A stretch of DNA of 64,000 nt, from positions 372,001 to 436,000 of the forward strand of contig DASXEW010000001.1 of assembly GCA_036489885.1 (NCBI GenBank), in the 5' to 3' direction. Under the pieces are notes generated by a model. That model did no database searches and was not told where the DNA came from. It worked only from the letters and a program-made list of their open reading frames with translations. Both the position numbers and the translations under genes were made by a program. This DNA comes from Candidatus Baltobacteraceae bacterium. GTDB taxonomy: Bacteria > Vulcanimicrobiota > Vulcanimicrobiia > Vulcanimicrobiales > Vulcanimicrobiaceae. Shown here in pieces: positions 1-64,000 of the stretch (positions are counted from its first letter, which is position 1; every line of letters begins with the position of its first letter).

Positions 1-230
1 CCGGCGAAATGTCGCGCAGGGTAGGCGAGCTGCGTATAAGGCGCTTCATCGGGTATCGCAACGACGCTCAGCCCCGCCTCAGTAAGCGCGCGAGAATTGC
101 GGCCTGTGCCGTCGCCTACGACGACAATTGGCTTGCTGCCCTTGCCGATGCGCTCGTAGAGGCGTTGCGCCAAAGGGTGCGCGTTTTGGAAAGTGCCCGC
201 GGTAGCGGGCGACGAAGAGGCGTCAGCCAT
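1..230 (-). CDS. SAM-dependent methyltransferase-like protein, N-terminal part (runs off window)
   Basis: Reading leftward from the ATG at 228-230, 76 codons stay open to the window edge, so only the N-terminus is visible. After about 32 residues comes VVVGDGTGRNSRALTEAGL followed by SVVAI. This matches methyltransferase motif I (hydrophobic strand, GxGxGR loop, helix, second strand ending near an acidic residue) that binds S-adenosylmethionine. The substrate cannot be told from this piece. The start codon overlaps the start of the divergent potassium channel gene (CCATGG at 227-232), so no intergenic promoter space exists if both starts are right. No good Shine-Dalgarno precedes this ATG. 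An FAD/NAD-type Rossmann fold is a weaker alternative. Confidence 0.6.
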   Translation of the reverse strand, partial: MADASSSPATAGTFQNAHPLAQRLYERIGKGSKPIVVVGDGTGRNSRALTEAGLSVVAIPDEAPYTQLAYPARHFA

Positions 231-1959
231 GGTTCAGCAACCACTGATTTTGGTCGTGGGTGGCGATAAACTTGCCTTGCGGGTGACCGAAGAGCTGTGC
301 GCCACGGCTGGTCATCGTGTTGCGCTTATGTGGCATCACGATCCCGAGATCGCTGCATACGTCGAGAAATTGGGCGCCGAGTTCCTCGGTTTCCCCCCAA
401 ACGATTTCGACAGCCTGCACGCGGCCGGCGTCGATGACGCCGCGTCGATCATGGCGCTCTCGGACGACGATCGCATGAATCTTCAAGTCGCGTTGAAAGC
501 GCGCGACATCAATCCGAAGATTCGCGTCGTGCTGCGTCAGTTCAATCGTCAGCTCGGCCGCAAGATCGCCCAAAATCTTCCGGACTGCTCAGTCGTCTCG
601 CTCTCGGGTCATGCGGCCGCAACATTTGCTGCGTGTGCCGTCGATCGTTCGGTTTTTTACGCGGTGCAGTTCCCGGATCTCGATGGGCCGCTCGTTGCCT
701 TTGCGCGGCGGCCGGCTTCGGTTTTCGGTGAAATCAATACTCAAACGATCGCCGAGCTCGAAGCGCAGCACAAGATTCGGGTCGTCGGCTACAACGGCAT
801 GGATTTTTTCGTCCCGGGCATCATTCCGAGACCCGAAGACGAAGTCGTTCTGTTTGGTGACGTAGCGACGCTCGAAGCACTCGTTCCAAAACGCCAAGTC
901 GTCATCGAACGGCGGCCGTGGCGCGAAGTCTTGAGCGAAGTGCCGGGCCTCCTAAAGACTTTTTTCCGCAGGCTCGATCCCATCATCAAGCTGGTCGCCG
1001 TCATCGCAACCGGCTTGTTCGTCGCATTCAGCACGTTTTTCAATTTCGTCTATCACAAGGATCCCGTGACGGCGATCTACTTCGTGCTGACGACCATGAC
1101 GACGACGGGATACGGCGATATCACGCCGATCGACAAAGGTCCGTTCCCGATGCTCATGGCCAACGGCCTTATGATCGTCGGGACGATCTTGACCGGTATC
1201 TTCATCGCATTCATGGCCGAGGGTTTCAGCCGTGCGCAGTATGTCGCGACGCAAGGCTTGCGCATGCTCAAACACAAGGATCACATCGTCGTGGTGGGCA
1301 CCGGGCAGGTCGGCACGCGTGTCATCGATTATTTGGTCGAGCTGCGCAAGAAAGTCGTCGTCATCGATCCGAGCCCGGACACGACGATCGTCGATCGCGT
1401 TCGCAACCGCGACTTCACGCTGCTCACCGGCGACGCGACGCGCGAAGAAGTCTTGCTGATGTGCAATCTAATGGAAGCGCAATCGGTCGTCGCATTGACC
1501 GGCAACGAGACGGCAAACCTCGAAGTGGCGCTTGGCGCGCGCGCCCGCAATCCTGACCTTCCGGTCATCATGCGCGTTCAAGACGAAACCTTTGCGCGGC
1601 TCGTCGAGCATCAGTTCAGCCTCGATCACAGCTTCTCGACGTCAGAGCTCTCAGCGCCGGGCTTTGCGGGTCTCTCCCGCTTCCCCGGAACGCGCGGCCG
1701 GATCGCCTACGGCGACGAGACGTATAACGTTGGCGAACGCCAGCAAGGCGAAATCCCCCAGCCGCCGCCGGCTCAAGATTGCATTCCGCTCTGCGTCTGG
1801 AGGGAGAGTGGACTCGTGCTCATCAACGATTTCGGCCAGATGAAGCCTTTCGACCGGCTCCTATTCCTCGTGCCGCTCTCGCAGTTCAAGGCCAAGCCCC
1901 CGGTCCCCAAGACTGAACCTGAAGAAGCGGCCGAAATGGAAACGGCGGCGACAGGTTAA
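229..1959 (+). CDS. RCK-domain potassium channel (TrkA-N / two-helix pore / TrkA-N)
   Basis: The 576-residue protein begins with a Rossmann-type RCK/TrkA-N domain (LILVVGGDKLALRV). A pore region of two membrane helices follows, around the selectivity filter TTMTTTGYGDITP (TTGYGD is the K+ channel signature). A second RCK domain (HIVVVGTGQVGTRVIDYLV, then a typical GDATREEVL segment) completes it. This makes a ligand-gated K+ channel of the inner membrane with nucleotide-binding regulatory domains on both sides of the pore. I chose ATG 229 over the in-frame GTG 193 because GAAGAGG lies 8 bases upstream and the RCK strand begins at once. The last 30 residues are acidic and low complexity. The stop codon lies inside the left arm of a terminator hairpin. 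Confidence 0.9.
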   Translation: MVQQPLILVVGGDKLALRVTEELCATAGHRVALMWHHDPEIAAYVEKLGAEFLGFPPNDFDSLHAAGVDDAASIMALSDDDRMNLQVALKARDINPKIRVVLRQFNRQLGRKIAQNLPDCSVVSLSGHAAATFAACAVDRSVFYAVQFPDLDGPLVAFARRPASVFGEINTQTIAELEAQHKIRVVGYNGMDFFVPGIIPRPEDEVVLFGDVATLEALVPKRQVVIERRPWREVLSEVPGLLKTFFRRLDPIIKLVAVIATGLFVAFSTFFNFVYHKDPVTAIYFVLTTMTTTGYGDITPIDKGPFPMLMANGLMIVGTILTGIFIAFMAEGFSRAQYVATQGLRMLKHKDHIVVVGTGQVGTRVIDYLVELRKKVVVIDPSPDTTIVDRVRNRDFTLLTGDATREEVLLMCNLMEAQSVVALTGNETANLEVALGARARNPDLPVIMRVQDETFARLVEHQFSLDHSFSTSELSAPGFAGLSRFPGTRGRIAYGDETYNVGERQQGEIPQPPPAQDCIPLCVWRESGLVLINDFGQMKPFDRLLFLVPLSQFKAKPPVPKTEPEEAAEMETAATG

Positions 1960-1990
1960 AAGGAAATCCTGCTTGCTTAACCTGTTTTTT
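1952..1990 (+). terminator. Rho-independent terminator of the potassium channel gene
   Basis: CAGGTTAA (1952-1959) pairs with TTAACCTG (1977-1984) and is followed directly by six Ts (1985-1990). The left arm includes the TAA stop codon of the channel gene. The downstream peroxiredoxin gene therefore needs its own promoter in or beyond this site. Confidence 0.75.
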
Positions 1991-2001
1991 AGACGGGGGC
2001 T

Positions 2002-2460
2002 ATGCGCGTGCTAGGCGCAGGCGATCACGTCCCCGACGTCTCCGTTAAAAACGAAGCCGGCGAAGACATTTCGCTGGGCTCGCTTGTGAATTCGCGTACC
2101 GTCGTGTACTTCTATCCGAAAGCCGACACGCCCGGATGCACCAACGAGTCGCAGCAGTTTCGCGACTTATACGCAAAGTTCAGGAAAAAGGAGACCGAGG
2201 TCGTCGGCGTGAGCCGCGATGCCGTTCCTTCGCAGAAGAAGTTCAAAGACAAGTACGGTTTGCCGTTCCACTTGCTCGCCGACACGGATTCGAATATCTG
2301 CAATGCGTTCGGCGTCATCGTCGAAAAGAATATGTACGGAAAGAAGTCGATGGGGATACAGCGTTCTACGTTTCTCATCGATAACGGCAAGATCGTGCGT
2401 GTCTGGCCGAAGGTCGTCGTCGAAGGGCACGCGGCCGAGGTGCTATCATCGCTAAGTTGA
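2002..2460 (+). CDS. bcp: Peroxiredoxin of the BCP/PrxQ family
   Basis: A 152-residue thiol peroxidase that reduces H2O2 and organic hydroperoxides in the cytoplasm. The AhpC/TSA fold is clear: VVYFYPKADTPGCTNESQQF holds the peroxidatic Cys in the TPGCT motif, and VVGVSRDAVPSQKKF and FLIDNGKIVRVWPKV are typical of the family. The Cys that sits five residues further on in E. coli BCP is Ser/Gln here, so recycling probably uses a 1-Cys mechanism or a distal Cys (NICNAF). The stop TGA overlaps the TTG start of the downstream MBL gene, which suggests translational coupling. Confidence 0.93.
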   Translation: MRVLGAGDHVPDVSVKNEAGEDISLGSLVNSRTVVYFYPKADTPGCTNESQQFRDLYAKFRKKETEVVGVSRDAVPSQKKFKDKYGLPFHLLADTDSNICNAFGVIVEKNMYGKKSMGIQRSTFLIDNGKIVRVWPKVVVEGHAAEVLSSLS

Positions 2461-3227
2461 GCGGCATCTCTCTCACAGTCCTCGGCTCAAGCTCCTCGAT
2501 CCCGCGACCATCGAGAGCGTGCAGTTCTTATCTCTTTTTCAACGGAAACAGCGGCGTAGTCTTCGATCTCGGCACCGGCTCGTTTGCCAACATGCGCGAG
2601 CATCTCGATTACGACTTGGTTGATTACATCGTAATCAGTCATATGCACGCCGATCATTTCTTCGACGTCATCCCGCTGCGGTACGCGCTTCTGTACGGGC
2701 CCCGCAAGCGCTCGACGAAAGTCCAGCTGTGGCTTCCGCCCGGCGGTGAGGGGCAGCTCCGCGAGCTCTCGAATTCATTTGCGGACGAAGGCGCGGGAGA
2801 TTTTCTCAAAGTCTTCGACATCGCGACGTACGATCCGCAGAAGTCGATCCAGCTCGGCGACTCCAAAGTTAGCTTCGTCCCAACGCGGCACTACATCCCA
2901 ACCTTTGCGCTGCGTTATGAGAGCAACGGTACGAAGGTGACGTATTCTGCCGACACGGCGCCGGACGAAGGCGTCGCGAGGCATGCCGCCGATAGCAATC
3001 TCTTCATTTGCGAAGCGACGTTGACGGCTAACGAAGTCGAGCATGGGATGCGCGGTCATTCATCGGCGCGCGAGGCCGCGGAGATGGCGAAGAAGGCGGG
3101 TGTCGATCACCTGATGCTCAGCCACTACCCCGCCGAGACTTCGCAGGAAGAATTGATCTTGCACGCGCGCAGCGTCTTCACCGGAAAAATTTCGGTGGCC
3201 GATGACCACACGAGAATGGCCGTCTAG
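2457..3227 (+). CDS. Metallo-beta-lactamase fold hydrolase, RNase Z-like
   Basis: 256 residues. The dinuclear zinc motif HMHADH appears near residue 61. Further ligands are TRHYIP, SADTAPD and LSHYPAE. GHSSAREAAEMAKKAGVDHLMLSHY near the C-terminus is the arrangement seen in RNase Z and related phosphodiesterases. It is shorter than long-form RNase Z, and I see no clear exosite insertion, so substrate (tRNA 3' end, cyclic nucleotide or other phosphodiester) is open. It starts at TTG 2457 inside the stop of the peroxiredoxin gene. No other start gives the conserved beta strand ISLTVLGSSSS. It converges on pyrE with 2 bases between stop codons. Confidence 0.8.
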   Translation: MSGISLTVLGSSSSIPRPSRACSSYLFFNGNSGVVFDLGTGSFANMREHLDYDLVDYIVISHMHADHFFDVIPLRYALLYGPRKRSTKVQLWLPPGGEGQLRELSNSFADEGAGDFLKVFDIATYDPQKSIQLGDSKVSFVPTRHYIPTFALRYESNGTKVTYSADTAPDEGVARHAADSNLFICEATLTANEVEHGMRGHSSAREAAEMAKKAGVDHLMLSHYPAETSQEELILHARSVFTGKISVADDHTRMAV

Positions 3228-3229
3228 CC

Positions 3230-3793
3230 CTAATTGTCGGTCTTGGCTTGGCCCCGTGGGAGCGAAAACTGGAGAAGCGCGTTGACGGGCGCGAGCTCGC
3301 GCGCGATCACGGCGTAGACGGTCACGTCCAAACCAAGCTCGATGAGGCGGCGCTTGGCATCGAGCACCTCGCGTCCCGAAGTGACGACGTCCTCGAGTAG
3401 CAGCACGCGCTGACCGCCTTCGAATCCACCTTCGACGTACTCATCTGGGAAGGCGCCATACGATTTCGGCGTCTTTCGTACGACGATCATCGGAATATTC
3501 GACATCTGCGAGACGGCGGTTGCGATGATCACTCCGCCGAGCTCCGTTCCCGCGACCAAATCGGGGTTCACCTCGGCTAAGATCGGGACGAACATGCGCG
3601 CGATACGCCGGAGCACGTGCGGATCGCTGAACAGGCGGAACTTGTCGATATAGTAGTCGCTGCGAGCGCCGCCGGCTAAGACATAATCGCCACGCGTCAA
3701 TGCGCGCTCGACGATGATCTGCTTGAGCCATTTCAGCTCAGGGAGACGGTGGAGCGAGGAATCGAAATTGCCTGGCGGACGATCGTCGCGCAT
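3230..3793 (-). CDS. pyrE: Orotate phosphoribosyltransferase
   Basis: 187 residues. It joins orotate to PRPP to make OMP in pyrimidine synthesis. The PRPP-binding motif is VLLLEDVVTSGREVLDA, and the catalytic loop region includes VVRKTPKSYGAFPDEYVEGGF. ALTRGDYVLAGGARSDYYIDKF is the usual OPRTase N-terminal segment. The ATG follows directly after the TAA of the upstream peptide-binding protein gene with no spacing, so pyrE is the last gene of a PHP-SBP-pyrE operon on the minus strand. No other pyr gene is in the window. Confidence 0.92.
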   Translation of the reverse strand: MRDDRPPGNFDSSLHRLPELKWLKQIIVERALTRGDYVLAGGARSDYYIDKFRLFSDPHVLRRIARMFVPILAEVNPDLVAGTELGGVIIATAVSQMSNIPMIVVRKTPKSYGAFPDEYVEGGFEGGQRVLLLEDVVTSGREVLDAKRRLIELGLDVTVYAVIARELAPVNALLQFSLPRGQAKTDN

Positions 3794-5434
3794 TTAGATT
3801 GACCACTCCCAACAATTCCAGGCTTCGTTGACCGGATTCGGATCGAACCCTTTGAAATCGACGCTGATCGGCTGTAGCTGACGGGGCCACCACAGATAAT
3901 CGATAGGCATCTGCTCGTAAACAATCTGTTGAATCCTAGCATATGCTTTCTTGCGCGTTGGAATATCGTAGTGCGTCAGCGCGACCTGTTCGGCCGCGTC
4001 CATTTGCGGTGAGCAGAATCGCGGGTTGTTGCTCCCGTCCGGCGGAATCGACCGGCACATGAGCAGCGTCGAATCGTCGGGATCGATTCCCGCGATCCAG
4101 CCGGAGACGTTGAGATCGAACTTGCCGGACGCCAAAATTCCGCCCATGCCGAGCGGTGCGAACATTTCTACCCCGAGATAGCTCTTCACGGTCGCATCTA
4201 CGCCGATCGCTTTCAAGTAGGATTGGATCTGAACGACTGCAGTCCGACGCGTCACGTTCGACGTATTGGTGGAAAGGACGAGACTCAAACGCTTCGTCCC
4301 CTTGCGCAGGATCCCGTCGGCCCCGGGGGTCCAACCATCGGCGGCAAGCAGCGCCTGGGCTTTCGCGGGGTCGTACGGATACGACTTTCCTCCGACGTAG
4401 GCCCACATGAACGGCGGATGCTCGTCGTCGGCGGCCAGCGCCGTGCCGAACGTGACCTTGTTGACCAGGGCTTGTTTGTCGATCGCGTACGCAAGGGCAC
4501 GTCGAACGCCGGCGTCCGAGAGAATCGGATTCCGGGTGTACATCAAGAGACCAAGATATTGATTCTGCTGAACGAGCAGATTCTTGATATCGGGAATCGT
4601 CTTGAGCTGGCCATAGAGTTGCGGCGATGCTTCGAAGATCCAATCGATCTCGTGAGAGCGCAAAAGATTCATCGACGTGTTCTCGTCGGGGATGATTTTG
4701 ACGACGACTTCTTTCAGCTTCGGCTTGCCCATGAAGTAGTCGTCGTTGCGGACGAATTCTAGACGATCGCCGCGGATGTATTTTGAAAACTTGAAGGGGC
4801 CGGTTCCGACGGGACTCACGTTTTGCGGAGCGTTGTTGACATTGGGTAACATGCTAAGAAGATGTTTGGGGATGATGAAAATCGGTGAGTCGCTCTCGGC
4901 GAAAAATGTATTTACGGCCGGTGAGAATTTTTGCTTGAGATGAAAGACCGCGGTGTAGTCATCCGGCGTGTCTATCGAGCGGATGAGATTGTAACCGGAC
5001 CGGGTGCCGACGTTGTTCGCCGGGTTCATGATGCCTTGCCACGTGAACTTCACGTCCTGGCTCGTGAACGGAGCACCGTCGTGCCATTTGACGTTGTGGC
5101 GAAGCTTGTAGGTGATCGTGAGGCCGTCTTTGCTGATCCCCCCGTTTTCCAGCGTCGGAACTTGCGTCGCAAGAATCGGAATCGGCGTCTTGCCGTCTGC
5201 GCTCACGGTGATCAACGGATCGTACACGAGCCGGTCGAACATGACGTCCGTCGTGTTGCCGGATAAGAGAGGCTGCAGATTCGTCGGCGGGCTCTGTACG
5301 GCGACACGCAACACGCCGGGAATCGACCATGAGTGACGCTGTACGGTAGTCGAGCCTACCGTGACGCTTTGTTCGGTTGCGCGCGTACAGCCGCACAATA
5401 AAAAAAGAACGGCGACGAGTGCGCGGATCCGCAC
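3794..5434 (-). CDS. Peptide/nickel-type ABC transporter substrate-binding lipoprotein (family 5)
   Basis: 546 residues. An N-terminal lipoprotein signal (hydrophobic stretch ending LLCGC) would anchor it outside the inner membrane. The body is a type-II periplasmic binding protein of SBP family 5: PTLENGGISKDGLTITYKL, then VKWHDGAPFTSQDVKFTW and VSPVGTGPFKFSKY are family landmarks for oligopeptide, dipeptide or nickel binding. No permease or ATPase genes adjoin it, so its transporter is elsewhere. The GTG start overlaps the TAG of the PHP gene by one base, and its stop abuts pyrE. It is distantly related to the second family-5 lipoprotein at 44476-46134. Confidence 0.9.
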   Translation of the reverse strand: MRIRALVAVLFLLCGCTRATEQSVTVGSTTVQRHSWSIPGVLRVAVQSPPTNLQPLLSGNTTDVMFDRLVYDPLITVSADGKTPIPILATQVPTLENGGISKDGLTITYKLRHNVKWHDGAPFTSQDVKFTWQGIMNPANNVGTRSGYNLIRSIDTPDDYTAVFHLKQKFSPAVNTFFAESDSPIFIIPKHLLSMLPNVNNAPQNVSPVGTGPFKFSKYIRGDRLEFVRNDDYFMGKPKLKEVVVKIIPDENTSMNLLRSHEIDWIFEASPQLYGQLKTIPDIKNLLVQQNQYLGLLMYTRNPILSDAGVRRALAYAIDKQALVNKVTFGTALAADDEHPPFMWAYVGGKSYPYDPAKAQALLAADGWTPGADGILRKGTKRLSLVLSTNTSNVTRRTAVVQIQSYLKAIGVDATVKSYLGVEMFAPLGMGGILASGKFDLNVSGWIAGIDPDDSTLLMCRSIPPDGSNNPRFCSPQMDAAEQVALTHYDIPTRKKAYARIQQIVYEQMPIDYLWWPRQLQPISVDFKGFDPNPVNEAWNCWEWSI

Positions 5435-6831
5435 TAGCGGCGCTTGCCGGCCTTCTTCGATGATTTTTTCGCGGGCATCGAACGCTTCGGAGCCGCCTTC
5501 TTGGCAACGGTCTTTTTCACAGCCGCCTTCTTCGCGGGCACCTTCGTTGCAGCGGCCTTCACTGCCGGAACTTTGGCGCGTTTGGGCGGGGCAAGTTTTT
5601 TGGCCGGAGCGGGCCGTTTTGCCGCTGCTTTCTTCGCGACTTTCTTAGGGGGTGGCGCGGCTTTCTTGGCTTTGGGAGCCGGCTTGACCGCTGCGGGTTT
5701 CACGGCTGGCTTTGCGACGGGTTTGGCAGCCGGTTTCGCGGCGGTCTTTGACGCCGGCTTCGCGGATTTGCGTTCGGGCGTCCGCGCAGGCGTTGCGGTC
5801 TTTCTGATTGGGCCGGCTCGCGCACGCTTTTCCGCAACCGGTACCGGCGGAGGCTCGGGCTGGACCACGCGCAACGCAACGCGCGCCATGCGTCCGCCGA
5901 CGGGGAACGCAATTTCATTGATATCCAGGCTGTCGAGCAAATCGAGAACGACGTCGAAGGCGCCACCCTGGTCCTTGGGACTGTGCGCATCCGAACCGAC
6001 GGCGACCACGACTCCGGCATCGCGGCACTTGCGAACCAGACGTTTGTTGGCTTCGAGATAGCGCTGCTTTTCGTCGGGCGCATGATCGCGATACAAGAAG
6101 CGCGTGTTGAACTCGATCGCCATTCCCTTGGTCTTGGCCGCGGCGACGACTTGATCTTCATACTTCTCAAGCGACGCGCGTTCGGGCCAATGTCCGAAAA
6201 TCGCCGGAACGTAGAAGTGTCCGACAATCTGTCCCGGCAGCTCATCGATCGCTTTGAGGAGCGCTTCCATATAAAGCTGCCAGGTGCGCTCGGTACCGAC
6301 GTGATCGTAGAGCGCGATAAACTCCGGATTATCGAAGTTCCAAGTGTAGTTCGGTCCCGCCGTCGGATGCTCGATCGTGAGAAAGTGAACGGAGCGGATC
6401 ATTGCATCGGGCCGCATCGCATCGACGATGTTTTGGGCGTCCGGGCGGCAACGCGGATCGTTGTCGAGCTCGGCGCCGATCGAGAAGTGCATCCCGCGCC
6501 GCAGGCCGTCGGAGACGACCGCTGCATGTGCGACGTCGACGCTCGCAGCCTCGGCGGCCCCGTAGAGGTCGCCGGCTTGAGCGAGCTTGAGCGCGCGGCG
6601 GACGAGATTGACGGCGGCGGGGTCTTCGAAGGTGAGATAATTCATGTGGTCGGTGACCATCATGAATCGCGGGAACCCGCGCCGGCAGGCATGGTAGAAC
6701 CAAAGGAAGAGCATCCGCGCTGAGTACGGGATGGGCCGTTCCTCGGCGAACGCCTTGTGCTCACCCTTGGCGTGACCGTGCGTGTCCGGGATAGCCGCGA
6801 TTCGCGCGTCCCGGCCTTGATTGTCGTTCAA
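5434..6831 (-). CDS. PHP-domain phosphoesterase with a lysine/alanine/proline-rich histone-H1-like tail
   Basis: Residues 1-320 form a PHP (polymerase and histidinol phosphatase) metal-dependent hydrolase. DTHGH at residues 16-20 is the DxHxH motif and GSDAHSP at about 279-285 the C-terminal metal motif, with VTDHMN and IEFNTR between. Residues of about 335-465 are a basic, low-complexity tail of repeated PAKKA, AAKPA and KKAA blocks, like eukaryotic H1 or AlgP/HctB-type DNA-binding tails. The domain is known for phosphate-ester or nuclease chemistry. DNA association through the tail is inferred from its charge. The start is a TTG. It is first in an operon with the peptide-binding protein and pyrE. 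Confidence 0.85.
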   Translation of the reverse strand: MNDNQGRDARIAAIPDTHGHAKGEHKAFAEERPIPYSARMLFLWFYHACRRGFPRFMMVTDHMNYLTFEDPAAVNLVRRALKLAQAGDLYGAAEAASVDVAHAAVVSDGLRRGMHFSIGAELDNDPRCRPDAQNIVDAMRPDAMIRSVHFLTIEHPTAGPNYTWNFDNPEFIALYDHVGTERTWQLYMEALLKAIDELPGQIVGHFYVPAIFGHWPERASLEKYEDQVVAAAKTKGMAIEFNTRFLYRDHAPDEKQRYLEANKRLVRKCRDAGVVVAVGSDAHSPKDQGGAFDVVLDLLDSLDINEIAFPVGGRMARVALRVVQPEPPPVPVAEKRARAGPIRKTATPARTPERKSAKPASKTAAKPAAKPVAKPAVKPAAVKPAPKAKKAAPPPKKVAKKAAAKRPAPAKKLAPPKRAKVPAVKAAATKVPAKKAAVKKTVAKKAAPKRSMPAKKSSKKAGKRR

Positions 6832-6913
6832 GCTCGGCTGTTTCCGTTAGCCGTGCTTTCGTCTTCGCCTTCTTGAGAGTTACTGTCAGGCCGGGCTCCG
6901 GCCCTAGAAAGGC

Positions 6914-6940
6914 AAAAAAAAGCCGGCGTCCGCGCCGGCT
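6914..6940 (-). terminator. Rho-independent terminator of the sigma/anti-sigma-MGMT operon
   Basis: On the minus strand AGCCGGC and GCCGGCT (6921-6940) form a 7-bp GC stem followed by eight Ts (complement of 6913-6920). It lies about 180 bases after the stop of the MGMT fusion gene, so the operon transcript carries a long 3' region. Confidence 0.8.
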
Positions 6941-6960
6941 CGAGTCGAACTAGGTTCTTG

Positions 6961-7040
6961 GTGGCTGCGACTAGGTCGCAGCACCTCCAATCATCGTGTA
7001 ACTACATTTATTGCTATCGCTTGTAACGATGATCACCTCC
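6961..7040 (-). other. Structured 3' region with an orphan Shine-Dalgarno and a possible 21-residue peptide
   Basis: On the minus strand GGAGGTGATC (7031-7040) is a 10-base match to the anti-Shine-Dalgarno sequence. The frame through it (GTG at 7034-7036, then ATC ATC GTT) stays open for 21 codons and stops at TAG 6971-6973. The peptide would read MIIVTSDSNKCSYTMIGGAA plus T. ATCATCGT (6990-6997) can pair with ACGATGAT (7026-7033), and GCTGCGAC (6964-6971) with GTCGCAGC (6975-6982). No canonical start sits at the right distance from the ribosome site. It could be a tiny gene with a GTG or rare start, or a regulatory RNA segment. Confidence 0.25.
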
Positions 7041-7123
7041 TCAGTCCGACTGTTCACCTTCGTTGTTCTCTATCTGAAGGAACCGCGGACGTTTTCTATC
7101 TGCGACTTTCGCAGATGTCGAGG

Positions 7124-7885
7124 TTACGCCCTGCCCACTGCGGCTGAGCGCGATGCGTTCGGCGGTACGTAGCCTTCCATTTCGAGGAGGCGAGCTTTTA
7201 CTTCGAGCCCGTACGCGTAGTTGTGAAGCGCGCCGTTCGAATCGACGACGCGATGACACGGGTAGAGCAGCGGTACCGGATTGCGCGCCATAGCGCGGCC
7301 AACCGCCCGTGCGGCTGACGGCTGCCCGATTTCGCGAGCGATCCAGCCGTAGGAGCGGACCTCACCCGGCGGAATCTCCGCGGCTTTCTTGAGGGAGGAT
7401 TGCTCGAACTCGGTGAGCGCCGAGATGTCAACGCGTGTGCCGTCCGTCTTGAAGGTTCGAAAATATTGGTCGACCGTGTCGCGTACCCATTGCGGTGCTT
7501 GGGCCGGGACGAGACCGCGGTGCAGACGTTTGGCGATCGCTTCGCAGAGCGTGCTCTCGACGCCGTCGGCACAGATGACGACGGCAGTGATGCCGCTTTC
7601 ACGAAACGCGACGAGCAAATCTCCGAGCGGGCTCGTCATGCGCGCGAACATGTCCGGTGTCGCCGGTCGCATCGACTTGATATGGTCCAGAATCTTCGGT
7701 ACGAGGCCCGAAGGCGGTTCTACGACGGGTAAGCAGTTCAGGCAATATGCGACGCCTTCGTACTCTTGATAGGCCTCTTGGCAGTCTTGGCACTTACGCA
7801 AGTGCGCTAGAACCTCATCGCGGGAGGGAGCCGAGCCGCCTTCGCGCAGCTCGTCCCACATTCGAACGAGATCACAGCACCGCAT
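7124..7885 (-). CDS. Zinc-finger anti-sigma domain fused to O6-alkylguanine-DNA alkyltransferase (MGMT)
   Basis: 253 residues. Residues 1-50 match the anti-sigma zinc-finger (ZAS/zf-HC2) pattern: Cys3/Cys4, then HLRKCQDC (His28, Cys32, Cys35), plus a second CLNC pair at 48-51. Residues of about 80-237 are a complete MGMT/Ogt domain: GEVRSYGWIAREIG, AARAVGRAMARNPVP and the active-site PCHRVV with Cys210, which accepts the alkyl group from damaged guanine irreversibly. ATG 7885 is chosen because AAGGAGA lies 7 bases upstream. It overlaps the sigma gene by 14 bases, so the two are translationally coupled. Domain identities rest on established motifs. An alkylation-sensing anti-sigma role is inference. 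Confidence 0.88.
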   Translation of the reverse strand: MRCCDLVRMWDELREGGSAPSRDEVLAHLRKCQDCQEAYQEYEGVAYCLNCLPVVEPPSGLVPKILDHIKSMRPATPDMFARMTSPLGDLLVAFRESGITAVVICADGVESTLCEAIAKRLHRGLVPAQAPQWVRDTVDQYFRTFKTDGTRVDISALTEFEQSSLKKAAEIPPGEVRSYGWIAREIGQPSAARAVGRAMARNPVPLLYPCHRVVDSNGALHNYAYGLEVKARLLEMEGYVPPNASRSAAVGRA

Positions 7886-8594
7886 GATTCGGTTCTCCTT
7901 CCTCGGCACTCGAGGGAGCAATGCGCCCGACTTGTGGACCGAGGATACGCCTGAGGATACGGACGGCTCGGTGGACGTGGGATTTCACAGTACCTATCGG
8001 TTGATCGAGAATCTCTGCGATCTCCGGATGGCTTCGGCCCTCGATAAACCTTAACGTTGCTGCCGCGCGCAAATGCATGGGTAATTGCAACAGTGCTTGC
8101 TCGACAAGCACCATGTCGGCGCCACGTTCGACGATCTGCTCGGGTTGATCCGGTCCCTCTTGCGTTTCATTCAACAACGCATCCGGATCCGCAAGCGAAT
8201 CGAGCGCAACGTTTGTCGGCCGCTTGCTACGCAAACGATTGCGGGTGACGTTTAGCGTGATCGTGTAGAGCCACGGCTGCAGACGGAGCTCGGCCCGTTG
8301 CTTGGGGTCCATTTTGACGAGGGCCCGGTAGGCTCGCACGAACGCGTCCTGTACGATCTCCTCGGCGTCTTCGCGATTGCCCGTCATGCGCAGCGCGAAG
8401 CCGTAGAGCCGTCGTTGGAATTCATCGACGATCCGTTCGAAATTCTCCGGTCCCGGAGCCGTCTCCGACCGAGTGGGTGCCGACGCCGCGGCAGCTTGGG
8501 CCAAACTATACTCCCGTCGAAGCGGGGCGAGAGCAGCCATACGCGCCCCCAGACCGCCCGGACTACTCTGAAGGTTTCGCGTTTTGGTCGGCAC
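7872..8594 (-). CDS. ECF-type RNA polymerase sigma factor
   Basis: 240 residues. Region 2 is visible as LYGFALRMTGNREDAEEIVQ with DAFVRAYRAL, and region 4 as RAAATLRFIEGRSHPEIAEI followed by GTVKSHVHRAVRIL, a helix-turn-helix that reads the -35 element. The first 45 residues before region 2 are an unusual low-complexity extension. The GTG start is supported by AAGGAG eight bases upstream; an internal ATG at codon 19 is the alternative. Its 3' end overlaps the zinc-finger/MGMT gene, its presumed anti-sigma partner. The target promoters cannot be read from the window. Confidence 0.92.
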   Translation of the reverse strand: MPTKTRNLQSSPGGLGARMAALAPLRREYSLAQAAAASAPTRSETAPGPENFERIVDEFQRRLYGFALRMTGNREDAEEIVQDAFVRAYRALVKMDPKQRAELRLQPWLYTITLNVTRNRLRSKRPTNVALDSLADPDALLNETQEGPDQPEQIVERGADMVLVEQALLQLPMHLRAAATLRFIEGRSHPEIAEILDQPIGTVKSHVHRAVRILRRILGPQVGRIAPSSAEEGEPNHAVL

Positions 8595-8655
8595 GGAAGG
8601 TGCTCCTTCAGCGCCCGAGCGAAGCCACGCTCATGGTTCGCCTCGCGCCTACCTT

Positions 8656-8690
8656 GCCTCGCTCCGGCACATGCCGAGCGGGGTTTTTTT
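8656..8690 (+). terminator. Terminator-like hairpin in the leader of the 8714 gene
   Basis: CCTCGCT/AGCGGGG and CGGCA/TGCCG (within 8656-8683) form a long GC-rich hairpin with one bulge, followed by seven Ts (8684-8690). No plus-strand gene ends upstream of it. It lies in the divergent gap between the sigma gene and the gene at 8714, so it may act as an attenuator or shield against read-through. Confidence 0.55.
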
Positions 8691-8713
8691 GTTTGTCGTA
8701 ACGGGGTTCTTTC

Positions 8714-9130
8714 ATGTCGTCACGGATGGAACCTAACGAGCTCGCATTCGATGGGTACACGTTGTGCAGCTTCGTTCCGCGTCTCCCGGATGGGACGCAA
8801 CGCACCGCGCACGCGATTCCGCTCGTAATCATCGGATTCAACGACGGATGCGATCCGAGGTTTGTTTGGCTCGTTCCAAGAGCCGGCATCGATCCGCACG
8901 GGCTTACGAGCGACCCATATTATGCCGAGCTTTTGCGCGATCCACACAGTTATTTCAGGCGCAAAGTTCGCAAGTACGTCGATAAGACGGGTAGCGTGAA
9001 GCGTGGCATCCAGATGCTGATTGATTGCCACCAAGAGCATCTGTCGTTCACGAACTTCATTGAGCTGGGAGATCGCGTTTTGGCGCACCCGCTCGAAGTC
9101 GATATCGCCTCGGAGCTAGCTCTAACCTAA
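8714..9130 (+). CDS. Hypothetical protein, 138 residues
   Basis: No family recognised. The sequence is a plausible cytoplasmic globular protein with no signal peptide or membrane helix. It has aromatic-rich segments (DPRFVWLVPRAG, DPYYAELLRDPHSYF) and a basic middle part (RRKVRKYVDKTGSVKR). It diverges from the ECF sigma gene and has a terminator-like hairpin just upstream of the ATG. No strong ribosome site is seen. The antisense frame over the same bases looks less protein-like. It converges with the secreted protein at 9134, with 3 bases between stops. Confidence 0.55.
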   Translation: MSSRMEPNELAFDGYTLCSFVPRLPDGTQRTAHAIPLVIIGFNDGCDPRFVWLVPRAGIDPHGLTSDPYYAELLRDPHSYFRRKVRKYVDKTGSVKRGIQMLIDCHQEHLSFTNFIELGDRVLAHPLEVDIASELALT

Positions 9131-9133
9131 ACG

Positions 9134-9847
9134 CTACTCGGCGCGGATAATGCGCCGGTAGAGAATCTTGACGGGATCCGAGGTGTTCGTGTTCGCGAGC
9201 GTCCCGGCTATTTGCAGCTTAGCGTCGAGTCCGAGCAAGAGGGCAGACGCGCGCGTGTAGTACGCTCGCCCCGACATCCGGATCGTTCCGTGTAGCGAGA
9301 TCTCCGGATGCTCGGGAAGGCCACCGCGCATTGGGCCGCTGGCGTCGAATCCGATGCCGACGACGGGATGACCGGCGATCAAACCGTCTCTGACGTGAAA
9401 GAGCGTGCCGCGTAGCGTCGCGCCCGTCATCGCCGAAGTGAAGGTGAAGGGCGACGGCTCGTGCAGCTTGCGCACGTCGCGAAGCGTTTGCGCGTCGAGC
9501 TGAACGGCGAACGGTTGGTTGAGGACGGTCAGGAAATCCGGGTCGCTGCTCGCGATGTCACGTTCGGCTCCACTCGGCTGCATTTCGGACTCGAAAGTCG
9601 CGACGCTCGGATGCCCTTGGCCTTGATCGGTCTTAACGTAAGTAGCCCGAGCGCTATAATGTGTGACGCCCGCTGCACTTCGTATCGTCAACCGTTCTTT
9701 GCCTTCGTATGACGTGTCGCTACGCAGCTCGCGCGAACCGATTTGATAGCTATCCTTACCGCTTACTTGATAGGTCTGATGACTTTCCGTCGATCCGGCG
9801 GCAAGCAAAAGCGCGAGAATGGCCAGCGATCCCCGAGCGACGAACAC
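9134..9847 (-). CDS. Hypothetical secreted protein, 237 residues
   Basis: The N-terminus (VARGSLAILALLLAAGSTES) is a signal peptide, so it is probably exported to the periplasm or beyond. The rest is rich in beta-strand-like alternation (IGSRELRSDTSYEGKERLTI, VGIGFDASGPMRG), like a lipocalin-type or barrel-like fold, but no family is recognised. A GTG start follows GGGAGGGAGA at 12-14 bases. It diverges from the GH125 gene at 9919. Confidence 0.6.
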   Translation of the reverse strand: MFVARGSLAILALLLAAGSTESHQTYQVSGKDSYQIGSRELRSDTSYEGKERLTIRSAAGVTHYSARATYVKTDQGQGHPSVATFESEMQPSGAERDIASSDPDFLTVLNQPFAVQLDAQTLRDVRKLHEPSPFTFTSAMTGATLRGTLFHVRDGLIAGHPVVGIGFDASGPMRGGLPEHPEISLHGTIRMSGRAYYTRASALLLGLDAKLQIAGTLANTNTSDPVKILYRRIIRAE

Positions 9848-9918
9848 GGTTGAAAATTCTCCCTCCCGTTAAAAGTCGGTGAAGACGCACCAAACGTCAA
9901 GTGTGCAAGAGGGAGAGT

Positions 9919-11187
9919 GTGCGGTTAACTCCGGAAGACGTGTGCGTTCTGAACTTATCGCGACGCCGTCTTCTTGTTGGAATTGCCGGTACGCTCGCTC
10001 TCGGCTCACTATGGCCGAGACGGGCCGATGCTGTTGTTTCGACGGACCCTCTCTATCTGACTGCGTTCGATGAGGCAATCAATCGACACGCGACGATCGA
10101 GAGCGACGGCACGACGTACGTCTCGACCGGCGACATCCCGGCGATGTGGCTGCGTGATTCGGCCGCGGTGGCGTTGCCGTACATCGACCTTGCGGGCAAA
10201 GACGAGTCGGTTGCCTCGCTGTTGCGTGGGCTCTTGGCGCGCCAAGCAAAGTGCATTCTCGAAGACCCGTACGCGAATGCGTTTACCGTCGAATATCAGG
10301 TCGCCGAAGAAAAGTTCGAGGTCGACTCGCTGCTCTATCCCGTCTGGTTCGCGGGGCTCTACTACAAGCGGACCGGCGACAAGTCTATCTTCACCGCCGA
10401 CCTGAGGCGCGCGTTCGGCTTGATACTCAAGACGCTGCGCAACGAGCAGCATCATGCCCGCCGTTCCCAGTACCGTCATCCGCAGCTGGCCAACAACGGA
10501 CGCGGCTCACCGGTCGCGTACACGGGGATGGTTTGGACGGGTTTCCGGCCCTCCGATGACGCAGCGCGCTATCAGTACAATATTCCCGTCAACATGTTCG
10601 CCTCGGTCGTCTTGCACATGCTCGGGGATCTCGAGCGCGATGTTCTCGGCGACTGGGATGCCGCCCGCAACGCTTGGGGTTTGGCGGTCGATATTCAGCG
10701 CGGCGTCGAGCAGTACGGCTATGTCAATCTCGATACGTTCGGCAGAATCTACGCTTATGAAGTCGATGGTCTCGGCCATGCCAACGTGATGGACGACGCC
10801 AACATACCCTCGCTGCTGGCGATTCCGTATTTCGGATATCTCCCGGCGACCGACTCGGCGTATCAGCGGACGCGCACATTCGTCCTGTCGTCGCGTAATC
10901 CGTACTACTTCGTTGGAAAATACGCGCAGGGCGTCGGGAGCCCGCACACGCCGAAAGACTATGTCTGGCCGCTGGCGCTCGTCATGCAAGCGCTGACGAG
11001 CACCGATCAGGACGAGGTCAAGCGGGTCCTCGGATACATCGCCGCTTCCGATCTGGGCGACCACCGGCTGCACGAATCATTCGACGTCAACGCTCCGCAC
11101 GAGTTCACCCGCGCGGATTTCGCTTGGCCGAATGCGCTCTATGCGCAGCTCGTTCAGGACAGGCAAGTCGCCGCCGAACGCGGCTAG
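9919..11187 (+). CDS. Exo-alpha-1,6-mannosidase of glycoside hydrolase family 125
   Basis: The enzyme removes terminal alpha-1,6-linked mannose without a metal ion. Landmarks of the (alpha/alpha)6 barrel include TGDIPAMWLRDSAAVALPYI near the N-terminus, KFEVDSLLYPVWFAGLYY, YEVDGLGHANVMDDANIPSL, and SPHTPKDYVWPLAL with HESFD near the C-terminus. The acidic catalytic residues of the family are expected in the GDIPAMWLRDS and YEVDG regions. A Tat-like signal (SRRRLLVGIAGTLALGS) predicts folded export. Start choice is open between GTG 9901, 9919 and 9940; 9919 has AAGAGGGAG just upstream. Its stop overlaps the stop of the convergent membrane protein gene through a shared CTAG. Confidence 0.87.
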   Translation: MRLTPEDVCVLNLSRRRLLVGIAGTLALGSLWPRRADAVVSTDPLYLTAFDEAINRHATIESDGTTYVSTGDIPAMWLRDSAAVALPYIDLAGKDESVASLLRGLLARQAKCILEDPYANAFTVEYQVAEEKFEVDSLLYPVWFAGLYYKRTGDKSIFTADLRRAFGLILKTLRNEQHHARRSQYRHPQLANNGRGSPVAYTGMVWTGFRPSDDAARYQYNIPVNMFASVVLHMLGDLERDVLGDWDAARNAWGLAVDIQRGVEQYGYVNLDTFGRIYAYEVDGLGHANVMDDANIPSLLAIPYFGYLPATDSAYQRTRTFVLSSRNPYYFVGKYAQGVGSPHTPKDYVWPLALVMQALTSTDQDEVKRVLGYIAASDLGDHRLHESFDVNAPHEFTRADFAWPNALYAQLVQDRQVAAERG

Positions 11188-11960
11188 CTTTCGCGCGCCA
11201 GCAAATCCATGTAGAGGTAGGTGAAGAAGGCCTGCGTCGGGCCGAGCACGAGCGCGTCAATCGGAGTATTCGCCCAGAAGATGTTTTGCGACGCCGGTAT
11301 TCCGTGGTGCGCCAGATACTGTTCGAGAAGCTGCTCGAGCATCATCGGGATGATGACGATTGCTCCCCCGACTCCGAGGCGCCAGATATTGGCCCACGAG
11401 CGCGCGAACATGATGCCGCGCAGAATCGCAAAGCCGGGCTGCATGTAATTCGGCCGTGACGTGTCGAGCGTCGCGACCACGGTCGCAATCGACATCATGC
11501 CGAACACGATCAGCGTGGGAAGGACGCCGAGGCCGTACGCCATCTCTTCGGCATTTCCGAATATCCAGGGCGCGAACGCCCAGATTACGATCTGAATTGC
11601 GAAATAGACGATCGTGACGTTGAAGCTGCGCGCCAGTGCAGCGCGCGCAATCTCCGCAACCGATGCCTTTACTTCCTGGCGCTGCGCGGCGATCGCAATC
11701 GTGAAAAACGCCGTCGCGTATCCGTCGACGATGCAATTCACGATCAAGATTGCAACGATGTCGAAATGAGCAATGTACGCCGCGGCCGTTTGAATAGCGA
11801 TGCAGGCGACGGCGATTGCAATATAGAGTGGCCAGCGCGCTCCCCAGGCTTCGAGCGCAGCGTCAACAACCGCTACGAACCGTTCGGCGCGCGGTCTACG
11901 ATTCTCGTCCAGAATTATTCGATCGACGTAATAACGGAACGGTGCGAGAAAAAGCGCAAC
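11184..11960 (-). CDS. Multi-spanning membrane protein, C-terminal part of an apparently frameshifted gene
   Basis: The frame encodes about 250 residues with five or six hydrophobic helices (WPLYIAIAVACIAIQ, VAILIVNCIVDGY, VTIVYFAIQIVIWAFAPW, LPTLIVFGMMSIATVVATL, IWRLGVGGAIVIIPMML). It resembles general bacterial membrane-spanning families of unknown function. No ATG, GTG or TTG exists in this frame between the end of recognisable coding sequence near 11960 and the second helix, so it has no start of its own. The preceding frame (11915-12229) runs into it at an A5/T5 run at 11949-11953, where a -1 shift would join them. Treat as one broken gene or a programmed frameshift. Confidence 0.6.
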   Translation of the reverse strand, partial: VALFLAPFRYYVDRIILDENRRPRAERFVAVVDAALEAWGARWPLYIAIAVACIAIQTAAAYIAHFDIVAILIVNCIVDGYATAFFTIAIAAQRQEVKASVAEIARAALARSFNVTIVYFAIQIVIWAFAPWIFGNAEEMAYGLGVLPTLIVFGMMSIATVVATLDTSRPNYMQPGFAILRGIMFARSWANIWRLGVGGAIVIIPMMLEQLLEQYLAHHGIPASQNIFWANTPIDALVLGPTQAFFTYLYMDLLARES

Positions 11961-12229
11961 GTCGCAGCACCGCCGCTGCAGACGACAACGTCGTCGGGAT
12001 CGTGGATCCGGCGCCCATCGATATCCAGTGAGAACGATCCGGTGCGCAATCCAGCCAGCGTTGAGTTCATCACGCGCGCACATTTGTCGGGCGGCGCGCG
12101 CCGTCCGAGCGTTCGGGCGATCGCGAGCTCGATCAACGTGGCAACGCGAATCGGCGTGACGAGTGCGAAGACGGAAGCACGCGCCGTCATGGCGGTTCCC
12201 AGATCGATCGGCACCGGTACCCGAATCAT
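11915..12229 (-). CDS. Hypothetical protein, probable N-terminal part of the frameshifted membrane protein
   Basis: 104 residues from ATG 12229. It reads as ordinary protein (LVTPIRVATLIELAIARTLG, then SLDIDGRRIHDPDDVVVCSG and GAATLRFF) before ending in ten out-of-character residues and a TAA at 11915-11917. The sequence is soluble and has no recognised family. At the T5 run (minus strand, 11949-11953) a -1 shift continues LRFF into LAPFRYYVDRIILDENRR of the membrane protein. GTG 12253 is an alternative start. A separate small gene overlapping the next is possible, but that leaves the downstream frame without a start codon. Confidence 0.5.
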   Translation of the reverse strand: MIRVPVPIDLGTAMTARASVFALVTPIRVATLIELAIARTLGRRAPPDKCARVMNSTLAGLRTGSFSLDIDGRRIHDPDDVVVCSGGAATLRFFSHRSVITSIE

Positions 12230-12304
12230 GCTGCCTGTGGTTTCGCTTCGCACTGCGCTCGCCCATCCAGGGCGAGACCTCTGCGCGTGGAACGCTGCGA
12301 GAAC

Positions 12305-13072
12305 ATGAGTTCCGGATCTGGTTCACCGCGACGCCGCCGTTCTTCGAGCGACGACGAAGATCGGGGCGGCTTACCGATGGTCCCGCTATTTGCGGGCGTC
12401 ATCATCGCAGGCTTGGGCATCGGCGCGCTCCTTTCAGCGTTCGCTGCACGTCACGTACCCGCGCCGGCGAAAAGCAGTGCGCCGCTGGTCGTGATGCACA
12501 CGCCGACGCCGATCGCTGCAGTCACGCAAGCGCAGGTAACGGCGACGCCGTCTGCGACGCCGACGCCGGCGTCGACGCCAAAGCAGACCACGACGCCGAA
12601 GTCGACCCCGACTGCGACGCCGGCGCAAACAGAAAAACCAAAAGCGTCGCCGACGCCGACTGCAGCGCTCACCGTCGCAAAGACTGCGACGCCGTCGCCG
12701 TCGCCGACGTCGACCCCGACGCGGACACCGGCGCCGACTGTGGCTCCAACCGCGGCCGCCGTTGCGGTCCAGTCATCGCCGGCGCAAGCGCTCGTTCGCA
12801 AATTCCTGGAAGCCGTGGCACACGGCGACGATGCGACCGCGTACGGAACTCTCGGTGGCGCAGGCACGCCGCTTGGCGAGGCGCAGTTCCTCGATCCGAC
12901 GATGCGCATCACGTCGATGACGGCCGGCCACGCACCCGGAGGCGGCACGAACGTACAAGTTGAGTTTCGAACATCGCGCGGCGAGTATTTCGGAACGTTC
13001 GTCGTCGACGGGTCCGCGTCAAAAATAACCCAGCGCGAGGTCATACCGGTCGGGGGGACGAGCGCCCGCTAA
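12305..13072 (+). CDS. Single-pass membrane protein with a Thr/Pro-rich stalk and a small C-terminal domain
   Basis: About 255 residues. A charged Ser/Arg-rich cytoplasmic start is followed by one membrane helix (PMVPLFAGVIIAGLGIGALL). A 110-residue stalk of TPTP, TATP and TPSP repeats comes next, then a globular domain (SPAQALVRKFLEAVAHGDDA, GEYFGTFVVDG). That domain resembles the SnoaL/NTF2-like or DUF4878-type lipoprotein domains often tethered outside the cell membrane. The function is unknown. The repeat stalk gives misleading open frames on both strands. ATG 12305 and GTG 12287 are both possible starts. Confidence 0.75.
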   Translation: MSSGSGSPRRRRSSSDDEDRGGLPMVPLFAGVIIAGLGIGALLSAFAARHVPAPAKSSAPLVVMHTPTPIAAVTQAQVTATPSATPTPASTPKQTTTPKSTPTATPAQTEKPKASPTPTAALTVAKTATPSPSPTSTPTRTPAPTVAPTAAAVAVQSSPAQALVRKFLEAVAHGDDATAYGTLGGAGTPLGEAQFLDPTMRITSMTAGHAPGGGTNVQVEFRTSRGEYFGTFVVDGSASKITQREVIPVGGTSAR

Positions 13073-13114
13073 CCATCCGGACATGCAAGCGCGCAAGACG
13101 GGTAAAACCGTCGC

Positions 13115-13528
13115 ATGCTTACTTCCTTACGCTTTATCGGACTGACCGCCGCGGCGGTCCTAGCATCCATGCAAATCGCCCTCGCAACGCCGCAAGAGCA
13201 TTATGTCGCGCCGCTATTCAATGCCGGCGGCCAGCAAGTCGGCAGCGTCAACTTCGTTCCGCAAGATGCGGGCGGCATCGAGATGGTCCTCACCATGACC
13301 GGTATGACTCCGGGCGTTTACGCGATGAGAATCAGCAACGCCACGGCATGTCCGGCGAATGGCGACATGGTTGCAGCCTTGCCTGAACTTTTCGTTGACT
13401 CTCGCGGCAACGGCGCAATCACGGCCTATCTGCCATCGGTCAGCATGACCGGTGCCAACCCGATCATGGCGCACGCGATTGCGATCGGAGCTCCGTCCGT
13501 CGCCTGCGGCGTAATCGGTAGTCCCTAA
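13115..13528 (+). CDS. Secreted Cu/Zn-superoxide-dismutase-fold protein lacking metal ligands
   Basis: 137 residues with a signal peptide (TAAAVLASMQIALATPQ). The remaining pattern follows bacterial SodC: VGSVNFVPQDAGGIEMVLTM, then GMTPGVYAMRIS in the place of the usual PGxHGFHxH segment. DMVAALPELFVDSRGNGAIT stands where AGxHxPN...VDxxG occurs, with HAIAIG near HAxxDN and ACGVI at the C-terminus. The copper and zinc histidines of those motifs are replaced (YAMRIS instead of HGFHIH), so dismutase activity is unlikely. The assignment comes from position-by-position pattern matching by eye. A coincidental immunoglobulin-like fold is the alternative. Confidence 0.55.
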   Translation: MLTSLRFIGLTAAAVLASMQIALATPQEHYVAPLFNAGGQQVGSVNFVPQDAGGIEMVLTMTGMTPGVYAMRISNATACPANGDMVAALPELFVDSRGNGAITAYLPSVSMTGANPIMAHAIAIGAPSVACGVIGSP

Positions 13529-13653
13529 CGCCTCGGGGGCGGCGCGAGTTCGAGGCTGGTAACCTCGTCTGACGAAGGGGGATGGCGGATGTGAGAACAA
13601 TCCGCCACGACCATTAAGGGCTTTCCCAACGTAGATTGAGAGGGGCTATTCCC

Positions 13654-14988
13654 GTGTCAGAAAGATTCGAAGCGCCGCTGTCACGCCGCGCGATCCTGGC
13701 TGGCGGCGCCGGCCTCGTCGGGACGACGTTATGGCCGACGATAATCGGCGCCGCCGGCGAGGCACCTATCGGTACGTGGCCGGACGGTACTACAGGTAAT
13801 ACGGTTACGATCGGCGCGGCCGTGCCGCGTACCGGCACCTATGCGGTACAGGGCGAGGACGAGCTCAAAGGCATGCAACTTGCCATCGAGCACATCAATA
13901 GCGGCGATCCGCTGATCAAAAAGATTGCGCCGAAAGTCACAAAAGGCGTTCTCGGCAAACAAGTGCAGCTTGTCGTCGCCGATTCGGGCGCTAAACCCAA
14001 CGACGCAGTCCAAGAACAACAGAAATTTATCACGGACAATAAGGTCATCGCGATGACCGGCGCGACGTCGTCGGCGGTTGCCGTAGCACTCAACCATTTC
14101 GCTCAACGTTCGAAGGTGCTGTACCTCACCGCGATTTCGGGCTCGAACGACACGACCGGCAAGGACTGCGTGCGCTACGGGTTCCGTCAGTGCTTCTACG
14201 GCGAGACGGCTGCAAACGCAATCGGGCCGGTAATCGTCAAGAACTTCGGCAAGAACCGTAAGGCCGCGTTCATGACGCCGGACTACACCTACGGCCACAC
14301 GGTGACGAAGTCGGTCAACGACTATCTGAGCCAAAACGCCGGCTGGCAGCAGGTCACCGACCAAGTGTCGCCGCTCGGGACTCAGGACTTCAGTCAATAT
14401 CTCACCAACATCGCCCACTCGGGCGCCGACTTCATCATCAACGTGAATTGGGGCCGCGATGCGGTGTTGTCGATTCAGCAGGCCAAGCAGTTCGGTTTAA
14501 TCCCGAAGATGCAGCTGGTGGTTCCTTATCAAATCCCGTTCCTCGCCAAGGAAGTGGGACCGGAACTCACGCAGGGCGTTTTGGCTGCAACGGATTTCTG
14601 GTGGACACTTGAGGACAAGTTCCCACTGGCGAAGATGTTCGTCAATTCGTTCAACGCGAAGTACGGCTACCGGCCGGAGTGGGGCGCCGAGAACGGATAC
14701 ATGCAGTTCGCCATTTGGGCGCGCATGGTATCCGAGGCGGGCACCTTCTATCCGCCGGATGTCATCAAACAGTACGAGAAGGGCGAGACCTTCCCGTCAT
14801 TCGTCGGCGACGTGCATTTCCGCGCCGCCGATCACCAATTGGTCCGTCCGGTCATCATCGTGCGCGGCAAGAAGCCGAGCGCGATGAAGAACAGCGAAGA
14901 CTATTGGGAGGTTCTTGACATCGTCCCCGGCGAGCCGCTGATGCAGAAACCCGACGCATTCGGGTGCAGTCTCGGCGACTACACCTAA
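13654..14988 (+). CDS. Branched-chain-type ABC transporter substrate-binding protein (Peripla_BP_6)
   Basis: About 444 residues with a Tat-type signal (SRRAILAGGAGLVGTTLWP). The mature part is a type-I binding protein of the leucine/urea/amide family: VTIGAAVPRTGTYAVQGEDE, LKGMQLAIEHIN, GATSSAVAVALNHFAQRSKV and KAAFMTPDYTYGH are characteristic. GTG 13654 is chosen because GAGAGGGG lies 8 bases upstream. It is the first gene of a run with livH, livM-livG and livF, so it captures the substrate in the periplasm for that importer. The ligand could be an amino acid, amide or aromatic acid. A stem-loop follows its stop. Confidence 0.9.
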   Translation: MSERFEAPLSRRAILAGGAGLVGTTLWPTIIGAAGEAPIGTWPDGTTGNTVTIGAAVPRTGTYAVQGEDELKGMQLAIEHINSGDPLIKKIAPKVTKGVLGKQVQLVVADSGAKPNDAVQEQQKFITDNKVIAMTGATSSAVAVALNHFAQRSKVLYLTAISGSNDTTGKDCVRYGFRQCFYGETAANAIGPVIVKNFGKNRKAAFMTPDYTYGHTVTKSVNDYLSQNAGWQQVTDQVSPLGTQDFSQYLTNIAHSGADFIINVNWGRDAVLSIQQAKQFGLIPKMQLVVPYQIPFLAKEVGPELTQGVLAATDFWWTLEDKFPLAKMFVNSFNAKYGYRPEWGAENGYMQFAIWARMVSEAGTFYPPDVIKQYEKGETFPSFVGDVHFRAADHQLVRPVIIVRGKKPSAMKNSEDYWEVLDIVPGEPLMQKPDAFGCSLGDYT

Positions 14989-15004
14989 CCATCGTCGCGA
15001 ACTC

Positions 15005-15037
15005 ATGCGTGGTCCGCTTCAATTGCGGGCCACGCAT
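15005..15037 (+). other. Intercistronic stem-loop between the binding protein and livH
   Basis: ATGCGTGG (15005-15012) pairs with CCACGCAT (15030-15037), with further CCGC/GCGG pairing inside. No T-tract follows, so it is more likely a stability or partial-termination element than a full terminator. That would fit the usual excess of binding protein over permease. Confidence 0.5.
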
Positions 15038-15084
15038 TTCTCGCGGGGTCGATAGTCATAAACTGGTCTGACCTACTCCCACAG

Positions 15085-15930
15085 ATGTTCAACGGGCTGG
15101 TGCTCGGCGCATTATTGGCGCTGATAGCATCCGGCCTTACGATTATTTATGGCACCCTCGGCGTTCTCAACCTTGCGCACGGTGCGATGTTCATGCTCGG
15201 CGGGTACGCGGGATGGGTCGCGTTTCACAATACGCATAACTTCATCGTTGCCGTGATCGCCGGGACGCTCTTTGGGCTGATCGTCGGAATCGTGACGGAA
15301 CGCGTGATCATTCGCCATTTCTATTCACGTCCGCCCGAGGACCAGTTGCTCGTTACCTTTGGTCTCGGCATCGTATTCGTCGAGACCGTTCGCTTCTTTT
15401 TCGGCAGCCTCTCGAAGACGACGACGCTCCCGTCCGAATTGAACGGAATCATCAACCTCGGATTCATGGTCTACCCGGCGTACCGGTTGTTGATGGTCGC
15501 GATCGTCGCAGTGGCGCTGTTCGTACTCTATGTCGTTCTCTACCGTACGCGTATCGGAATGATCGTGCGTGCCGGCATCGAGGATTCGGCCATGGTCGAT
15601 GCGCTCGGTATCGACGTCTACAAGGCGTTCATGCTGGTCTTCGGCGTCGGCGCCATGGCTGCAGGCTTCGCCGGAATCATCAATGCCCCGATCGTATCGC
15701 TCTCGCCGGACATCGGTGACGCAATCCTCGTGCAAACATTCGTCGTCATCGTCATCGGCGGCGTCGGTTCATTCCCCGGCGCCATACTAGGCGGACTAAT
15801 CGCAGGCGAAATCATCAGCGTTACGTCGATGTTCAACCCGGGCTACTCCTACGTGATGCTATTCGTAGCGATGACGCTGGTCTTGGTGCTTCGTCCCTAC
15901 GGTCTGCTCGGTGCCGCAGGACGAGAATGA
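15085..15930 (+). CDS. livH: Branched-chain amino acid-type ABC transporter permease LivH
   Basis: 281 residues with about eight membrane helices. Family landmarks are the N-terminal GLVLGALLALIASGLTIIYG and LGVLNLAHGAMFMLGGYAGW. Later come GIEDSAMVDALGIDVYKAFM, matching the EAA-type loop that contacts the ATPase, and VIVIGGVGSFPGAILGGLIAG. It forms the inner-membrane channel with the LivM part of the next gene, whose ATG overlaps its TGA (ATGA). No ribosome site is obvious before its ATG. Confidence 0.9.
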   Translation: MFNGLVLGALLALIASGLTIIYGTLGVLNLAHGAMFMLGGYAGWVAFHNTHNFIVAVIAGTLFGLIVGIVTERVIIRHFYSRPPEDQLLVTFGLGIVFVETVRFFFGSLSKTTTLPSELNGIINLGFMVYPAYRLLMVAIVAVALFVLYVVLYRTRIGMIVRAGIEDSAMVDALGIDVYKAFMLVFGVGAMAAGFAGIINAPIVSLSPDIGDAILVQTFVVIVIGGVGSFPGAILGGLIAGEIISVTSMFNPGYSYVMLFVAMTLVLVLRPYGLLGAAGRE

Positions 15931-17756
15931 GACAACGTCCACTTCTCGTCGAGCTGCTGACGGCAGCGGCGCTGATTGCAGCGCCGTTTGTATTACCGCA
16001 CCTCGGCTTTACGTCGACCACGATCAACCGAATCCTGATCTGGGGGTTGTTCGGAGTCGGCTTCGATATTCTCTTCGGTTTCAGTGGTCTGCTCTCGTTC
16101 GGTCAGTCGGCATTCTTCGGCGCTGGTGGTATGATCATGGCCTACCTGCTCACCCAAATGAACTTCACGAACGTAACGGGCGCGTTGTTCATCGGGATGG
16201 TCTCGGCAGCCGTCATCGGCTACTTGGTCGGATTGATTGCGCTGAGGCGCACCGGCATTTACTTTGCGATGATCACCGTCGCGATCGCGGAAGTGTTTTA
16301 TTTCGTCGAGTTCAACCCGCTTTCGCGCTTTACGGGTGGCGAGAACGGATTGCCGGGCGTGCCGACGCCAAGTCTCTGGCTCGGCTTTACGACCATCAAC
16401 TTCGGCAACGACTGGATGATCTACATCTACCTGGCGGCGTGGTACTTCATCGGTGTGGTGATTGCGCTGCGGATCGTGCGCTCGCCGGGCGGCGCGATAC
16501 TGAGCGCGATCCGTGAGAATCCCCTACGTGCTGCAGCCGTCGGGCACAATATTCACAGTTACAAGCTCGCCGCGTTCATCATCGCAGCGGCCTATGCCGG
16601 TTTTGCGGGTGGGCTGCTCGGCTTGATGCAGGGCTTCATGCCGCCAGACGCGTTTACGTTCGACACGTCGGGACAGCTGGTGATGCAAACGGCAATTGGC
16701 GGTGCCGGAACGCTGTTCGGACCGCTCGTCGGTGCGGCGGTGTGGTTCTATCTCAGCGATTTTCTTCAGACGACGCTGCATTTGGGCGCGACCTGGAAGT
16801 TGGTGCTGGGTCTCATCTTTGTACTGCTCGTTTGTTTCTTACGCCACGGTATCGTCGGCGCGTTTGTCTCCGCGTGGCGTCTGGTCACCATGCGCGGCAA
16901 GACTCGCGAAGCCGCGGAGCAGTCCGTAGCGCCGGTTGCAGGCACGGCCGTCGTCGAGTTCATGCCCGTGACGCAAACGAAAGCGGCGTCCAACAGCAAC
17001 GAGACGATTCTGCGGGCCGAAGGCGTCACCAAGCGTTATGGCGGTCTGATCGCAAACGATCACATCGATTTTACAGTGCGCAGCGGTGAATTGCGCGGCA
17101 TCATCGGTCCGAACGGCGCAGGCAAGTCGACGTTTTTCAAGATGCTTACCTGCGAAGTTTCGCCGACCTCGGGGACGATTCGCTTTGAGGATCGCGACAT
17201 CACCGGCTTCACGAGCACGCAAGTCTGCCAGCTTGGCATGACCAAGAGTTATCAGGTCAACCAGCTGTTCAACCGGCTCACGGTGCGCGAGAACATCACA
17301 GTAGCGGCGCTCTCGGAGAAGCGTGGCCCGTTCCGCCTCGATTTCCTGCGCAGCATGGACAGCGTGCGCGGTCTGCACGAACGCGTGGAAGAAACGCTCG
17401 AGCTCGTACAGCTCAGCAATCGTGCATCTTCGCCGGTTTCAGAGCTCGCGTACGGCGAGAAGCGGCGGCTCGAAATCGGGTTGGCCTTGGCAACGTCACC
17501 GAAATTGTTGCTGCTCGATGAGCCGCTCGCGGGCTTGAGTCCGCGCGAACGCGTTCAGACCGTCCAGCTGATGAAGTCGATCAACGTGGGCCGCACGACC
17601 GTCGTCATCGATCATGATATGGATGCGATCTTTGAGTTGGCAGAAACGATCACGGTGCTTGTACGAGGCCGCGTGTTGGTTGAAGGCGCGCCCGAAGAGA
17701 TTCGGCGGAACAGCGCAGTACAGGAAGCCTATCTCGGCGTGAGCGAGGCGGTATGA
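15927..17756 (+). CDS. Fused ABC transporter permease-ATPase (LivM-LivG)
   Basis: 609 residues. Residues of about 1-330 are a LivM-type permease (LLSFGQSAFFGAGGMIMAYL, GLIALRRTGIYFAMITVAIA). Residues of about 360-609 are a LivG-type ATPase. Walker A GPNGAGKST lies near residue 393, the signature loop reads LAYGEKRRLEIGLAL (LSYGE-type) near 507, Walker B is LLLLDEPLAGLS, and VIDHDMDAIFELAE is the H-loop. In most bacteria these are two genes. A Ser/Asn-rich stretch joins the halves. It overlaps livH by 4 bases (ATGA) and livF by 4 bases, consistent with strict co-translation. Confidence 0.92.
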   Translation: MRQRPLLVELLTAAALIAAPFVLPHLGFTSTTINRILIWGLFGVGFDILFGFSGLLSFGQSAFFGAGGMIMAYLLTQMNFTNVTGALFIGMVSAAVIGYLVGLIALRRTGIYFAMITVAIAEVFYFVEFNPLSRFTGGENGLPGVPTPSLWLGFTTINFGNDWMIYIYLAAWYFIGVVIALRIVRSPGGAILSAIRENPLRAAAVGHNIHSYKLAAFIIAAAYAGFAGGLLGLMQGFMPPDAFTFDTSGQLVMQTAIGGAGTLFGPLVGAAVWFYLSDFLQTTLHLGATWKLVLGLIFVLLVCFLRHGIVGAFVSAWRLVTMRGKTREAAEQSVAPVAGTAVVEFMPVTQTKAASNSNETILRAEGVTKRYGGLIANDHIDFTVRSGELRGIIGPNGAGKSTFFKMLTCEVSPTSGTIRFEDRDITGFTSTQVCQLGMTKSYQVNQLFNRLTVRENITVAALSEKRGPFRLDFLRSMDSVRGLHERVEETLELVQLSNRASSPVSELAYGEKRRLEIGLALATSPKLLLLDEPLAGLSPRERVQTVQLMKSINVGRTTVVIDHDMDAIFELAETITVLVRGRVLVEGAPEEIRRNSAVQEAYLGVSEAV

Positions 17757-18451
17757 GCCTCCTCGAGGTCAAGTCGCTCAATAGCTACTACGGCGATTCG
17801 CACATTTTGTTCGACGTCGGGTTACGCGTTGAAGCGCACGAGGTCGTAGCCTTGCTCGGTCGCAACGGCGCCGGAAAAAGCACGACGTTGAAAAGTCTGA
17901 TTGGTCTCGTGCGTCCGCACTCGGGTTCGATCGTTTTCGACGGTGAGGAGATTGCCGGTAAACCCGCGCATGCGATTGCCCAGGCGGGTATGCAACTCGT
18001 GCCGGAGGACCGCCGCATCTTCGGTAGTCTCGACGTCGAGGAGAATTTAGTGCTGGCCGGCCTCAGCGCAAAGAACGCTTGGACTCTCGACCGCATTTAC
18101 GACGTTTTTCCGCGTCTCGCAGAACGGCGCCGCAGCCGCGGGACGGACCTCTCGGGCGGCGAGCAGCAAATGCTGGCAATCGCTCGCGCCTTGATTCGCA
18201 GTCCCAAGCTCATTCTGCTCGACGAGCCGTTTGAGGGACTGGCCCCCGTCATCGTTCACGACCTCATCGCGGTTTGCCGCAAGTTGGCCGACGAAGGCCA
18301 GACGATCGTGCTTGTCGAGCAGAACATTGCGGCCACGCTGGGCCTGGCGCACCGCGCCTATCTCATCAGCAACGGCCACGTCGTGCACGAGGGTCCGGCC
18401 GCGGAAATCAAAGCCGACCCCGAGTTCCTCCAAAAGCATCTCGGCGTCTGA
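17753..18451 (+). CDS. livF: Branched-chain amino acid-type ABC transporter ATPase LivF
   Basis: 232 residues, the usual LivF length. Walker A GRNGAGKST is near residue 36, followed by LVPEDRRIFGSLDVEENL (a LivF-typical Q-loop region). The signature LSGGEQQMLAIARAL is near 133, Walker B LILLDEPFEGLAP near 153, and the switch is LVEQN. It pairs with the LivG half of the fusion protein to power uptake. Its start overlaps the preceding stop (ATGA). Seventeen bases separate its stop from the TRAP binding protein gene, with no terminator between. Confidence 0.93.
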   Translation: MSLLEVKSLNSYYGDSHILFDVGLRVEAHEVVALLGRNGAGKSTTLKSLIGLVRPHSGSIVFDGEEIAGKPAHAIAQAGMQLVPEDRRIFGSLDVEENLVLAGLSAKNAWTLDRIYDVFPRLAERRRSRGTDLSGGEQQMLAIARALIRSPKLILLDEPFEGLAPVIVHDLIAVCRKLADEGQTIVLVEQNIAATLGLAHRAYLISNGHVVHEGPAAEIKADPEFLQKHLGV

Positions 18452-18468
18452 CGCAGAAGGCACCGCGC

Positions 18469-19473
18469 ATGAAATACACCCGTCGCACATTTGCCGCGGG
18501 AGCGACTGCAACGTTTGCTTCCATCGGCGTCGTGCGCTCGCAAGCACGAGCCGCGCAATTCGCATATAAGTATGCCAGCAACATCGACGTCTCGCATCCA
18601 CTCAACGTCCGCATGGTCGAGATGTGGAAAGCCGTCAAAGACGAGACCAAGGGCCGTCTCGAGGTCCAGAATTTCCCGAACAATCAGCTCGGCGGCGATA
18701 CGGCGATGCTCACGCAGCTGCGTTCAGGCGCATTGCAATTCTTCACGCTGGACGGCGGCATCTTGCAATCGGTCGTGCCGGTCGCTGCAATTCAAGGCGT
18801 TGGTTTTGCGTTCCGTAATTCCGCCGACGCGTTTCGCGCGATGGACGGAGCGCTCGGTGATTACGTCCGCAGCGATATCAAGGCCAAAGGCCTGTGGGTG
18901 TTCGACCGGATGTGGGACAACGGGATGCGCGACATCACGTCGGCCAAAGGCCCGATTCGCACAGCCGACGATCTCGTCAATTTCAAGATTCGTACGCCCG
19001 CAGGAAAGTTGTGGGTCGATCTGTTCAAGGCGCTGGGCGCGTCACCGACCCCGCTCAATTTCAACGAAGTCTACACGGCGCTGCAGACGCACGTGATCGA
19101 CGGTCAGGAGAATCCGCCCGCAATTCTGCAAACCGCCCGGCTCTACGAAGTCCAGAAATATCTGAGCATCACGAATCACATGTGGTCGGCGTTTCATTTA
19201 CTTGGGAACATGGATGCGTGGAATGCACTTCCGCCTGACATCCAGGCCGTCGTGACGCGTAACTCGCGCACGTACGCTCTGCTGCAGCGACGTGACGTGC
19301 AGCTCCTCAACGACACGCTGATCGACAAGCTGCATCGCGAGGGAATGGCGGTCAACAACGCCGATGTCTCGACGTTCCGCTCGAAGCTCGGCGGCTTCTA
19401 CCATCAATATCACACCGAATTCGGCGATACCGCGTGGAGTTTGCTCGAACGATACAGCGGTAAACTCGGCTAG
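18469..19473 (+). CDS. dctP: TRAP transporter solute-binding protein DctP
   Basis: 334 residues with a Tat-type signal (YTRRTFAAGATATFASIGVV). DctP landmarks are HPLNVRMVEMWKAVKDETKG, LEVQNFPNNQLGGDTAMLTQ, and FKIRTPAGKLWVDLFKALGA, whose Arg usually binds the carboxylate of the ligand. TPLNFNEVYTALQTHVIDGQ is another. It delivers an organic acid to the DctQM carrier encoded next. ATG 18469 starts right at the Tat signal. It follows livF by 17 bases, so the ABC and TRAP systems look co-transcribed. Confidence 0.92.
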   Translation: MKYTRRTFAAGATATFASIGVVRSQARAAQFAYKYASNIDVSHPLNVRMVEMWKAVKDETKGRLEVQNFPNNQLGGDTAMLTQLRSGALQFFTLDGGILQSVVPVAAIQGVGFAFRNSADAFRAMDGALGDYVRSDIKAKGLWVFDRMWDNGMRDITSAKGPIRTADDLVNFKIRTPAGKLWVDLFKALGASPTPLNFNEVYTALQTHVIDGQENPPAILQTARLYEVQKYLSITNHMWSAFHLLGNMDAWNALPPDIQAVVTRNSRTYALLQRRDVQLLNDTLIDKLHREGMAVNNADVSTFRSKLGGFYHQYHTEFGDTAWSLLERYSGKLG

Positions 19474-21387
19474 GTGACTGATACCGCGGACGTGACCGCT
19501 TCGATCGAAGCGGGCGGGGGGATCGTCCCGAGCGCAACCGGTCTGTGGCGGCCTTGGACGGTCGCGATCGACCGCGCGATCGGCGCGATCCTGGAACCGG
19601 TAGCATCCGTGATCCTCGTCGTCGAGGTCATCATCTTGGCGAGCGGGGTGTTCTCGCGTTACGTCCTGCACAACGCGATCGTCTGGACCGACGAGCTTGC
19701 GACGATTCTGTTTCTGTGGCTCGCCATGATGGGAGCGGTCATCGCGTACCGGCGCGGCGAACACATGCGATTGACGGCGCTGTATCGCCGGCGTCCTCAC
19801 CGGCAACAGCAGATATTCGATGCGATCACAGCCGTCGTCGTGTCGTTGTTCGCAATCGAGCTGATGCCCTCGAGCTACGCGTTCATCGTACAGGAAACGA
19901 TCGATCTAACGCCCGCGCTCAATATTCCACGATCGTACGTCGTCTCGGCAATCACGGTCGCATTGGTCTTGATGTTGATCATTTCGATCATGCGGCTCAT
20001 TGATTCGGATTGGCGTATCGCCGTGCCCGTCGTTGGGGTCGCGGTCGTAGTTTCCGTGGGTGCCGTCTTACTGCATCCCTTCCTGGTCCCACTCGGCAAT
20101 CTCAATCTGCTGTTGTTCTTCGTCGTGTTGGTCGGAGCGCTGATCGCGATCGGAGTTCCGATCGCATTTTCGTTTGGGTTCGCGACGCTGAGTTATCTGG
20201 CGCTTACAACGTCGGTGCCGCTGAATACCGTCGTCGGTCGCATGGACGAAGGTGTCTCGAATCTCGTCCTGCTAGCGGTTCCGCTGTTCGTGCTGCTCGG
20301 ATTGCTGATGGAAGTCTCCGGAATCGCGAAACGTCTGGTGGATGCAATTGCGTCGCTCATTGGACATGTGCGCGGGGGCCTCGGTATCGTGCTGCTGGGC
20401 GCAATGTATCTCGTAAGCGGAATCTCCGGCTCTAAGGCTGCCGACATGGCGGCAATTGCGCCGGTGCTCTTCCCCGAGATGGAACGCCGTGGACAAAAGC
20501 GCGCCGAGATGATTTCGCTGCTCTCGGCTTCGGGCGCGATGTCGGAAACGATTCCTCCGAGTCTCGTCTTGATCATCATCGGCTCAGTGACCGGCGTCTC
20601 GATCGCTGCGCTCTTCACCGCCGGACTCTTGCCGGCTGCAATTTTGGCGCTCTCGCTTGTCGTCGTCGTCCTGTGGCGCTCGAAAGACGACAAAGTCGAA
20701 CTCGCCAAGCGTCCGTCGCTCGGATTCATCGTCAGGGCGATCATCGTAGCAATACCGGGACTCTTGCTGCCGCTGGTCATTCGATTCTTTGTGCTCGATG
20801 GAATTGCGACGGCAACCGAAGTGAGCACGGTCGGCATCATCTACACGATCTTCATCGGCATCTTTGTCTACCGCGAGTTTCCGATCAAGCGGATCTATCC
20901 GATTTTGCGTGAGACGAGCGCCCTGACCGGCGCGATCTTGCTGATCATCGCTACCGCGACCTCAATGGGTTGGTCGCTGACGCAATCCGGCTTCGCGCAA
21001 CAGCTCGCCACGTCGCTCGCTGCTGCACCCGGCGGTAAAGTCGGATTCATCGCAATGTCGATCGTGGTGTTCATCGTACTCGGTTCCGTGCTCGAAGGGA
21101 TTCCGGCGATGGTGCTATTCGGGCCGCTCCTCTTTCCAATCGCGCAGCAATTCCACGTCCACGAGGTACACTACGCGATCATCGCGATCATCGCGATGGG
21201 CATCGGACTCTTTGCGCCGCCGCTCGGTGTCGGATACTACGGAGCGTGCGCAATCGGGAAGGCGTCGCCCGACGAGGCCGCGATACGCGTGATACCATAT
21301 CTCGGTGCCGTCTTGATCGGCCTCATCATCATCGCATACGTCCCATGGTTATCGCTCGGATTCTTAGGCAAATCGTTCGGACACTAA
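19474..21387 (+). CDS. dctM: Fused TRAP transporter membrane protein DctQ-DctM
   Basis: 637 residues. Residues of about 30-200 are the four-helix DctQ part (VFSRYVLHNAIVWTDELATI, MGAVIAYRRGEHMRL). Residues of about 210-637 are the twelve-helix DctM carrier (VPIAFSFGFATLSYLAL, LVLLAVPLFVLLGLLMEVSG, GSKAADMAAIAPVLFPEMER, SETIPPSLVLIIIGSVTG). It takes up an organic acid with Na+ or H+. Fusion of DctQ with DctM is known in some TRAP systems. The GTG start follows the dctP stop codon with no gap, and its 3' end overlaps the lipoprotein gene. Confidence 0.93.
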   Translation: MTDTADVTASIEAGGGIVPSATGLWRPWTVAIDRAIGAILEPVASVILVVEVIILASGVFSRYVLHNAIVWTDELATILFLWLAMMGAVIAYRRGEHMRLTALYRRRPHRQQQIFDAITAVVVSLFAIELMPSSYAFIVQETIDLTPALNIPRSYVVSAITVALVLMLIISIMRLIDSDWRIAVPVVGVAVVVSVGAVLLHPFLVPLGNLNLLLFFVVLVGALIAIGVPIAFSFGFATLSYLALTTSVPLNTVVGRMDEGVSNLVLLAVPLFVLLGLLMEVSGIAKRLVDAIASLIGHVRGGLGIVLLGAMYLVSGISGSKAADMAAIAPVLFPEMERRGQKRAEMISLLSASGAMSETIPPSLVLIIIGSVTGVSIAALFTAGLLPAAILALSLVVVVLWRSKDDKVELAKRPSLGFIVRAIIVAIPGLLLPLVIRFFVLDGIATATEVSTVGIIYTIFIGIFVYREFPIKRIYPILRETSALTGAILLIIATATSMGWSLTQSGFAQQLATSLAAAPGGKVGFIAMSIVVFIVLGSVLEGIPAMVLFGPLLFPIAQQFHVHEVHYAIIAIIAMGIGLFAPPLGVGYYGACAIGKASPDEAAIRVIPYLGAVLIGLIIIAYVPWLSLGFLGKSFGH

Positions 21388-21854
21388 AAACCCTCGCGGC
21401 CTGCATTGCTCTCATCGGCGCCGCGACGGCGTGTACGCAATCCGTTGAGCCGCTTGCGACGCCCAAGCGCGTCGAGTCTTTTTGCAGCACCCATCCGGTT
21501 CACGAGTATCCGAAGACGACGTCGATGGGAAGCATCATGACGTCAGTCTACGATTCGCTTCCGACCGGGCCCGGTATCCCCACGCTTGCAAAATACCGGG
21601 CCGATCTGAAAACCTCCGACGGTGCGATCGAGTACTACGATCGTCTGCGATTGCTGAAGCCCGGGCTTGCAAAACAACTCGGTTCGAGCGACGACTATGT
21701 CGTTGCGCGCGAAGTGATCTTCAACAACGATCTCGTTTCCGATTTCGAGCGCTACATCTACATGGATCTGCTGGACCACGGAGTCTACCGTTGGCAAGCG
21801 TTGCGCGCATCCGACGTTCAGAACGTCTGCAGTCAGGGTCAGCGCTTGATGTAG
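21345..21854 (+). CDS. Hypothetical lipoprotein-like secreted protein
   Basis: About 169 residues from ATG 21345. A signal sequence (TLKTLAACIALIGAATAC) ends in a Cys that could be lipid-modified, though the lipobox is not ideal. The mature part (MGSIMTSVYDSLPTGPGIPT, DGAIEYYDRLRLLKPGLAKQ) has no recognised family. The start lies 43 bases inside the DctQM gene, so it is probably the last gene of the transporter operon. The in-frame sequence upstream of 21345 is Arg/His-rich antisense-like noise and was left out. Confidence 0.55.
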   Translation: MVIARILRQIVRTLKTLAACIALIGAATACTQSVEPLATPKRVESFCSTHPVHEYPKTTSMGSIMTSVYDSLPTGPGIPTLAKYRADLKTSDGAIEYYDRLRLLKPGLAKQLGSSDDYVVAREVIFNNDLVSDFERYIYMDLLDHGVYRWQALRASDVQNVCSQGQRLM

Positions 21855-21859
21855 CCGCG

Positions 21860-22261
21860 CTAGCGGCTGTAGAGATGGGCGCGAATCGTCGAGCCCAAGA
21901 GCGTCTCGACCAGCAATCCGGAGACAACGGCGATCAGCTCCAGCACCGCAAACTCATGCTGCACGTCGACGAGCGTGACGCTCAGCATTAGGGCTGCACC
22001 GGCGATGAGAATCACGAACCCCAGCACGAAGTGCCAAAGCCCACGCCACGCAAATTTGCCGATGTCTCTGATCAACTGCGCCGGCGGGCGTGTCCCGATG
22101 TTCCACAGGATGAAGGCCATCGCGTGCAACAAGATCGCCGCGAAGACGAACGGCGCAATGCGGAACAGGAACGGATCGACTATGACGGTTCCTCGTCGGG
22201 CCAGCCGGCAATTTCTCCAAGCGCTGCCGAGCGCGCGACCTTTAGCCCGAGCGTCGCGCAC
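21860..22261 (-). CDS. Small three-helix membrane protein, start uncertain
   Basis: The credible part begins near VIVDPFLFRIAPFVFAAILL (about 22190) and runs to the stop at 21860, with three hydrophobic helices (FVFAAILLHAMAFILW, FVLGFVILIAGAALML, LELIAVVSGLLVETLL). The coordinate given is the longest frame, from GTG 22261, but its first 20 residues lie over sufU and look spurious. No ATG, GTG or TTG occurs at the likely beginning, so an ATA or ATT start or coupling to sufU translation is possible. The family is unknown. Position after sufU suggests the last gene of the suf operon. Confidence 0.5.
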   Translation of the reverse strand: MRDARAKGRALGSAWRNCRLARRGTVIVDPFLFRIAPFVFAAILLHAMAFILWNIGTRPPAQLIRDIGKFAWRGLWHFVLGFVILIAGAALMLSVTLVDVQHEFAVLELIAVVSGLLVETLLGSTIRAHLYSR

Positions 22262-22578
22262 TTCATGCGAGCCGGGCTGATTCCGATGCCAACGTTGTCG
22301 AGCACGACTTGTTTGTCGAGCTTGGCGACCGCTTCAACGTGCATCCCTTTGATCGTGTCACTCAGCATCGACGCCGATGCCTGACTGATTGCGCAGCCGC
22401 GTCCCGAAAAGCGAACGTCCTCGACGATGCCGTCGCGATTCACTCTGAGGTCGAAGCGAATCCTGTCACCGCACAAGGGATTGAGATCCTCGAACGTCGC
22501 CGTTGCGTCTTCGAGCTGTCCGAAGTTGTGCGGATCGCGGTAGTGTTCGAGAATGTACTCTTTGTAGAAATCGTCCAT
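22180..22578 (-). CDS. sufU: SufU-type sulfur relay / Fe-S scaffold protein
   Basis: 132 residues. It takes sulfur from SufS in Fe-S cluster assembly. NPLCGDRIRFDL carries the first zinc/cluster Cys-Gly-Asp, RFSGRGCAISQASASMLSD the second Cys, and ARMKCATLGLKVARSAAL the third. The 18-21 residue insertion between the first two cysteines, typical of SufU, separates it from IscU. ATG 22578 (MDDFYKEYILEHYRDPHNFG) overlaps the stop region of sufS; longer in-frame starts run back into sufS and are rejected. Confidence 0.9.
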   Translation of the reverse strand: MDDFYKEYILEHYRDPHNFGQLEDATATFEDLNPLCGDRIRFDLRVNRDGIVEDVRFSGRGCAISQASASMLSDTIKGMHVEAVAKLDKQVVLDNVGIGISPARMKCATLGLKVARSAALGEIAGWPDEEPS

Positions 22579-22579
22579 G

Positions 22580-23839
22580 CTAGCCGGGCAGTTTGAAGAT
22601 GTCCGCCGCTTTTTGAAGCGATGCAACCAGTGCGTCGACGTCGGCTTCCGTGTTGTAGACATAGAACGAGGCTCGCGCGGTTGCCGGCCAGCCCATCTTT
22701 TCCATCAACGGCATCGTGCAGTGATGGCCTGCGCGAACGCAAACGCCGTCCGTGTCGAGGATTGACGCGACGTCGTGCGCGTGAACGTCGCCGAGGTTAA
22801 ACGAGATGACGCCGGCGCGCTTCGAAGCCGGCAATGGCCCATACACGACCAGACCGCGGCGCTCCAGCGCTTGCAAGCGCTCGAGGGCATACGTCGTCAA
22901 GGAAATCTCGTGCGCGCGAACCCAATCCATCCCGATGTCGCTCAAGTAGTCGACTGCCGCACCGAGGCCGATTGCATCGGCTACGTTGCTGGTCCCGGCT
23001 TCAAACTTCCAAGGAATTTCATTGTATTCGGTGTGCGTGTACTCGACGCGCTTGATCATGTCGCCGCCCGTAAGGAACGGGGGCATCGCTTCGAGCAGTT
23101 CGCGCTTGCCGTAGAGAAAACCAATGCCGGTCGGACCCAGCATCTTGTGTCCGCTAGCGGCCAAGAAATCGACGCCGAGCTTTTGTACGTCGACGTGCAA
23201 ATGCGGGACGCTTTGTGCGGCGTCGACCAGGACGCGTGCGCCGGCTGCATGTGCACGCTGCGTCAGCAACTCGAGCGGCGCGATCGTGCCGAGCGTATTG
23301 CTGACATGCGAGAGCGCAAGCAGCTTGACGCCGTCGAACAACCGGTCGAGATCGTCCAGGACGTGCTCGCCGTTTGCGTCGACGGGGATGAACCGAAGCT
23401 CAGCGCCGGTGCGCTCGGCCAATAGCTGCCAGGGGACGAGATTGCTGTGATGCTCGACTTGCGTCGTGAGGATCGCATCGCCGCGATGGATGTTGTGAAG
23501 GCCCCACGTGTACGAGACGAGATTGATCGACTCGGTTGAGTTACGAGTCCAGATGACTTCGGCGTCGTCAGCCGCGTTGATGAAGCGCGCCAGCTTAGCG
23601 CGGGCTTCTTCGAATGCTGTCGTGGCGCGTTCCGCGATCTCATAGACGCCGCGGTGGATGTTGGCGTTGTACTCGCTGTAATACTTGACGAGCGCGTCAA
23701 TGACGGATTGCGGCTTTTGCGAGGTTGCGGCCGAATCCAAGTAGACGAGCCGCTTACCACGCGACGTGGGCTTGTGCAGGATCGGAAAATCCCGCAGGAT
23801 ACGTTCTTGAACGGCGTCCGGACGAACGGTCGCGGTCAT
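22580..23839 (-). CDS. sufS: SufS-type cysteine desulfurase
   Basis: 419 residues, a class-V aminotransferase-fold PLP enzyme. It converts Cys to Ala and passes the sulfur as a persulfide to SufU. The N-terminus YLDSAATSQKPQSVIDAL, the PLP-lysine region ASGHKMLGPTGIGFLYG and the active-site Cys loop VCVRAGHHCTMPLMEKM are all present. The ATG overlaps the sufD stop as ATGA. Third gene in sufC-sufD-sufS-sufU. Confidence 0.94.
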   Translation of the reverse strand: MTATVRPDAVQERILRDFPILHKPTSRGKRLVYLDSAATSQKPQSVIDALVKYYSEYNANIHRGVYEIAERATTAFEEARAKLARFINAADDAEVIWTRNSTESINLVSYTWGLHNIHRGDAILTTQVEHHSNLVPWQLLAERTGAELRFIPVDANGEHVLDDLDRLFDGVKLLALSHVSNTLGTIAPLELLTQRAHAAGARVLVDAAQSVPHLHVDVQKLGVDFLAASGHKMLGPTGIGFLYGKRELLEAMPPFLTGGDMIKRVEYTHTEYNEIPWKFEAGTSNVADAIGLGAAVDYLSDIGMDWVRAHEISLTTYALERLQALERRGLVVYGPLPASKRAGVISFNLGDVHAHDVASILDTDGVCVRAGHHCTMPLMEKMGWPATARASFYVYNTEADVDALVASLQKAADIFKLPG

Positions 23840-24987
23840 CCGATTTTCCCGGCGAGCGCGGCGCGCAGCTCCGCGCGCAACTTCTCGGTCGGGAACCGAA
23901 CCAGCGCCGGCTCGAAAAAGCCGAGTGCGATCATGCGCTCCGCATCGTGGCGTTCGATGCCGCGGCTCATCGCATAGAACAGCTCGTCGTCGTCGATCGC
24001 GCCGATTGTCGCGCCGTGAAAGGCCTTAACGTCGTTTGCACCGATCTCGAGCGCCGGAATGCTGTCGATGTGCGCGTCTTTCGAAAGCAGCAGCGCATCG
24101 TCACGCAGCGTCGCATCGACGCCGTGGGCCGATGGGTGGATACGAATATTGCCGATGAAGCGCGCCTGACCGCGATCGATTGCCGCGCTCTTGAAAATCG
24201 TTTCGGATTGCGTTTGTGCGGCCGGATGATCGGTCTCGGATTTGAGATCGACGTGCTGGAGTTTATTCGGGAAGAATACTCCCGCGATCGTGGTCCGCGC
24301 ACCGGCTTCGAGCGTCGTTGACTTCACGTCGCCGATCGACACGTCGGCGCCCAGCTCGGCAATCGCCCAATTCACCTCGGCATCGCGTGCGGCGTTTCCG
24401 CGACGGCTCCAGAAGACGCGAACGCCGTCCGGTAAATCCTGAATCGCTGCATACGTGATCGACGCATGCTCGAGCGCGACGATCTCGACGATCTCGCTCA
24501 CGAGCTCGAGATTTGCCGCGGGATCGTAGCGTGTCACGATCGTTGCGCGTGCCCCTTCGGATGCCGCAACAAGTACGTATGGGAATGCCGCCGGGCCTTC
24601 GAGCCGCTGTGTGATGACGATCGGCTCTTCGATGACCGCGCCCTTGGGCAAGAAGATGAAGACGCCGCCTTCGCGCCGCGCCGCATTGAGTGCGGTGAAA
24701 CGTCCGACCCGCCAATCGACGGCCTTGCCTTCGGTTGCACTGATGACGGATGCGTGTTCGCCGGTAGCGTCTCGTATGTCGATAGCGACGACGCCTTTGT
24801 GCTTGGCTTCTTCGGAAATCTCGAATCGCGGCGAAACGTCTCCAGCCTGCACCTCTTCGAGTGCAAGCTTCGTGAGGTCGATCTTCCAGTAGCGTCCCGG
24901 TACGGGTCCCGGTGGAGGCAGCGTGCGTGCAAGTGCGAGCGCTTCATCACGCCCGGCGCGCGACGGAACGACGCTAAGCTGTGCCAC
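23836..24987 (-). CDS. sufD: SufB/SufD family Fe-S assembly protein, SufD-like
   Basis: About 383 residues. It is the beta-helix partner of the SufC ATPase in Fe-S cluster assembly. The conserved core runs through VFIFLPKGAVIEEPI, SITYAAIQDLPDGVRVF, HVDLKSETDHPAAQTQSE and IDSIPALEIGANDVKAFHGA, then GAIDDDELFYAMSRGI. The His in AFHGAT matches the SufD position, and the SufB-type Cys nearby is not seen. GTG 24987 starts at the first credible residues (VAQLSVVPSRAGRDEAL) and overlaps sufC by 14 bases. No separate SufB gene occurs in the operon. Confidence 0.88.
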   Translation of the reverse strand: MAQLSVVPSRAGRDEALALARTLPPPGPVPGRYWKIDLTKLALEEVQAGDVSPRFEISEEAKHKGVVAIDIRDATGEHASVISATEGKAVDWRVGRFTALNAARREGGVFIFLPKGAVIEEPIVITQRLEGPAAFPYVLVAASEGARATIVTRYDPAANLELVSEIVEIVALEHASITYAAIQDLPDGVRVFWSRRGNAARDAEVNWAIAELGADVSIGDVKSTTLEAGARTTIAGVFFPNKLQHVDLKSETDHPAAQTQSETIFKSAAIDRGQARFIGNIRIHPSAHGVDATLRDDALLLSKDAHIDSIPALEIGANDVKAFHGATIGAIDDDELFYAMSRGIERHDAERMIALGFFEPALVRFPTEKLRAELRAALAGKIG

Positions 24988-25744
24988 TCGTGATCTCGTC
25001 GCGAATATTGTCGTAGCCCTCAGCTTCGATGCGATGCGCAAGATCGGCGTCCCCGGTCTTGACGATGCGGCCGTCCATCAACACGTGCACGACGTCAGGC
25101 TCGACGAATTGCAGGATGCGTGGATAGTGCGTGATGATGAGGAAACCGGTGTCTCTGCCTGCGCCCGAGCGCAGCGTCGTCAGCGATTCGCCGACGGCGC
25201 GCAACGCGTCAACGTCCAGACCCGAGTCGGTCTCGTCGAGAATCGCGTACTTCGGAGCAAGAATGCCAAGTTGCAGCATCTCGAGACGCTTTTTCTCGCC
25301 GCCCGAAAACCCGTCGTTGACGTAACGTCCGAGGAACGACGTATCGATGCCGAGATGATCGAGCTGTTCGAAGACTAGCGCGCGAAATTGGGCTGGGTTG
25401 AGATCGCTACCGCGAACCGAGGTGCGCGCCGTGCGCAAGAAGTTTGCGACGCTGACGCCCGGTATGGCGGCCGGGTACTGAAAGGAAAGAAACAATCCCA
25501 GCTTGGCTCGCTTGTCGGGCGAAAGAGCCAGCAGGTCCTCGCCGTCCAGGGTCGCGGCGCCGCGAGTAATTTGGTAGCTGGGATGTCCGGCGAGAGCGAA
25601 GGCTAGTGTCGATTTGCCGCTTCCGTTCGGCCCCATGAGGGCGTAGACGCGTCCAGGCTCGATGGTCAGGTCGATCCCCTTGAGGATCTCTGTCGAATCG
25701 CCCGTCGTTACGTGAAGATCGGATACGTTCAGCCCGCTAGCCAT
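24974..25744 (-). CDS. sufC: SufC ATPase of the Fe-S assembly machine
   Basis: 256 residues, an ABC-type ATPase without membrane partner. Walker A GPNGSGKST, signature FSGGEKKRLEMLQLGIL, Walker B YAILDETDSGLDVDALRAVG and IITHYPRIL are the SufC pattern. It drives conformational change in the SufBD partner during cluster assembly. The ATG has GGAG seven bases upstream. It is the first gene of the minus-strand operon and diverges from the SufR-like regulator across a 79-base control region. Confidence 0.95.
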   Translation of the reverse strand: MASGLNVSDLHVTTGDSTEILKGIDLTIEPGRVYALMGPNGSGKSTLAFALAGHPSYQITRGAATLDGEDLLALSPDKRAKLGLFLSFQYPAAIPGVSVANFLRTARTSVRGSDLNPAQFRALVFEQLDHLGIDTSFLGRYVNDGFSGGEKKRLEMLQLGILAPKYAILDETDSGLDVDALRAVGESLTTLRSGAGRDTGFLIITHYPRILQFVEPDVVHVLMDGRIVKTGDADLAHRIEAEGYDNIRDEITSGTA

Positions 25745-25752
25745 ACTGCTCC

Positions 25753-25782
25753 ATCGTAAGGTTTTGGCCTAGAGAAAGTCAA
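25753..25782 (-). promoter_or_regulatory. Predicted promoter of sufC
   Basis: On the minus strand TTGACT (complement of 25777-25782) and TACGAT (complement of 25753-25758) are spaced 18 bases, a good housekeeping-type match. The -35 box overlaps one arm of the palindrome at 25774-25799. Confidence 0.6.
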
Positions 25783-25799
25783 GGAAACCCTGGACTTTC
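25774..25799. promoter_or_regulatory. Palindromic operator between sufC and the SufR-like gene
   Basis: GAAAGTC (25774-25780) and GACTTTC (25793-25799) form a perfect 7-bp inverted repeat with a 12-base spacer. Each arm overlaps the -35 element of one of the two divergent promoters. A dimeric SufR-like repressor bound here would shut both operons. The sequence differs from the cyanobacterial CAAC-N6-GTTG site. Confidence 0.6.
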
Positions 25800-25820
25800 C
25801 TCCTGGCGCCGTGATACGAT
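25791..25820 (+). promoter_or_regulatory. Predicted promoter of the SufR-like gene
   Basis: TGGACT (25791-25796) and TACGAT (25815-25820) are spaced 18 bases. The expected transcription start near 25827 falls after ATG 25824 and before ATG 25836, which would make the transcript nearly leaderless. Confidence 0.5.
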
Positions 25821-25823
25821 TAC

Positions 25824-26462
25824 ATGCGACAAAGTATGCAGACCGAGCGCTTCTTTGCCACGACCAAGGGCCGGATAGCCGCAGCCTTGCGGCGGAGAAA
25901 ATCCGCGTCGGCAGCCGATTTGGCCGTGGAACTCGACCTCTCACCAAATGCGATCCGGCAGCAGCTCGCGGGACTGCAGCTTGAGGGGTTAGTCAGTGAG
26001 CGTCCCGTGCGGCGCGGCAAGACGAAGCCGACCCACGAGTTTTCGCTTACGAGCGACGGTGAACGGCTCTTTCCGCAGCGCTACGATCTGCTTCTCAACG
26101 CGGTGTTGCGTGAAGTGCGCGACCTCGGCGGGGACGATGCGGTCAGCGAGATCTTCGAGCGCATGGGACGCCGAGCGGCGGAGAAGATGTCCTCACGTGC
26201 CGGTGACAAGCAAGGTGAAGAACGTGTCGGTGCGCTCGTCGACCTGCTGCGCGAACACGGCGTCGAAGCCGATTACAACGCCGACGGCAAGACATACGAG
26301 ATTCGCGAGCACAATTGCCCGTACGCGGAGACCGTAAAGGAGCACCCACAAGTCTGCTCTGTGATTCACACGGTCTTGGGAGACTTGTTCCCCGCGGGTA
26401 GCAAGCAGACGGAATCGCTTGCAACCGGCGGCGACGCGTGCCGGTTCGAAGTCAAAGTATGA
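25824..26462 (+). CDS. sufR: SufR-like Fe-S-sensing transcriptional repressor
   Basis: 212 residues. An N-terminal winged helix-turn-helix (SAADLAVELDLSPNAIRQQL, then LEGLVSERPVRRG) is followed by a dimer/effector region. The C-terminus carries the Cys pattern of SufR: HNCPYAETVKEHPQVCSVIH, then about 24 residues on, GDACRFEV. These cysteines bind a [4Fe-4S] or [2Fe-2S] cluster in characterised SufR proteins. It diverges from sufC over a palindrome and overlaps the NifU-like gene (ATGA). The start is ATG 25824 or, if the predicted promoter is right, ATG 25836. Confidence 0.88.
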   Translation: MRQSMQTERFFATTKGRIAAALRRRKSASAADLAVELDLSPNAIRQQLAGLQLEGLVSERPVRRGKTKPTHEFSLTSDGERLFPQRYDLLLNAVLREVRDLGGDDAVSEIFERMGRRAAEKMSSRAGDKQGEERVGALVDLLREHGVEADYNADGKTYEIREHNCPYAETVKEHPQVCSVIHTVLGDLFPAGSKQTESLATGGDACRFEVKV

Positions 26463-26986
26463 ACTTCCCGAAATTCCAGAAGCTGGTCGAAGAGCGTACC
26501 GGTTTCCGCACGATGGAGAGCCCGATGGCGACGGGCGAGTATTTCAGCGACTCGTGCGGCGATATGTACACGTATTATTTGCAGATCGGTCCCGGTGAGG
26601 TCATCGAGGACCTTTCGTATTTTACGACCGGTTGCGGTTTCGGAACGGCTACGTGCAGTCTGCTCGTCGAGCTCGCGCGCGGGAAGACGATTGACGAAGC
26701 ACTGGCGATTACGGACGCCGATATCGAGAACGCCCTCGACGGCTATCCCGATAAAAAGAAAGACTATCCGGAGCGTTCGCGTCTCGCGCTCATTGCCGCG
26801 ATCGAAGATTATCGCGCCAAGCGCTCCACCGGAAAGATCAGTGACGACATGCTCGCGCAAGCTGCGGCAACTGCAGCTGCCGCGCGCGCCGCGACGCTCC
26901 CCGGAAACGGGAAAACGTCACAAGACGAAAATGCCGGACCGCGCATCATGCAAGACGCCGGCAAAGTCACGATCAAGCTACACTAG
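26459..26986 (+). CDS. NifU-N/IscU-like Fe-S scaffold protein
   Basis: 175 residues. The scaffold-type cysteines are in SDSCGDMYTYYLQIGPGEVI and YFTTGCGFGTATCSLLVELA, followed by the family helix RGKTIDEALAITDADIENAL. An Ala-rich C-terminal extension (about 40 residues) is unusual. It is co-transcribed with the SufR-like repressor (ATGA overlap), so it may be autoregulated with it and may act as a second scaffold beside SufU or a cluster donor to the repressor. The third scaffold Cys seen in IscU is not obvious. Confidence 0.8.
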   Translation: MNFPKFQKLVEERTGFRTMESPMATGEYFSDSCGDMYTYYLQIGPGEVIEDLSYFTTGCGFGTATCSLLVELARGKTIDEALAITDADIENALDGYPDKKKDYPERSRLALIAAIEDYRAKRSTGKISDDMLAQAAATAAAARAATLPGNGKTSQDENAGPRIMQDAGKVTIKLH

Positions 26987-26990
26987 CCTT

Positions 26991-27036
26991 TGTCATCCCG
27001 AGCGTAGCGCCCGCAGGCGCGTAGTCGAGGGACAGC
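26991..27036 (+). repeat. Interspersed palindromic repeat, copy R1 (left end of a 46-bp inverted pair)
   Basis: Begins TGTCATCCCGAGCGTAG and ends GTAGTCGAGGGACAGC, with a central stem GCGCC/GGCGC. It is the exact reverse complement of copy R2 at 27595-27640, and its ends recur at 59907, 62620 and 62767. Confidence 0.9.
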
Positions 27037-27056
27037 GGTAATCTCTGAGGCCGTGG

Positions 27057-27590
27057 TTATCTTCGCAGCCATGCCTGAAAGGCATGACCGGCTTCATTCC
27101 ACGAGTCTTGCGGTCGCGTAACCGGTCTTGCACTCGGATGCTGCGCGACGAAGTCCGGCGATCTGAGTTGCGGGGCAAGATACATTTCTCCGCACGCATT
27201 TTCAATTCGAAGCGGGATTGACTTGCCGGAGATGCGCGCCGAGCAGAGCACAGCGGCGGTTATCCACGTTTTGCGAAGTTGTACATCCATCGTCGAGTTC
27301 GGCCAACAGACATCGAGAATTTGCGTAGATTCCTGTGGAAACTCCTGACTTGCCGTCATTAAGTCATCTAGAGCACCGCTGTACGACTCGCCGTCGCTGG
27401 GTTCACCTGGCTCGGCCGTGACGATCATTAAGCGAACGTCTTCCAGTGTGGCCCACGCGCCGATGTAACTTCGCGGAAGATGACCACGATCCAACTGCCA
27501 ACGCGCATAGCCGCTGCAGGCGGCCCCGAAATTCGCGCACGGCGCGAGCGACGTCAGAAGCACACTCCGAAGGGAATTTGTTGGAAGCAC
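27057..27590 (-). CDS. Uracil-DNA-glycosylase-like protein between inverted repeats
   Basis: 177 residues from GTG 27590. LMIVTAEPGEPSDGESYSG resembles motif A of the UDG superfamily (GxAPGxxE...G.PF.G). ENACGEMYLAPQLRS resembles the later Cys/Leu helix, and VAQHPSARP the HPS motif. The segment expected between the last two (VVALG.A) is missing, so the protein may be diverged or internally deleted. Base composition looks lower in GC than its surroundings. The gene sits alone within a 650-bp unit bounded by perfect 46-bp inverted repeats, which hints at separate transfer. Family assignment is tentative. Confidence 0.45.
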   Translation of the reverse strand: MLPTNSLRSVLLTSLAPCANFGAACSGYARWQLDRGHLPRSYIGAWATLEDVRLMIVTAEPGEPSDGESYSGALDDLMTASQEFPQESTQILDVCWPNSTMDVQLRKTWITAAVLCSARISGKSIPLRIENACGEMYLAPQLRSPDFVAQHPSARPVTRPQDSWNEAGHAFQAWLRR

Positions 27591-27594
27591 TGTC

Positions 27595-27640
27595 GCTGTC
27601 CCTCGACTACGCGCCTGCGGGCGCTACGCTCGGGATGACA
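27595..27640 (-). repeat. Interspersed palindromic repeat, copy R2 (right end of the inverted pair)
   Basis: Perfect 46-base reverse complement of copy R1 (26991-27036). It begins GCTGTCCCTCGACTACGC and ends GCTCGGGATGACA. It lies 4 bases before the start codon of the UDG-like gene and 5 bases from the yceI stop. Confidence 0.9.
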
Positions 27641-27645
27641 CGCGT

Positions 27646-28221
27646 TTACAAAATGGCTTCGGCTTCGATCGTGATGAGGACGCTGTTCGCGACGACTGCT
27701 TGCGGGTAGCCCGGCCCGATTCCCCATAGCGTGCGATCGATCGTCGCGGTCGCGCTGTAACCGACGTGGGTGCGTCCGCGGCCGTCCGTAATGGTGCCGT
27801 TGACCGTTCCGTTGACGACGATCGGCTTCGTTACACCGTGGAACGTGAGATCGCCGTTCATGACGAACGTGGTTCCGCTCCCGGTTATCGACGTGCTCTT
27901 GAACGTCATCTCCGGGAATTGATCGACATTGAAAAATTTCTCCGAACGCAGATCGCTGTCACGCTGATTGTTATGCGTGTCGATCTTGGTCAGATCCATC
28001 ACGGCCGTGATCGACGTTGGGATCTTGCTCGAATTTAGCACCACGGTGGTGGACTTTACCGGGATCGTACCTTCGACCGTCGAGATCAATAAATGCTTGA
28101 CGGCGAAATGCGTCTGCGTGTGATTGGGGTCGAGCGAAGGTTCGTCGGCTCGAACCGCGGGCGCGAGGGCCAGGAAAAATGCGGCGGCCGCGATCATGGA
28201 AGCCCGAGTGAATCTCAACAT
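27646..28221 (-). CDS. yceI: YceI-family periplasmic lipocalin-like protein
   Basis: 191 residues. A signal peptide (MIAAAAFFLALAPAVRA) precedes a YceI domain: LDPNHTQTHFAVKHLLISTV, GTIPVKSTTVVLNSS, DTHNNQRDSDLRSEKFFNVD, FPEMTFKSTSITGSG and GDLTFHGVTKPIVVNG are classic. YceI proteins hold isoprenoid-type lipids in a beta-barrel and occur in stress or respiratory contexts. ATG 28221 is preferred to GTG 28227. The neighbours give no clear partner. Confidence 0.93.
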   Translation of the reverse strand: MLRFTRASMIAAAAFFLALAPAVRADEPSLDPNHTQTHFAVKHLLISTVEGTIPVKSTTVVLNSSKIPTSITAVMDLTKIDTHNNQRDSDLRSEKFFNVDQFPEMTFKSTSITGSGTTFVMNGDLTFHGVTKPIVVNGTVNGTITDGRGRTHVGYSATATIDRTLWGIGPGYPQAVVANSVLITIEAEAIL

Positions 28222-28268
28222 ACGCACGAAACCTATCAGCGAAGCCTGAAAAGAACCTGAATGGGGTT

Positions 28269-28904
28269 CTAGGTGAGGTACGGATTCCCAGTCCGTTCGT
28301 CGCCGATCGTTGTAGCCGGGCCGTGCCCTGGGACTACGATCGTCTCATCGGGATAGTCGAGAAGCTTCGTGCGGATGCTGTGGACGATATCCTCGAGCGA
28401 GGTCCCGCCGAGATCCCATCTTCCCACGGAACCGCGAAAGAGCGTGTCGCCGCTCAGAATTCTGGTATTACCGTCGACCTCGAGCGCGAAGCTGGTACTT
28501 CCCGGCGTATGCCCGGGCGTGTGGATGCAGGTTACGCTCACCGATCCTGCGCGCAAGACGAGCGCATCTTCGAGATCTCCGTCGAGCGTCGTCGGCGCAA
28601 GCGCGATCGGAAGGCCCACCCAACGCCCTTGTTCGGTTAATTGCGCGTAGAGCGGACGATCGCCGGGATGAAGCAGGCCTGCACCGCCGACGCGTTCGCG
28701 CAACATGCCGAGGGCTCCGATATGATCGAAGTGCGCGTGCGTGTGGACGAGATATTTCGGACGAAGCTTGTGTTCTTCGAGAACGCTCGCGATGTGGTCG
28801 ACGTCGTCTCCACCGTCGACGACGATGGCTTCGCCGGTTGCCTCATCACCGAGAACGCTGCAGTTACAGCCCAGCGGTCCAACCGGAAAGTGGAGTGCGA
28901 TCAT
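28269..28904 (-). CDS. MBL-fold hydrolase, glyoxalase II-like
   Basis: 211 residues. The zinc motif HTHAHFDH appears near residue 54, with HTPGHTPGS, SGDTLFRGSVGR and VPGHGPATTIGDER as the further ligands. This is the hydroxyacylglutathione-hydrolase-like (YcbL/GloB-type) arrangement without the C-terminal GloB substrate domain, so a small thioester substrate is likely. The ATG overlaps the flavin reductase stop (ATGA), so it is co-translated with the O-methyltransferase and reductase genes upstream. Confidence 0.9.
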   Translation of the reverse strand: MIALHFPVGPLGCNCSVLGDEATGEAIVVDGGDDVDHIASVLEEHKLRPKYLVHTHAHFDHIGALGMLRERVGGAGLLHPGDRPLYAQLTEQGRWVGLPIALAPTTLDGDLEDALVLRAGSVSVTCIHTPGHTPGSTSFALEVDGNTRILSGDTLFRGSVGRWDLGGTSLEDIVHSIRTKLLDYPDETIVVPGHGPATTIGDERTGNPYLT

Positions 28905-29401
28905 GGGACGTCGATTCCAAAATCGCGGTAGCCCGCATTAAGGTAACCTAAGGGCCGTCCATCGGTGGCGCCGCAATCGAGCACCTCGCCGAGAAATAAC
29001 GTGTGCGTCCCCGCGCTGTGTTCTTCGGCCAGACGGCAGTCGACGAACGCGAGGCAACCGTCGATGACGGGGGCGCCGGTGGCGGCGCGTCGCCTCGCCA
29101 CGCCTTCGAAACGATCGGTGCGTCGCGCGTGATCGGCAAAGAGCTTTGCGATCTCTTCCTGGCCGATCCCGAGAATGTTGACGCAGAAGATCGACGAGCG
29201 CGAAATCATCGGATGAGCTGAGGCCTCGCGGTTGACGCATACCAGCACCATGGGCGGGTCGGCCGACACGCTGGTAAACGCGTTGGCCGTGAAACCGTAG
29301 GGTACGCCGTCGGTCAGCGTCGTAACGATGGTGACGCCGGTCGGAAAGCGGCGCATCGCGTCGCGGAAATTATTCGACACGCGCACCGATGCCGACGCCA
29401 T
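28901..29401 (-). CDS. Flavin reductase-like FMN-binding protein
   Basis: About 166 residues. FRDAMRRFPTGVTIVTTLTD, YGFTANAFTSVSADPPMVLV and VNREASAHPMI are the flavin-reductase-like (HpaC/ActVB) split-barrel signatures. Such proteins supply reduced flavin to monooxygenases or act as flavoproteins. GDCLAFVDC-type and GTHTLFLGEV segments close the fold. ATG 29401 lies 32 bases inside the O-methyltransferase gene; GTG 29386 is an alternative. No two-component monooxygenase is adjacent. Confidence 0.87.
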   Translation of the reverse strand: MASASVRVSNNFRDAMRRFPTGVTIVTTLTDGVPYGFTANAFTSVSADPPMVLVCVNREASAHPMISRSSIFCVNILGIGQEEIAKLFADHARRTDRFEGVARRRAATGAPVIDGCLAFVDCRLAEEHSAGTHTLFLGEVLDCGATDGRPLGYLNAGYRDFGIDVP

Positions 29402-30002
29402 CCCCAAGCGGGATGATGGTCGCATCCAAAAGCGGATGATGCAAGAACAAGTCGTTAAAGCGCCGGATCGCGCGCGTGTCCTCCGTGTCCGAAGGCTGCT
29501 CCGAAGCCGCGGCTTTGCCGCCCCAGAGAAGGTTGTCGACGATCATCAGTCCCGAACGCTTGAGCATCGGCACGCAAATCTCGAGATATTCCGGATACTG
29601 ATCTTTGTTGGCGTCGAGAAAAACGATATCGAGATTTCGATGCGAAAGCGTTTCGAGAATCTCGAGCGCAGGCTGGTTCATGATGTCGATTTTGCCCGCG
29701 ACGCCGGCGCGTTCAAAGAATTGCGCCGCAATGTTCGTTCGTTCGCGATCCGGATCGATCGTCCAAATTTTCCCGGCGGGCGGCATTGCGAGCGCCATCC
29801 ACAGTGTCGAATATCCGTACGCCGTACCGATTTCTAGGATGCGATTTGCCTGCATGCAGTGGACAAGCGTGGAAAGCAGCCGCGCGGTGGCGCGATCGAC
29901 GATCGGGATCCCCGCGGAAATACCGAGCTCTTCGAGCTCGAGTACGAGCGGCGAGGGCTGCGTGTGCAGGTGCGCGAGGTAGGCGAGGTCTTGGTCTCCC
30001 AC
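29370..30002 (-). CDS. Class I SAM-dependent O-methyltransferase (catechol O-methyltransferase-like)
   Basis: 210 residues. ILEIGTAYGYSTLWMALAMP is motif I, TIDPDRERTNIA motif II, LDIVFLDANKDQYPEYLE the acidic metal-binding region, and LMIVDNLLWGGKAA the following strand, all typical of the Mg2+-dependent O-methyltransferase_3 family (PF01596). The substrate is unknown, usually a catechol-like hydroxyl. GTG start. It diverges from the superoxide dismutase gene across an 80-base gap. Confidence 0.9.
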   Translation of the reverse strand: MGDQDLAYLAHLHTQPSPLVLELEELGISAGIPIVDRATARLLSTLVHCMQANRILEIGTAYGYSTLWMALAMPPAGKIWTIDPDRERTNIAAQFFERAGVAGKIDIMNQPALEILETLSHRNLDIVFLDANKDQYPEYLEICVPMLKRSGLMIVDNLLWGGKAAASEQPSDTEDTRAIRRFNDLFLHHPLLDATIIPLGDGVGIGARVE

Positions 30003-30081
30003 GCCGTATGTTTGCCGCCAGCGGTGGAGGGGAACCTTTTTATACCACCTTTCTTCATCGAGCGAGGATAACGTATTTTCC

Positions 30082-30723
30082 GTGGCAACGCTTACACTTG
30101 CGACACAGACCTACGCGCCAAAGAAGTGGAACTTGTCCGGCTTGAAGGGGATCTCAGACAAGACGCTCGAGATGCATTTTGGCTTGTACGAGGGCTACGT
30201 CAAGAACACGAATTTGCTGAACGAACAGATTGCCGGCAAGATCGAGGGCGGCCATGCATCCGCGACCGATTTGGAATTTAGTGAATTGAATCGCCGTCTC
30301 GGCTTCGAGTACAACGGCATGCGGTTGCACGAGCTCTACTTCAACAATCTCACCGGCGCAGGCCGAGAGCCGGGCCCCGAATTGAGCAAGGCGCTTGCGG
30401 GCACTTACGGCGACTTCGAAACATGGAAAAAAGACTTCGCCGCAATCGGCTCGATGCGCGGCGTCGGTTGGGCGATCGCCTATCAAGATCCGGCCAACGG
30501 CCGCATTACAAATCACTGGGTAGAGCTGCACCAGGACGGCAATCTCGCGACATTCGCTCCGATCGTCGTTATGGACGTGTGGGAACATGCATTCATGCTC
30601 GACTATAAGCCCGCAGAACGCCCCAAATACATCGAAGCCTTTTTTGCGAACGTCGATTGGGAGACGATTGCAGGCCGTCTCGTGCGAAAAGACGCTAGCG
30701 GAACGGTGCCCACGATAAGGTGA
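30082..30723 (+). CDS. sodB: Superoxide dismutase, Fe/Mn type
   Basis: 213 residues. It disproportionates superoxide in the cytoplasm. The metal ligands are in MHFGLYEGYVKN (first His), GMRLHELYFNNL (second His) and VMDVWEHAFMLDY (Asp and His). GSMRGVGWAIAYQDP replaces the more usual GSGWxWL segment, so metal choice (Fe, Mn or cambialistic) cannot be read. GTG start with GAGG upstream. The stop overlaps the Lon-N-domain gene (GTGA). Confidence 0.93.
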   Translation: MATLTLATQTYAPKKWNLSGLKGISDKTLEMHFGLYEGYVKNTNLLNEQIAGKIEGGHASATDLEFSELNRRLGFEYNGMRLHELYFNNLTGAGREPGPELSKALAGTYGDFETWKKDFAAIGSMRGVGWAIAYQDPANGRITNHWVELHQDGNLATFAPIVVMDVWEHAFMLDYKPAERPKYIEAFFANVDWETIAGRLVRKDASGTVPTIR

Positions 30724-31433
30724 GCGAGCGCCTTCGGCTCTTCCCGCTGAACACGGTGCTCTTCCCCGGCGCGACGTTGCATTTGCACGTCTTCGAGCCG
30801 CGTTACAAACAATTAGTCGCCGAATGTCTCGATCAAGGCGAGGCATTCGGCGTCTGTCTGATTCGTGAAGGTAGTGAGGCCGGAGACCCGGAGGTTAATC
30901 CGCACGACGTCGGGACGGCGGCAGAGATCGTCGAGGTGATGCCGCTACCATTCGGACGCTACTACGTGAGCACCGTGGGGAAACGGCGATTCAAGATCAC
31001 CGGCATCATAAGCCGGGAACCGTATCTGTTGTGCGAGGTCGAATATCTCGACGAACCGGCCGGCGATGCGACCGCACTCGATGCGCTCGTCGATCGCGTG
31101 CGGGCATCGTTCGAAGAATACGAGCATTTGCTCGTTTCGTACGTCGGTCCGGCCGCAGCGGTCGATCTCCCGCTTGACCCGGTTGAAGCTTCGTTCGTGA
31201 TCGGAAGTGCGCTTCAAATCGCGGATCTCGTCAAACAACGTCTCTTGGAAACGACCGACGTCGAGCAGCGTCTTCGAATCGAAATCGAGTTCTTACGCCG
31301 GCTCTTGCCGCAGCTCCGAGCACGCATCGAACGCGAACGCACGCAGCCTACTCCGGTGCGTCGCGAGCCGCTCGGCGGCGAAGCGCGTTCGCAGCAGGAA
31401 AGTTACTACGGAAAGTTTTTCAGTTTGAACTAG
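30720..31433 (+). CDS. Lon N-terminal (substrate-binding) domain protein
   Basis: 237 residues. LRLFPLNTVLFPGATLHLHV and FEPRYKQLVAECL are the LON_substr_bdg (PUA-like) signature found at the N-terminus of Lon protease. The ATPase and protease domains are absent. After the helical part (residues of about 105-205) comes a charged tail. Stand-alone proteins of this type (YcbX/DUF-like) are widespread, and a role in substrate recognition or proteostasis is assumed, not shown. It is coupled to sodB through a GTGA overlap. Confidence 0.88.
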   Translation: MSERLRLFPLNTVLFPGATLHLHVFEPRYKQLVAECLDQGEAFGVCLIREGSEAGDPEVNPHDVGTAAEIVEVMPLPFGRYYVSTVGKRRFKITGIISREPYLLCEVEYLDEPAGDATALDALVDRVRASFEEYEHLLVSYVGPAAAVDLPLDPVEASFVIGSALQIADLVKQRLLETTDVEQRLRIEIEFLRRLLPQLRARIERERTQPTPVRREPLGGEARSQQESYYGKFFSLN

Positions 31434-31448
31434 CGAACGCCGGGCGAC

Positions 31449-31982
31449 GTGCGCGCGATCTGGGTAATCGTCGGCGTTCTTATCGTCGCCGGTTTAGCGG
31501 TTACGTTCTATCTTGGCGGTGGACCGCGCCGTCCCGACGTCGTCGCCGGCCCGTCATCGCTAGCCGGTGCGCCGGCGGCCAGCTTCGAAGTCATCCGGGC
31601 CGACGGTTCTCCCGATGCGCTCGCGCGCTATCGCGGAAAAGTCGTGCTCGTCAACTTATGGGCGACGTGGTGTCCGCCGTGCCGCGAAGAGATGCCGGCA
31701 CTCGAGAAGCTTTATCGCGCGCATCTGGCACAAGGCTTCGTTGTTCTCGGCATCGATCAAGGTGAATCTGCAAAGATTGCTGCCGGCTACGCGCGCGGAC
31801 GCGGCGTCACGTTTCCGATTCTCATCGACGATCAACAACAGTACGGACGCGCATACGGCGCCGAAGGTTTGCCAACGTCCGTGCTGGTCGACCGAACCGG
31901 GCATATCGTTAAGGGTGTCGACGGCGAGATGACGCTGGATGCGATGCAAGCGCTCGTAATGCCGGTTTTGAAGACGAAGTGA
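31449..31982 (+). CDS. TlpA/ResA-type membrane-anchored thioredoxin
   Basis: 177 residues. An N-terminal anchor helix (IWVIVGVLIVAGLAVTFYL) places the domain outside the membrane. The redox motif WCPPC occurs in VVLVNLWATWCPPCREEMPA, and GLPTSVLVDRTGHIV supplies the cis-Pro loop. Such proteins reduce cytochrome c apoprotein cysteines or act as extracytoplasmic thiol reductants. The next gene overlaps by 4 bases (GTGA) and may be a ResB-like partner. Confidence 0.92.
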   Translation: MRAIWVIVGVLIVAGLAVTFYLGGGPRRPDVVAGPSSLAGAPAASFEVIRADGSPDALARYRGKVVLVNLWATWCPPCREEMPALEKLYRAHLAQGFVVLGIDQGESAKIAAGYARGRGVTFPILIDDQQQYGRAYGAEGLPTSVLVDRTGHIVKGVDGEMTLDAMQALVMPVLKTK

Positions 31983-32962
31983 ACGCGCGTTTTGCGGGGG
32001 TGTTCGCCGAGCTGATCGCGTGCGCGCTCGTGATCGCGCAGATCGTCGTTCCCGGCGCCCCGCTCTTTCACACCTGGCAGTACGCGCTTGCGCTCGCCGT
32101 CGTTGCGTGGTTGTTGATCGTCAGCGCTACGCGCAGCAAACGCGCGTTGTTCGCGATCTCGGTCCTGGGCGCGTTGATCGTGCTCGCCGATGGATTCGCA
32201 TCCGGCTTGCTGGGCGCAGATACGGAACGCATTGCGCGCGCTCCGGGGACGGTCGCTCCGATCCCGGATATCGCCGCTGCCGCGTTTTTCTCGAGCGCAT
32301 CGTCGCAATCGATCGCAAAAAACAATGCCGTCATCGCGATCCGGCGACGAAACCATACGGACATCGTCGTAACGCCGGGCTCGAGGGAATTTCTCGGCGC
32401 GTGGCTGCTGACGGCCGAAGCAATGCCCGTTGCGTACGTCGAGGCCTTCGATGACTCCGGCGATCATCTCACCGTGACGCAACCGACCGGGAGCGCATTT
32501 CTGTCCCCTTTTCTGCTCTTTCGTACGCGGCAAGAAATTGCCGGAGGCATGCATCCGATCGACGGCTTCGCGCTGCCCGGTGGAAACCGAAGCGTGAAGG
32601 TCGTGTACTTCTCACCGGACGACGTCGTGCGTTTGAAAGTGCAGCTTCCGCCCTCGGCTGCCGGCGGGCCCGCGATTCTCTACGACGTTTTCGATGCCGG
32701 ATCGAATCATTCGCTGGGCATCGGAGTGGCCGCATCAGGCGTCGAAACGGAAATCGGCGGGGTTCGCTTGCGCGCGACGCTGGGAACGTATCCGCAGCTC
32801 GTGGTCGCAAGCGCCCCCCACCCTTACGTGTTGATCTTGGGGCTGTTCTTTATCGTCGTGGGGCTGGCTGGTTCGCTCTTACAGTCCGACCACGGCGCGA
32901 TGCGTGAATCCGAACGCCATGAAGAAGAGCATGGGGATGGAGAGCAGCACGTTGGTACGTGA
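31979..32962 (+). CDS. Membrane protein with large extracytoplasmic domain, possibly ResB-like
   Basis: 327 residues. Three N-terminal helices (GVFAELIACALVIAQIVV, YALALAVVAWLLIVS, ALFAISVLGALIVLADGFA) precede a roughly 190-residue beta-rich outer domain and a last helix (YVLILGLFFIVVGLAGSLL). This topology and the line ATLGTYPQLVVASAPHPYVL recall ResB/Ccs1 of cytochrome c maturation, and the coupled upstream thioredoxin fits ResA. The similarity is weak and by eye. The last 28 codons overlap the convergent gene at 32879, and the tail is hydrophilic, Glu/His-rich. Confidence 0.5.
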   Translation: MNARFAGVFAELIACALVIAQIVVPGAPLFHTWQYALALAVVAWLLIVSATRSKRALFAISVLGALIVLADGFASGLLGADTERIARAPGTVAPIPDIAAAAFFSSASSQSIAKNNAVIAIRRRNHTDIVVTPGSREFLGAWLLTAEAMPVAYVEAFDDSGDHLTVTQPTGSAFLSPFLLFRTRQEIAGGMHPIDGFALPGGNRSVKVVYFSPDDVVRLKVQLPPSAAGGPAILYDVFDAGSNHSLGIGVAASGVETEIGGVRLRATLGTYPQLVVASAPHPYVLILGLFFIVVGLAGSLLQSDHGAMRESERHEEEHGDGEQHVGT

Positions 32963-33373
32963 AGCCAAGAAGGCTAAGCGCCGTGACTTGGCCTTTTGCT
33001 CGTCGGTAACGCCCTCGACGAAGCCGAGAACCTTCATGTTGTTCGGGAAGATTATCAGCCAAACGTTGAGCAGCATGATCGTGCCGAGCCACGCACCGAC
33101 GCCGATTCCTGCGTAGGGCGGCTGAAGCGCGAACGCGGAGATGAAGTGCTGGCCTAGCAGTGCCGCGCCGAAGATCCACGTTCCGAGCGCGGACCAGCGG
33201 AAGTACTCGAGTGCGCGAGGCGCGACGAATTTCGTAATGCCCTTTGCGCTGCCGTCATTGGCCGCATTGGCCTGCGCGAGCGCTTGCCCTTGTACGAAAT
33301 TAAAATAGTACAGCAAGCCGATCCACATGATGCCGAATAAGAAATGTAACCAACGTACCAGAGGCATTTCCAT
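32879..33373 (-). CDS. Urate-hydroxylase PuuD N-terminal-like membrane protein
   Basis: 164 residues with four or five helices. VRWLHFLFGIMWIGLLYYFN and FVQGQALAQANA match the membrane domain of PuuD (DUF989), and RALEYFRWSALGTWIFGAAL and MLLNVWLIIFPNNMKVLGFV are also typical. The C-terminal cytochrome c domain of full PuuD is absent. Conserved histidines suggest heme or electron-transfer function in the membrane. A TAGGAGC ribosome site lies inside the end of the upstream 34-residue gene, so translation is coupled. The 3' end overlaps the convergent gene by 84 bases. Confidence 0.75.
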   Translation of the reverse strand: MEMPLVRWLHFLFGIMWIGLLYYFNFVQGQALAQANAANDGSAKGITKFVAPRALEYFRWSALGTWIFGAALLGQHFISAFALQPPYAGIGVGAWLGTIMLLNVWLIIFPNNMKVLGFVEGVTDEQKAKSRRLAFLASRTNVLLSIPMLFFMAFGFTHRAVVGL

Positions 33374-33375
33374 GG

Positions 33376-33480
33376 TTATGCTCCTACCGGCTGAATCGCT
33401 TTGACGACAAAGTAGAGGATGAGCAAGAGAACGAGACCGCAGATAATTGTTCCGGTCAGCGTGTCGAGCGGATTCTTCAA
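33376..33480 (-). CDS. 34-residue single-helix membrane peptide
   Basis: TTG at 33478-33480 opens a frame MKNPLDTLTGTIICGLVLLL plus ILYFVVKAIQPVGA, ending TAA. One hydrophobic helix of about 18 residues lies between a short N-terminal and a basic C-terminal end. AGGGGG lies about 10 bases before the start. It falls between the TldE gene (60 bases upstream) and the PuuD-N-like gene (2 bases downstream), whose ribosome site lies in its last codons. It may be a small subunit of that membrane protein, like the tiny subunits of oxidases. No family recognised. Confidence 0.6.
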   Translation of the reverse strand: MKNPLDTLTGTIICGLVLLLILYFVVKAIQPVGA

Positions 33481-33540
33481 GGTTTGACTACCCCCTAAGT
33501 GAAGCAATCGCCCGGCCGGGGGAGTCTTCCTGCTCGCAGC

Positions 33541-34869
33541 CTAGTACGACGTCACGCTCGAAACTGAGAATCGGTCGAACTTTCCGGTTGGGCAGACCAT
33601 GCCGTACGAGTAGCCACCTGTGCGTACCAGCTGGTCCGACAGCTCGCACGACGAGAGCAGATCGAGAATGCGCACGTTGAAGCGCAGGTTTTTGACTCCG
33701 CCTCGGAGCTTGCCGTCCTCGATGAGGAACGTTCCGTCGCGCGTCATCCCGGTGACGATTGCTTTGCGTTGATCGACGACACGGATGTACCAGAACCGGC
33801 TGATCAAGATCCCGCGCTTTGTCGAAGCGATCAGCTCATCGCGCGAGCGTTTTCCCGGTGAGAGCACGACTGCGCGCGGTGACGGACCCTCGGCGCCGCC
33901 GGGAACGTAATGACCCGTATTGCGGCGCTCCAGACGCTCTGCCCACTCGAGGTCGGTCACGAAGTCTTTCGCGATCCCATTTTCGATCAACGTGACGCGC
34001 TGCGTCGGCGAACCTTCGCCATCGAACGGACACGTTGCAAATAACGGATGCGCGAAATCGTCGGTAAGCGTGACGTTTTCGCCCATGTATTGCCGTCCGA
34101 GACCGTCGGCAAGAAACGATGCGCCTTCGTAAACGCGCTGCGCCGAGAAATGTGGAAGAAGATAGGCGATCAGTTCGCCGAGCGCGGCCGGTTCGACGAT
34201 GACGCTCCAGTCGCCGACGTCGGGTGTGCCGAGCTCGCCGGCCTCCTTGGCTTTGGCGGTTGCGCGCGCGCCGACAGCGGATGTATCGATCTCTGCGAAG
34301 CGCCGGCTATACGCCTCTGCGTAGCCACTCGCGATCGGGGCAACGCATTTCGTGTTGGTGACCGCGCTCGTCCCGGAAAACTGCCCGCGCACGCCGTTCG
34401 AATTGGCGATAGCGATCGAGCTCGCGGACGTTGCGACGTAACCCGCCGCCCAAGCACCGGCCCCCTCCGCGATCGCGAAGATCTTGCCTGCGGCCTCGGC
34501 GCGTGCCGACGGCGTCGTGTCCGCGGTCGCTGCGTCGTACGCGAGATCCGGCATCGCGTAGGCGGCTTTTGCCGGCAGGCGTACCGGGACGACCGGCTTT
34601 GGTGAAAAACGCGCCTGCGCGATCGCACGATTGCGCGCGAGCGCGAGATCGGAGTCGTCGCGGCCGTTCGTGGCCGCCCAGCCCGCGCGTCCGTCGACGA
34701 CTGCGCGAATTTGTACCAGAGTCTGTGACGTATCGAGATTCTGATGGATCGCGTTGTGCGTGAATCGCGTCAGCGCGTCGTGCTGTTCCGAGACGATCGC
34801 TTCGATGCCGTCTGCGGCGCCGTCGCGTATGGCGCGTTCCGCGAGTGCGAGCCGCTCGCTATCGTTCAT
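33541..34869 (-). CDS. tldE: TldE/PmbA-type subunit of the TldD/TldE metalloprotease
   Basis: 442 residues. This is the non-catalytic partner of TldD. The N-terminal IEAIVSEQHDALTRFTHNAI and later NSNGVRGQFSGTSAVTN, DDFAHPLFATCPFDGEGSPT, AEGPSPRAVVLSPG and ILISRFWYIRVVDQRKAIVT follow the PmbA pattern, and the HExxxH metal motif is absent. TldD/TldE together unfold and cleave peptides, including modified peptide precursors. Its start overlaps the tldD stop by 4 bases. Confidence 0.9.
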   Translation of the reverse strand: MNDSERLALAERAIRDGAADGIEAIVSEQHDALTRFTHNAIHQNLDTSQTLVQIRAVVDGRAGWAATNGRDDSDLALARNRAIAQARFSPKPVVPVRLPAKAAYAMPDLAYDAATADTTPSARAEAAGKIFAIAEGAGAWAAGYVATSASSIAIANSNGVRGQFSGTSAVTNTKCVAPIASGYAEAYSRRFAEIDTSAVGARATAKAKEAGELGTPDVGDWSVIVEPAALGELIAYLLPHFSAQRVYEGASFLADGLGRQYMGENVTLTDDFAHPLFATCPFDGEGSPTQRVTLIENGIAKDFVTDLEWAERLERRNTGHYVPGGAEGPSPRAVVLSPGKRSRDELIASTKRGILISRFWYIRVVDQRKAIVTGMTRDGTFLIEDGKLRGGVKNLRFNVRILDLLSSCELSDQLVRTGGYSYGMVCPTGKFDRFSVSSVTSY

Positions 34870-36314
34870 TCGTAACCTACGCCGACATGAACGTTACGGA
34901 ATCGTGCCGGCGCCGCGGCCTGTGTCGTGCGTCCGACCTGAATCGGCTCGCCCTTGCCGCAATTCGGCGTTCCCCACGGCACCCAGGTCGAGGCCTCACC
35001 GATCGCATCACAGGATCCCCAAAACTGCGGCGTTATCCCGCCGTATGTGGGATTCTTGAGCATCCTACCGAGCTTCCCGCGTTTGATCTCCCAGCCGATC
35101 TGGCAACCGAATTGAAAGTTGAGACGTCGGTCGTCGATCGACCACGAACGATTCGATTCCATGTAAATGCCGTCATCGATCTCTTCAATCATCTGATCCA
35201 GCGTGTGCTCTCCCGGCAAGAGATTCAGATTGCACATGCGGATCATCGGGACGTGTGCCCAGCTTTCCGCGCGTACGCAGGCATTGGTCGTGCACTCCAA
35301 GAGACGCGCAGTGTCGCGCGACATTTCAAAGCCTTCGAAGACACCTGCGCGTACGATGTCGGAGTTGCCGCTCGGACTGCCCTCATCGTCCCAGCCACAG
35401 GTCGCAAGTCCGCCGGGAAGGGTGTTATCGATGACGATCGTCACCAGTGGTGAACCGTAGCGCAACGCACCGCGCAGCCGCGGTTCGAGAAAACTCGTTC
35501 CGGAAAAATTCGCTTCCCATCCGAGCGCGCGATCGAGCTCGGCCGGATGACCGCACGATTCGTGAATCTGCAACGAAACTTGCGAGCCGCCCAGTACAAT
35601 GTCGCGCGTGCCGCTCGGCGATTGCGGAGCCGAGAGCAGCGCGACTGCTTCCTCCCCGATGCGTGGCGCATTTTCGATCAAGCCGGCACGCGCGACGATT
35701 TCCCAGCCGCCCGTCATGTACAAACCGCGGTCGCCGGGCCATCCGCGGTCTTGTGCGTCGCTGTTTCCGACCGCCAGCGCGTTTACGGCGCTCCCGATTT
35801 GACGGATGTCTTGGGCGATTTGCGAGCCGATCGAGCTGAAAAACTCTTTCTGTGTACGCCACACATCCAAGTGTGCGCGTCCCGTGCGCACTGCAGGATT
35901 GACGTGCAGCGCATACTCGGCGGCAACGAGCAAATCGACGCGCTGCTCGAGCGAGACGCGATCCGGCTCGATTTCGACTTCGGTGACGTACGTGCCGACG
36001 TGCGCGTCGGTAGGCGCCATCCCGAAACGCTTGGTGCCGACTGCTGCGCTCGCACGCGCGATATCGACGGCACGCGCGACGGTGGCGTCGATGCCGGCTC
36101 CACTCAAGTCATCGGACGACGCAAATCCCCAGGAACCATCGCACAGCGCGCGGACTCCGTATCCGCGCGAGACGTCGTCGCGTAGCGCGATGACCTCGCC
36201 GTTTCGAACCTCGATGCGTTCCGAGCGAGCGTCTTCGAAGCGGACATCGGCATAATCGGCACGGCGAACGGCCGCTGTCTCGAGCGCCCTCCCGGCAAGC
36301 TCCTCGAACTGCAC
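34866..36314 (-). CDS. tldD: TldD metalloprotease subunit
   Basis: About 482 residues from GTG 36314. The catalytic zinc motif HESCGHPAE (HExxxH) is present in VSLQIHESCGHPAELDRALG. DYADVRFEDARSERIEVRNG at the N-terminus and GYGVRALCDGSWGFASSDD are the usual TldD segments, with IHGGEHTL-like LLPGEHTLDQMIEEIDDGIY further on. A longer reading from 36458 would cover the start of the divergent secreted protein gene and adds an unlike N-terminus, so it is rejected. The operon continues with tldE, a small peptide and a PuuD-N-like gene. Confidence 0.9.
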   Translation of the reverse strand: MQFEELAGRALETAAVRRADYADVRFEDARSERIEVRNGEVIALRDDVSRGYGVRALCDGSWGFASSDDLSGAGIDATVARAVDIARASAAVGTKRFGMAPTDAHVGTYVTEVEIEPDRVSLEQRVDLLVAAEYALHVNPAVRTGRAHLDVWRTQKEFFSSIGSQIAQDIRQIGSAVNALAVGNSDAQDRGWPGDRGLYMTGGWEIVARAGLIENAPRIGEEAVALLSAPQSPSGTRDIVLGGSQVSLQIHESCGHPAELDRALGWEANFSGTSFLEPRLRGALRYGSPLVTIVIDNTLPGGLATCGWDDEGSPSGNSDIVRAGVFEGFEMSRDTARLLECTTNACVRAESWAHVPMIRMCNLNLLPGEHTLDQMIEEIDDGIYMESNRSWSIDDRRLNFQFGCQIGWEIKRGKLGRMLKNPTYGGITPQFWGSCDAIGEASTWVPWGTPNCGKGEPIQVGRTTQAAAPARFRNVHVGVGYE

Positions 36315-36426
36315 TGGTCTCAGATACGTCTCGAACCAACGGGGGCCTGGCGGTAGGCCACCGAAAAAGCTTTGCAATAGAACCTGGCCGCCTACCGGCT
36401 GGGATTTGCAGTTCGGCGAGGGTCCT

Positions 36427-36975
36427 GTGAAACGTTTTCTACTGGTTGTTTCACTCATGGTCGCGGCGTTTGTTTATAGCGACCGTTCCGTTGTCATTGC
36501 AGAAACGACGCCGAAAGTTTCGGCGCAAAAGAAAATTGCGCCGGCCGACGAGTATTTCGGCCGCCTGAAAATGAGCATTCTCGGAATCGCCAACACCATC
36601 AAGGATCAGACGTTACGTTTCGATCGGCGTCCCGAAGAGATGGAAAGCGAGATGAGTACGATCGGCTTCGCGGTCGACGCGGTTCACGATTGGGAGCACA
36701 AATATCCCGGCGATCCGTGGATCGCAAAGTCGTTGTTTTCGATCGAGCGCTTCTACAATCGCATTCCAACCGACCTAGGTCGCGCGCAAGCCAAAGCGAC
36801 GATGGCGTGGCTTGTGCACGATTTCCCAAGCACGTGGTACGGCAAAGTCGGCAAGCGCGAGCTGGCCGAAGGCAAAGTCGGAGCGGTGCCGCCGCCTAGC
36901 GTCGTGCAGTCGCCGCCACCCGCCGTCGATCTAACGAAACCGGTCGCCACCCAAAACTCGCAAGCGAGTCAGTAA
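36427..36975 (+). CDS. Hypothetical secreted protein, 182 residues
   Basis: GTG 36427 with CGAGGG upstream opens a frame beginning VKRFLLVVSLMVAAFVYS, a signal peptide. The mature part is helical (YFGRLKMSILGIANTIKDQT, GFAVDAVHDWEHKYPGDPWI, NRIPTDLGRAQAKATMAWLV) and ends in a Pro/Val-rich tail. No family is recognised; the pattern is like periplasmic helical-repeat proteins. It diverges from tldD and ends at a strong hairpin shared with the convergent gene at 37045. Confidence 0.65.
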   Translation: MKRFLLVVSLMVAAFVYSDRSVVIAETTPKVSAQKKIAPADEYFGRLKMSILGIANTIKDQTLRFDRRPEEMESEMSTIGFAVDAVHDWEHKYPGDPWIAKSLFSIERFYNRIPTDLGRAQAKATMAWLVHDFPSTWYGKVGKRELAEGKVGAVPPPSVVQSPPPAVDLTKPVATQNSQASQ

Positions 36976-37020
36976 AGAGAAAACGCCCCCGGAGGTCTGA
37001 TGTTTCCTCCGGGGGCGTTC
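36976..37020 (-). terminator. Terminator of the stalk/barrel gene at 37045
   Basis: AACGCCCCCGGAGG (36982-36995) pairs perfectly with CCTCCGGGGGCGTT (37006-37019) over 14 bp. On the minus strand it is followed by TTCTCTTTACT, giving a moderate T-tract; on the plus strand none follows. It probably serves the minus gene and may partly stop the plus gene. Confidence 0.7.
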
Positions 37021-37044
37021 TCGTGAGATCTCGGGTGCTAGGTA

Positions 37045-38379
37045 CTAGAAGTGGATTCCGAGACCAACATATGGGCCGTACTCGTTGGCATTCGACGGCG
37101 CGTTGAGTTTGTTTGTGTAGTAGTTGCCCATAAACCCAACGTCCAAGAACACCGGGAAGTTCGGTCCCGCAAAGTTCCAGTTCACGCCGATGTTGTATCG
37201 CGCTAGACGATACTGCAGCGCAAACGGACCGTACGTACCTTGCAGTGACGGATAGTAGTAGAAGCTGCCGTAGAGCGCAATCGCTTGATTGAGATCGGGC
37301 AGTTTCTCACCACCGAAGCCCCATCCACGTAGCTCCGGATACCCGTAGTTGTTTTGCTGCCACAGGTAGCTGGCTGCTATGTAGAATCGCGGATCGAACA
37401 CACGGATACCAACACGCGCATCGACGTCGTCTTGGATCGCCGTGAACGACGGTACGAAAGTTTGTCCCCCACCGCCGATGATCGTTACGCATCCGGGTGC
37501 CGGACAAACAGAACCGGCGACTCCAGTTGCGGTCGGATAGCTCCAGTGGCGCCAATCGCCTTCGACCATGAACGGAATGTTGAACAACGGGAACTCGAAC
37601 GCACCGCGCACGGCATACGTGCCGTGGCCTTTGTCGCCCGGGCTGAACTCGTTGTAGACCGTTGGTGAGATCGCGTAGTCACCGACGACGAAATGATCGT
37701 AGTACGGTGCGCGGCTCGGTGCCGGCGTCGGCGTTGGTGCCGCGGTTGCGGGCGGCGGCGGAGCCGGTGTTGCGGTCGGCGGCGGCGGTGGCGGAGGCGG
37801 CGGGGCCGGCGTCGGCGGCGGAGCCGCTACGTAACGGACGACGACGGTTCGCTTATCCGGAACCCACAGAACGTACGCGCCCATGCCTTCCGAGATTACA
37901 CGCACCGGAACCATGATCGTTCCGTGCCAAACCATCGGTGGGACATCGAGCGGACGGCTTTCGCCATTGATGATGACGACGGGTTTTCCGACCGTGACTT
38001 TGATATCGGAGCCAGGCTTCGATACGTCTACGGTCCGGCTAGCCGGATCAAAAGATACCGTCGCACCCATTTGCTCGAACATCGAGCGGAGTGGTACGAG
38101 AATCGTGCCGCCGCGAACGAGCGCAGCGAGCACGCGATTTTGCTTGTCTGTGTCCGGCTTGGCATAGACATGATGATCGTTGAACAGGATCGGATACTCG
38201 CCAGACGGCGGGGATCCAAAATCTGGGGGTGGCGCGCCTTGCGCAACTACGACGGCTGGTGCAGGCGCGTAGGGTCCAGTGTTACCTTGCGCTGCGAGAG
38301 CTGCGGAGCCCGCAAGAACCGAAAGCCCGAATCCCGCAGCGAGTGCTGCTGCGAAAACCCCAGAGCTCTGGTGTTTCAA
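37045..38379 (-). CDS. Copper-amine-oxidase-N-like domain joined by a Pro-rich linker to a beta-barrel, paralog 1
   Basis: 444 residues from a TTG start with GGGAGGG upstream. After a signal peptide comes a CuAO N-terminal-like domain (residues of about 60-180): RGGTILVPLRSMFEQMGATV, FDPASRTVDV, MVPVRVISEGMGAYVLWV. This domain binds surface or envelope components in other bacteria. About 50 residues of Pro/Ala/Thr linker follow, then a 230-residue segment of amphipathic strands ending GPYVGLGIHF, as in outer-membrane barrels with a terminal Phe. The paralog at 38568 shares the whole layout. Each has its own terminator. Confidence 0.75.
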   Translation of the reverse strand: MKHQSSGVFAAALAAGFGLSVLAGSAALAAQGNTGPYAPAPAVVVAQGAPPPDFGSPPSGEYPILFNDHHVYAKPDTDKQNRVLAALVRGGTILVPLRSMFEQMGATVSFDPASRTVDVSKPGSDIKVTVGKPVVIINGESRPLDVPPMVWHGTIMVPVRVISEGMGAYVLWVPDKRTVVVRYVAAPPPTPAPPPPPPPPPTATPAPPPPATAAPTPTPAPSRAPYYDHFVVGDYAISPTVYNEFSPGDKGHGTYAVRGAFEFPLFNIPFMVEGDWRHWSYPTATGVAGSVCPAPGCVTIIGGGGQTFVPSFTAIQDDVDARVGIRVFDPRFYIAASYLWQQNNYGYPELRGWGFGGEKLPDLNQAIALYGSFYYYPSLQGTYGPFALQYRLARYNIGVNWNFAGPNFPVFLDVGFMGNYYTNKLNAPSNANEYGPYVGLGIHF

Positions 38380-38509
38380 TATTCCCTCCCTAGTGAATAC
38401 GTTTTTGGGTTGAAGGGGCGGCGTGTTTAAACTGAGCGTCCTTTGCTTCGGTCGCTCCGTACCCAGAACGCAAGATCGTCAATCAGCGTTCGCACGGTTG
38501 CTCAATTAA

Positions 38510-38543
38510 TAAAAAGTGAGCCCTCGACGTGAATCGAGGGCTC
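38510..38543 (-). terminator. Terminator of the stalk/barrel gene at 38568
   Basis: GAGCCCTCGA (38518-38527) pairs with TCGAGGGCTC (38534-38543) around a 6-base loop. On the minus strand it is followed by ACTTTTTATTAAT. Confidence 0.8.
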
Positions 38544-38567
38544 GTGTTTTATCGAGGGCGCGCTCGC

Positions 38568-39827
38568 TTAGAAATGTAACCCAAGTCCGACGTACGGTCC
38601 GTATTGATTGATGTTGGACGGTGCGTTGAGTCTGTTATTGTACTGATTTCCAAGGAAACCGAGATCGAGGTAGACCGGGAATGACGGTCCGAGGAAACTC
38701 CAGTCGACGCCGATTTCGTATTTGAACACACGGTATCCAAGCATTCCCCCCGGAACGCCCGCGAAGCCGCCTTGCACGCTCGGGTAGAAATACGCGCTGC
38801 CGTAGACCGTGAGCGGTTGATCGAGATCCGGCAGTTTTTCCGCGCCGAATCCGACGCCGCTCAATTGCGGATAGCCGTAGTTGTTCTGGCGCCACAAATA
38901 CGATGCGCCGATGTACATGCGCGGATCGAGAACTTTGATTCCGAGCCGTGCATCGACGTCATCTTCGTGCGCGGTGAACGACGGTACGAGAGTCTGTCCG
39001 GCTCCCCCGATGATCGTTACCGGCCCCGCGGTCGTCGTGTAAGACCAATGACGCCAATCGCCTTCGGCCATCCAGGTCAGGCCGAGGAGCGGAAATTCGA
39101 GCCCCAAGCGGCCGGTGTATGAACCCGATCCCTTGGTTCCCGGACTGAATTCGTTGTAGACCGTTGGTGACAAGATGTAATCGCCCACGACGAAATGATC
39201 GTAGTACACCGGCTTCTGCGGCGCAGGCGTCGGCGTTGGTGCCGGTGTCGGCGGTGGCGGCGGGGCCGGTGTTGCAGTCGGAGGCGGTGGCGGCGGAGGC
39301 GGCGGCGTCGGCGGCGGTGCCGGAACGTAGCGAACGACAACGGTTCGCTTCCCGGGGACCCACTGCACGTAACCGCCCATGCCTTCCGAAATGACGCGCA
39401 CCGGAACGAGCATGTCGCCGTGCCACATCATCGGCGGGACGTCGAGCGGACGGCTCTCGCCGTTGATGACGACTTCAGCTTTTCCGACCGTGACTTTGAT
39501 GTCGGAACCGGGTTTCGAAACGTCGACGGTTTGCGTCGCCGGATCGTACGAAACGGTCGCGCCCATTTGTTCGAACAGCGAGCGCAACGGAACGAGGATC
39601 GTGTTGCCGCGTACTTGCGCAGCAAGAACCCGATTTTGTTTATCGGTGTCGGGCTTGGCGTAAACGTGATGATCGTTGAAGAGAATTGGATACTGGCCCG
39701 AGGGCGGCGATCCAAATTCGGGGGGTGGCGCGCCTTGTGCCGACGCGAGCGTCGGACCGCAAAGCGCAGCAAGCCCGAATCCCGCGGCGTAAAACGCTGC
39801 TAGAATTCCCGAGCTTACCTTAATCAA
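38568..39827 (-). CDS. Copper-amine-oxidase-N-like domain joined by a Pro-rich linker to a beta-barrel, paralog 2
   Basis: 419 residues, also from TTG with GGAGGG upstream. It parallels paralog 1 throughout: RGNTILVPLRSLFEQMGATV, ISEGMGGYVQWVPGKRTVVV, a Pro/Thr linker, YYDHFVVGDYILSPTVYNEF, EGDWRHWSYTTTAG and the end GPYVGLGLHF. Identity is high in the N-domain and lower in the barrel, so the pair arose by tandem duplication followed by divergence of the membrane part. Likely location is the outer membrane with the N-domain in the periplasm or at the surface. Ligand unknown. Confidence 0.75.
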   Translation of the reverse strand: MIKVSSGILAAFYAAGFGLAALCGPTLASAQGAPPPEFGSPPSGQYPILFNDHHVYAKPDTDKQNRVLAAQVRGNTILVPLRSLFEQMGATVSYDPATQTVDVSKPGSDIKVTVGKAEVVINGESRPLDVPPMMWHGDMLVPVRVISEGMGGYVQWVPGKRTVVVRYVPAPPPTPPPPPPPPPTATPAPPPPPTPAPTPTPAPQKPVYYDHFVVGDYILSPTVYNEFSPGTKGSGSYTGRLGLEFPLLGLTWMAEGDWRHWSYTTTAGPVTIIGGAGQTLVPSFTAHEDDVDARLGIKVLDPRMYIGASYLWRQNNYGYPQLSGVGFGAEKLPDLDQPLTVYGSAYFYPSVQGGFAGVPGGMLGYRVFKYEIGVDWSFLGPSFPVYLDLGFLGNQYNNRLNAPSNINQYGPYVGLGLHF

Positions 39828-39878
39828 AATTCCCTCCTCAAGTAGAGAGCGGCGTGATGTGAGGGCTGTATAAAGACA

Positions 39879-39903
39879 GTCAGCGGGAAGCTTACCCGCT
39901 GAC
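39879..39903 (-). promoter_or_regulatory. Palindrome upstream of the paralog 2 gene
   Basis: GTCAGCGGG (39879-39887) and CCCGCTGAC (39895-39903) form a perfect 9-bp inverted repeat around a 7-base spacer, 50-75 bases before the TTG start. It could be a protein operator or a leader stem. No T-tract follows on the minus strand (GTCTTTATACAG), and TTTATACA just after it could be a -10 box. Confidence 0.4.
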
Positions 39904-39965
39904 CTTACGATTAAACGCGCGGCACATGACTGCCCTGCTCCACTGGTAAGAGTAGGCTTGCTTGG

Positions 39966-40361
39966 CTAGCTCTTTTTTTCTTCGATCCGCTCTTTGAATT
40001 TCGCGAGCTCGGTGACGTACCGTTCGTGCGTCCCTTCGGCGATTTTTTCACGCTCGTCGAAGGCGGCGAACGCAAATTCAATACGCCGGCCGTCGACCGT
40101 AATCACTTCGACTTCGACGCGGACAATAAAGCCGACGGGCGTCGGCGCGAGATGCTGGATTTGGGCGTCCGTTCCGAGCGTGACCGTCCCGGCTTGCAAC
40201 GTGGGCGCGATGCACTGCATCGCGGCTTCCTCGACTAACTGCAGCAGCATCGGTGTCGACAGCACGTCGACGCCGGCGTTCCCCGCTTTTTGGGCCGTCA
40301 TCCATTCTTCGACCCGGGTTTGATTTTGATACGAGCGCCCGACTTCGAGCTTTGCCGGCAT
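39966..40361 (-). CDS. Hot-dog thioesterase, FlK (fluoroacetyl-CoA thioesterase)-like
   Basis: 131 residues from ATG 40361. VLSTPMLLQLVEEAAMQCIA, TLQAGTVTLGTDAQIQHLAP and VGFIVRVEVEVITVDGRRIE, then FAAFDEREKIAEGTHERYVT, match the FlK-like hot-dog family. The Thr/Glu/His catalytic set of FlK seems represented by STP, EEA and GTHE. Such enzymes hydrolyse small acyl-CoA thioesters. The tail is Lys/Glu-rich. It diverges from the efflux adaptor gene. Longer in-frame starts (to 40541) are shadow sequence. Confidence 0.8.
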   Translation of the reverse strand: MPAKLEVGRSYQNQTRVEEWMTAQKAGNAGVDVLSTPMLLQLVEEAAMQCIAPTLQAGTVTLGTDAQIQHLAPTPVGFIVRVEVEVITVDGRRIEFAFAAFDEREKIAEGTHERYVTELAKFKERIEEKKS

Positions 40362-40488
40362 GCCCGCCCTTTTGCGAGCCCAGCCGGGTGCTCCCGCCTT
40401 TTTCTGGGGAGTTGAATCTTTTTGCGGGCAGGCAGCGTATGTGGTTGGGGTGAACCGCCGCCCGTCCACGTACCCTGTTAGGAGAATC

Positions 40489-41832
40489 ATGGCCCTTCGC
40501 AGCACCGTCACGGTGGGTTTAATGCTCGCCGCTTCCTTCATGGCCGGGTGTGCCGGGAAGCAGCAGCATCCCGTGCAACCGCCGCTAGCCGTCGACGCGC
40601 AACCGGTGACGCGTCAGGACATCGCCACCTACATTCAGCTCGACGGACAGATCACGCCGCTGCAGCAATCGAATCTGAGCCTGCCGCAGTCCGGAACGCT
40701 CTCTGCCGTCTATGTAACGGAGGGCGATCGCGCAACGCGTGGTCAGCTGCTCGCGAAGATCGACGACTCGACGCTGCGTGCACAATTGGCTCAGGCCAGA
40801 GCAACGCTTTCGGGTTCGGCACTGAGCACGCCGGTCACGGTCCAGCAAAATAGCACGGCGCTGATCTCGGCGGAGCAGAATCTCGCCAACGCGAAGAACA
40901 ACGTGACGAGCGCGCAGGCGGCGTACGATAACGCGAAGGTGCTCTACGACGGTGACGAGTCGCTTTACAAGCAGGGCTACGTTGCGCAAACCGCGCTCGA
41001 ACAGGCCAAATCGCAATACGTTGCTGCGCAACAAACGCTCTCGAGCAACAAAGAGCTGTTGCGCACTGCGCAATCAGGGCTGAAAGCCGCGCAAACGAAT
41101 CTGACCAACAATCAGGTTCAGAAAACGCAGGTTGCGGCGAACGCCGCCCAAGTCAAACAGCTTGAAACCGCGATCGTGCAAACTTCCTTATACGCGCCTT
41201 ACGACGGCATCATTACGGCGCGGTTGCTCGATCCCGGATCGTTTGCGGGACCCAATCAAAACATTCTGCAGATATCGCAAGTCGATACTGTTTACGTCAA
41301 CGCGAACGTTCCCGACGACGAGCTCGGCTTTGTCCGCCCCGGTACACCCGTTGCGTTCACGACCTCGAGTCTTCCCGGGACGACGTATCGCGGACGTGTC
41401 TTCGACGTCAACGCTGTCCCGACGACCGGCACGCTCTCGTATCGCGCGCGAATCGTCGAGACAAATCCGGGCGACAAGTTGCGTGGTGGGATGCTCGTGA
41501 CGGTCAACGTCCGCAAGCAATACCATCGCGCCGCGCTCGTCGTGCCTCGAACGGCGATCTTCCAGGGCGACACCGGTACCAGCATCTTCACAGTCGCGGA
41601 TGGTAAGCCTGGACCTGATGGGAAGCCCACCAAGATCGCCAAGCAAATACCGGTTACCGTCGGCCTGCAAACCGACGTGCTCTCCGAGATCATCGCGCCC
41701 GTTGCGCCGGGGACGCTCGTCGTGACCACGCGTCCGGACGCGCTCGCCGACGGCAGTACGGTGGCTGTGACCCAGCCCGGTGCCCCAGCAGCAGGTGCAA
41801 GCGGCACCCCAAGCGGGAAAAAGCCGGGCTAA
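40489..41832 (+). CDS. RND-type efflux periplasmic adaptor (membrane fusion lipoprotein)
   Basis: 447 residues. ATG 40489 with TAGGAG upstream opens a lipoprotein signal ending FMAGC. The body has the barrel-sandwich pieces (LSLPQSGTLSAVYVTEGDRA, RGQLLAKIDDSTLRAQLAQA) and a long alpha-hairpin rich in Gln/Ala. It then has a second lipoyl half (VQTSLYAPYDGIITARLLDP, GSF) and a membrane-proximal domain ending KLRGGMLVTVNV. It would bridge an inner-membrane pump and TolC. The TolC-like gene is 3 bases downstream, but no pump gene follows. Confidence 0.92.
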   Translation: MALRSTVTVGLMLAASFMAGCAGKQQHPVQPPLAVDAQPVTRQDIATYIQLDGQITPLQQSNLSLPQSGTLSAVYVTEGDRATRGQLLAKIDDSTLRAQLAQARATLSGSALSTPVTVQQNSTALISAEQNLANAKNNVTSAQAAYDNAKVLYDGDESLYKQGYVAQTALEQAKSQYVAAQQTLSSNKELLRTAQSGLKAAQTNLTNNQVQKTQVAANAAQVKQLETAIVQTSLYAPYDGIITARLLDPGSFAGPNQNILQISQVDTVYVNANVPDDELGFVRPGTPVAFTTSSLPGTTYRGRVFDVNAVPTTGTLSYRARIVETNPGDKLRGGMLVTVNVRKQYHRAALVVPRTAIFQGDTGTSIFTVADGKPGPDGKPTKIAKQIPVTVGLQTDVLSEIIAPVAPGTLVVTTRPDALADGSTVAVTQPGAPAAGASGTPSGKKPG

Positions 41833-41835
41833 CCG

Positions 41836-43347
41836 ATGATACGACGACACTTACTTGTAGCGTCGGTTGCGACGCTGCTGATCGCCTCCGCGTGGGCCCC
41901 GCAGCTCGCCGGCGCACAGCCGGCCGCCGCGCCATCCACGGTCCCGACACCAATCCCGGTGCCGACGATCGCTCCCTCAGCGATTCCGACGCTTCCGCCC
42001 GCCAGCGCATCGCTGCAGCTGCCGTATCCGGCAGTCGGGACGCCTGCGCCCGGCGTAACCGCAAGCGCCGTCAACCCGAACGTGCCGCAAACGATCACGC
42101 TGCGTCAAGCAATCTTGATCGGCGTTGCAAAATCGCCGACGCTGGCGTCGGCACGCGGTGATTTACAGCTCGCAAAGGCTAGCGTCGATCTTGCGCGCGT
42201 TCCGATTCTTCCGAATCTGAGCGCGAGTGCTTCGACGAGTCACACGCATTCGCCGGCAGGCACCGCGCGCGGAACGAACAACGGCAGTGGCGGCACGACG
42301 TTCAATACGACCGAGGTCACGTCGAACTCGCTCTCGGCGAACCTGCAGCAGCTGCTCTTCGACGGCGGCCGAACCTTCGCGGAGATCAAGTCGGCTTCGG
42401 CAAGTCAGGTTTCATCGCTCGACACGTACCAACGCGATCTGCAAACAGTCGCGTACAACGTCGCGGTAGCGTACTACAACGCGCTGGTTGCGCAGCGTAC
42501 GACCGCAGTCGACTACGAAACCATGCAGCAAGACATCGTTCAAGAGAATCTGGTCATCGCGGAATACCACGCGGGTCAGGCCTCGCTCGTCGACATCGCG
42601 ACGGCAGAGCTTCCCGTTGCGCAAACGCGCGTTGCGCTGGTGCAACAACAGGGAGTCGAAGCCGGCGCGCAAGCCGCGCTCGCAAACTCGATGGGACTCG
42701 ACGCTAACACCGTCGTTCGTCCGGCGGACGATGGGTCGACGTACCAACAAGTCACCGCCTCCGCGATCGCAATTCCGACCTACGACAAAGCGATTTCACA
42801 AGCGTACTTGCTGCGTCCCGATCTCAGCTCTTCGGCGCAGCTCGTTCAAGCCGCGCTAGATTCGCTGCATGCCGCGCGGTTGGGCTATGTGCCGACCATC
42901 AACGGTACCTCATCGCTTGGAAGCTCATCGACCGATCCGCACGGCGGCACGTTCGCTTCGAGCTGGTCAATCGGCGCGACGCTCAACGTTCCAATCTACG
43001 ACGGCGGCGCGACACGTGCGGCGATCGAGCAAGCTGAAGGCAACCTAACGAAATCGCTGGCCGGCTACGACACGGCCAAGCTCGGCGTCCAGCTGAATGT
43101 GAAGCAAACGCTGACGGCGCTGATTTCGGCGCGTGCCGCGCTGGATGCGACGCAAGTTGCGTACAACGAAGCTGCGACGGTCTTGCGTGCGACGCAAGCG
43201 CAATACAAGGCGGGCGTGACGACGCTGCCCCTGCTGCTCAACGCACAGGTGCAGTTGACGACCGCGCTCATCAACGAGGTCAACTCGATCTACAGTCTGC
43301 GCCAGGCCGAGCAGGCCTTCTTGTTCGCAACCGGCCAAAACACGTAA
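41836..43347 (+). CDS. TolC-family outer-membrane efflux channel
   Basis: 503 residues with a signal peptide (LLVASVATLLIASAWAPQLA) and a Pro-rich start. It has two OEP repeats: ITLRQAILIGVAKSPTLASA with SVDLARVPILPNLSASAST, and KAISQAYLLRPDLSSSAQLV with LDSLHAARLGYVPTINGTSS. SIGATLNVPIYDGGATRAAI is the usual strand/helix boundary. It forms the trimeric outer-membrane exit duct for the adaptor encoded just upstream. Two bases separate its stop from the next ATG. Confidence 0.92.
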   Translation: MIRRHLLVASVATLLIASAWAPQLAGAQPAAAPSTVPTPIPVPTIAPSAIPTLPPASASLQLPYPAVGTPAPGVTASAVNPNVPQTITLRQAILIGVAKSPTLASARGDLQLAKASVDLARVPILPNLSASASTSHTHSPAGTARGTNNGSGGTTFNTTEVTSNSLSANLQQLLFDGGRTFAEIKSASASQVSSLDTYQRDLQTVAYNVAVAYYNALVAQRTTAVDYETMQQDIVQENLVIAEYHAGQASLVDIATAELPVAQTRVALVQQQGVEAGAQAALANSMGLDANTVVRPADDGSTYQQVTASAIAIPTYDKAISQAYLLRPDLSSSAQLVQAALDSLHAARLGYVPTINGTSSLGSSSTDPHGGTFASSWSIGATLNVPIYDGGATRAAIEQAEGNLTKSLAGYDTAKLGVQLNVKQTLTALISARAALDATQVAYNEAATVLRATQAQYKAGVTTLPLLLNAQVQLTTALINEVNSIYSLRQAEQAFLFATGQNT

Positions 43348-43349
43348 CC

Positions 43350-44483
43350 ATGCTCGCTCGCGTGCCCACGCACGTCGAGGATCCGACGAACGCAGCCATC
43401 TTGGCGATCTCCGAAGATCGTCTGGGGGGCTTCGTGCGTGATCCCTTTGGAACGATCTCGGAACTCTCCGGCGTCCCGGTCGATACCGTGCTCGAGCGCA
43501 TCACCGCGATGGTCCGGGCCGGAACGATCCGTCGTGTTCGTCAGACGTTGATGGCGACGAATCTTGCGGACGGAGCGCTCGTCGCGTGGCAAGTTCCGGA
43601 AGAACGGCTCAATGCGGCGTTCGATTTTCTCTTCCGCGAGGATCCGTTCTCGGGACACGTCGTTATCCGGACCACAGACGCGGCGACGCCCGGGTCGACG
43701 TATCGTCTCTGGACGACGCTAAAGGTTCCGCAGGGGTTCTCGATCGCGAAGCACGCCGAATTTCTGCGCACCCAAATCGGCGCGGGTCACTTTCGTTTGA
43801 TGCCGGCCAAGTGTTTGTTCGTGCTGGGCGTCGGACATGTCCGGCGGCGGAGCGTGCAGCCGGGTGAGCGCGCCGAGACGCTTGCCGATCCGCGCGACAC
43901 CAAGATCGTCGAGCTCAGCGCTGGAGATTGGCGCGTGCTGACGGCGCTCAAGCGCGAGTTCGCGCCGGATGAATTGGTTCGCGATTTGTGGCAACCGCGC
44001 GCGGTTGAAGCCGGCGTGAGCCTTGATGAGTTTCTTAGCGCGGCGCAGAGCTTGCACGATCGCGGTGTGATCGGCCGTTTCTCGACGTTCCTCGAACACG
44101 TCAAGGCCACGGCCGGAAATCTCGGCAACTCGGTTACGCGCTACAACGCGCTCTTTCATTGGGCAGTCCCGCCGGGACGGGAGCTTGATGCCGGCCGAGA
44201 AGTCGGACGGCATTATTGTATGACGCACGCCTACTGGCGCGAAGGCGGTCCGGAATTCCACAACGTGAATGTCATGGGGGTCGTGCACGGCACGGACAAA
44301 GCGCTCGTCCTCGCGCACAAAGCCGCGATCGACGCCCATCTTGCGGAAGCGGGGATCACGGTTGGATACACAAACGTTTTCTGGGGCGGACGCAGCGAGA
44401 TCAAGCCATCGGAAATCTCGCCCCTCGCATACGAGGAGTTTTGCCGGGCGAATCAACTCGATCCCGGATCGATGCGTGCGTAG
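43350..44483 (+). CDS. Two-domain Lrp/AsnC-like protein of the siroheme decarboxylase (AhbA/AhbB) type
   Basis: 377 residues made of two similar halves. Each starts with a winged-helix-like part (GTISELSGVPVDTVLERITA, MVRAGTIRRVRQ; then VSLDEFLSAAQSLHDRGVIG, RFS) and continues into a ferredoxin-like AsnC/RAM domain (LVAWQVPEERLNAAFDFLF; NALFHWAVPP with HYCMTHAYWR). AhbA and AhbB form a heterodimeric decarboxylase in siroheme-dependent heme or heme d1 synthesis. Here the order suggests an AhbA-AhbB fusion. A duplicated Lrp-type regulator is the alternative. No other tetrapyrrole gene is in the window. It overlaps the next gene by 8 bases. Confidence 0.6.
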   Translation: MLARVPTHVEDPTNAAILAISEDRLGGFVRDPFGTISELSGVPVDTVLERITAMVRAGTIRRVRQTLMATNLADGALVAWQVPEERLNAAFDFLFREDPFSGHVVIRTTDAATPGSTYRLWTTLKVPQGFSIAKHAEFLRTQIGAGHFRLMPAKCLFVLGVGHVRRRSVQPGERAETLADPRDTKIVELSAGDWRVLTALKREFAPDELVRDLWQPRAVEAGVSLDEFLSAAQSLHDRGVIGRFSTFLEHVKATAGNLGNSVTRYNALFHWAVPPGRELDAGREVGRHYCMTHAYWREGGPEFHNVNVMGVVHGTDKALVLAHKAAIDAHLAEAGITVGYTNVFWGGRSEIKPSEISPLAYEEFCRANQLDPGSMRA

Positions 44484-46134
44484 AGCCGCCCTCGCGGTGG
44501 CATTGTGCTCGCTCGTCGCGTTGTGCGGATGCGTGAAGACGGGAGCCGTCAGCCAAACCGGCTCGACGGGAACCCAAACCTCAACTGGTGAGCGCCGGCA
44601 TCCCCCGCACGTGCTCGTGTATGCGGATGGTCAAAATTTCCAATCGCTGAACCCGCATCTCTATCAAGCCACGTCACTCGGAAATCTTTCCTCGCTGACG
44701 ATGGCGTGGCTCGTGCGTTACGACCACGACAACAAGCCGATTCCCGAGCTTGCGACCGAGGTGCCGACCGTTGACAACGGTGGCATCAGCAAAGACGGGA
44801 AGACGATCACATGGCACCTCCGGCGGGGCGTGAAATGGTCGGACGGCGCGCCGTTTGACGCCGACGACGTCGTGTTCTCGACGCAAGCTGTGCTCAATCC
44901 GAAAAACAACGAGGTAGGTCGCGACGGTTGGGACCTCATTACGAAGATCGACGAGCCCGACAAATACACGGTCGTCTATCACATGAAGAAGCCGTTTGCG
45001 TCGTATCTGCCGACATTTTTTGGCACTGCAGGCGCAAATCCGTGCATCATCCCGAAGCACATTCTCGGGAATCTTCCGGACATCAACACCGCGCCGTATA
45101 ATTCGTTGCCGATCGGAATCGGGCCGTTCAAATACGTCGCGTGGAAACGCGGCGATTCCGTCGTGATGGAACCGAACCCGCTCTATTGGCGCGGCATGCC
45201 TAAGCTCAAGCAAATCATCTACAAGCAGATTCCCGACCGCAACACGCTTTTGACGCAGCTGCAGACCGGCGAACTCGATTTGTGGTCCGACGAAGGCGCC
45301 GGTTACGTTCCACGCACCGAGGCGATTCCGGGTCATACGACGATAAAGCCGGTCGGCTCCTATTTCGGTCATGTCGACTTCAACGTCACGCATCCGCCGC
45401 TCGACGATGTGCGCGTGCGGCGCGCGCTGCGCTTTGCACTCGACCGTGCAACGATCCTCAAGGAGGCGTTTCATGACGGCGGAGTCCTGCAAGAATCAAT
45501 GATCCCGCCGATCTTTCCGCAGTATCACAAGTTCGACATGGTTCCCACGGATGTAACACAGGCGAACGCGCTGCTCGATCAAGCCGGCTGGACACAGCGC
45601 GACAAGGACGGCATTCGCATGAAGAACGGCAAGCGGTTCAGTCTCGAGTATGCGATTTATACCGGCGCAGCCGATGTCGATACGATGGTCGAGTTGATTC
45701 GCAGTATGTGGAAAGCCATCGGCGTCGAGATTCAGGTCAAGCACTACGACACCGGACTGTTCTTTGCGCTGCTCCAAAACGGCGGGATTTCGTACAGCGG
45801 AAAATTCGACGTCGAGAGTTTCTACTGGGGAAGCGACCCGATCGGCGACCTCACGAACCTCTACGGTTGCGATTTTATCCCGCCGAACGGACAAAATGTC
45901 GTGCGCTGGTGCGACAAACAATTCGACGCCGACATGGCGCACTTCAAGGTCCTTTACGATCCAAAGGCGCGGCAACCGTATCTCGACGACGCGGTCGCGC
46001 GCCTCATCGATCAAGTGCCGACCGTCGTGCTCTACATTCGGTACGATAACTATGCGTTTACGAATGCCCTACAGGGCTTTCACCCCAATGCCCTCGCGCC
46101 GTTCGACGATTTCATGAACGTCGACATCCAGTAA
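44476..46134 (+). CDS. Peptide/nickel-type ABC transporter substrate-binding lipoprotein (family 5), second copy
   Basis: About 552 residues from GTG 44476. A lipoprotein signal (RRAALAVALCSLVALCGC) is followed by SBP family 5 landmarks: VPTVDNGGISKDGKTITWHL, VKWSDGAPFDADDVVFST, LPIGIGPFKYVAWKRGDSVV and VRVRRALRFALDRATILKEA. No permease or ATPase lies nearby, as with the related protein at 3794-5434, so both may feed one transporter elsewhere. Its start overlaps the AhbA/B-like gene and its last 66 bases overlap the convergent GT87-like gene. Confidence 0.9.
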   Translation: MRRAALAVALCSLVALCGCVKTGAVSQTGSTGTQTSTGERRHPPHVLVYADGQNFQSLNPHLYQATSLGNLSSLTMAWLVRYDHDNKPIPELATEVPTVDNGGISKDGKTITWHLRRGVKWSDGAPFDADDVVFSTQAVLNPKNNEVGRDGWDLITKIDEPDKYTVVYHMKKPFASYLPTFFGTAGANPCIIPKHILGNLPDINTAPYNSLPIGIGPFKYVAWKRGDSVVMEPNPLYWRGMPKLKQIIYKQIPDRNTLLTQLQTGELDLWSDEGAGYVPRTEAIPGHTTIKPVGSYFGHVDFNVTHPPLDDVRVRRALRFALDRATILKEAFHDGGVLQESMIPPIFPQYHKFDMVPTDVTQANALLDQAGWTQRDKDGIRMKNGKRFSLEYAIYTGAADVDTMVELIRSMWKAIGVEIQVKHYDTGLFFALLQNGGISYSGKFDVESFYWGSDPIGDLTNLYGCDFIPPNGQNVVRWCDKQFDADMAHFKVLYDPKARQPYLDDAVARLIDQVPTVVLYIRYDNYAFTNALQGFHPNALAPFDDFMNVDIQ

Positions 46135-47568
46135 GCAACGATAAAGCGCAAAGCCGATCAGTGCATCGGCAACGAGCGATAGCAAACGCAGAAAAGCCCA
46201 GACGGGGTCTTGGGTATCGAGTCCGGCCGCGCGCTGCTCGAGTCCCCACAGGGCGCTGACGCTTGCATTTGCGGGGCCTTGCCAGTGGAGAGGAAGGGCG
46301 TCCGGCCAAATCGGCACCGGGTGCACGCGCGCGAACAACGAAACCGCGACGACCACTAGCGGCACGATGAGTCCCGCAAAGGCCGCGCGACGCATCTGCG
46401 CGAGCAAAGCGAATCCGAGCGCGCAGGCGGTCGCGAGCACGACACTCTGAACTTCGGCGTTCGGACGCTGACCGAGCCCAAGCCAATCGACGCCGCAGAG
46501 CGTGGCGGCGAGCGCGGAGAACGCGAGCGTACTCCCGCGCGCGTGAATCGCACAGTACAGCGCAGGCAAGATCAGCAAGACGAAGTCGTGTTCGTGAAAA
46601 AACGGCACGACAAACGGTAAGACGCAGACCGCGATTCCGACGCGCGCGATGGGGTCGCGAATACGGAAAATCGCGAGGGCGCCGAGGACGAGCGCAACCA
46701 GCAGCGACGCGTAACCGACGAATGCAATCACGGCGTCGGGGGCTCCGAAACCGAGCGCAACGCTCGCGGGCGTGATTTGAATGACCGTGTGCTTTTCGGC
46801 CTCACCGTGCACTCCAAGCAGATGCACGTAATGGCCCAGTGCATCGAAACCGCCGGCCGAGATCATCAAACCGAAGAAGACGATCGCGCCGCAGCCAAAG
46901 GCTGCCAGCGCACGCAGGTCGGTGGCGCGCGCGATCATCACGATGCATAGATTCGGTTGGAACGCGGCCAGCGTGCTCGTCAGCGCCGCGACCGGCCACG
47001 CGCGCGAACGTAGTAGCAGGAGCGTAGCGACGACAGCTGCAGTCGAGAACAGCGCGATTTGTCCGAGTGCGACATCGCTAATCAGCGCGCCGAATGAACC
47101 CGCGAAGATCGCGGCTCCCAATACGATCGTCGCCTCTTCCGGCGCACGGATGAGCGCGAGCGTGCCGAACACCGTCAGGAGCATGGTGCAGGCAAGCATC
47201 GCTCCCCAGACGCGACCGGCCACGCTGAACGGCAATAATGCCAGCGCGCGCCACAGCGGAAGTTCCGCGGGCGGTCCGACGAACGGCAGCGTCTCGTCGT
47301 GCGACGTATCGACGCCGGGGATCGCGCGTTCGGCTTGCCAAATCGCGCGTCCATACGGATCGGCACCGGCATTCGCAGTAGCGCCGGCGGCGTAGAAGGC
47401 TTCGAAATCGCGCATCGCCGGCCCGGAGACACCGCTCGGCCGCACTATGAAGAAGCCCACCAGCAAAAGCGCGAGCGCGCACGTGATGACGAACGAGGTG
47501 GTGCGCTTATTCTTCGCTGTGGTAGACTGCAGGCTTCGAACGATCGGCGTAGAGGACGAGGCGTTCAA
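46069..47568 (-). CDS. Multi-spanning membrane glycosyltransferase-like protein (GT87/DUF2029)
   Basis: About 500 residues with eleven or twelve hydrophobic helices. The first extracytoplasmic loop reads AMRDFEAFYAAGATANAGAD and PYGRAIWQAE, the DF(x)xYYxA...G(x)xPY pattern of polyprenol-phosphate-mannose-dependent GT87 transferases. FQPNLCIVM and PFFHEHDFVLLILPALYC fit too. Such enzymes add mannose or arabinose on the outer face of the inner membrane. The start is unclear: TTG 47568 is given, an internal TTG near 47470 is possible. It overlaps the upstream hypothetical gene and the convergent lipoprotein gene. Confidence 0.75.
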   Translation of the reverse strand: MNASSSTPIVRSLQSTTAKNKRTTSFVITCALALLLVGFFIVRPSGVSGPAMRDFEAFYAAGATANAGADPYGRAIWQAERAIPGVDTSHDETLPFVGPPAELPLWRALALLPFSVAGRVWGAMLACTMLLTVFGTLALIRAPEEATIVLGAAIFAGSFGALISDVALGQIALFSTAAVVATLLLLRSRAWPVAALTSTLAAFQPNLCIVMIARATDLRALAAFGCGAIVFFGLMISAGGFDALGHYVHLLGVHGEAEKHTVIQITPASVALGFGAPDAVIAFVGYASLLVALVLGALAIFRIRDPIARVGIAVCVLPFVVPFFHEHDFVLLILPALYCAIHARGSTLAFSALAATLCGVDWLGLGQRPNAEVQSVVLATACALGFALLAQMRRAAFAGLIVPLVVVAVSLFARVHPVPIWPDALPLHWQGPANASVSALWGLEQRAAGLDTQDPVWAFLRLLSLVADALIGFALYRCLLDVDVHEIVERREGIGVKAL

Positions 47569-48094
47569 CGCGCATCTTGTTTCCCATGACGTACGCAACT
47601 CCGCCCGGAAAGCGAACTTCGTAGCGCTGGGCGTAGATTGCAGGGCTTGGTCCACTGATCGCGGGGACGAACTCGTCGGAGAGCTTCGTCGTCGGCATTC
47701 CGAGTGCGATCTCGCCCGGAATCAACCGGAACGTCCCGATCGCGCGTGGCGCGAGCGACGGCGCGTTCTTTGACGTGACATAGTAGTGCTCGACGCCGAT
47801 GAGCACTTCGTCTCGATCGAAGAAGGCTGAGATGAGCGCGGGTTTCCCATCATGGCGCAGGCCATAACTGTGAAAACCCTTCGCAGGATAGGGGTAGCCG
47901 CTCCCAAACGAACGCTCGACCTCGCTGCGCGTCGTGTTTTCGAGCGCGAACGAAAGATTCTCGTTGAACAGAATGACGGGCTTGTCGATTGGGGCGGGAG
48001 GGACCGGCGGCTTCCCGATTTGCTGTTCGACGAATTGCGCCATGAGCTCGACCGCGCGCAGCATCGCAAAATCCGGAGGCGGTTTCTCGCTCAT
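47507..48094 (-). CDS. Hypothetical protein, 195 residues
   Basis: No family recognised. There is no signal peptide or membrane helix. It contains DKPVILFNENLSFALENTTR, SFGSGYPYPAKGFHSYGLRH, LIGVEHYYVTSKNAPSLAPR and FVPAISGPSPAIYAQRYEVR, a regular soluble pattern. The ATG at 48094 lies 17 bases from the divergent GTG of the NDH-2 gene, so promoters must overlap coding sequence. It is probably co-expressed with the GT87-like gene whose frame begins inside its 3' end. Confidence 0.6.
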   Translation of the reverse strand: MSEKPPPDFAMLRAVELMAQFVEQQIGKPPVPPAPIDKPVILFNENLSFALENTTRSEVERSFGSGYPYPAKGFHSYGLRHDGKPALISAFFDRDEVLIGVEHYYVTSKNAPSLAPRAIGTFRLIPGEIALGMPTTKLSDEFVPAISGPSPAIYAQRYEVRFPGGVAYVMGNKMRVERLVLYADRSKPAVYHSEE

Positions 48095-48111
48095 GCTCAA
48101 AGGTTCGGATA

Positions 48112-49404
48112 GTGCGAATTGTCATCCTCGGCGGTGGTTTCGCAGGGCTGGCCGTAGCGCAGCGCTTGGAGCGTTTGTTGCGCGAAGGCGAGTGCGACGT
48201 CACGATCGTCAGTCGCGACAACTACGCACTCTTTACGCCGATGCTCCCCGAAGTCAGCAACGGCGATTTGGAGCCGCGCCACATCGTGTCGCCTCTGCGC
48301 GGGTTGCTTCGCACGACGACGCTTGTGCTCGGTGAAGTCCTTGGGATCGACTTTGGCGCGCGCACGATCGAGACGCGGCTGCTGCTTACGAACGAGCGTC
48401 AGCACGTTAGCTACGATCACCTCGTCCTCGCGACGGGCAGCGTCTCCGCAACGTTTGGTATTGCGGGCGTGGCTGAGCACAGTTTTCCGTTTAAACGTCT
48501 CGAGGATGCTGAAAGCTTGCGAAATCACATCGTCGAGACGCTCGAGCTGGCCGATATCGAAAGCGATAGCACGCAGCGCCGGCGTTTGCTGACATACGTC
48601 ATCGTCGGCGGTGGCTACACGGGCGTCGAAGTCGCCGGCGAGCTCGTCGATTTCTTCCGCAGCATCTTACGCTTCTATCGTCATATCGAATTGAGCGAGG
48701 TCGAAGTGGTGCTCGTCGAAGGCGGCCCGAAACTGCTGCCCGACTTGTTGCCGCGCATGGGTGAATACTGCGCCGAATTTCTCGCGCGCCGCAAGGTGCG
48801 CGTGCGAACCGGCGCCCTCGTTGCTTCGGTCGACGCCGGCGGCGTCGCACTGAAGGACGGTTCGCGCCTCGAGTCGGCGACCGTGGTGTGGAGCGCCGGC
48901 GTGCGTCCGTCGCCGTTGATCGCATCGCTGCCGTTGCCGCATGCACGCAACGGCGGCATTTTCGCGAACGCCGACATGTCGGTGAAAGATACACCGAACA
49001 TTTGGGCGCTCGGTGATTGCGCCTGGATTCCGATGCCCGAGGGTGGCTTCTATCCGGCGACGGCACAGCACGCAATTCGCGAAGGACCGGTGCTCGCGGA
49101 GAATATCGTGCGAGTACTGCGAGGTGAAGCGACGCAGCCGTTCCGTTGGAAGGCGCTCGGTACGATGGCGTCGCTCGGCGGACATCGCGGCGTGGTCGGG
49201 TTCCCGAACGGTTTCGTGCTGACCGGTTTCGCCGCGTGGTGGCTGTGGCGCACGTACTATCTTGCTCGCATTCCGGGTTGGTATCGCAAAGTTCGCGTTG
49301 CGCTCGACTGGCTGCTGGCGCTTATCTTCCCACGCGACATCGCACAATTACGGGTCGACACCGAAGTAGCGCGCGGCGACGCGCTACGCGACGCAGGCCG
49401 CTAG
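48112..49404 (+). CDS. ndh: Type II NADH dehydrogenase (NDH-2)
   Basis: 430 residues. It oxidises NADH and reduces quinone at the membrane without proton pumping. The FAD motif VILGGGFAGLAVAQRLE is at the N-terminus and the NADH motif VIVGGGYTGVEVAGELVDFF near residue 165. PNIWALGDCAWIP is the second FAD motif. The C-terminal region (GFAAWWLWRTYYLARIPGWY, ALDWLLALIFPRD) is the amphipathic membrane anchor. GTG start. Its TAG is directly followed, with no gap, by the stop of the convergent E1-alpha gene. Confidence 0.93.
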   Translation: MRIVILGGGFAGLAVAQRLERLLREGECDVTIVSRDNYALFTPMLPEVSNGDLEPRHIVSPLRGLLRTTTLVLGEVLGIDFGARTIETRLLLTNERQHVSYDHLVLATGSVSATFGIAGVAEHSFPFKRLEDAESLRNHIVETLELADIESDSTQRRRLLTYVIVGGGYTGVEVAGELVDFFRSILRFYRHIELSEVEVVLVEGGPKLLPDLLPRMGEYCAEFLARRKVRVRTGALVASVDAGGVALKDGSRLESATVVWSAGVRPSPLIASLPLPHARNGGIFANADMSVKDTPNIWALGDCAWIPMPEGGFYPATAQHAIREGPVLAENIVRVLRGEATQPFRWKALGTMASLGGHRGVVGFPNGFVLTGFAAWWLWRTYYLARIPGWYRKVRVALDWLLALIFPRDIAQLRVDTEVARGDALRDAGR

Positions 49405-50415
49405 TTAGATCCAGGCGTCGGTTGAGCCGGCGTAGACGTTCGTGTAGAGCGTGCTCGGGTTCGGCAACGGTTCTGCTTCGATACGATCCGTCATCTCATT
49501 GACGTGCTGCGCGATCTCGGCGCGAAGCGTGTCGATGGCGTCGCGCGTCAGCACCTTGTGATCGATCAGGTACTGCTCGAAGCGCGGCAGCGGGTCTTGC
49601 GAGCGTTGTTGCTCGACCTCATCGCGCGTGCGGTAGGTCCTGTCGTCGTCGTCCGTCGTGTGCGAGAGAAAGCGATAGCATTTCGCCTCGACCAGGGTCG
49701 GGCCGGCGCCGGCGACTGCCTTGGCGCGCGCGGCGCGCACTGCCGTGTAGACGGCAATCGGATCGAATCCGTCGACCGTCACGCCTTCGATGCCGTATGC
49801 GGTAGCGCGTTCCGCGACGGTCGTGTTGCGCATCTGCTTTGTAATCGGGGTCGAGATCGCCCACTGATTGTTCTCGCACAGCCAGATTACGGGAATAGCG
49901 TGAATCGCGGAAAAATTCACGGCTTCATGCCACTCGCCCTCGCTTGTCGCCCCCTCGCCGAAGGTGCAAAGCGCGACGCGGTCGTTCTCGCCGCGGAACT
50001 TGAAGGCGTACGCGGCGCCGGCGGCGTGCGAGCACTGCGACGCGATGATCGAGGAGATCGACGCGATGCCGCGCGCGCGAGCCGTCGCGTGGTTGATGAT
50101 CGAACGTCCGCCGGTCGTATCGGTCGCGCGCGCGAACTGCGAGCGGAACAAGTCCTCAATCGGCAGGCCGCAGGCAAGCGAGATGCCCGTATTGCGGTAG
50201 TACGGATAGAGCACGTCTTTCCCGCGCTCGAACGCGAGTCCGGCGCCGGCTTGCACCGCCTCGTGCCCTTCGGAACCCATGGCGATTGCGACTTTACCCT
50301 GCCGGTTGAGTTGAAAGCCTCGCGTATCAACTGCGCGCTGCGTCAGCATGTTTCTTAGCAGCGTAACGAGCTGTTCTTCGGACAGCGGGTGCACGGTCGC
50401 GGCTCGGGTGGCCAT
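49405..50415 (-). CDS. 2-oxoacid dehydrogenase E1 component, alpha subunit (branched-chain type)
   Basis: 336 residues. It is the TPP-dependent decarboxylating alpha chain. Landmarks are GSEGHEAVQAGAGLAFERGK, YPYYRNTGISLACGLPIEDL, the TPP/Mg motif TFGEGATSEGEWHEAVNFSA, and ENNQWAIST. The phosphorylation-loop region YRFLSHTTDDDDRTYR is typical of branched-chain E1-alpha. No beta subunit, E2 or E3 adjoins it, so its partners are elsewhere; the E1-alpha/beta pair at 59969-61923 is a different type. ATG 50415 diverges from the TetR gene. Confidence 0.9.
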   Translation of the reverse strand: MATRAATVHPLSEEQLVTLLRNMLTQRAVDTRGFQLNRQGKVAIAMGSEGHEAVQAGAGLAFERGKDVLYPYYRNTGISLACGLPIEDLFRSQFARATDTTGGRSIINHATARARGIASISSIIASQCSHAAGAAYAFKFRGENDRVALCTFGEGATSEGEWHEAVNFSAIHAIPVIWLCENNQWAISTPITKQMRNTTVAERATAYGIEGVTVDGFDPIAVYTAVRAARAKAVAGAGPTLVEAKCYRFLSHTTDDDDRTYRTRDEVEQQRSQDPLPRFEQYLIDHKVLTRDAIDTLRAEIAQHVNEMTDRIEAEPLPNPSTLYTNVYAGSTDAWI

Positions 50416-50476
50416 GCTCCGGTTTTGCCCATCTTCGAGCCGAGGACCTACGGCCGAAACCGCAAAGCACGAAAAG

Positions 50477-51043
50477 GTGAAGCGCCGTTACGACATCGAT
50501 TCGCTCACGGACGTCGCGCTGCGCGTGTTCGCCCGTAAGGGATACGACGGCGCGTCGATGGACGACGTTGCTGCCGAAGCCGGCATCACCAAGGCCAGCA
50601 TCTATCACCATGTAAGCGGCAAGGAAGAGCTGCTGGCGCGCGGCTTCAATCGTGCGCTCGACGCACTCTTCGCGATCTTTGAGAAGCCGGATGCCACAAC
50701 CGGCACGCCGTCATCGCGCTTGCGCTACATCGTGCGTGGCGTCGCCGAAACCACGACGCGGCACCTTGCAGAGGTCACTGTTCTCTTTCGTGCGCGCGGC
50801 AACTCCGAGGTCGAACGCGAGGCGCTTGAACGTCGCAGGCGATTCGATCGTGCTGTCGCCGATCTCGTCGTGCTCGCACAGGGCGCACACGAAGTGCGTG
50901 CCGACTTGGACGCCGGTCTCGTGACGCGTCTGTGCTTTGGGATGTCGAACTCGATCGTCGAGTGGTATCGCCCGAGCGGCGCGATCGATGCGGCGAAGAT
51001 CGCAGACGCGATCCTCGCCGTGCTCTTTGAAGGTCTTACGTAG
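50477..51043 (+). CDS. TetR/AcrR-family transcriptional regulator
   Basis: 188 residues. The N-terminal helix-turn-helix reads SLTDVALRVFARKGYDGASM, DDVAAEAGITKASIYHHVSG, with KEELL following, a clean TetR_N. The C-terminal ligand domain (VRGVAETTTRHLAEVTVLFR) resembles TetR_C regulators of fatty-acid or phenylacetate-type genes. I chose GTG 50477 because the longer frame from ATG 50414 would overlap the start codon of the E1-alpha gene and adds an unlike leader. It is a candidate binder of the palindrome at 52820-52835. Its stop overlaps the convergent dehydrogenase gene by 8 bases. Confidence 0.88.
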   Translation: MKRRYDIDSLTDVALRVFARKGYDGASMDDVAAEAGITKASIYHHVSGKEELLARGFNRALDALFAIFEKPDATTGTPSSRLRYIVRGVAETTTRHLAEVTVLFRARGNSEVEREALERRRRFDRAVADLVVLAQGAHEVRADLDAGLVTRLCFGMSNSIVEWYRPSGAIDAAKIADAILAVLFEGLT

Positions 51044-52010
51044 GAACGGGTAGCGGAACGGGCGCCGGCAACGGCTGATCGCGCAAGGCTGCGATGACAT
51101 TCGAGACCGCGAGCTCGAGCATCTCGTCACGTGTCTCGGGGGTCGACGTCCCGATGTGCGGGATTATAACGACGTTCTCGAGACTGTAGAGCGGATGCGA
51201 GAGCGTCAACGGTTCCGGGTCGGTCACGTCGAGGCCGGCGTACGCCAACTGTCCGGATTTGAGCGCTTCGCATAACGCATCGGTCTGCACGAGACCGCCG
51301 CGCGCAATGTTGACGAAATACGAGCCGCGCTTCATTTTCGCGAAGGCTTCTTTGCCGAAGACGCCGCGCGTTTCGGGCGTCAGGGGGGCCGTGACCGCGA
51401 TAACGTCGGATTTCGCGAGCAAATCGCCGAAGCTCACATAGGCCGCTTCGGTTGGATCGACGTCGCTGCGCTTGCGTCGGTTGTAGTAGATGATCTTCAT
51501 GCCGGACGCGCGCGCCCGCTGACCGAGTGCTGCGCCGATTGCGCCCATCCCGAAGATGCCCAGCGTCTTTCGGTTGAGGTCGTTGCCGTACGGCGCCATC
51601 TCGCCGCGCTCGAACTTCCCGGCGCGCACAAAATCGACGCCGGCGAGGATGCGCCGCATCGTCGCCAGGATCAGCGCCATGCCGATGTCGGCGGTCGCGG
51701 GCGCGATAACACCCGGCGTATTGCCGACTTTGACGCCGCGCTCGGCGCAGACGCCGAGATCGATGTTGTCGTAGCCGACCGAGACCGTCGCGATCACCTT
51801 GAGATTCTTACAATGCGCGAGCAGATCGCGATCGAAGCGAATCGCAAGCGGAAAGGTAACGATCGCGTCCGCGTCCTCCAGACGCTTTGCGAGTTGCTCC
51901 TTGGGAAGATTGTCGCCTGAGACGTCTTCGATCGTTCCGGCGACCTCACGCAAACGCTCGACGGCATGCGGTGTCAGCGGCCAGGTGGCGACGATGCGGG
52001 CGCTTGCCAT
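51036..52010 (-). CDS. D-isomer-specific 2-hydroxyacid dehydrogenase (glycerate/glyoxylate reductase-like)
   Basis: 324 residues. The NAD domain motif is LGIFGMGAIGAALGQRARAS. The catalytic Arg region lies in NIARGGLVQTDALCEAL, the Glu in GLDVTDPEPL, and the His in NVVIIPHIGTSTPETRDEML. VIATVSVGYDNIDLGVCAER and KVGNTPGVIAPATADIGMAL match GyaR/GhrB proteins, which interconvert glyoxylate and glycolate or hydroxypyruvate and glycerate. ATG 52010 overlaps the SDR stop (ATGA). The first seventh of the longer frame is shadow sequence. Confidence 0.9.
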   Translation of the reverse strand: MASARIVATWPLTPHAVERLREVAGTIEDVSGDNLPKEQLAKRLEDADAIVTFPLAIRFDRDLLAHCKNLKVIATVSVGYDNIDLGVCAERGVKVGNTPGVIAPATADIGMALILATMRRILAGVDFVRAGKFERGEMAPYGNDLNRKTLGIFGMGAIGAALGQRARASGMKIIYYNRRKRSDVDPTEAAYVSFGDLLAKSDVIAVTAPLTPETRGVFGKEAFAKMKRGSYFVNIARGGLVQTDALCEALKSGQLAYAGLDVTDPEPLTLSHPLYSLENVVIIPHIGTSTPETRDEMLELAVSNVIAALRDQPLPAPVPLPVPT

Positions 52011-52762
52011 CAGTACGTCGATCGACCCCCGGAAACGTCGAAGGCCGCGCCGGTCGAGAACGAGACCTCGTCGCTGCACAGCCAGGTGATCAGCGCCGCG
52101 ATTTCTTGCGGCGATCCAAAGCGGCCCATCGGGATTTTCGAAAGCATGAAGTCGATGAACTCCTTGGTCATTTGCGCAAACATCGGCGTCTCGACGGCGG
52201 CAGGCGTAATGCAGTTGACGATCACACCGTCGCGGACGAGCTCCTTCGCGGCCGATTTGGTCAACGCGATGACGCCGGCCTTCGACGCGCTGTAAGCCGA
52301 CGCGTTGGGATTGCCTTCTTTCCCCGCAACCGAGGCGATATTCACGACGCGCCCGTAGCGTGCGGCTTTCATGACCGGCAACACGGAGCGCAGACAGAAA
52401 AATGTTCCGGTCAAATTGATGTCGATGACGGCGCGCCATTCATCGACCGGATAGTCCCAGACCGTCATGTTCGGGCCTGTGATCCCGGCCGAGTTGACGA
52501 GAATGTCGATGCCGCCCATCGACTTTTGCGCTTCTCGCGTCGCAGCATCGACGGCATTCGGATCGGTGACGTCGACTGCGTGCGTCTCGACGTTGCCCAG
52601 AGCCTTGCGCGCCTCGGCCAGCGCCTTCTCGTTACGGTCCCAAATGGTCAGCGCGGCGAGGCCCGAAGCCAGGAGACGGCGACTGGTCTCCATGCCGATT
52701 CCGCTTGCACCCCCGGTCACGATGGCCCGCCGCCCGGAGAGGTCGATCTTGTTGCTGCTCAT
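52010..52762 (-). CDS. Short-chain dehydrogenase/reductase (FabG-like)
   Basis: 250 residues from ATG 52762. Cofactor motif AIVTGGASGIGMETSRRLL, NNAG-equivalent VNSAGITGP, catalytic Ser in VVNIASVAGKEGNPNASAYS and the Tyr-Lys pair YSASKAG are all present, with the FabG-type end GAAFDVSGG. Substrate is open: a 3-hydroxyacyl or sugar-acid alcohol. It is coupled to the 2-hydroxyacid dehydrogenase downstream (ATGA), so the two probably act on related hydroxy acids. It diverges from the diiron/PaaN operon. Confidence 0.92.
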   Translation of the reverse strand: MSSNKIDLSGRRAIVTGGASGIGMETSRRLLASGLAALTIWDRNEKALAEARKALGNVETHAVDVTDPNAVDAATREAQKSMGGIDILVNSAGITGPNMTVWDYPVDEWRAVIDINLTGTFFCLRSVLPVMKAARYGRVVNIASVAGKEGNPNASAYSASKAGVIALTKSAAKELVRDGVIVNCITPAAVETPMFAQMTKEFIDFMLSKIPMGRFGSPQEIAALITWLCSDEVSFSTGAAFDVSGGRSTY

Positions 52763-52781
52763 GCGGGCGCTTTTCCGGCAC

Positions 52782-52812
52782 TTGACGGGTAACACCGGCT
52801 AGGTGCTACAAT
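52782..52812 (+). promoter_or_regulatory. Predicted promoter of the diiron/PaaN operon
   Basis: TTGACG (52782-52787) and TACAAT (52807-52812) are near-consensus boxes with a 19-base spacer. Transcription would start near 52819, at the edge of the palindrome. Confidence 0.6.
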
Positions 52813-52819
52813 CGGCAAA

Positions 52820-52835
52820 CCTACCATTTGGTAGG
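52820..52835. promoter_or_regulatory. Palindromic operator at the start of the diiron/PaaN transcript
   Basis: CCTACCA-TT-TGGTAGG is a perfect 7-bp inverted repeat. It lies between the predicted -10 box and the ATG at 52844 and overlaps the beginning of the GGGAGG ribosome site. The position suits a repressor; the TetR protein at 50477 is the nearest candidate. Confidence 0.65.
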
Positions 52836-52843
52836 GAGGCAGA

Positions 52844-53863
52844 ATGGACATTGTGATACCACCCGGCGGGCTGATCCCCGCCCCCGAGATCCCGCAGCCC
52901 AACATCTATCCCCTTGAGTGGCGCGTCGAGACGCCCAAGCTTGCGGAGTTGTACGAGCGCAGCAAACGCGCACTTTGGAATCCCGCCGATTTTCCTTGGG
53001 ACGATTTGCGCGCCGAAGATTTCACACCCGAGCAACGGCTCGGAATCATGTACTGGTATGCGGTGCTCGCGAATTTCGACGGATCGGGTCCGCCGGTTTT
53101 CGCGCAAGCGACGGTCCACTCATTCGAGCAGCACGCCGAAGACCCGATTCGCAAATGTTTCTTCTCGATAACGCGCGATGAGATGAATCACGAAGAAGTG
53201 TGTCAGCGCGTCATTCAAAAGCTCGTCCCCGGCGGTCCGCTCGATTTCAATCCGAAGACGCCGCTCGAGAACGCCGCCAAGAATAATATCGAGTGGCTCT
53301 ACCACAACGGCGGCCGCTATTGGAAAGGCTACGCCGCGTCGCTCGGCAAGTACCCGCTGTCCGTTTTGTTCACGTCGTTCATGATGGGCGAAGTGGCAGC
53401 TTCGACGCTGTTCTTCGGGATGTCGAAGAAAGCCAGACACCCCGTCTTCCAGCAGATCTTCAAGCGCGTCGGTCAAGACGAAGCGCGGCATCTCGCGATC
53501 TGCCTCGCGATCCTCGAAACCGATTTCCCGGGACTGCGAGAAGAAGATAAGGTCCTCATCACCAAGCAGCTCCGCGCGGGATTCGTCTTTCTCTCGATGA
53601 TTCTGTGGGAACCGCCGCAGCAGTTTTGGGAACTCACCGATTACTTCATGCCGAACCACCGGGTGCTGATTCAGCACGCGCGTGACGCCGGACTCGGGTG
53701 CTTGACGTACGAAGAGCAGGCCGACAATTGGCGCAACGCGCTCGCGAAGGTTCGCGCGATCATCGGCGAGTGGGGTATCGAGTTTCCCGCGATCCCCGAG
53801 CTCGATCTCGACGGCGTCGACGTCGGCGACATCTCAGCCGAAGACATCATCCCCGTATTCTGA
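52844..53863 (+). CDS. Ferritin-like diiron protein, R2-like
   Basis: 339 residues. Two ExxH-type helices are visible, FFSITRDEMNHEEVCQRVIQ and FKRVGQDEARHLAICLAILE. Acidic residues in helices before each (QATVHSFEQHAEDPIRK, SFMMGEVAASTLFFG) complete the E..ExxH..E..ExxH pattern of a four-helix diiron site. Length and order resemble ribonucleotide-reductase-R2-like oxidases and AurF-type N-oxygenases. The exact family is not recognised. Strong GGGAGG ribosome site. It precedes PaaN- and PaaI-like genes by 13 bases, so it may oxygenate an aromatic or acyl-CoA substrate that they process. Confidence 0.75.
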   Translation: MDIVIPPGGLIPAPEIPQPNIYPLEWRVETPKLAELYERSKRALWNPADFPWDDLRAEDFTPEQRLGIMYWYAVLANFDGSGPPVFAQATVHSFEQHAEDPIRKCFFSITRDEMNHEEVCQRVIQKLVPGGPLDFNPKTPLENAAKNNIEWLYHNGGRYWKGYAASLGKYPLSVLFTSFMMGEVAASTLFFGMSKKARHPVFQQIFKRVGQDEARHLAICLAILETDFPGLREEDKVLITKQLRAGFVFLSMILWEPPQQFWELTDYFMPNHRVLIQHARDAGLGCLTYEEQADNWRNALAKVRAIIGEWGIEFPAIPELDLDGVDVGDISAEDIIPVF

Positions 53864-53876
53864 ACGGAGGTTCGCG

Positions 53877-55583
53877 ATGACCATGACGATCGCTCCCTCG
53901 CCTGCCTCGCAGTGGTGGAACGAGCATCAGCCGCTCCTCGATCACGCGCTTGCCGCGATCAAATCGCGTGAGTATTACTCGGCGTATCCGGAGGTGCCGA
54001 GCGGCAAGATCTATGGAGAGAACGCGCAAGCCGAAGGCAAAGCGAAGCTCGAGGGGCGTCTCGGTAAACGCTTTGAACTCGCGCAACCCGGAACGACGGG
54101 ATGGATCGGCGCGGAAAAATCACCCTTCGGGGTGACGATCGGCGTCACGTATCCGCAGATCGATGCGGATCACGTTATCGCCGCCGTGCAGAGCGCCCAG
54201 CGCGATTGGGCGACGGCGTCCGTGCAAAACCGCGTCGGCGTCTGTCTCGAGATCGTCAAGCGCATCAACAAGTCCAGCTTCGAGATGGCATTCGCGACGA
54301 TGTACACGACCGGCCAAGCCTACATGATGGCGTTTCAGGCCGGCGGTCCGCACGCGCAAGATCGTGCGCTCGAAGCGATCGCCTATGCCTACGATGCAAT
54401 GAGCGACATTCCACCGTTCGCCGTGTGGGAGAAACCGCAGAAAAATCAGCCGCTTCGCGTCGAGAAGCGCTTTCGCATCGTCCCGCGCGGAATCGGCCTC
54501 GTGATCGCGAGCTCGACGTTTCCGAATTGGAATTCGTATCCGGGGATGTTCGCGAGCCTCGTCACCGGGAACGCGGTCATTATCAAACCGCATCCGAACG
54601 CGATTTTGCCTCTGGCAATCACCGTCGAGCTCGCTCGCACAACGCTTGCAGAAGCGGGCTACGATCCGAATGTGGTCATCCTCGCCGCAGACGTCCCGGA
54701 TGCACCGATTGCAAAGACGCTGGCGACCCGACCCGAGATCGCGATCGTTGACTTCACCGGCTCGTCGGCATTCGGTGAGTGGCTCGAGAAGAACGCGACG
54801 AATGCGAGCGTTTTCACCGAAAAGGCGGGCGTGAATGCGGTCGTAATCGATTCGACCGACGACCTTGCCGGATTGTCGCGCAATCTTGCGATGGCGCTCT
54901 CGCTCTATTCAGGTCAAATGTGCACCGCGCCGCAAAACATCTTCGTTCCACGCGGCGGGATCAACGTTGGAACTCAGCAGGTCAGCTTTGACGACGTGCT
55001 CGCATCCATCACCAAGGCCGTGGACGATCTGCTCGCGGTTCCGGAGCGGGCCGTCGAAGTGCTCGGTGCGATTGCTTCGGATGGGACGCTCGCGCGCGTC
55101 GACGCACAAGCCAAAGGCGACGGCGTCGCACTTGCATCGAAAGCGCTCGCGCATCCGCAGTTTCCGGACGCACGTATCCGCACGCCGATCGTGGCGCGGC
55201 TCGACGCTGCCGACGAAGAACGCTACAGCGGCGAGATGTTCGGGCCGATCGCGTTTGTAATCGCGACCGATTCGACCGCGCAAAGCCTCGAGCTTGCAAC
55301 CAAGGGCGCACGCGCCTGCGGCGCGATCACGGCCATGCTCTATTCAACAGATCCGGCGATCGTCACCAAGGCCGAGGATTTTGCCGCCGATGCGGGCGTT
55401 TCGCTGGCGATCAATCTGACCGGGGCCCTGCTCGTGAATCAATCGGCCGCCTTCAGCGACTATCACGTCAGCGGCGCCAATCCGGCGGGCAACGCGTCGC
55501 TAACCGACGCGGCATTCGTTGCGGGACGTTTCCGAATCACGCAGACACGGACGGTGGTACCTGGACCCGCAAACGCTAGCTGA
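53877..55583 (+). CDS. paaN: PaaN-type aldehyde dehydrogenase of phenylacetate-like degradation
   Basis: 568 residues. LLDHALAAIKSREYYSAYPE, ELAQPGTTGWIGAEKSPFGV, TTGQAYMMAFQAGGPHAQDR and TFPNWNSYPGMFASLVTGN follow PaaN closely. The aldehyde dehydrogenase nucleophile is in LSLYSGQMCTAPQNIFVPRG, with VFTEKAGVNAVVIDSTDD providing the Glu region. PaaN proteins are thought to oxidise the ring-opened semialdehyde of phenylacetyl-CoA degradation. ACGGAGG lies 6 bases before the ATG. It is co-transcribed with the diiron gene, and the PaaI-like frame begins inside its 3' end. Confidence 0.92.
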   Translation: MTMTIAPSPASQWWNEHQPLLDHALAAIKSREYYSAYPEVPSGKIYGENAQAEGKAKLEGRLGKRFELAQPGTTGWIGAEKSPFGVTIGVTYPQIDADHVIAAVQSAQRDWATASVQNRVGVCLEIVKRINKSSFEMAFATMYTTGQAYMMAFQAGGPHAQDRALEAIAYAYDAMSDIPPFAVWEKPQKNQPLRVEKRFRIVPRGIGLVIASSTFPNWNSYPGMFASLVTGNAVIIKPHPNAILPLAITVELARTTLAEAGYDPNVVILAADVPDAPIAKTLATRPEIAIVDFTGSSAFGEWLEKNATNASVFTEKAGVNAVVIDSTDDLAGLSRNLAMALSLYSGQMCTAPQNIFVPRGGINVGTQQVSFDDVLASITKAVDDLLAVPERAVEVLGAIASDGTLARVDAQAKGDGVALASKALAHPQFPDARIRTPIVARLDAADEERYSGEMFGPIAFVIATDSTAQSLELATKGARACGAITAMLYSTDPAIVTKAEDFAADAGVSLAINLTGALLVNQSAAFSDYHVSGANPAGNASLTDAAFVAGRFRITQTRTVVPGPANAS

Positions 55584-55986
55584 CGCTTCCGCGCAGGCAA
55601 TGTACGCGCGGGACGCCGCTGCGCGCACGCTTGGAATCAGAATAGAAGAAGTCCGGCCTGGTTACGCGCGGCTCTCGATGGTCACCGCGCCCTCGATGCT
55701 CAACGGTCATGCGGTCGTACACGGCGGTTTCATTTTCGCGCTCGCCGACACGGCCTTCGCATACGCGTGCAATTCACGTAACGAATCAAATGTCGCGCTA
55801 AACGCTGCGATCTCGTTCACGGCGCCGGGACGCGTCGATCAGCGTCTCGTGGCAATCGCGCAAGAGCGTTCGCGCGCCGGCCGTACCGGTATCTACGACG
55901 TCGAAGTGCAGAACGAGAACGGCACGGCGATCGCGTTCTTTCGCGGCACGTCGTATCGCATCGAAGGGACCGTTATTCCGTCTTAG
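55519..55986 (+). CDS. paaI: PaaI-type hot-dog thioesterase
   Basis: About 125-155 residues depending on start. RLSMVTAPSMLNGHAVVHGG, FIFALADTAFAYACNSRNES, and RSRAGRTGIYDVEVQNENG match PaaI, with the catalytic Asp in ALADTAF and the Asn in MLNGH. It clears stalled acyl-CoA intermediates of the phenylacetate route. The start is uncertain: TTG 55519 is given, ATG 55600 would drop part of the usual N-terminal helix (ADASAQAMYARDAAARTLG). It overlaps paaN by about 65 bases and the convergent TauE gene by 4 bases. Confidence 0.85.
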   Translation: MRDVSESRRHGRWYLDPQTLADASAQAMYARDAAARTLGIRIEEVRPGYARLSMVTAPSMLNGHAVVHGGFIFALADTAFAYACNSRNESNVALNAAISFTAPGRVDQRLVAIAQERSRAGRTGIYDVEVQNENGTAIAFFRGTSYRIEGTVIPS

Positions 55987-56780
55987 TGCGCGACGATCAG
56001 ACGGAGCGCGACGCTCCCGAGCGCAATTGCAAGAATGCGCGTGATCATCGGGCCCGAAACGCGACGTGAAAGCCGTGCACCAATGGGCGCGCCAACCAGC
56101 GCGCCCATGGCGGTGGCGAGCGTCGTCGTCCAGATCGGGCGATAATCGCCATGAATGAGATGGACGATCGTGCCGACGATTGTTGTGACCGCGAGAACGG
56201 CATGCGAGGTCGCGGTTGCGATGTGTTCGGGAAAACCAAGGACCGCGATCATGAAGGGAACGTGCACGATGCCGCCGCCGATCCCGAGCAGGCTCGAGAC
56301 GAATCCGACCACGACCGCCGCCAGCATGCCGACCCGTAAGCTAAAGCGCCATTCATACTCGTTGCCTTCGCGATCGACGAGCGAGCGCGTCGTCGTTCCG
56401 AAATCAAATGCGGCATGGGATTTGGGACGAAAGATCAGCCACGCCGAGATAGCGAGCAAAATGCCTCCGAAGCCTATGTCGAAGACATGACGCGGGATGA
56501 AGCGCGTTGCGTACGCGCCGGCGATCGATCCGGGAATCGCGGCAAGCGCGAAGAGTGGAAACGTTCGCAGATCGACACGCATCTGCCGCCAGTAGGAGAG
56601 TGCTCCGGCGGATGCATTGGCTGCAACGACCGCGAGCGAAAAAGCCGTGATCGACTGGGTCGACCATTCGGGCTCAACGACGATCAGCGCGGGGACAAGC
56701 AGAAATCCGCCGCCGGCTCCTATCAGCGTGCCGAGGGCACCGAGGAGGACGCCGGCGACGAACGCGATCGCGTCGGTCAC
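55983..56780 (-). CDS. TauE/SafE-family membrane transporter
   Basis: 265 residues with about eight helices in two repeats. The repeats are AFVAGVLLGALGTLIGAGGG with FLLVPALIV, and LAAVVVGFVSSLLGIGGGIV with HVPFMIAVLGFP. The GxGGG motifs at each repeat are the family mark. TauE/SafE proteins are thought to export sulfite, sulfonates or small organic acids. In this place, beside aromatic/CoA genes, an organic anion is possible. The stop overlaps the paaI stop region. Confidence 0.9.
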   Translation of the reverse strand: MTDAIAFVAGVLLGALGTLIGAGGGFLLVPALIVVEPEWSTQSITAFSLAVVAANASAGALSYWRQMRVDLRTFPLFALAAIPGSIAGAYATRFIPRHVFDIGFGGILLAISAWLIFRPKSHAAFDFGTTTRSLVDREGNEYEWRFSLRVGMLAAVVVGFVSSLLGIGGGIVHVPFMIAVLGFPEHIATATSHAVLAVTTIVGTIVHLIHGDYRPIWTTTLATAMGALVGAPIGARLSRRVSGPMITRILAIALGSVALRLIVAH

Positions 56781-56817
56781 ACTACATGAACGCCGCGAGG
56801 TTACCGATTGTTCCGGA

Positions 56818-57306
56818 TTATGCGGCCCGCGAAAGCTCTCCGGTTGTCTCCGGCATCTTGTGTGGCGCGCTGAGCGCTGCGTCGAACGAAACCACTCCCG
56901 GTCCGGTCAGCAGTAATAACAACGTCGTCACCATGTACGCAAGGGTCGGCTCGAGCGTATGACCGCTTGCGACGAACGGCACACCGCGCGGCAACTCGAC
57001 GAAGACGCACGCGACGATCATGTCGACAAAAAGCGCAAGCGCGGCGAAGCGCGCGAGCAAGCCGAAGATGAGCGCGACGCCGCCGAAGAACTCGACAAAC
57101 GCGACCGTTGCTTGGAGCCAATCCGGTATCGGACCGACGGCTGTGCCGGTCCACGGCACTGTGAGCATCCTCGAACCCATCCATGCAAGCGGGTTCACGA
57201 TTTTTGGATAGCCGTGAAAGACGAAAGCAAGTCCCACGAGGATGCGCACGAAAAATAGCCCGATTGAGGCCGAGCCGGGCATTTTGGGAGCAAGGACGTT
57301 TCGCAT
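56818..57306 (-). CDS. DoxX-family membrane protein
   Basis: 162 residues with four helices. IGLFFVRILVGLAFVFHGYP followed by KI and VAFVEFFGGVALIFGLLARF with AALALFVDMIVACVFVE are the DoxX signature, shared by thiosulfate:quinone oxidoreductase small subunits and many uncharacterised oxidative-stress membrane proteins. It stands alone between the TauE and unknown duplicated-protein genes. The function in this organism cannot be told. Confidence 0.88.
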   Translation of the reverse strand: MRNVLAPKMPGSASIGLFFVRILVGLAFVFHGYPKIVNPLAWMGSRMLTVPWTGTAVGPIPDWLQATVAFVEFFGGVALIFGLLARFAALALFVDMIVACVFVELPRGVPFVASGHTLEPTLAYMVTTLLLLLTGPGVVSFDAALSAPHKMPETTGELSRAA

Positions 57307-57324
57307 GCTCCCTCTTACCCGTTA

Positions 57325-58125
57325 TCAGTTGATAGAGCGGAAGACCCACTCCACGAAAGCTGGGACGCTTATTCCCACGCGGCATCCGTATGCTTGCGCC
57401 AGTGAGTTGACATGCGAGATCTTGCCGCTTTCCCATGTCGAGCGAGCATCGCCGATTCGCGCGCTCTGGGCGTCGACCGTCACTGCCGCAATACCGCGCG
57501 CGTCGAGCGCGGGCAAACGCGAGATGCCTGCATCATCGATGCCGACGCCGGCATCGTTATAGACGGCTGCAAGCGCATCGATGCGCAGCGCGGTCTCTGG
57601 TTTACCGCCGAGAATTGCGCCGTGCGATCCGGTGACGACGATCGAGCCGGTGTCATCGGGTGTAACCAGCGAGTTGGAGTCGAGCCCCCAGACTTTATAG
57701 CGGCCAGGCCGCTCGAGTAGGAGAGTGCGCGCCTCTTCATACACGGGTGGCGGCGCGTCGGATCTCCGGGCGCGCTCCATGTGCTGCGCGCACTCCAGCG
57801 TCGTTTGTCCCGGAGCGCATCCGAGTTCGCGTGCACGTGCATTGCAAAAGCTGATGCGTCCGCGTTGCGCAAGATCGGTGCCGTCGCCGATGCGAGCCGA
57901 GCGATAGTCGACGGTCGCGGCCGGAATGCCGAGTGCGTCAAGATACTCAAGCGCTGCGATCCCCGCATTCTCGAGACCGACGCCGGCGTCGGAGAAGATT
58001 GCGCCGAGTACGTGACCTTTGGCTGCGCAGTAACCGCAGTAGCGGCCACCATGCGACGCCGCGACGACGACCTTGCCGGCGTCTTGTTCTTCGAGAAGCG
58101 TTATGCTGTCAAGGACGCGGATCAA
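57325..58125 (-). CDS. Internally duplicated protein with GSHG-type motifs, unknown function
   Basis: 266 residues made of two repeats. Repeat 1 (about 18-107) has VVVAASHGGRYCGYC, DAGVGLENAGIAALEYLDAL, GIPAATVDYRSARIGDG and FCNARARELGC. Repeat 2 (about 165-253) has IVVTGSHGAILGG, DAGVGIDDAGISRLPALDAR, GIAAVTVDAQSARIGDA and HVNSLAQAYGC. The order SHG, DAGVG, D..SARIGD, N, GC is conserved in both. No known family name comes to mind. The TTG start overlaps the TGA of the TPP-enzyme gene (TTGA), so it probably serves the same pathway. Confidence 0.7.
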   Translation of the reverse strand: MIRVLDSITLLEEQDAGKVVVAASHGGRYCGYCAAKGHVLGAIFSDAGVGLENAGIAALEYLDALGIPAATVDYRSARIGDGTDLAQRGRISFCNARARELGCAPGQTTLECAQHMERARRSDAPPPVYEEARTLLLERPGRYKVWGLDSNSLVTPDDTGSIVVTGSHGAILGGKPETALRIDALAAVYNDAGVGIDDAGISRLPALDARGIAAVTVDAQSARIGDARSTWESGKISHVNSLAQAYGCRVGISVPAFVEWVFRSIN

Positions 58126-59879
58126 ACGGGACGATCGCCGGCCTTTACGACGAGCGTCCGATTGTCGGCGGCCGGCAACATTGCGCCGGGATCGCGCGTG
58201 ACGACGACGTCGAGCACGATCGGGGTGCTGCGATCGTCGATGGCGGTGCGAAACGCCGAAGCGAGATCGTCCGGCCGCTCGATGCGAATTCCGCGGCAGC
58301 CCATAGCTCGCGCAATCGCGGCGTAGTCCATCTCGATGAGATCGCTCGACTGGTAGTTGCCGCTGCCGTACATCGCATGCTGCAGCGCCTTCACGTAACC
58401 GCTGGCCGCGTTGTTGACGACGACGATGATGACGTTCGTTCCGGCGCGTTTCGCCGTTTCGAGATCGCCGATCGTCATGTTGAAACCGCCGTCGCCGGTG
58501 ATGGCCACGACCGGCGAATCCGGCGCCGCAAGCTGCGCGCCGATGGCGCCCGGCAAGCCATAGCCGATCGATGCCAAGCCGCGATCGGCGACGTACGTGC
58601 GTCCGGCCTCCTTAGTGTCGTAGAGCAATCCCGTCCAGTGCGCAGCGAAGCCGCCGTCGGCGACGACGATGCCGTCGGACGGCAGCGCGCGTTGCAGCTC
58701 GCCGATCAAGCGTCCCATGTTGATCGGAATCTCGGCCGAGGTATAGCGCGGCATGGCATCGATCCGCCAGCGATTCATTCGTGCTGCGACATCCGCAGCG
58801 TACTCGCGCCGCTCGTTCAGGCGCGCACTCTTTCCGTCTGAAAGGGAATCCCCAAGATCGCTCAGCCCTTCGCGCGCATCGCCCCACATGGCGACATTCG
58901 CGAACGTCGTGCGTCCGATTTCTTCGGCGACGAGCTCGAGATGAATGAGCGGAACCTCTTTTGGAATGAGCGCATAGCGTTTGGTTGCGATCTCGCCGAG
59001 CTTGCAGCCTACGACGAGGATGCAATCGGCTTCGGCGATCAGCTCGTTTGCGATGCGCGAGTAGCGTCCGAACAAGCCGGCCGAAAGCGGATTCGTGCAC
59101 GCGATCGAACCTTTGCCGCTCATCGTGTGCGCGACCGGGATCGACTGCTCGTCAGCGAGGCGCGCGAGTGCGGCGTACGCGCCCGAAAGATGCACGCCGC
59201 CGCCGGCCAGAATGATCGGACGCTTGGCCTTCGCGAGCAGGGCAGCTGCCGCATCGACGTCATCGTGCGCAGGACGCATGCGTCGCGCCGGGATCGCAAA
59301 CGTTTTGGGATCCATACGGAAGTCGGCTTCGCTGAACTCGTGCTCGCCGTGTGCGACATCTTCGGGGATGTCGACCACGACCGGTCCGGGGCGTCCCGAA
59401 GTCGCGATCGCGAATGCGCGCGCGACGAATTCTGGAACGCGCTGCACGGATTCGACGCGCAGCAATTCTTTGACGGCCGGTCGCAGAATGTCGACTTGAC
59501 GCGTCTCTTGCGTCATGTTCTTCCAAGCGTGCGTACGATTCGCGTCGCCGGCGATCGCGATCATCGGCACGCCGGCGTTATATGATTCGACGAGCGCGGT
59601 AACGAGGTTGGTGACGCCGGGTCCGAGCGTCGCATCGCATCCGCCGGGCCGTCCGCTGACACGCGCGTACGCATCCGCAGCAAATGCACCGGTGCGTTCG
59701 TCGTTGATGAGAAAATGCCGGAGTCCCAGTTCGCGAACCGCTTCATAAAACGGGAGCAATTGGAATCCAGCCATGCCGAACATCGGGCCGATTCCGGCGA
59801 CGCGGAGGACTTCGGCGAGCGCGCGTCCGCCCGTCATCCTGCCCTTTGGAAGCTTCGTTTGCGCTGGCTCTGCGATCAT
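58122..59879 (-). CDS. Thiamine-pyrophosphate enzyme, acetolactate-synthase-like
   Basis: 585 residues from ATG 59879. The N-terminal domain has the activating Glu in LINDERTGAFAADAYARVSG, the middle FAD/ADP-like domain starts at KRPIILAGGGVHLSGAYAAL, and the TPP/Mg motif is VVAITGDGGFNMTIGDLETA with NNAASGY. This fits the ALS/oxalyl-CoA decarboxylase/benzaldehyde-lyase family. The ALS regulatory subunit is absent, so a carboligase or decarboxylase outside amino-acid synthesis is more likely. It is coupled to the GSHG-repeat protein and diverges from the E1-alpha/beta operon. Confidence 0.88.
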   Translation of the reverse strand: MIAEPAQTKLPKGRMTGGRALAEVLRVAGIGPMFGMAGFQLLPFYEAVRELGLRHFLINDERTGAFAADAYARVSGRPGGCDATLGPGVTNLVTALVESYNAGVPMIAIAGDANRTHAWKNMTQETRQVDILRPAVKELLRVESVQRVPEFVARAFAIATSGRPGPVVVDIPEDVAHGEHEFSEADFRMDPKTFAIPARRMRPAHDDVDAAAALLAKAKRPIILAGGGVHLSGAYAALARLADEQSIPVAHTMSGKGSIACTNPLSAGLFGRYSRIANELIAEADCILVVGCKLGEIATKRYALIPKEVPLIHLELVAEEIGRTTFANVAMWGDAREGLSDLGDSLSDGKSARLNERREYAADVAARMNRWRIDAMPRYTSAEIPINMGRLIGELQRALPSDGIVVADGGFAAHWTGLLYDTKEAGRTYVADRGLASIGYGLPGAIGAQLAAPDSPVVAITGDGGFNMTIGDLETAKRAGTNVIIVVVNNAASGYVKALQHAMYGSGNYQSSDLIEMDYAAIARAMGCRGIRIERPDDLASAFRTAIDDRSTPIVLDVVVTRDPGAMLPAADNRTLVVKAGDRPV

Positions 59880-59906
59880 GCGATAACGTTCGCGGAGCCC
59901 CGGGCG

Positions 59907-59954
59907 TGTCATCCCGAGCGTGGCCCGCGTAGCGGGCCGTAGTCGAGGGACAGC
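59907..59954 (+). repeat. Interspersed palindromic repeat, copy R3
   Basis: Same ends as R1 (TGTCATCCCGAGCGT and GTAGTCGAGGGACAGC) around a different stem, GGCCCGC/GCGGGCC with loop GTA. It occupies the divergent gap between the TPP enzyme and E1-alpha genes, so it lies in the promoter space of one or both. Confidence 0.85.
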
Positions 59955-59968
59955 AGAAATGGAGCCCT

Positions 59969-60940
59969 ATGGCAGATCGCGTCGAGCTTGGCGTCTCGTT
60001 CCTACGTACGATGGTGCGGATTCGAGAGTTCGAGCAGCACGCGCGCATCGGCTACGACGCCGGCGAGATTCCGGGCGTCGTGCATCTCTCGATAGGACAG
60101 GAAGCCGTAGCGGTCGGCGTGTGCGCGAATCTCGCGCGCGAAGATTACGTTGCGAGCACGCATCGCGGTCACGGACACTGCGTTGCGAAAGGCGCCGAGA
60201 CGGGCGCGATGATGGCGGAATTGTTCGGCAAATCGACGGGGACGAACAAAGGCAAGGGCGGCTCGATGCACATCGCCGACTTCTCGGTCGGCATGCTCGG
60301 CGCAAACGGTGTCGTCGGCGGCGGCATCGGTATCGCGGTCGGCGCAGCGCAAGCCGCACGTTTGCTCGGGAAGAAAAGTATCAGCGTCTGCTTTTTCGGC
60401 GACGGCGCGGTCAATCGCGGACCGTTTCTGGAAGGCTTGAACTGGAGCGTCGTCTTCAAGCTTCCGGTATTGTTCGTCTGCGAAGATAACGCGTTCTCGG
60501 CGTTCACGCGCGCCAGCTCGACAACCGCCGGAAAAGGCGCGAGTGCGCGTGCAGAGGCGATCGGTCTCGAAACACGATCTGTCGACGGCAACGACGTCTT
60601 CGCCGTCTACGACGCCGCGCACGAGCTGATCGCGCACATTCGCGAGGGTCGGGGCCCCGCGTTTCTGTATGCACCGACGTATCGGCTCGACGGTCATACC
60701 GTCTTCGATAAGGCGCCGTACCGTTCGAGCGAAGAGCTGGAACGCAAACGAGAAGACGATCCCGTCAGCGATCTCGAGTCTCGTTTGCGTGAATGGGGCG
60801 TCGCGCAAGCGCAGGTCGACAAGATTCACGTCGAGGCGCGCGAGGAGATGGTGCGTGCCATGTTATCGGCGCGGCGTGCGCCGCTTCCGACCGAAGCCGA
60901 TGCGTTTCTCGACGTGCAAAACATCGGGGCGCCGGTATGA
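59969..60940 (+). CDS. TPP-dependent dehydrogenase E1 component alpha subunit (acetoin/pyruvate type)
   Basis: 323 residues. MVRIREFEQHARIGYDAGEI, PGVVHLSIGQEAVAVGVCAN, DYVASTHRGHGHCVAKGAET, KGKGGSMHIADFSVGMLGAN and VCFFGDGAVNRGPFLEGLNW (TPP/Mg motif) give the acetoin-dehydrogenase/pyruvate E1-alpha pattern. The alpha2beta2 enzyme decarboxylates a 2-oxoacid or cleaves acetoin. The beta subunit follows with an ATGA overlap. No E2 or E3 gene follows. Repeat R3 lies 14 bases upstream of the ATG. Confidence 0.92.
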   Translation: MADRVELGVSFLRTMVRIREFEQHARIGYDAGEIPGVVHLSIGQEAVAVGVCANLAREDYVASTHRGHGHCVAKGAETGAMMAELFGKSTGTNKGKGGSMHIADFSVGMLGANGVVGGGIGIAVGAAQAARLLGKKSISVCFFGDGAVNRGPFLEGLNWSVVFKLPVLFVCEDNAFSAFTRASSTTAGKGASARAEAIGLETRSVDGNDVFAVYDAAHELIAHIREGRGPAFLYAPTYRLDGHTVFDKAPYRSSEELERKREDDPVSDLESRLREWGVAQAQVDKIHVEAREEMVRAMLSARRAPLPTEADAFLDVQNIGAPV

Positions 60941-61923
60941 GCGTTCAGAGTACGCCGAAGACGACGACGATGACGATCGCCGAGGCGGCGCGCGATGCTC
61001 TTGCCGAGGAAATGCGCCGCGATCCCTCGGTGTGGGCGCTCGGCGAAGACCTTGCAGCGGGCGGGATTTTCGGAACGTACAAAGGACTGCTCGATGAATT
61101 CGGAGCGCAGCGTATCGTCAGCACGCCGATCTCCGAGAGCATGATCATGAACGTCGGGTTTGGCGCCGCGCTTGCCGGGACGCGTCCTGTGATCGAGATG
61201 CGCATTCTTGATTTCGCGCTCTGCGCGTGGGACGAGCTGATCAATCAGATCGCAAAGGCGCGCTTTATGTTCGGCGGTCAAACGAACGTGCCGGTCGTCG
61301 TGCGCCTACCGCAGGGGATCGGCCGCGGCTTTCAAGCGGCGCAGCATTCGCAGTCGCTCGAAGCCTGGCTCGTGCACACGCCGGGACTAGTCGTTCTTGC
61401 GCCGGCGACCGCGGCCGACGAAAAGGGGCTTTTAAAAGCGGCGATCCGCAGCGACGATCCGGTCGTGATGCTCGATCCCAAATCGCTCTTCGCGACGACG
61501 GGTGAAGTGCCGGCGGGCGACTACACGATACCGATCGGCGAAGCGCGCATCGCACGCGAAGGTAGCGATCTCACGCTCGTGACGTGGTCGTCCTTGCTGC
61601 CGGCGGTGCTCGCTGCAGCCGAAAAGGCCGGCGAAGCCGGGATATCGGTCGAGGTGATCGATCTTCGCAGCTTGTGGCCGTGGGATCGGACGCGCGTCCT
61701 TGCATCGGCTGCGCGCACCAAGCGCGCCTTGATCGCACACGAAGCGGTGCGCATCGGCGGTTTCGGTGCGGAGATTGCAGCAACAATTACGGAAGAGCTT
61801 GGAGTACCCGTCGCGCGCATCGGCGCCCCGCGCATTCCGGTCGGCTATGCGCCGGTTCTCGAAAACACGTACCGCGTCAACGCGGAGAAAATCTTCGCGG
61901 CGATCCAAAAGGCCATGCGATGA
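60937..61923 (+). CDS. TPP-dependent dehydrogenase E1 component beta subunit
   Basis: 328 residues from ATG 60937. VWALGEDLAAGGIFGTYKGL, RIVSTPISESMIMNVGFGAA (catalytic-site Glu region), VVRLPQGIGRGFQAAQHSQS and LEAWLVHTPGLVVLAPATA match E1-beta. The transketolase C-terminal domain continues with LTLVTWSSLLPAVLAAAEKA and VEVIDLRSLWPWD. It pairs with the E1-alpha subunit just upstream. An ATGA overlap with the next gene extends the operon to the YdeI-like protein. Confidence 0.93.
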   Translation: MSVQSTPKTTTMTIAEAARDALAEEMRRDPSVWALGEDLAAGGIFGTYKGLLDEFGAQRIVSTPISESMIMNVGFGAALAGTRPVIEMRILDFALCAWDELINQIAKARFMFGGQTNVPVVVRLPQGIGRGFQAAQHSQSLEAWLVHTPGLVVLAPATAADEKGLLKAAIRSDDPVVMLDPKSLFATTGEVPAGDYTIPIGEARIAREGSDLTLVTWSSLLPAVLAAAEKAGEAGISVEVIDLRSLWPWDRTRVLASAARTKRALIAHEAVRIGGFGAEIAATITEELGVPVARIGAPRIPVGYAPVLENTYRVNAEKIFAAIQKAMR

Positions 61924-62501
61924 ATACGAATATTACTGCGGACGCATTTTTTTCGAGAGCCAAAACGTGGCAGAAAGAGCTGAAGAAACTCCGCACAATT
62001 ATTCGCAGCTGCGGTTTGACGGAAGAAGTGAAGTGGGGAAAGCCCACCTACACGTTCGACAAAAGCAACGTCGTCATATTGATCCCTCTCAAGGAGCACC
62101 TTGCGTTGATGTTTTGCAAGGGTGCTCTGATAAGAGATTCCCGTCACGTGCTCGAAAAAGTTGGGCAGTCGCAGGCTTCGCGCTGGGTGAAGTTCGATAG
62201 CGTTCCGGCAATCACGAAATTGGAATCCGTCGTGAAGACATATATTCGCGAAGCGATCAAGAACGAAGAAACCGGCAAGGAAGTCAAGTACAAAGAGACC
62301 TCGGAGTATCCGGTTCCGGACGAGCTCAAAGCGAAGTTCGCCAAGACGCCGTCGTTCAAGAAAGCTTTCGAGGCGCTGACGCCGGGACGGCAACGCGGCT
62401 ACTTGCTGTATTTTGCCGGCGCAAAACAGTCGAAGACTCGCGAGGCGCGGATTGAAAAATCCACTCCGGCCATCCTCAAGGGTAAGGGAATCTACGATTA
62501 A
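61920..62501 (+). CDS. YdeI/DUF1801-type protein with OmdA-like C-terminus
   Basis: 193 residues. The N-terminal half (ELKKLRTIIRSCGLTEEVKW, GKPTYTFDKSNVVILIPLKE, HLALMFCKGALI) is the DUF1801 fold. The C-terminal half (PVPDELKAKFAKTPSFKKAF, EALTPGRQRGYLLYFAGAKQ, SKTREARIEKS) is the OmdA/bacteriocin-protection-like helical region. YdeI proteins have been linked to peptide or membrane stress, but the biochemical role is unknown. It overlaps E1-beta (ATGA) although its function seems unrelated. The C-terminus is strongly basic. Confidence 0.87.
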   Translation: MNTNITADAFFSRAKTWQKELKKLRTIIRSCGLTEEVKWGKPTYTFDKSNVVILIPLKEHLALMFCKGALIRDSRHVLEKVGQSQASRWVKFDSVPAITKLESVVKTYIREAIKNEETGKEVKYKETSEYPVPDELKAKFAKTPSFKKAFEALTPGRQRGYLLYFAGAKQSKTREARIEKSTPAILKGKGIYD

Positions 62502-62504
62502 CTG

Positions 62505-62557
62505 GCGCACGTACCAGGATTGTCTCGCGCACGTACCAGGATTGTCTCGCGCACGTA
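62505..62557 (+). repeat. 22-bp tandem repeat, 2.4 copies
   Basis: Copies at 62505-62526 and 62527-62548 are identical (GCGCACGTACCAGGATTGTC plus TC), and GCGCACGTA (62549-62557) starts a third. It begins 4 bases after the YdeI-like stop codon. The 316-base gap 62502-62817 holds this array and repeat copies R4 and R5 and no gene that I can see. Confidence 0.9.
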
Positions 62558-62619
62558 CGATTGCCGCAGGCCGATGAGGACGCTCAAAGGGCCGCCGCTG
62601 GCGACGAATTGCGCCATCA

Positions 62620-62667
62620 TGTCATCCCGAGCGTAGGGGCGCGCAGCGCCCTGAAGTCGAGGGACAG
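62620..62667 (+). repeat. Interspersed palindromic repeat, copy R4
   Basis: Ends TGTCATCCCGAGCGTAG and AGTCGAGGGACAG as in R1-R3, with its own stem GGGCGC/GCGCCC and loop GCA. Paired in inverted orientation with R5 about 100 bases on. Confidence 0.85.
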
Positions 62668-62766
62668 AGAAGCGGCTTCAGGCTACGTAACGATGACACA
62701 AGGTCGAGGGCACTGTCGTGCTCGCTACCTATAAGGATCGCTGCGCAGCCCGGTTCAGTGCGTCGC

Positions 62767-62812
62767 GTCCTTCGACTTCGCAACGCTGCGCGTTGCTACG
62801 CTCAGGATGACA
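62767..62812 (-). repeat. Interspersed palindromic repeat, copy R5 (inverted, diverged)
   Basis: On the minus strand it reads TGTCATCCTGAGCGTAG, then stem GCAACGC/GCGTTGC with loop GCA, then GAAGTCGAAGGAC. It differs from the others at a few end positions and lies 6 bases after the pheA stop. Confidence 0.8.
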
Positions 62813-62817
62813 TCGGG

Positions 62818-63627
62818 CTAATACGCCCCGAGTATCCGGCTCTCGCCGTCGATTTCGGCGAGGGCGCGCATGAGGGCATCGGGTTCGGCGCGGTCGATCT
62901 CGCAATAGAAGCGATACTTGAACGGACCCGCGTCCGGCGCCGGGCGCGAGACGAGGGAGCGTAGGTTCAGTTCTTGATCCGCAAAGGCTGAAAGCGCATC
63001 GCGCAGCGAGCCCGGACGATCCGCGAGCGCGAGCGCCACGCAGGCTCGATTACCGCCTTCACCCGGTTCGCCGCCCGAGCGCCGCACCAAGAAGAAGCGC
63101 GTAAAATTTTCCGGATTATCCTGTACGGCTTCGGCCAGAATCGCCGCGCCATAGCGGTTTGCTGCGGTCCGCGAGCCGATTGCGGCAACGCTCGGATCGT
63201 TTTGCGCCACGATCTCGCGCACGGCGCCCGCGGTATCGTCGACCACGGTGCGCGTCCAATCCGGATGTGCCGCGAAGAGCCGTCCGCACTGCTCGAGCGC
63301 AACAGGATGCGAGCGTACCTCGCGTATCCGTTCAATCGTCGCGCCCTTGATGCCAAGCAACGACTGCACCACGCGATGCACCGTCTCGTCGACGATCGTG
63401 AGCTGCTGGTGCGCCCAGAGAAGATCGTAGTTCGCCGAAATCTGGCCGGAGATCGAGTTTTCGATCGGAAGCAGCGCCGCGTCCATTTCTCCACCGTCGA
63501 CCGCTGCGATCAGCATCGCAAAAGTCCGGTAACCGCGCGGCTGCGCGTCCGGAACGAGATTGTTTGCGGCCTCCTCGCTGAATGCGCCGGGCTCACCTTG
63601 AAAGCCGACCGTGCGTATCGAGGTCAT
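62818..63627 (-). CDS. pheA: Prephenate dehydratase
   Basis: 269 residues from ATG 63627. It converts prephenate to phenylpyruvate in phenylalanine synthesis. VGFQGEPGAFSEEAA begins the PDT domain, ALLPIENSISGQISANYDLL is a classic segment, and NFTRFFLVRR stands for the TRF motif. A C-terminal ACT domain (ALADRPGSLRDALSAFADQE, LNLRSLVSRP) binds Phe for feedback control. The ESRP motif is VSRP here. No chorismate mutase is fused. The start overlaps the stop of the small membrane protein (ATGA). Confidence 0.93.
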   Translation of the reverse strand: MTSIRTVGFQGEPGAFSEEAANNLVPDAQPRGYRTFAMLIAAVDGGEMDAALLPIENSISGQISANYDLLWAHQQLTIVDETVHRVVQSLLGIKGATIERIREVRSHPVALEQCGRLFAAHPDWTRTVVDDTAGAVREIVAQNDPSVAAIGSRTAANRYGAAILAEAVQDNPENFTRFFLVRRSGGEPGEGGNRACVALALADRPGSLRDALSAFADQELNLRSLVSRPAPDAGPFKYRFYCEIDRAEPDALMRALAEIDGESRILGAY

Positions 63628-63809
63628 TTTGTCGAACGTGGACCTTGCGATGGGATCGGCGTAGCGGCGGTGGTTCCGAATGCCGAACCTGTTACGCGGA
63701 AGCCGGCGTTCAGCAAATAGAACATTACGCCGAGGAACAGAATCGCTACGACGGCGAGGATCGGGAGATAGATGCGCGGGGGCAAACCACGCGACGGCGG
63801 TGGGTTCAC
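63624..63809 (-). CDS. Small single-helix membrane protein upstream of pheA
   Basis: From GTG 63809 about 61 residues; a longer version from ATG 63881 has 85. One membrane helix (IYLPILAVVAILFLGVMFYL) is flanked by a Pro-rich N-terminal part and a Thr/Pro-rich outer tail. The TGA overlaps the pheA ATG, so they are co-translated. GTG 63809 is chosen because the longer form would run over the start of the divergent SprT-like gene. Function unknown. Confidence 0.6.
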   Translation of the reverse strand: MNPPPSRGLPPRIYLPILAVVAILFLGVMFYLLNAGFRVTGSAFGTTAATPIPSQGPRSTK

Positions 63810-63849
63810 TGCGAAGGACTCGCGCCCGGGCGACGGCAATCCCTTCTCT

Positions 63850-64000
63850 GTGCTTCCGGACGTGGCGGAACTGCAGCTCATGTTTGCTCAGTTCAATTGC
63901 ACGTATTTCGATGGCGAGATTCCGACACACGAGATCTCGTACAATAATCGCTTCTCCAACGTCGCCGGCCGCATTACGTACAAGCCGCCGAAGATCGAGC
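63850..64000 (+). CDS. SprT-like domain protein, N-terminal part (runs off window)
   Basis: The frame from GTG 63850 (others GTG 63862, ATG 63880) stays open to the window end. It reads LQLMFAQFNCTYFDGEIPTH followed by EISYNNRFSNVAGRITY. This is the beginning of a SprT-like metallopeptidase domain, where F..N..YF.G.LP...I.W..R....AG precedes the HExxH zinc motif, which would lie beyond the edge. SprT-like proteins are related to DNA-protein crosslink proteases, but bacterial roles vary. Confidence 0.6.
   Translation, partial: MLPDVAELQLMFAQFNCTYFDGEIPTHEISYNNRFSNVAGRITYKPPKIE

Follow-up and report, generated by a model that had tools for sequence, protein, structure and literature searches.

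On the minus strand of the window (the whole stretch of DNA analyzed here, 64,000 nucleotides in length), a gene for an ECF sigma factor (positions 7872 to 8540; 222 amino acids, beginning MAALAPL...) leads into a gene whose 253-amino-acid product joins a zinc-type anti-sigma (ZAS) domain to an MGMT domain (positions 7124 to 7885, with its ATG at 7885). The sigma factor has both region 2 and region 4 (Pfam Sigma70_r2, 6.5e-16; r4_2, 4.9e-13). As the original prediction stated, the two reading frames overlap by 14 bases (positions 7872 to 7885), and an overlap of exactly this length is kept in 69 of 83 distinct loci. The prediction also ran the gene pair out to position 8594; the pair itself stands, but the GTG at 8594 is almost certainly the wrong start codon and the ATG at 8540 the true one, because relatives begin there (MSALAPL...) and because the promoter sits between the two codons, such that the reading frame from the GTG is a longer version running through the promoter. 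The hosts are soil bacteria from a group that has received little study.

The first 71 residues of the fusion (positions 7673 to 7885, minus strand) correspond to a predicted class I zinc-type anti-sigma domain, an assignment drawn from profile matches, ligand conservation, and AlphaFold2 models. The zf-HC2 family scores the window protein at 16.5 to 18.8 bits against a cutoff of 22.2, and the domain was therefore tested through the evidence of its family: 14 of 25 relatives match zf-HC2 at an E value of 0.1 or better (best, 2.5e-6), and a profile of residues 1 to 76, built from a 25-member alignment, matches just two solved structures, RsiW of the SigW-RsiW complex (5wuq_C; E value, 3.4e-5) and 3hug_B (E value, 0.017), which carries the database name “probable conserved membrane protein” and which we take to be RslA from the SigL-RslA complex. 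Conservation, counted over 85 distinct fusion copies, is complete at the zinc ligands Cys3, His28, Cys32, and Cys35 (an Hx3Cx2C motif with an N-terminal fourth ligand), and Trp10, Asp11, and His68 are likewise invariant. The ZAS assignment made from the window alone is borne out by these residues and by the match to RsiW, as is its inclusion of Cys3; Cys4, listed alongside, is variable (a cysteine in 17/85 copies), and the second CxxC is missing in about a fifth of the copies (Cys48 present in 70/85 and Cys51 in 68/85), so neither is diagnostic of the fusion. Redox sensing through that second CxxC at residues 48 to 51, which had been suggested as an added redox or zinc sensitivity, is rejected because the site is not conserved.

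A fold search with the model of the whole fusion returned MGMT structures as its only clear matches, and the N-terminal part was therefore modeled alone; the search with this piece was weak, with RsiW at the top (E value, 0.69; Z score, 3.3). In both the full model and the isolated piece (pLDDT of 84.6 and 82.2, respectively), AlphaFold2 predicts helices at residues 4 to 16, 22 to 31, and 33 to 50, which form a bundle, and a fourth helix at residues 61 to 71. This predicted arrangement, three bundled helices and then a fourth, is the one known from class I anti-sigma domains, where sigma4 is contacted by helix 1 and sigma2 by helix 4 (PMC7406223), and it agrees with the proposal that the N-terminal Cys and His residues form a ZAS fold. 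An anti-sigma role for the N terminus is strongly supported by homology and by the pairing with a sigma factor, and we consider it very probable.

A linker of about six residues leads from this domain to a complete MGMT/Ogt domain (residues 76 to 240; positions 7166 to 7660, minus strand), which is recognized by DNA_binding_1 (PF01035) at 103 bits against a cutoff of 27, by TIGR00589 at 94.4 bits against a cutoff of 46, and by Methyltransf_1N at 21 bits, and which aligns with the C-domain of Escherichia coli Ada (1sfe) with a Z score of 20.6 in VIA-align. The full MGMT domain with a PCHRV motif that had been read from the window is thereby confirmed; the codon for Cys210 within that motif lies at positions 7256 to 7258 (minus strand). 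Tyr179, Asn202, Pro209 to Val213 (including Cys210), Tyr223, Lys230, and Glu237 are invariant in all 85 copies, and Arg193 is changed in a single one (84/85). We take these residues to be the catalytic ones of MGMT, and across the 85 copies they give no sign of a degenerate, noncatalytic enzyme.

A search for ZAS-then-MGMT proteins with ECF neighbors, proposed with the original prediction, showed that 93 of 103 genomes from one Eremiobacterota (Vulcanimicrobiota) order, across two families, hold the full-length fusion; the remaining genomes of the order mostly hold partial copies at contig ends or are incomplete, and the fusion is absent from 46 other genomes of the phylum (0/46). Of 85 distinct loci, 83 have an ECF gene immediately upstream and the other two lie at contig ends, so that adjacency holds at 83 of 83 testable loci, compared with none of 21 loci of ordinary MGMT genes in the phylum. 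This recurrence is far beyond chance. A chance neighborhood or an assembly artifact has in its favor the draft status of many of the genomes and nothing more, and is refuted by the 93 genomes, the unbroken adjacency, and a conserved promoter; we put its likelihood at practically nil. Among the best 80 of 257 matches in a scan of contigs, those that are named are mostly Eremiobacterota, WPS-2, and Vulcanimicrobiota, with UBP12 also present. Two contigs titled Rhodospirillales (L070 and L071), among the same best 80, bear the Eremiobacterota locus and are probably mislabeled metagenome bins.

The promoter ahead of the operon (CGAAACC-N17-GGTCT; positions 8551 to 8579, minus strand) ends 10 bases before the ATG at 8540 and is thus nearly leaderless. 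Its layout is shared by 66 of 82 distinct upstream regions of relatives, against 1.05 expected from shuffled sequences (maximum, 5), and consists of TGAAACC or CGAAACC, a spacer of 14 to 17 bases (17 being commonest), and GGT with C, T, or G as the next base (65 of the 66 sites), with the start codon mostly 38 to 40 bases past the first element. It resembles an ECF promoter that would be read by the operon's own sigma factor, and because this conserved element leads the ECF gene, the operon is probably autoregulated. We consider it somewhat more probable than not, judging from sequence, that the fusion is an autoregulated alkylation-response switch, in which the anti-sigma factor doubles as a repair enzyme.

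Beyond the operon itself, genome-wide scans for the promoter are uninformative because the controls gave more matches: a strict scan of the same genome found 7 matches versus 14 in a reversed control, and a looser, start-anchored scan found 16 versus 18. AlkB-like genes were examined in 10 genomes, and none had such a promoter at its start, a result that counts against an alkylation switch. The best candidate for an additional member of the regulon is an HtrA-like serine protease gene in the same genome, which has TGAAACC-N-CGGTTT just before its start (L173:1501-1528; C3:546434-546461); promoters similar to the sigma factor's own occur at 8 of 22 orthologs of this gene, against 0.12 expected. 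Separately, HslV-like genes in six relatives (L189, L193, L195, L197, L199, and L200) have leaderless TGAAACC-N-GGTA promoters. We do not assign these to the window sigma factor; since GGTA is a different −10 class from the GGT plus C, T, or G of its own sites, they are perhaps read by another ECF sigma factor.

TGAAACC-type promoters at both kinds of protease gene in relatives would suit a different reading, in which the anti-sigma factor acts constitutively or is regulated through proteolysis of the fusion under protein stress, with the MGMT domain acting as a fold or as a tether to DNA and reporting the state of protein or DNA only indirectly. The mismatch of the HslV sites weighs against it, as do the MGMT catalytic residues that were checked, which are invariant or nearly so, apparently as in an active enzyme, and we regard this reading as highly doubtful.

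The same genome has another operon in which an ECF gene, whose product is the closest within the genome to the window ECF, is followed by an MGMT gene with a C-terminal Ada_Zn domain (FCLPTC...CATCRP; L003:563-1944, C3 about 551459-552840), with a promoter-like TGCAACG-N-CGTGTT upstream (L275:1206). Ada_Zn scores 18.6 bits in this protein against a cutoff of 23, compared with 40 to 45 bits in actinobacterial versions. The N terminus is without a zinc finger and may keep a helix-4-like stretch, though this is suggestive only. This second operon with its adjacent ECF is also present in 14 relatives, and plasmid collection records from Nonomuraea, Rubrobacter radiotolerans, and Streptomyces show the layout as well; the first two also have a related promoter immediately ahead of the sigma gene, made up of TGAAACT or TGCAACC, a spacer, and CGTGTT or GGTGTT. 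On the R. radiotolerans plasmid (L291:1517-1552), the sigma gene overlaps that of MGMT-Ada_Zn, and its leaderless TGAAACT-N-CGTGTT resembles the promoters of the window clade. Streptomyces plasmids (L292:1776-3778 and L293:1515-3531) carry a sigma gene, MGMT-Ada_Zn, and a separate MGMT beside metF, with metH also present in L292. One genome, G119, has a divergent MGMT-Ada_Zn copy (L155:1408-2223) on a long branch, altered around PCELIARELGAGC but with PCHRV kept.

In a tree, the MGMT domains split by operon type into two groups, which are sisters with moderate support (94/68). Both operons share an ECF and an MGMT and differ in their zinc part, an indication that the input common to both is MGMT. 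We infer, with somewhat better than even confidence, that MGMT chemistry is what triggers sigma release; alkylation of the MGMT domain, or its engagement of DNA, would more probably than otherwise free the sigma factor and cause more MGMT to be made. In such a circuit, the N-terminal domain would bind the sigma factor, helix 1 on sigma4 and helix 4 on sigma2, and bar it from RNA polymerase. On engaging O6-alkylguanine, the MGMT domain would be irreversibly alkylated at Cys210 and would shift shape or lose stability, whereupon the adjoining helix 4 would drop the sigma factor (or the fusion would be degraded). The freed sigma factor would transcribe its own leaderless promoter, yielding more sigma factor and MGMT, and newly made, unalkylated fusion would repair lesions and rebind the sigma factor, closing the loop. 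More tentatively, and with slightly less than even weight, each O6-alkylguanine repair may use up one anti-sigma-MGMT molecule and free one sigma factor, such that transcription would count the lesions repaired.

The alkylation switch resembles Ada of E. coli in its MGMT domain, its self-consuming alkylation chemistry, and its probable autoinduction. In Ada, methylation of the N-terminal Cys38 leads to transcription activation, and a conformational change is required to expose the active cysteine of the C-domain (PMC4437013). The fusion, in contrast, is without the Ada metal domain or an AraC-type DNA-binding domain (neither the N-terminal metal domain nor the AraC-type HTH is matched in the window protein by Pfam or NCBIfam), and its output would pass through a sigma factor. 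The Ada-like logic originally proposed for the locus is supported insofar as the operon's MGMT appears to be under the operon's own control and an Ada metal domain is present in the sister operon.

A zinc anti-sigma domain is itself able to sense thiol stress, which counts against an alkylation switch. The main rival makes the zinc finger the sensor of thiol oxidation, zinc loss, or heat, in the manner of RsrA or RshA, and the MGMT domain repair cargo only; we think it unlikely, though less so than control by proteolysis. The ligands C3-H28-C32-C35 are of the ZAS type, and the fusion shares helices 1 to 4 and Hx3Cx2C with class I zinc anti-sigma factors of the RsiW/RslA type, among which RsiW, its best solved-structure match, is a membrane protein, whereas the fusion continues after helix 4 as a soluble MGMT. 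Zinc motifs are enriched in soluble anti-sigma factors and linked there to redox sensing, but in RsiW, the closest solved relative, the role of zinc is structural (PMC7406223). In Corynebacterium glutamicum, MGMT and a trypsin-like protease both belong to the SigH-RshA regulon (PMC3489674), and this tie of an ECF/anti-sigma pair to both functions, together with the promoters at HtrA-like genes, favors the zinc sensor; the MGMT of that regulon, however, is a separate member, unfused to the anti-sigma factor. Cargo alone leaves unexplained why the fusion comes straight after helix 4, and the sister operon, which has no finger, still pairs MGMT with an ECF and has the type of alkylation-sensing domain found in Ada.

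Of known sigma groups, the nearest is ECF122, whose conserved neighbors, according to a 2022 review, include 6-O-methylguanine DNA methyltransferases; the review gives no mechanism and places the group among the sigma factors without known anti-sigma factors (PMC8999054). The conserved neighborhood found here likewise sets an ECF beside MGMT, but the window protein joins MGMT to a complete class I zinc anti-sigma domain, whereas ECF122 is described as having no anti-sigma partner of its own. In Eremiobacterota and Actinomycetota, the operon of an ECF plus MGMT-Ada_Zn probably belongs to ECF122. The original claim that no such system had been described therefore holds in part: the link between ECF122 and MGMT was already listed, whereas keyword searches of an open library of papers found no description of the ZAS-MGMT fusion or of its mechanism. 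If the alkylation switch is correct, it would represent an adaptive response to alkylation built on a sigma factor rather than on an Ada activator, and a single polypeptide would act as sensor, repair enzyme, and off-switch; ECF122-like systems, so far without a mechanism, would gain one that is directly testable. Two phyla would then hold parallel solutions, a zinc anti-sigma or an Ada metal domain, around one ECF-MGMT core, and the fusion could be a source of a compact, lesion-counting genetic switch.

Elsewhere in the window, positions 5434 to 6831 (minus strand) encode a predicted hydrolase-like protein with HTDHMNYL-like and GSDAH motifs, whose long C-terminal tail is rich in Lys, Ala, and Pro and is histone-like.

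Follow-up and report, generated by a model that had tools for sequence, protein, structure and literature searches.

Oxygenation of the ring by PaaABCE counts as the step that defines the phenylacetate pathway and serves as its marker. In a 2026 survey, PaaA and PaaC were reported in all 825 ligase-bearing proteomes, and the context filter of that survey retained only sequences co-localised with PaaABCDE (PMC13186573). Another described system is BoxB, the benzoyl-CoA 2,3-epoxidase, a single-chain diiron aryl-CoA epoxidase with a separate reductase, for which no structural subunit is reported to be required (PMC4498308). For PaaZ, the substrate described is oxepin-CoA (PMC9007349, PMC9493321). 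With regard to regulation, PaaR of Burkholderia and Thermus is a TetR repressor of phenylacetate genes acting at a palindromic operator inside the core promoter (PMC2770484, PMC9493321), and the operators ACCGACCGGTCGGTT and CNAACGNNCGTTNG have been reported for it (PMC9493321).

Here, a stretch of 64,000 nucleotides from a Candidatus Baltobacteraceae bacterium (phylum Vulcanimicrobiota), referred to below as the window, was analysed. It carries the gene of a diiron protein immediately upstream of paaN and paaI. Within this soil phylum, on which little work has been done, the gene stands in the exact position that the five-gene PaaABC(D)E has in other members, and under the same switch, which suggests that phenylacetate ring attack probably has a second, simpler way to begin, via a diiron protein of an unnamed family. 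No report naming this family was found in the open-licence literature on alternative phenylacetyl-CoA oxygenases or on the phenylacetate genes of the phylum.

Gene set and regulatory region of the window

The features of the locus are collected in Table 1. The set of a diiron-type protein, PaaN and PaaI proposed in the preliminary description corresponds to real open reading frames, with PaaN (806.6 bits to TIGR02288, cut-off 578.75) and PaaI (144.3 bits to TIGR02286, cut-off 118.9) both exceeding the NCBIfam equivalog cut-offs; these two are the only paa pathway genes that adjoin the diiron gene in the window itself. The E1a gene, which is divergent from tetR, scores below its TIGR03181 cut-off of 411.35, and the GTG start of tetR was deduced from relatives. 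The flanking TetR, SDR, 2-hydroxyacid dehydrogenase and TauE genes described earlier are all present, but the last three are not conserved as neighbours; across the loci of relatives, the conserved neighbours are TetR, the E1-alpha gene and PaaI.

Table 1. Features of the diiron-paaN-paaI locus (window positions)
Feature	Position	Strand	Basis
E1a, 2-oxoacid dehydrogenase E1 alpha-type gene	49405..50415	-	PF00676; TIGR03181 322.7 bits
TetR-family regulator, proposed PaaR-type repressor	50477..51043	+	TetR_N + TetR_C_24
Promoter-like hexamers TTGACG / TACAAT	52782..52812	+	Sequence; spacer 19 nt
Palindromic operator (predicted) CCTACCA-TT-TGGTAGG	52820..52835	.	Between -10 and diiron start codon
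Ferritin-like diiron protein, 339 aa; proposed stand-alone phenylacetyl-CoA oxygenase	52844..53863	+	Relatives, ligand candidates, predicted model
PaaN, aldehyde dehydrogenase of phenylacetate degradation	53877..55583	+	TIGR02288
PaaI, aryl-acetyl-CoA thioesterase	55519..55986	+	TIGR02286; exact start uncertain, overlaps paaN end

The palindrome noted earlier proved to be a perfect 7-bp inverted repeat (7-2-7) and the sole such site in the window, where 0.05 matches to the pattern with at most three mismatches are expected by chance. As for the promoter, previously called near-consensus, its hexamers are present but its spacing departs from that label, and it was missed by a scan for 16-18 nt spacers because its own is longer. 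In most relatives, a -10-like TATACT/TACAAT element lies roughly 7-12 nt upstream of the palindrome, and 12 of 18 genomes have, ahead of the diiron gene, a site with at most one mismatch to CCKACCNNNNGGTMGG. The operator pattern found here, CCKACC-4-GGTMGG, differs from the sites reported for Burkholderia and Thermus PaaR, and its different half-site spacing rules out identity with the Burkholderia PaaR site (PMC9493321). The genome-wide count of the pattern does not rise above a reversed-pattern control (24 versus 29 per strand); thus, no further operator targets are claimed and the idea of a genome-wide regulon was dropped.

Elsewhere in the genome, no complete paaABCE was found: PaaA_PaaC-type profile matches comprise only a lone 104-bit PaaA-like protein, which adjoins transporter genes, and one BoxB-like protein. 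The best PaaK (478-494 bits) and the PaaG-like crotonase (242 bits) both fall below their cut-offs of 646 (equivalog) and 345, respectively. Next to the BoxB-like gene lie genes for a PaaX-like regulator, a benzoate-CoA ligase-type protein and a crotonase taken as BoxC-like by its position. Many genomes that lack PaaZ also have PF05138 matches of some 35-48 bits, taken as BoxB-like. On these grounds, BoxB was rejected as the missing oxygenase.

Family and predicted fold of the diiron protein

Relatives of the diiron protein give at least 199 hits among GTDB genomes. The protein has no NCBIfam family match, and a PDB sequence search returned no natural sequence. Its only Pfam matches are Rubrerythrin and AurF, the p-aminobenzoate N-oxygenase family (PF11583); the latter resemblance extends over the ligand region but scores 21.1 bits against a gathering score of 29.6, which rules out AurF identity. 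It matches neither PF05138 nor TIGR02156, the PaaA/PaaC family, and at E<=0.01 it matches neither the BoxB model TIGR03225 nor the R2, R2lox and Ribonuc_red_sm models of Pfam and NCBIfam, the latter of which includes an R2lox model. Grouping with ribonucleotide reductase R2, or identity with R2lox, was thus rejected on the basis of family models and the PDB sequence search.

The predicted structure (pLDDT 78.7, pTM 0.83) is all-helical, and its helical bundle with carboxylate/ExxH ligand pairs places the protein in the ferritin-like diiron superfamily, the metal itself being predicted. All 34 aligned sequences share D79, E113, H116, E183, E213 and H216, and D79, E113xxH116, E183 and E213xxH216 are accordingly the proposed metal ligands. 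By VIA-align, the model resembles R2lox, aldehyde-deformylating oxygenase (ADO), VlmB and PaaAC at Z scores of about 14.5-17. The PaaAC subcomplex scores 14.6-14.8, while R2lox, ADO and VlmB share the ferritin-like diiron bundle over 213-255 aligned residues (Z 15-17) but only 9-15% identity among the matches listed, and no family-model match. The best Foldseek E-value is 2.6e-3. Only about 2.5 Z units separate PaaAC, R2lox, ADO, R2 and VlmB, so the fold names no nearest relative.

Distribution and equivalence of the loci

Of 149 genomes in the phylum, 20 have the diiron gene, 24 have PaaZ (some only as fragments), 11 have PaaN and 16 have PaaA/PaaC, the last count including G075, where a fragment at a contig edge lies next to PaaZ. 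The 24 PaaZ genomes divide into 15 with PaaA/C and nine with the diiron gene, none having both or neither (Fisher p 7.6e-7 by genome, with related genomes counting as non-independent observations, and 5.8e-4 by genus, 7 versus 7 genera). PaaZ and the diiron gene share a contig in seven of these nine. The diiron gene is likewise present in 10 of the 11 PaaN genomes, paaN running off its contig in the exception, and a PaaA+PaaC pair is absent from all 20 diiron genomes. The one-contig genome G135 encodes the diiron protein, PaaN and PaaI with no PaaA/C or PaaZ match, and G142 has the diiron gene with neither PaaZ nor PaaN. On the PaaZ tree, the diiron and PaaABC labels are interleaved, and the switch was therefore not a single deep split. 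A short PaaA-like protein (84-109 bits) was considered as the replacement oxygenase and ruled out, as it occurs in only 4 of the 20 diiron genomes (G000, G093, G140, G142) and also in diiron-free G107, G108 and G144; in G000, it lies in another cluster and scores 88 bits to TIGR02156 (cut-off 280).

The two types of locus share one regulatory arrangement. In diiron-type genomes, the order E1a-tetR-operator is followed by the diiron gene; the same order is followed by paaZ-paaABCDE-G-I-J-K in G050 and, with the exact 16-mer of the window, by paaZ-paaABCDE-G-I-J in G128, while G111 has a site of the exact pattern ahead of paaA (gene starts in the compared loci are approximate, coming from a codon-model gene caller). 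Three exact operator sites occur in eight loci, compared with 0.13 in shuffles. At six PaaA-type loci, tetR is found in four (L133, L170, L171, L173) and a promoter site of the exact pattern in three (L170, L171, L172), with a one-mismatch site in L173. In relatives, the TetR copies that lie ahead of the diiron gene are 59-65% identical, and those beside paaZ/paaABCDE in G050, G106, G112 and G128 are 59-63% identical; the E1a neighbours are 60-86% identical in diiron loci and 71-75% in L169, L170 and L171. Given this gene and operator type at canonical paa operons, the TetR protein is proposed to be a PaaR-type regulator.

In two genomes, G046 and G048 (L126/L127), a single operon reads diiron-reductase-PaaG-PaaI-PaaK-thiolase-PaaZ, so that the diiron gene has the co-operonic context of PaaABCE. 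PaaABCE itself is absent from this operon, and in G046 the operon holds no other oxygenase candidate. The genes are close to those of Vitreoscilla (diiron 80%, PaaZ 68%), and the operon may therefore be transferred or contaminating. The reductase has a Fer2 domain first, followed by FAD and NAD domains, and is BenC/MmoC-like; a reductase also adjoins the diiron gene in Variovorax and Vitreoscilla, and both are encoded in one ORF in Dactylosporangium. No match to the G046-type reductase was found at E<=1e-15 in 17 of the 20 diiron genomes, including that of the window.

Proposed function and alternative explanations

The suggestion made in the preliminary description, a single diiron chain from another family in the role of PaaABCE, gains support from the either/or distribution, the shared locus and the PaaABCE-free operons. 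Neither of the two observations named there as contradicting it, a complete paaABCE elsewhere in the genome and a diiron sequence grouping with R2, was made. The contig shared by PaaZ and the diiron gene in seven of nine genomes, the interleaved PaaZ tree, the reductase beside the diiron gene outside the phylum, the gene content of G135 and the fold class also speak for it. It is considered likely, from comparison of genes and loci, that the diiron protein is a stand-alone single-chain phenylacetyl-CoA oxygenase that displaces PaaABC(D)E under a PaaR-type TetR regulator. It resembles the 1,2-phenylacetyl-CoA epoxidase PaaABC(D)E in pathway slot, in regulator and operator in sister genomes, and in ferritin-like diiron fold, but differs in being one chain, with no PaaB/PaaC and no PaaA/PaaC sequence match, and in having either a different or no dedicated reductase. 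With BoxB, it would share single-chain aryl-CoA epoxidation, but it belongs to another family, and the genome of the window encodes a BoxB-like protein separately. Weighing against this reading are the missing dedicated reductase in the window's lineage, the presence of PaaA/C together with the diiron gene in Vitreoscilla and in 26 of 50 actinomycete genomes, the 17 of these 50 that lack both PaaZ and PaaA/C, the absence of PaaZ and PaaN from G142, the sub-cut-off scores of PaaK and the PaaG-like crotonase in the window's genome, the lone PaaA-like protein of G000 and the possible foreign origin of the G046/G048 operon.

In the proposed pathway, PaaK, encoded elsewhere in the window's genome, would activate phenylacetate, and the diiron monooxygenase would oxygenate the ring of phenylacetyl-CoA, most likely by 1,2-epoxidation. 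PaaG/ECH-type crotonases, also encoded elsewhere, would isomerise the product and open the ring; PaaN would oxidise the resulting aldehyde, and PaaI would unload excess CoA ester. In some lineages, electrons might be supplied by the dedicated Fer2-FAD-NAD reductase; in that of the window, they might come from some other donor. The TetR protein would serve as the local PaaR: bound to the palindrome immediately after the -10 element, it would block transcription of diiron-paaN-paaI until released by a CoA ester. A more far-reaching version is put forward tentatively, at somewhat less than an even chance: a widespread single-chain R2lox-like diiron family may have been independently recruited as a phenylacetyl-CoA epoxidase and may have displaced PaaABCE (or vice versa) repeatedly, in situ and with the PaaR switch unchanged, with no PaaB/PaaC and, in the window's lineage, no dedicated reductase.

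If true, a one-chain oxygenase would explain pathway genomes that are invisible to a PaaABCDE co-localisation filter, and phenylacetate degradation would be expected in genomes scored negative by PaaA/PaaC marker surveys. It would also give a function to the unnamed family and offer a simpler subject for the study and engineering of CoA-dependent ring epoxidation. A cultured species of the phylum has been described (PMC9758169), which makes the proposal directly testable.

An unlikely alternative is that the protein is a single-chain ring oxygenase of CoA thioesters that either uses a related substrate, such as hydroxyphenylacetyl-CoA, indoleacetyl-CoA or another arylacetyl-CoA, or hydroxylates instead of epoxidising, with PaaZ/PaaN and PaaI acting on the analogous product. 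Such a role is suggested by coexistence with the canonical enzyme outside the phylum: a diiron-reductase pair lies beside an intact paaABCDE in Vitreoscilla, and among 50 diiron-bearing Actinomycetota genomes, PaaA/C accompanies the diiron gene in 26 (20 with full PaaZ + PaaA/C and six with PaaA/C only; seven have PaaZ only and 17 neither), PaaZ and the diiron gene being unclustered there. It also fits the title of TIGR02286, hydroxyphenylacetyl-CoA thioesterase, and the Variovorax diiron clusters, which contain an indolepyruvate oxidoreductase, a CoA ligase-type gene, a MaoC-type dehydratase and a thiolase, with PaaN in one of two. Within the phylum, however, the diiron gene lies in the same regulated slot as PaaABC and replaces PaaA/C one for one where PaaZ, with its reported oxepin-CoA substrate (PMC9007349, PMC9493321), is kept.

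It is improbable that the protein is an accessory member of the phenylacetate regulon (e.g., for epoxide/aldehyde detoxification or AurF-like N-oxidation) with the true oxygenase still unseen. Its restricted Pfam profile and the scarcity of the reductase in most of the lineage would fit such a role, but an accessory function should persist in PaaABC-type genomes, and the diiron gene is missing from all of those in the phylum; the G046 operon offers no rival oxygenase. Finally, the predicted fold might suggest a ribonucleotide reductase R2 or R2lox of the usual kind that lies there by chance, but this is barely credible given the family-model and PDB sequence results above and the strict linkage of the gene with phenylacetate genes in the phylum.

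Locus and proposed role

According to published accounts, phenylacetyl-CoA is made by PaaK and epoxidized by PaaABCE, after which PaaG isomerizes the epoxide to oxepin-CoA, ring opening and oxidation are performed by PaaZ or by a separate hydratase and dehydrogenase, and excess ester is cleared by PaaI (PMC9493321, PMC4498308, PMC9007349). In such accounts, the TetR-type protein PaaR is the repressor, and repression is lifted by phenylacetyl-CoA (PMC9493321, PMC2770484). The preliminary description proposed that a single diiron chain replaces PaaABCE, and this is supported well beyond chance by comparative genomics. Because of its slot, switch and distribution, the ferritin-like diiron-type protein encoded before PaaN and PaaI is assigned to the epoxidation step of the phenylacetate pathway, for which it would presumably provide the chemistry. 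No description of this type of arrangement was found in the literature searched; the diiron system is a predicted new variant of the known pathway, and its enzyme is directly testable.

Coordinates of features in the window and in other loci (G000, the window's genome; C, its contigs; L, individual loci)
Feature	Position	Strand	Remark
E1-alpha-type gene	49405-50415		divergent from TetR gene
TetR gene	50477-51043		divergent from E1-alpha-type gene
Palindrome CCTACCATTTGGTAGG	52820-52835		16-mer; perfect 7-bp inverted repeat, 2-bp spacer
Diiron protein, 339 aa	52844-53863	+
PaaN	53877-55583		directly after diiron gene; above NCBIfam equivalog cut-off
PaaI	end at 55986		after PaaN; above NCBIfam equivalog cut-off
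PaaK and PaaG-like proteins	G000:C3, ~1,434,030-1,436,780		together, away from diiron locus
Ammonium transporter gene	L001:9236-10648; L002:6215-7627; L129:11212-12648		between diiron gene and PaaK-like ligase
Reductase-aminotransferase frame	L057:9010-11193	+	directly 3' of diiron gene
Second diiron-type gene	L003:2415-3362
PaaA-like protein locus L101	G000:C3:263000-276000
BoxB-like gene locus L105	G000:C1:722000-731000

The perfect palindrome reported before the diiron gene was confirmed and is the sole site of its type in the window. Upstream of it stand TTGACG and TACAAT, separated by 19 nt, while a hydroxyacid dehydrogenase gene and an SDR gene lie between it and the TetR gene. The lone E1-alpha-type 2-oxoacid dehydrogenase gene is a frequent TetR neighbour in both diiron-type and PaaABC-type loci, and arylpyruvate would fit as a candidate substrate.

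Family, ligands and fold

Pfam searches with the diiron protein returned only Rubrerythrin (25.1 bits) and a sub-threshold AurF match (21.1 vs 29.6 bits), and the sole NCBIfam match was COQ7 (18 bits, cut-off 180). No name is given to the enzyme family in the libraries searched, and natural PDB sequences yielded no convincing match either to the sequence itself or to a 34-row profile. Since D79, E113, H116, E183, E213 and H216 are invariant across 34 aligned relatives, with a spacing that we take to be that of an R2-type ligand set, we propose them as candidate metal ligands. The AlphaFold2 model is all-helical (pLDDT 78.7, pTM 0.83), and its top VIA-align matches were VlmB (Z 16.9), a protein active as an aldehyde-deformylating oxidase (16.8) and R2lox (15-16), with the PaaAC subcomplex slightly lower (14.6-14.8). 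These matches to a predicted model show placement in the superfamily and do not indicate function. In one genome (L003), the diiron gene is preceded at a distance of ~5 kb by a second diiron-type gene, which belongs to the AurF family (60.4 bits, over the gathering score).

A GTDB scan recovered 199 diiron relatives, the best 80 of which belong to Candidatus Eremiobacterota/WPS-2 (Vulcanimicrobiota) and Actinomycetota; further relatives occur on plasmid records of Variovorax, Vitreoscilla and Nonomuraea. In the tree, the window's family (13 sequences) is a single group (99*) close to actinomycete sequences, Vitreoscilla groups with those of genomes G046 and G048, and Variovorax stands apart.

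Slot, switch and distribution

Diiron-type loci share the order E1-alpha-type gene (-), tetR (+), operator and diiron gene (+), with inserted genes in some, including the window. The PaaABC-type genome G050 carries the E1-alpha-type gene, tetR, CCTACCGTTCGGTAGG, paaZ, paaA, B, C, D, E, paaG, paaI, thiolase and paaK; G128 keeps this order as far as the thiolase, on the opposite strand, and its site between tetR and paaZ is identical to the window's 16-mer. CCTACCGTTTGGTAGG lies immediately upstream of paaA in G111, tetR and a one-mismatch site precede the paaA cluster in G106, and G112 has tetR upstream of paaZ-paaAB; in G110, the paa genes adjoin the E1-alpha-type gene, but neither tetR, within the stretch read, nor a promoter site is present. 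Exact sites in eight loci numbered 3, against 0.13 in shuffles (maximum 2, 300 shuffles). Among 18 genomes examined, a site with at most one mismatch precedes the diiron gene in 12, at -24 to -58 and mostly directly preceded by a TATACT-like element; two (G053, G095) have a two-mismatch site, and a good match was missing in G046, G048, G146 and G076. Related palindromes lie upstream in actinomycete loci L015 and L018 and in Dactylosporangium (L057); in L015 and L057, a gene for a TetR homologue is close by.

Across 149 genomes of the phylum, the diiron gene occurs in 20 and PaaA/PaaC (at least 199 bits) in 15, G075 adding a 60-bit fragment next to PaaZ where a contig ends. PaaZ was counted in 24, including genomes with pieces only (G053, G076, G078, G131) and excluding four TIGR02278 matches over the dehydrogenase part only (G140, G142, G143, G145). 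These 24 carry either PaaA/C (15) or the diiron gene (9), never both or neither (Fisher test, p = 7.6e-7 by genome; 5.8e-4 by genus, 7 vs 7 genera). PaaN occurs in 11 of the 149, none with PaaZ and 10 with the diiron gene; G141, the remaining one, has its paaN cut by a contig end on the side expected for the diiron gene. G142 combines the diiron gene with PaaI but lacks both PaaZ and PaaN, and G106 has PaaABCDE without a full PaaZ. Missing PaaA/C is not merely draft-genome loss, because G135, a single contig of 3,508,363 bp with diiron gene, PaaN and PaaI, also yielded no PaaA/C, nor PaaZ, at the thresholds used.

Operons and observations that do not fit

In L126 (G046) and L127 (G048), the diiron gene is followed in order by genes for a Fer2-FAD-NAD reductase resembling BenC/MmoC/PaaE, a PaaG-like protein (265 bits, under the cut-off of 345), PaaI, PaaK, 3-oxoadipyl-CoA thiolase and PaaZ; in L126, PaaI and the three after it all exceed equivalog cut-offs. 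A PaaX-like gene lies alongside, and no PaaABCE was found in the operon. The diiron protein is 49% identical to the window's. The closest genes are those of Vitreoscilla (diiron 80%, PaaZ 68% identity), which makes probable either a transfer of the operon between phyla or contamination by these contigs; in both cases, an operon of such content exists. Phenylacetate genes of these two MAGs are 64-80% identical to those of Vitreoscilla plasmid NZ_CP022424.1. L001, L002 and L129 have PaaZ upstream of the diiron gene, and downstream of it come an ammonium transporter, a PaaK-like ligase and PaaI, in that order. The single open frame in Dactylosporangium joins a Fer2-FAD-NAD reductase (residues ~8-340) to a full branched-chain aminotransferase domain (~353-705), either as a true fusion or through a lost stop codon.

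Several observations do not fit replacement. In Vitreoscilla, a complete paaABCDE adjoins the diiron-reductase pair. PaaZ and the diiron gene are scattered rather than joined in Actinomycetota. Of 50 diiron-bearing genomes of that group, full PaaZ occurs in 27 (leaving out three dehydrogenase-only matches) and PaaA/C in 26, with both in 20, PaaZ only in 7, PaaA/C only in 6 and neither in 17. Matches to the G046-type reductase at E<=1e-15 were absent from 17 of the phylum's 20 diiron genomes, and the two in G142 are weak. The PaaK and PaaG-like proteins of the window's genome score under equivalog cut-offs.

Stand-alone PaaZ genes lie away from any phenylacetate cluster in Actinomadura-type genomes (L140-L145); in G015 and G186, such a gene is a second copy, the other being at paaA. 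The window's genome also encodes a short protein resembling PaaA (TIGR02156, 88 bits against a cut-off of 280), whose gene lies with those for an SDR, a branched-chain amino-acid ABC transporter and an indolepyruvate ferredoxin oxidoreductase; six further genomes of the phylum have similar proteins (84-109 bits). Locus L105 combines a BoxB-like gene with genes for a crotonase and a benzoate-CoA ligase-type protein; a PaaX-like regulator (253 bits against a cut-off of 264.55) is encoded divergently, and the set may form a benzoyl-CoA route controlled by this PaaX relative.
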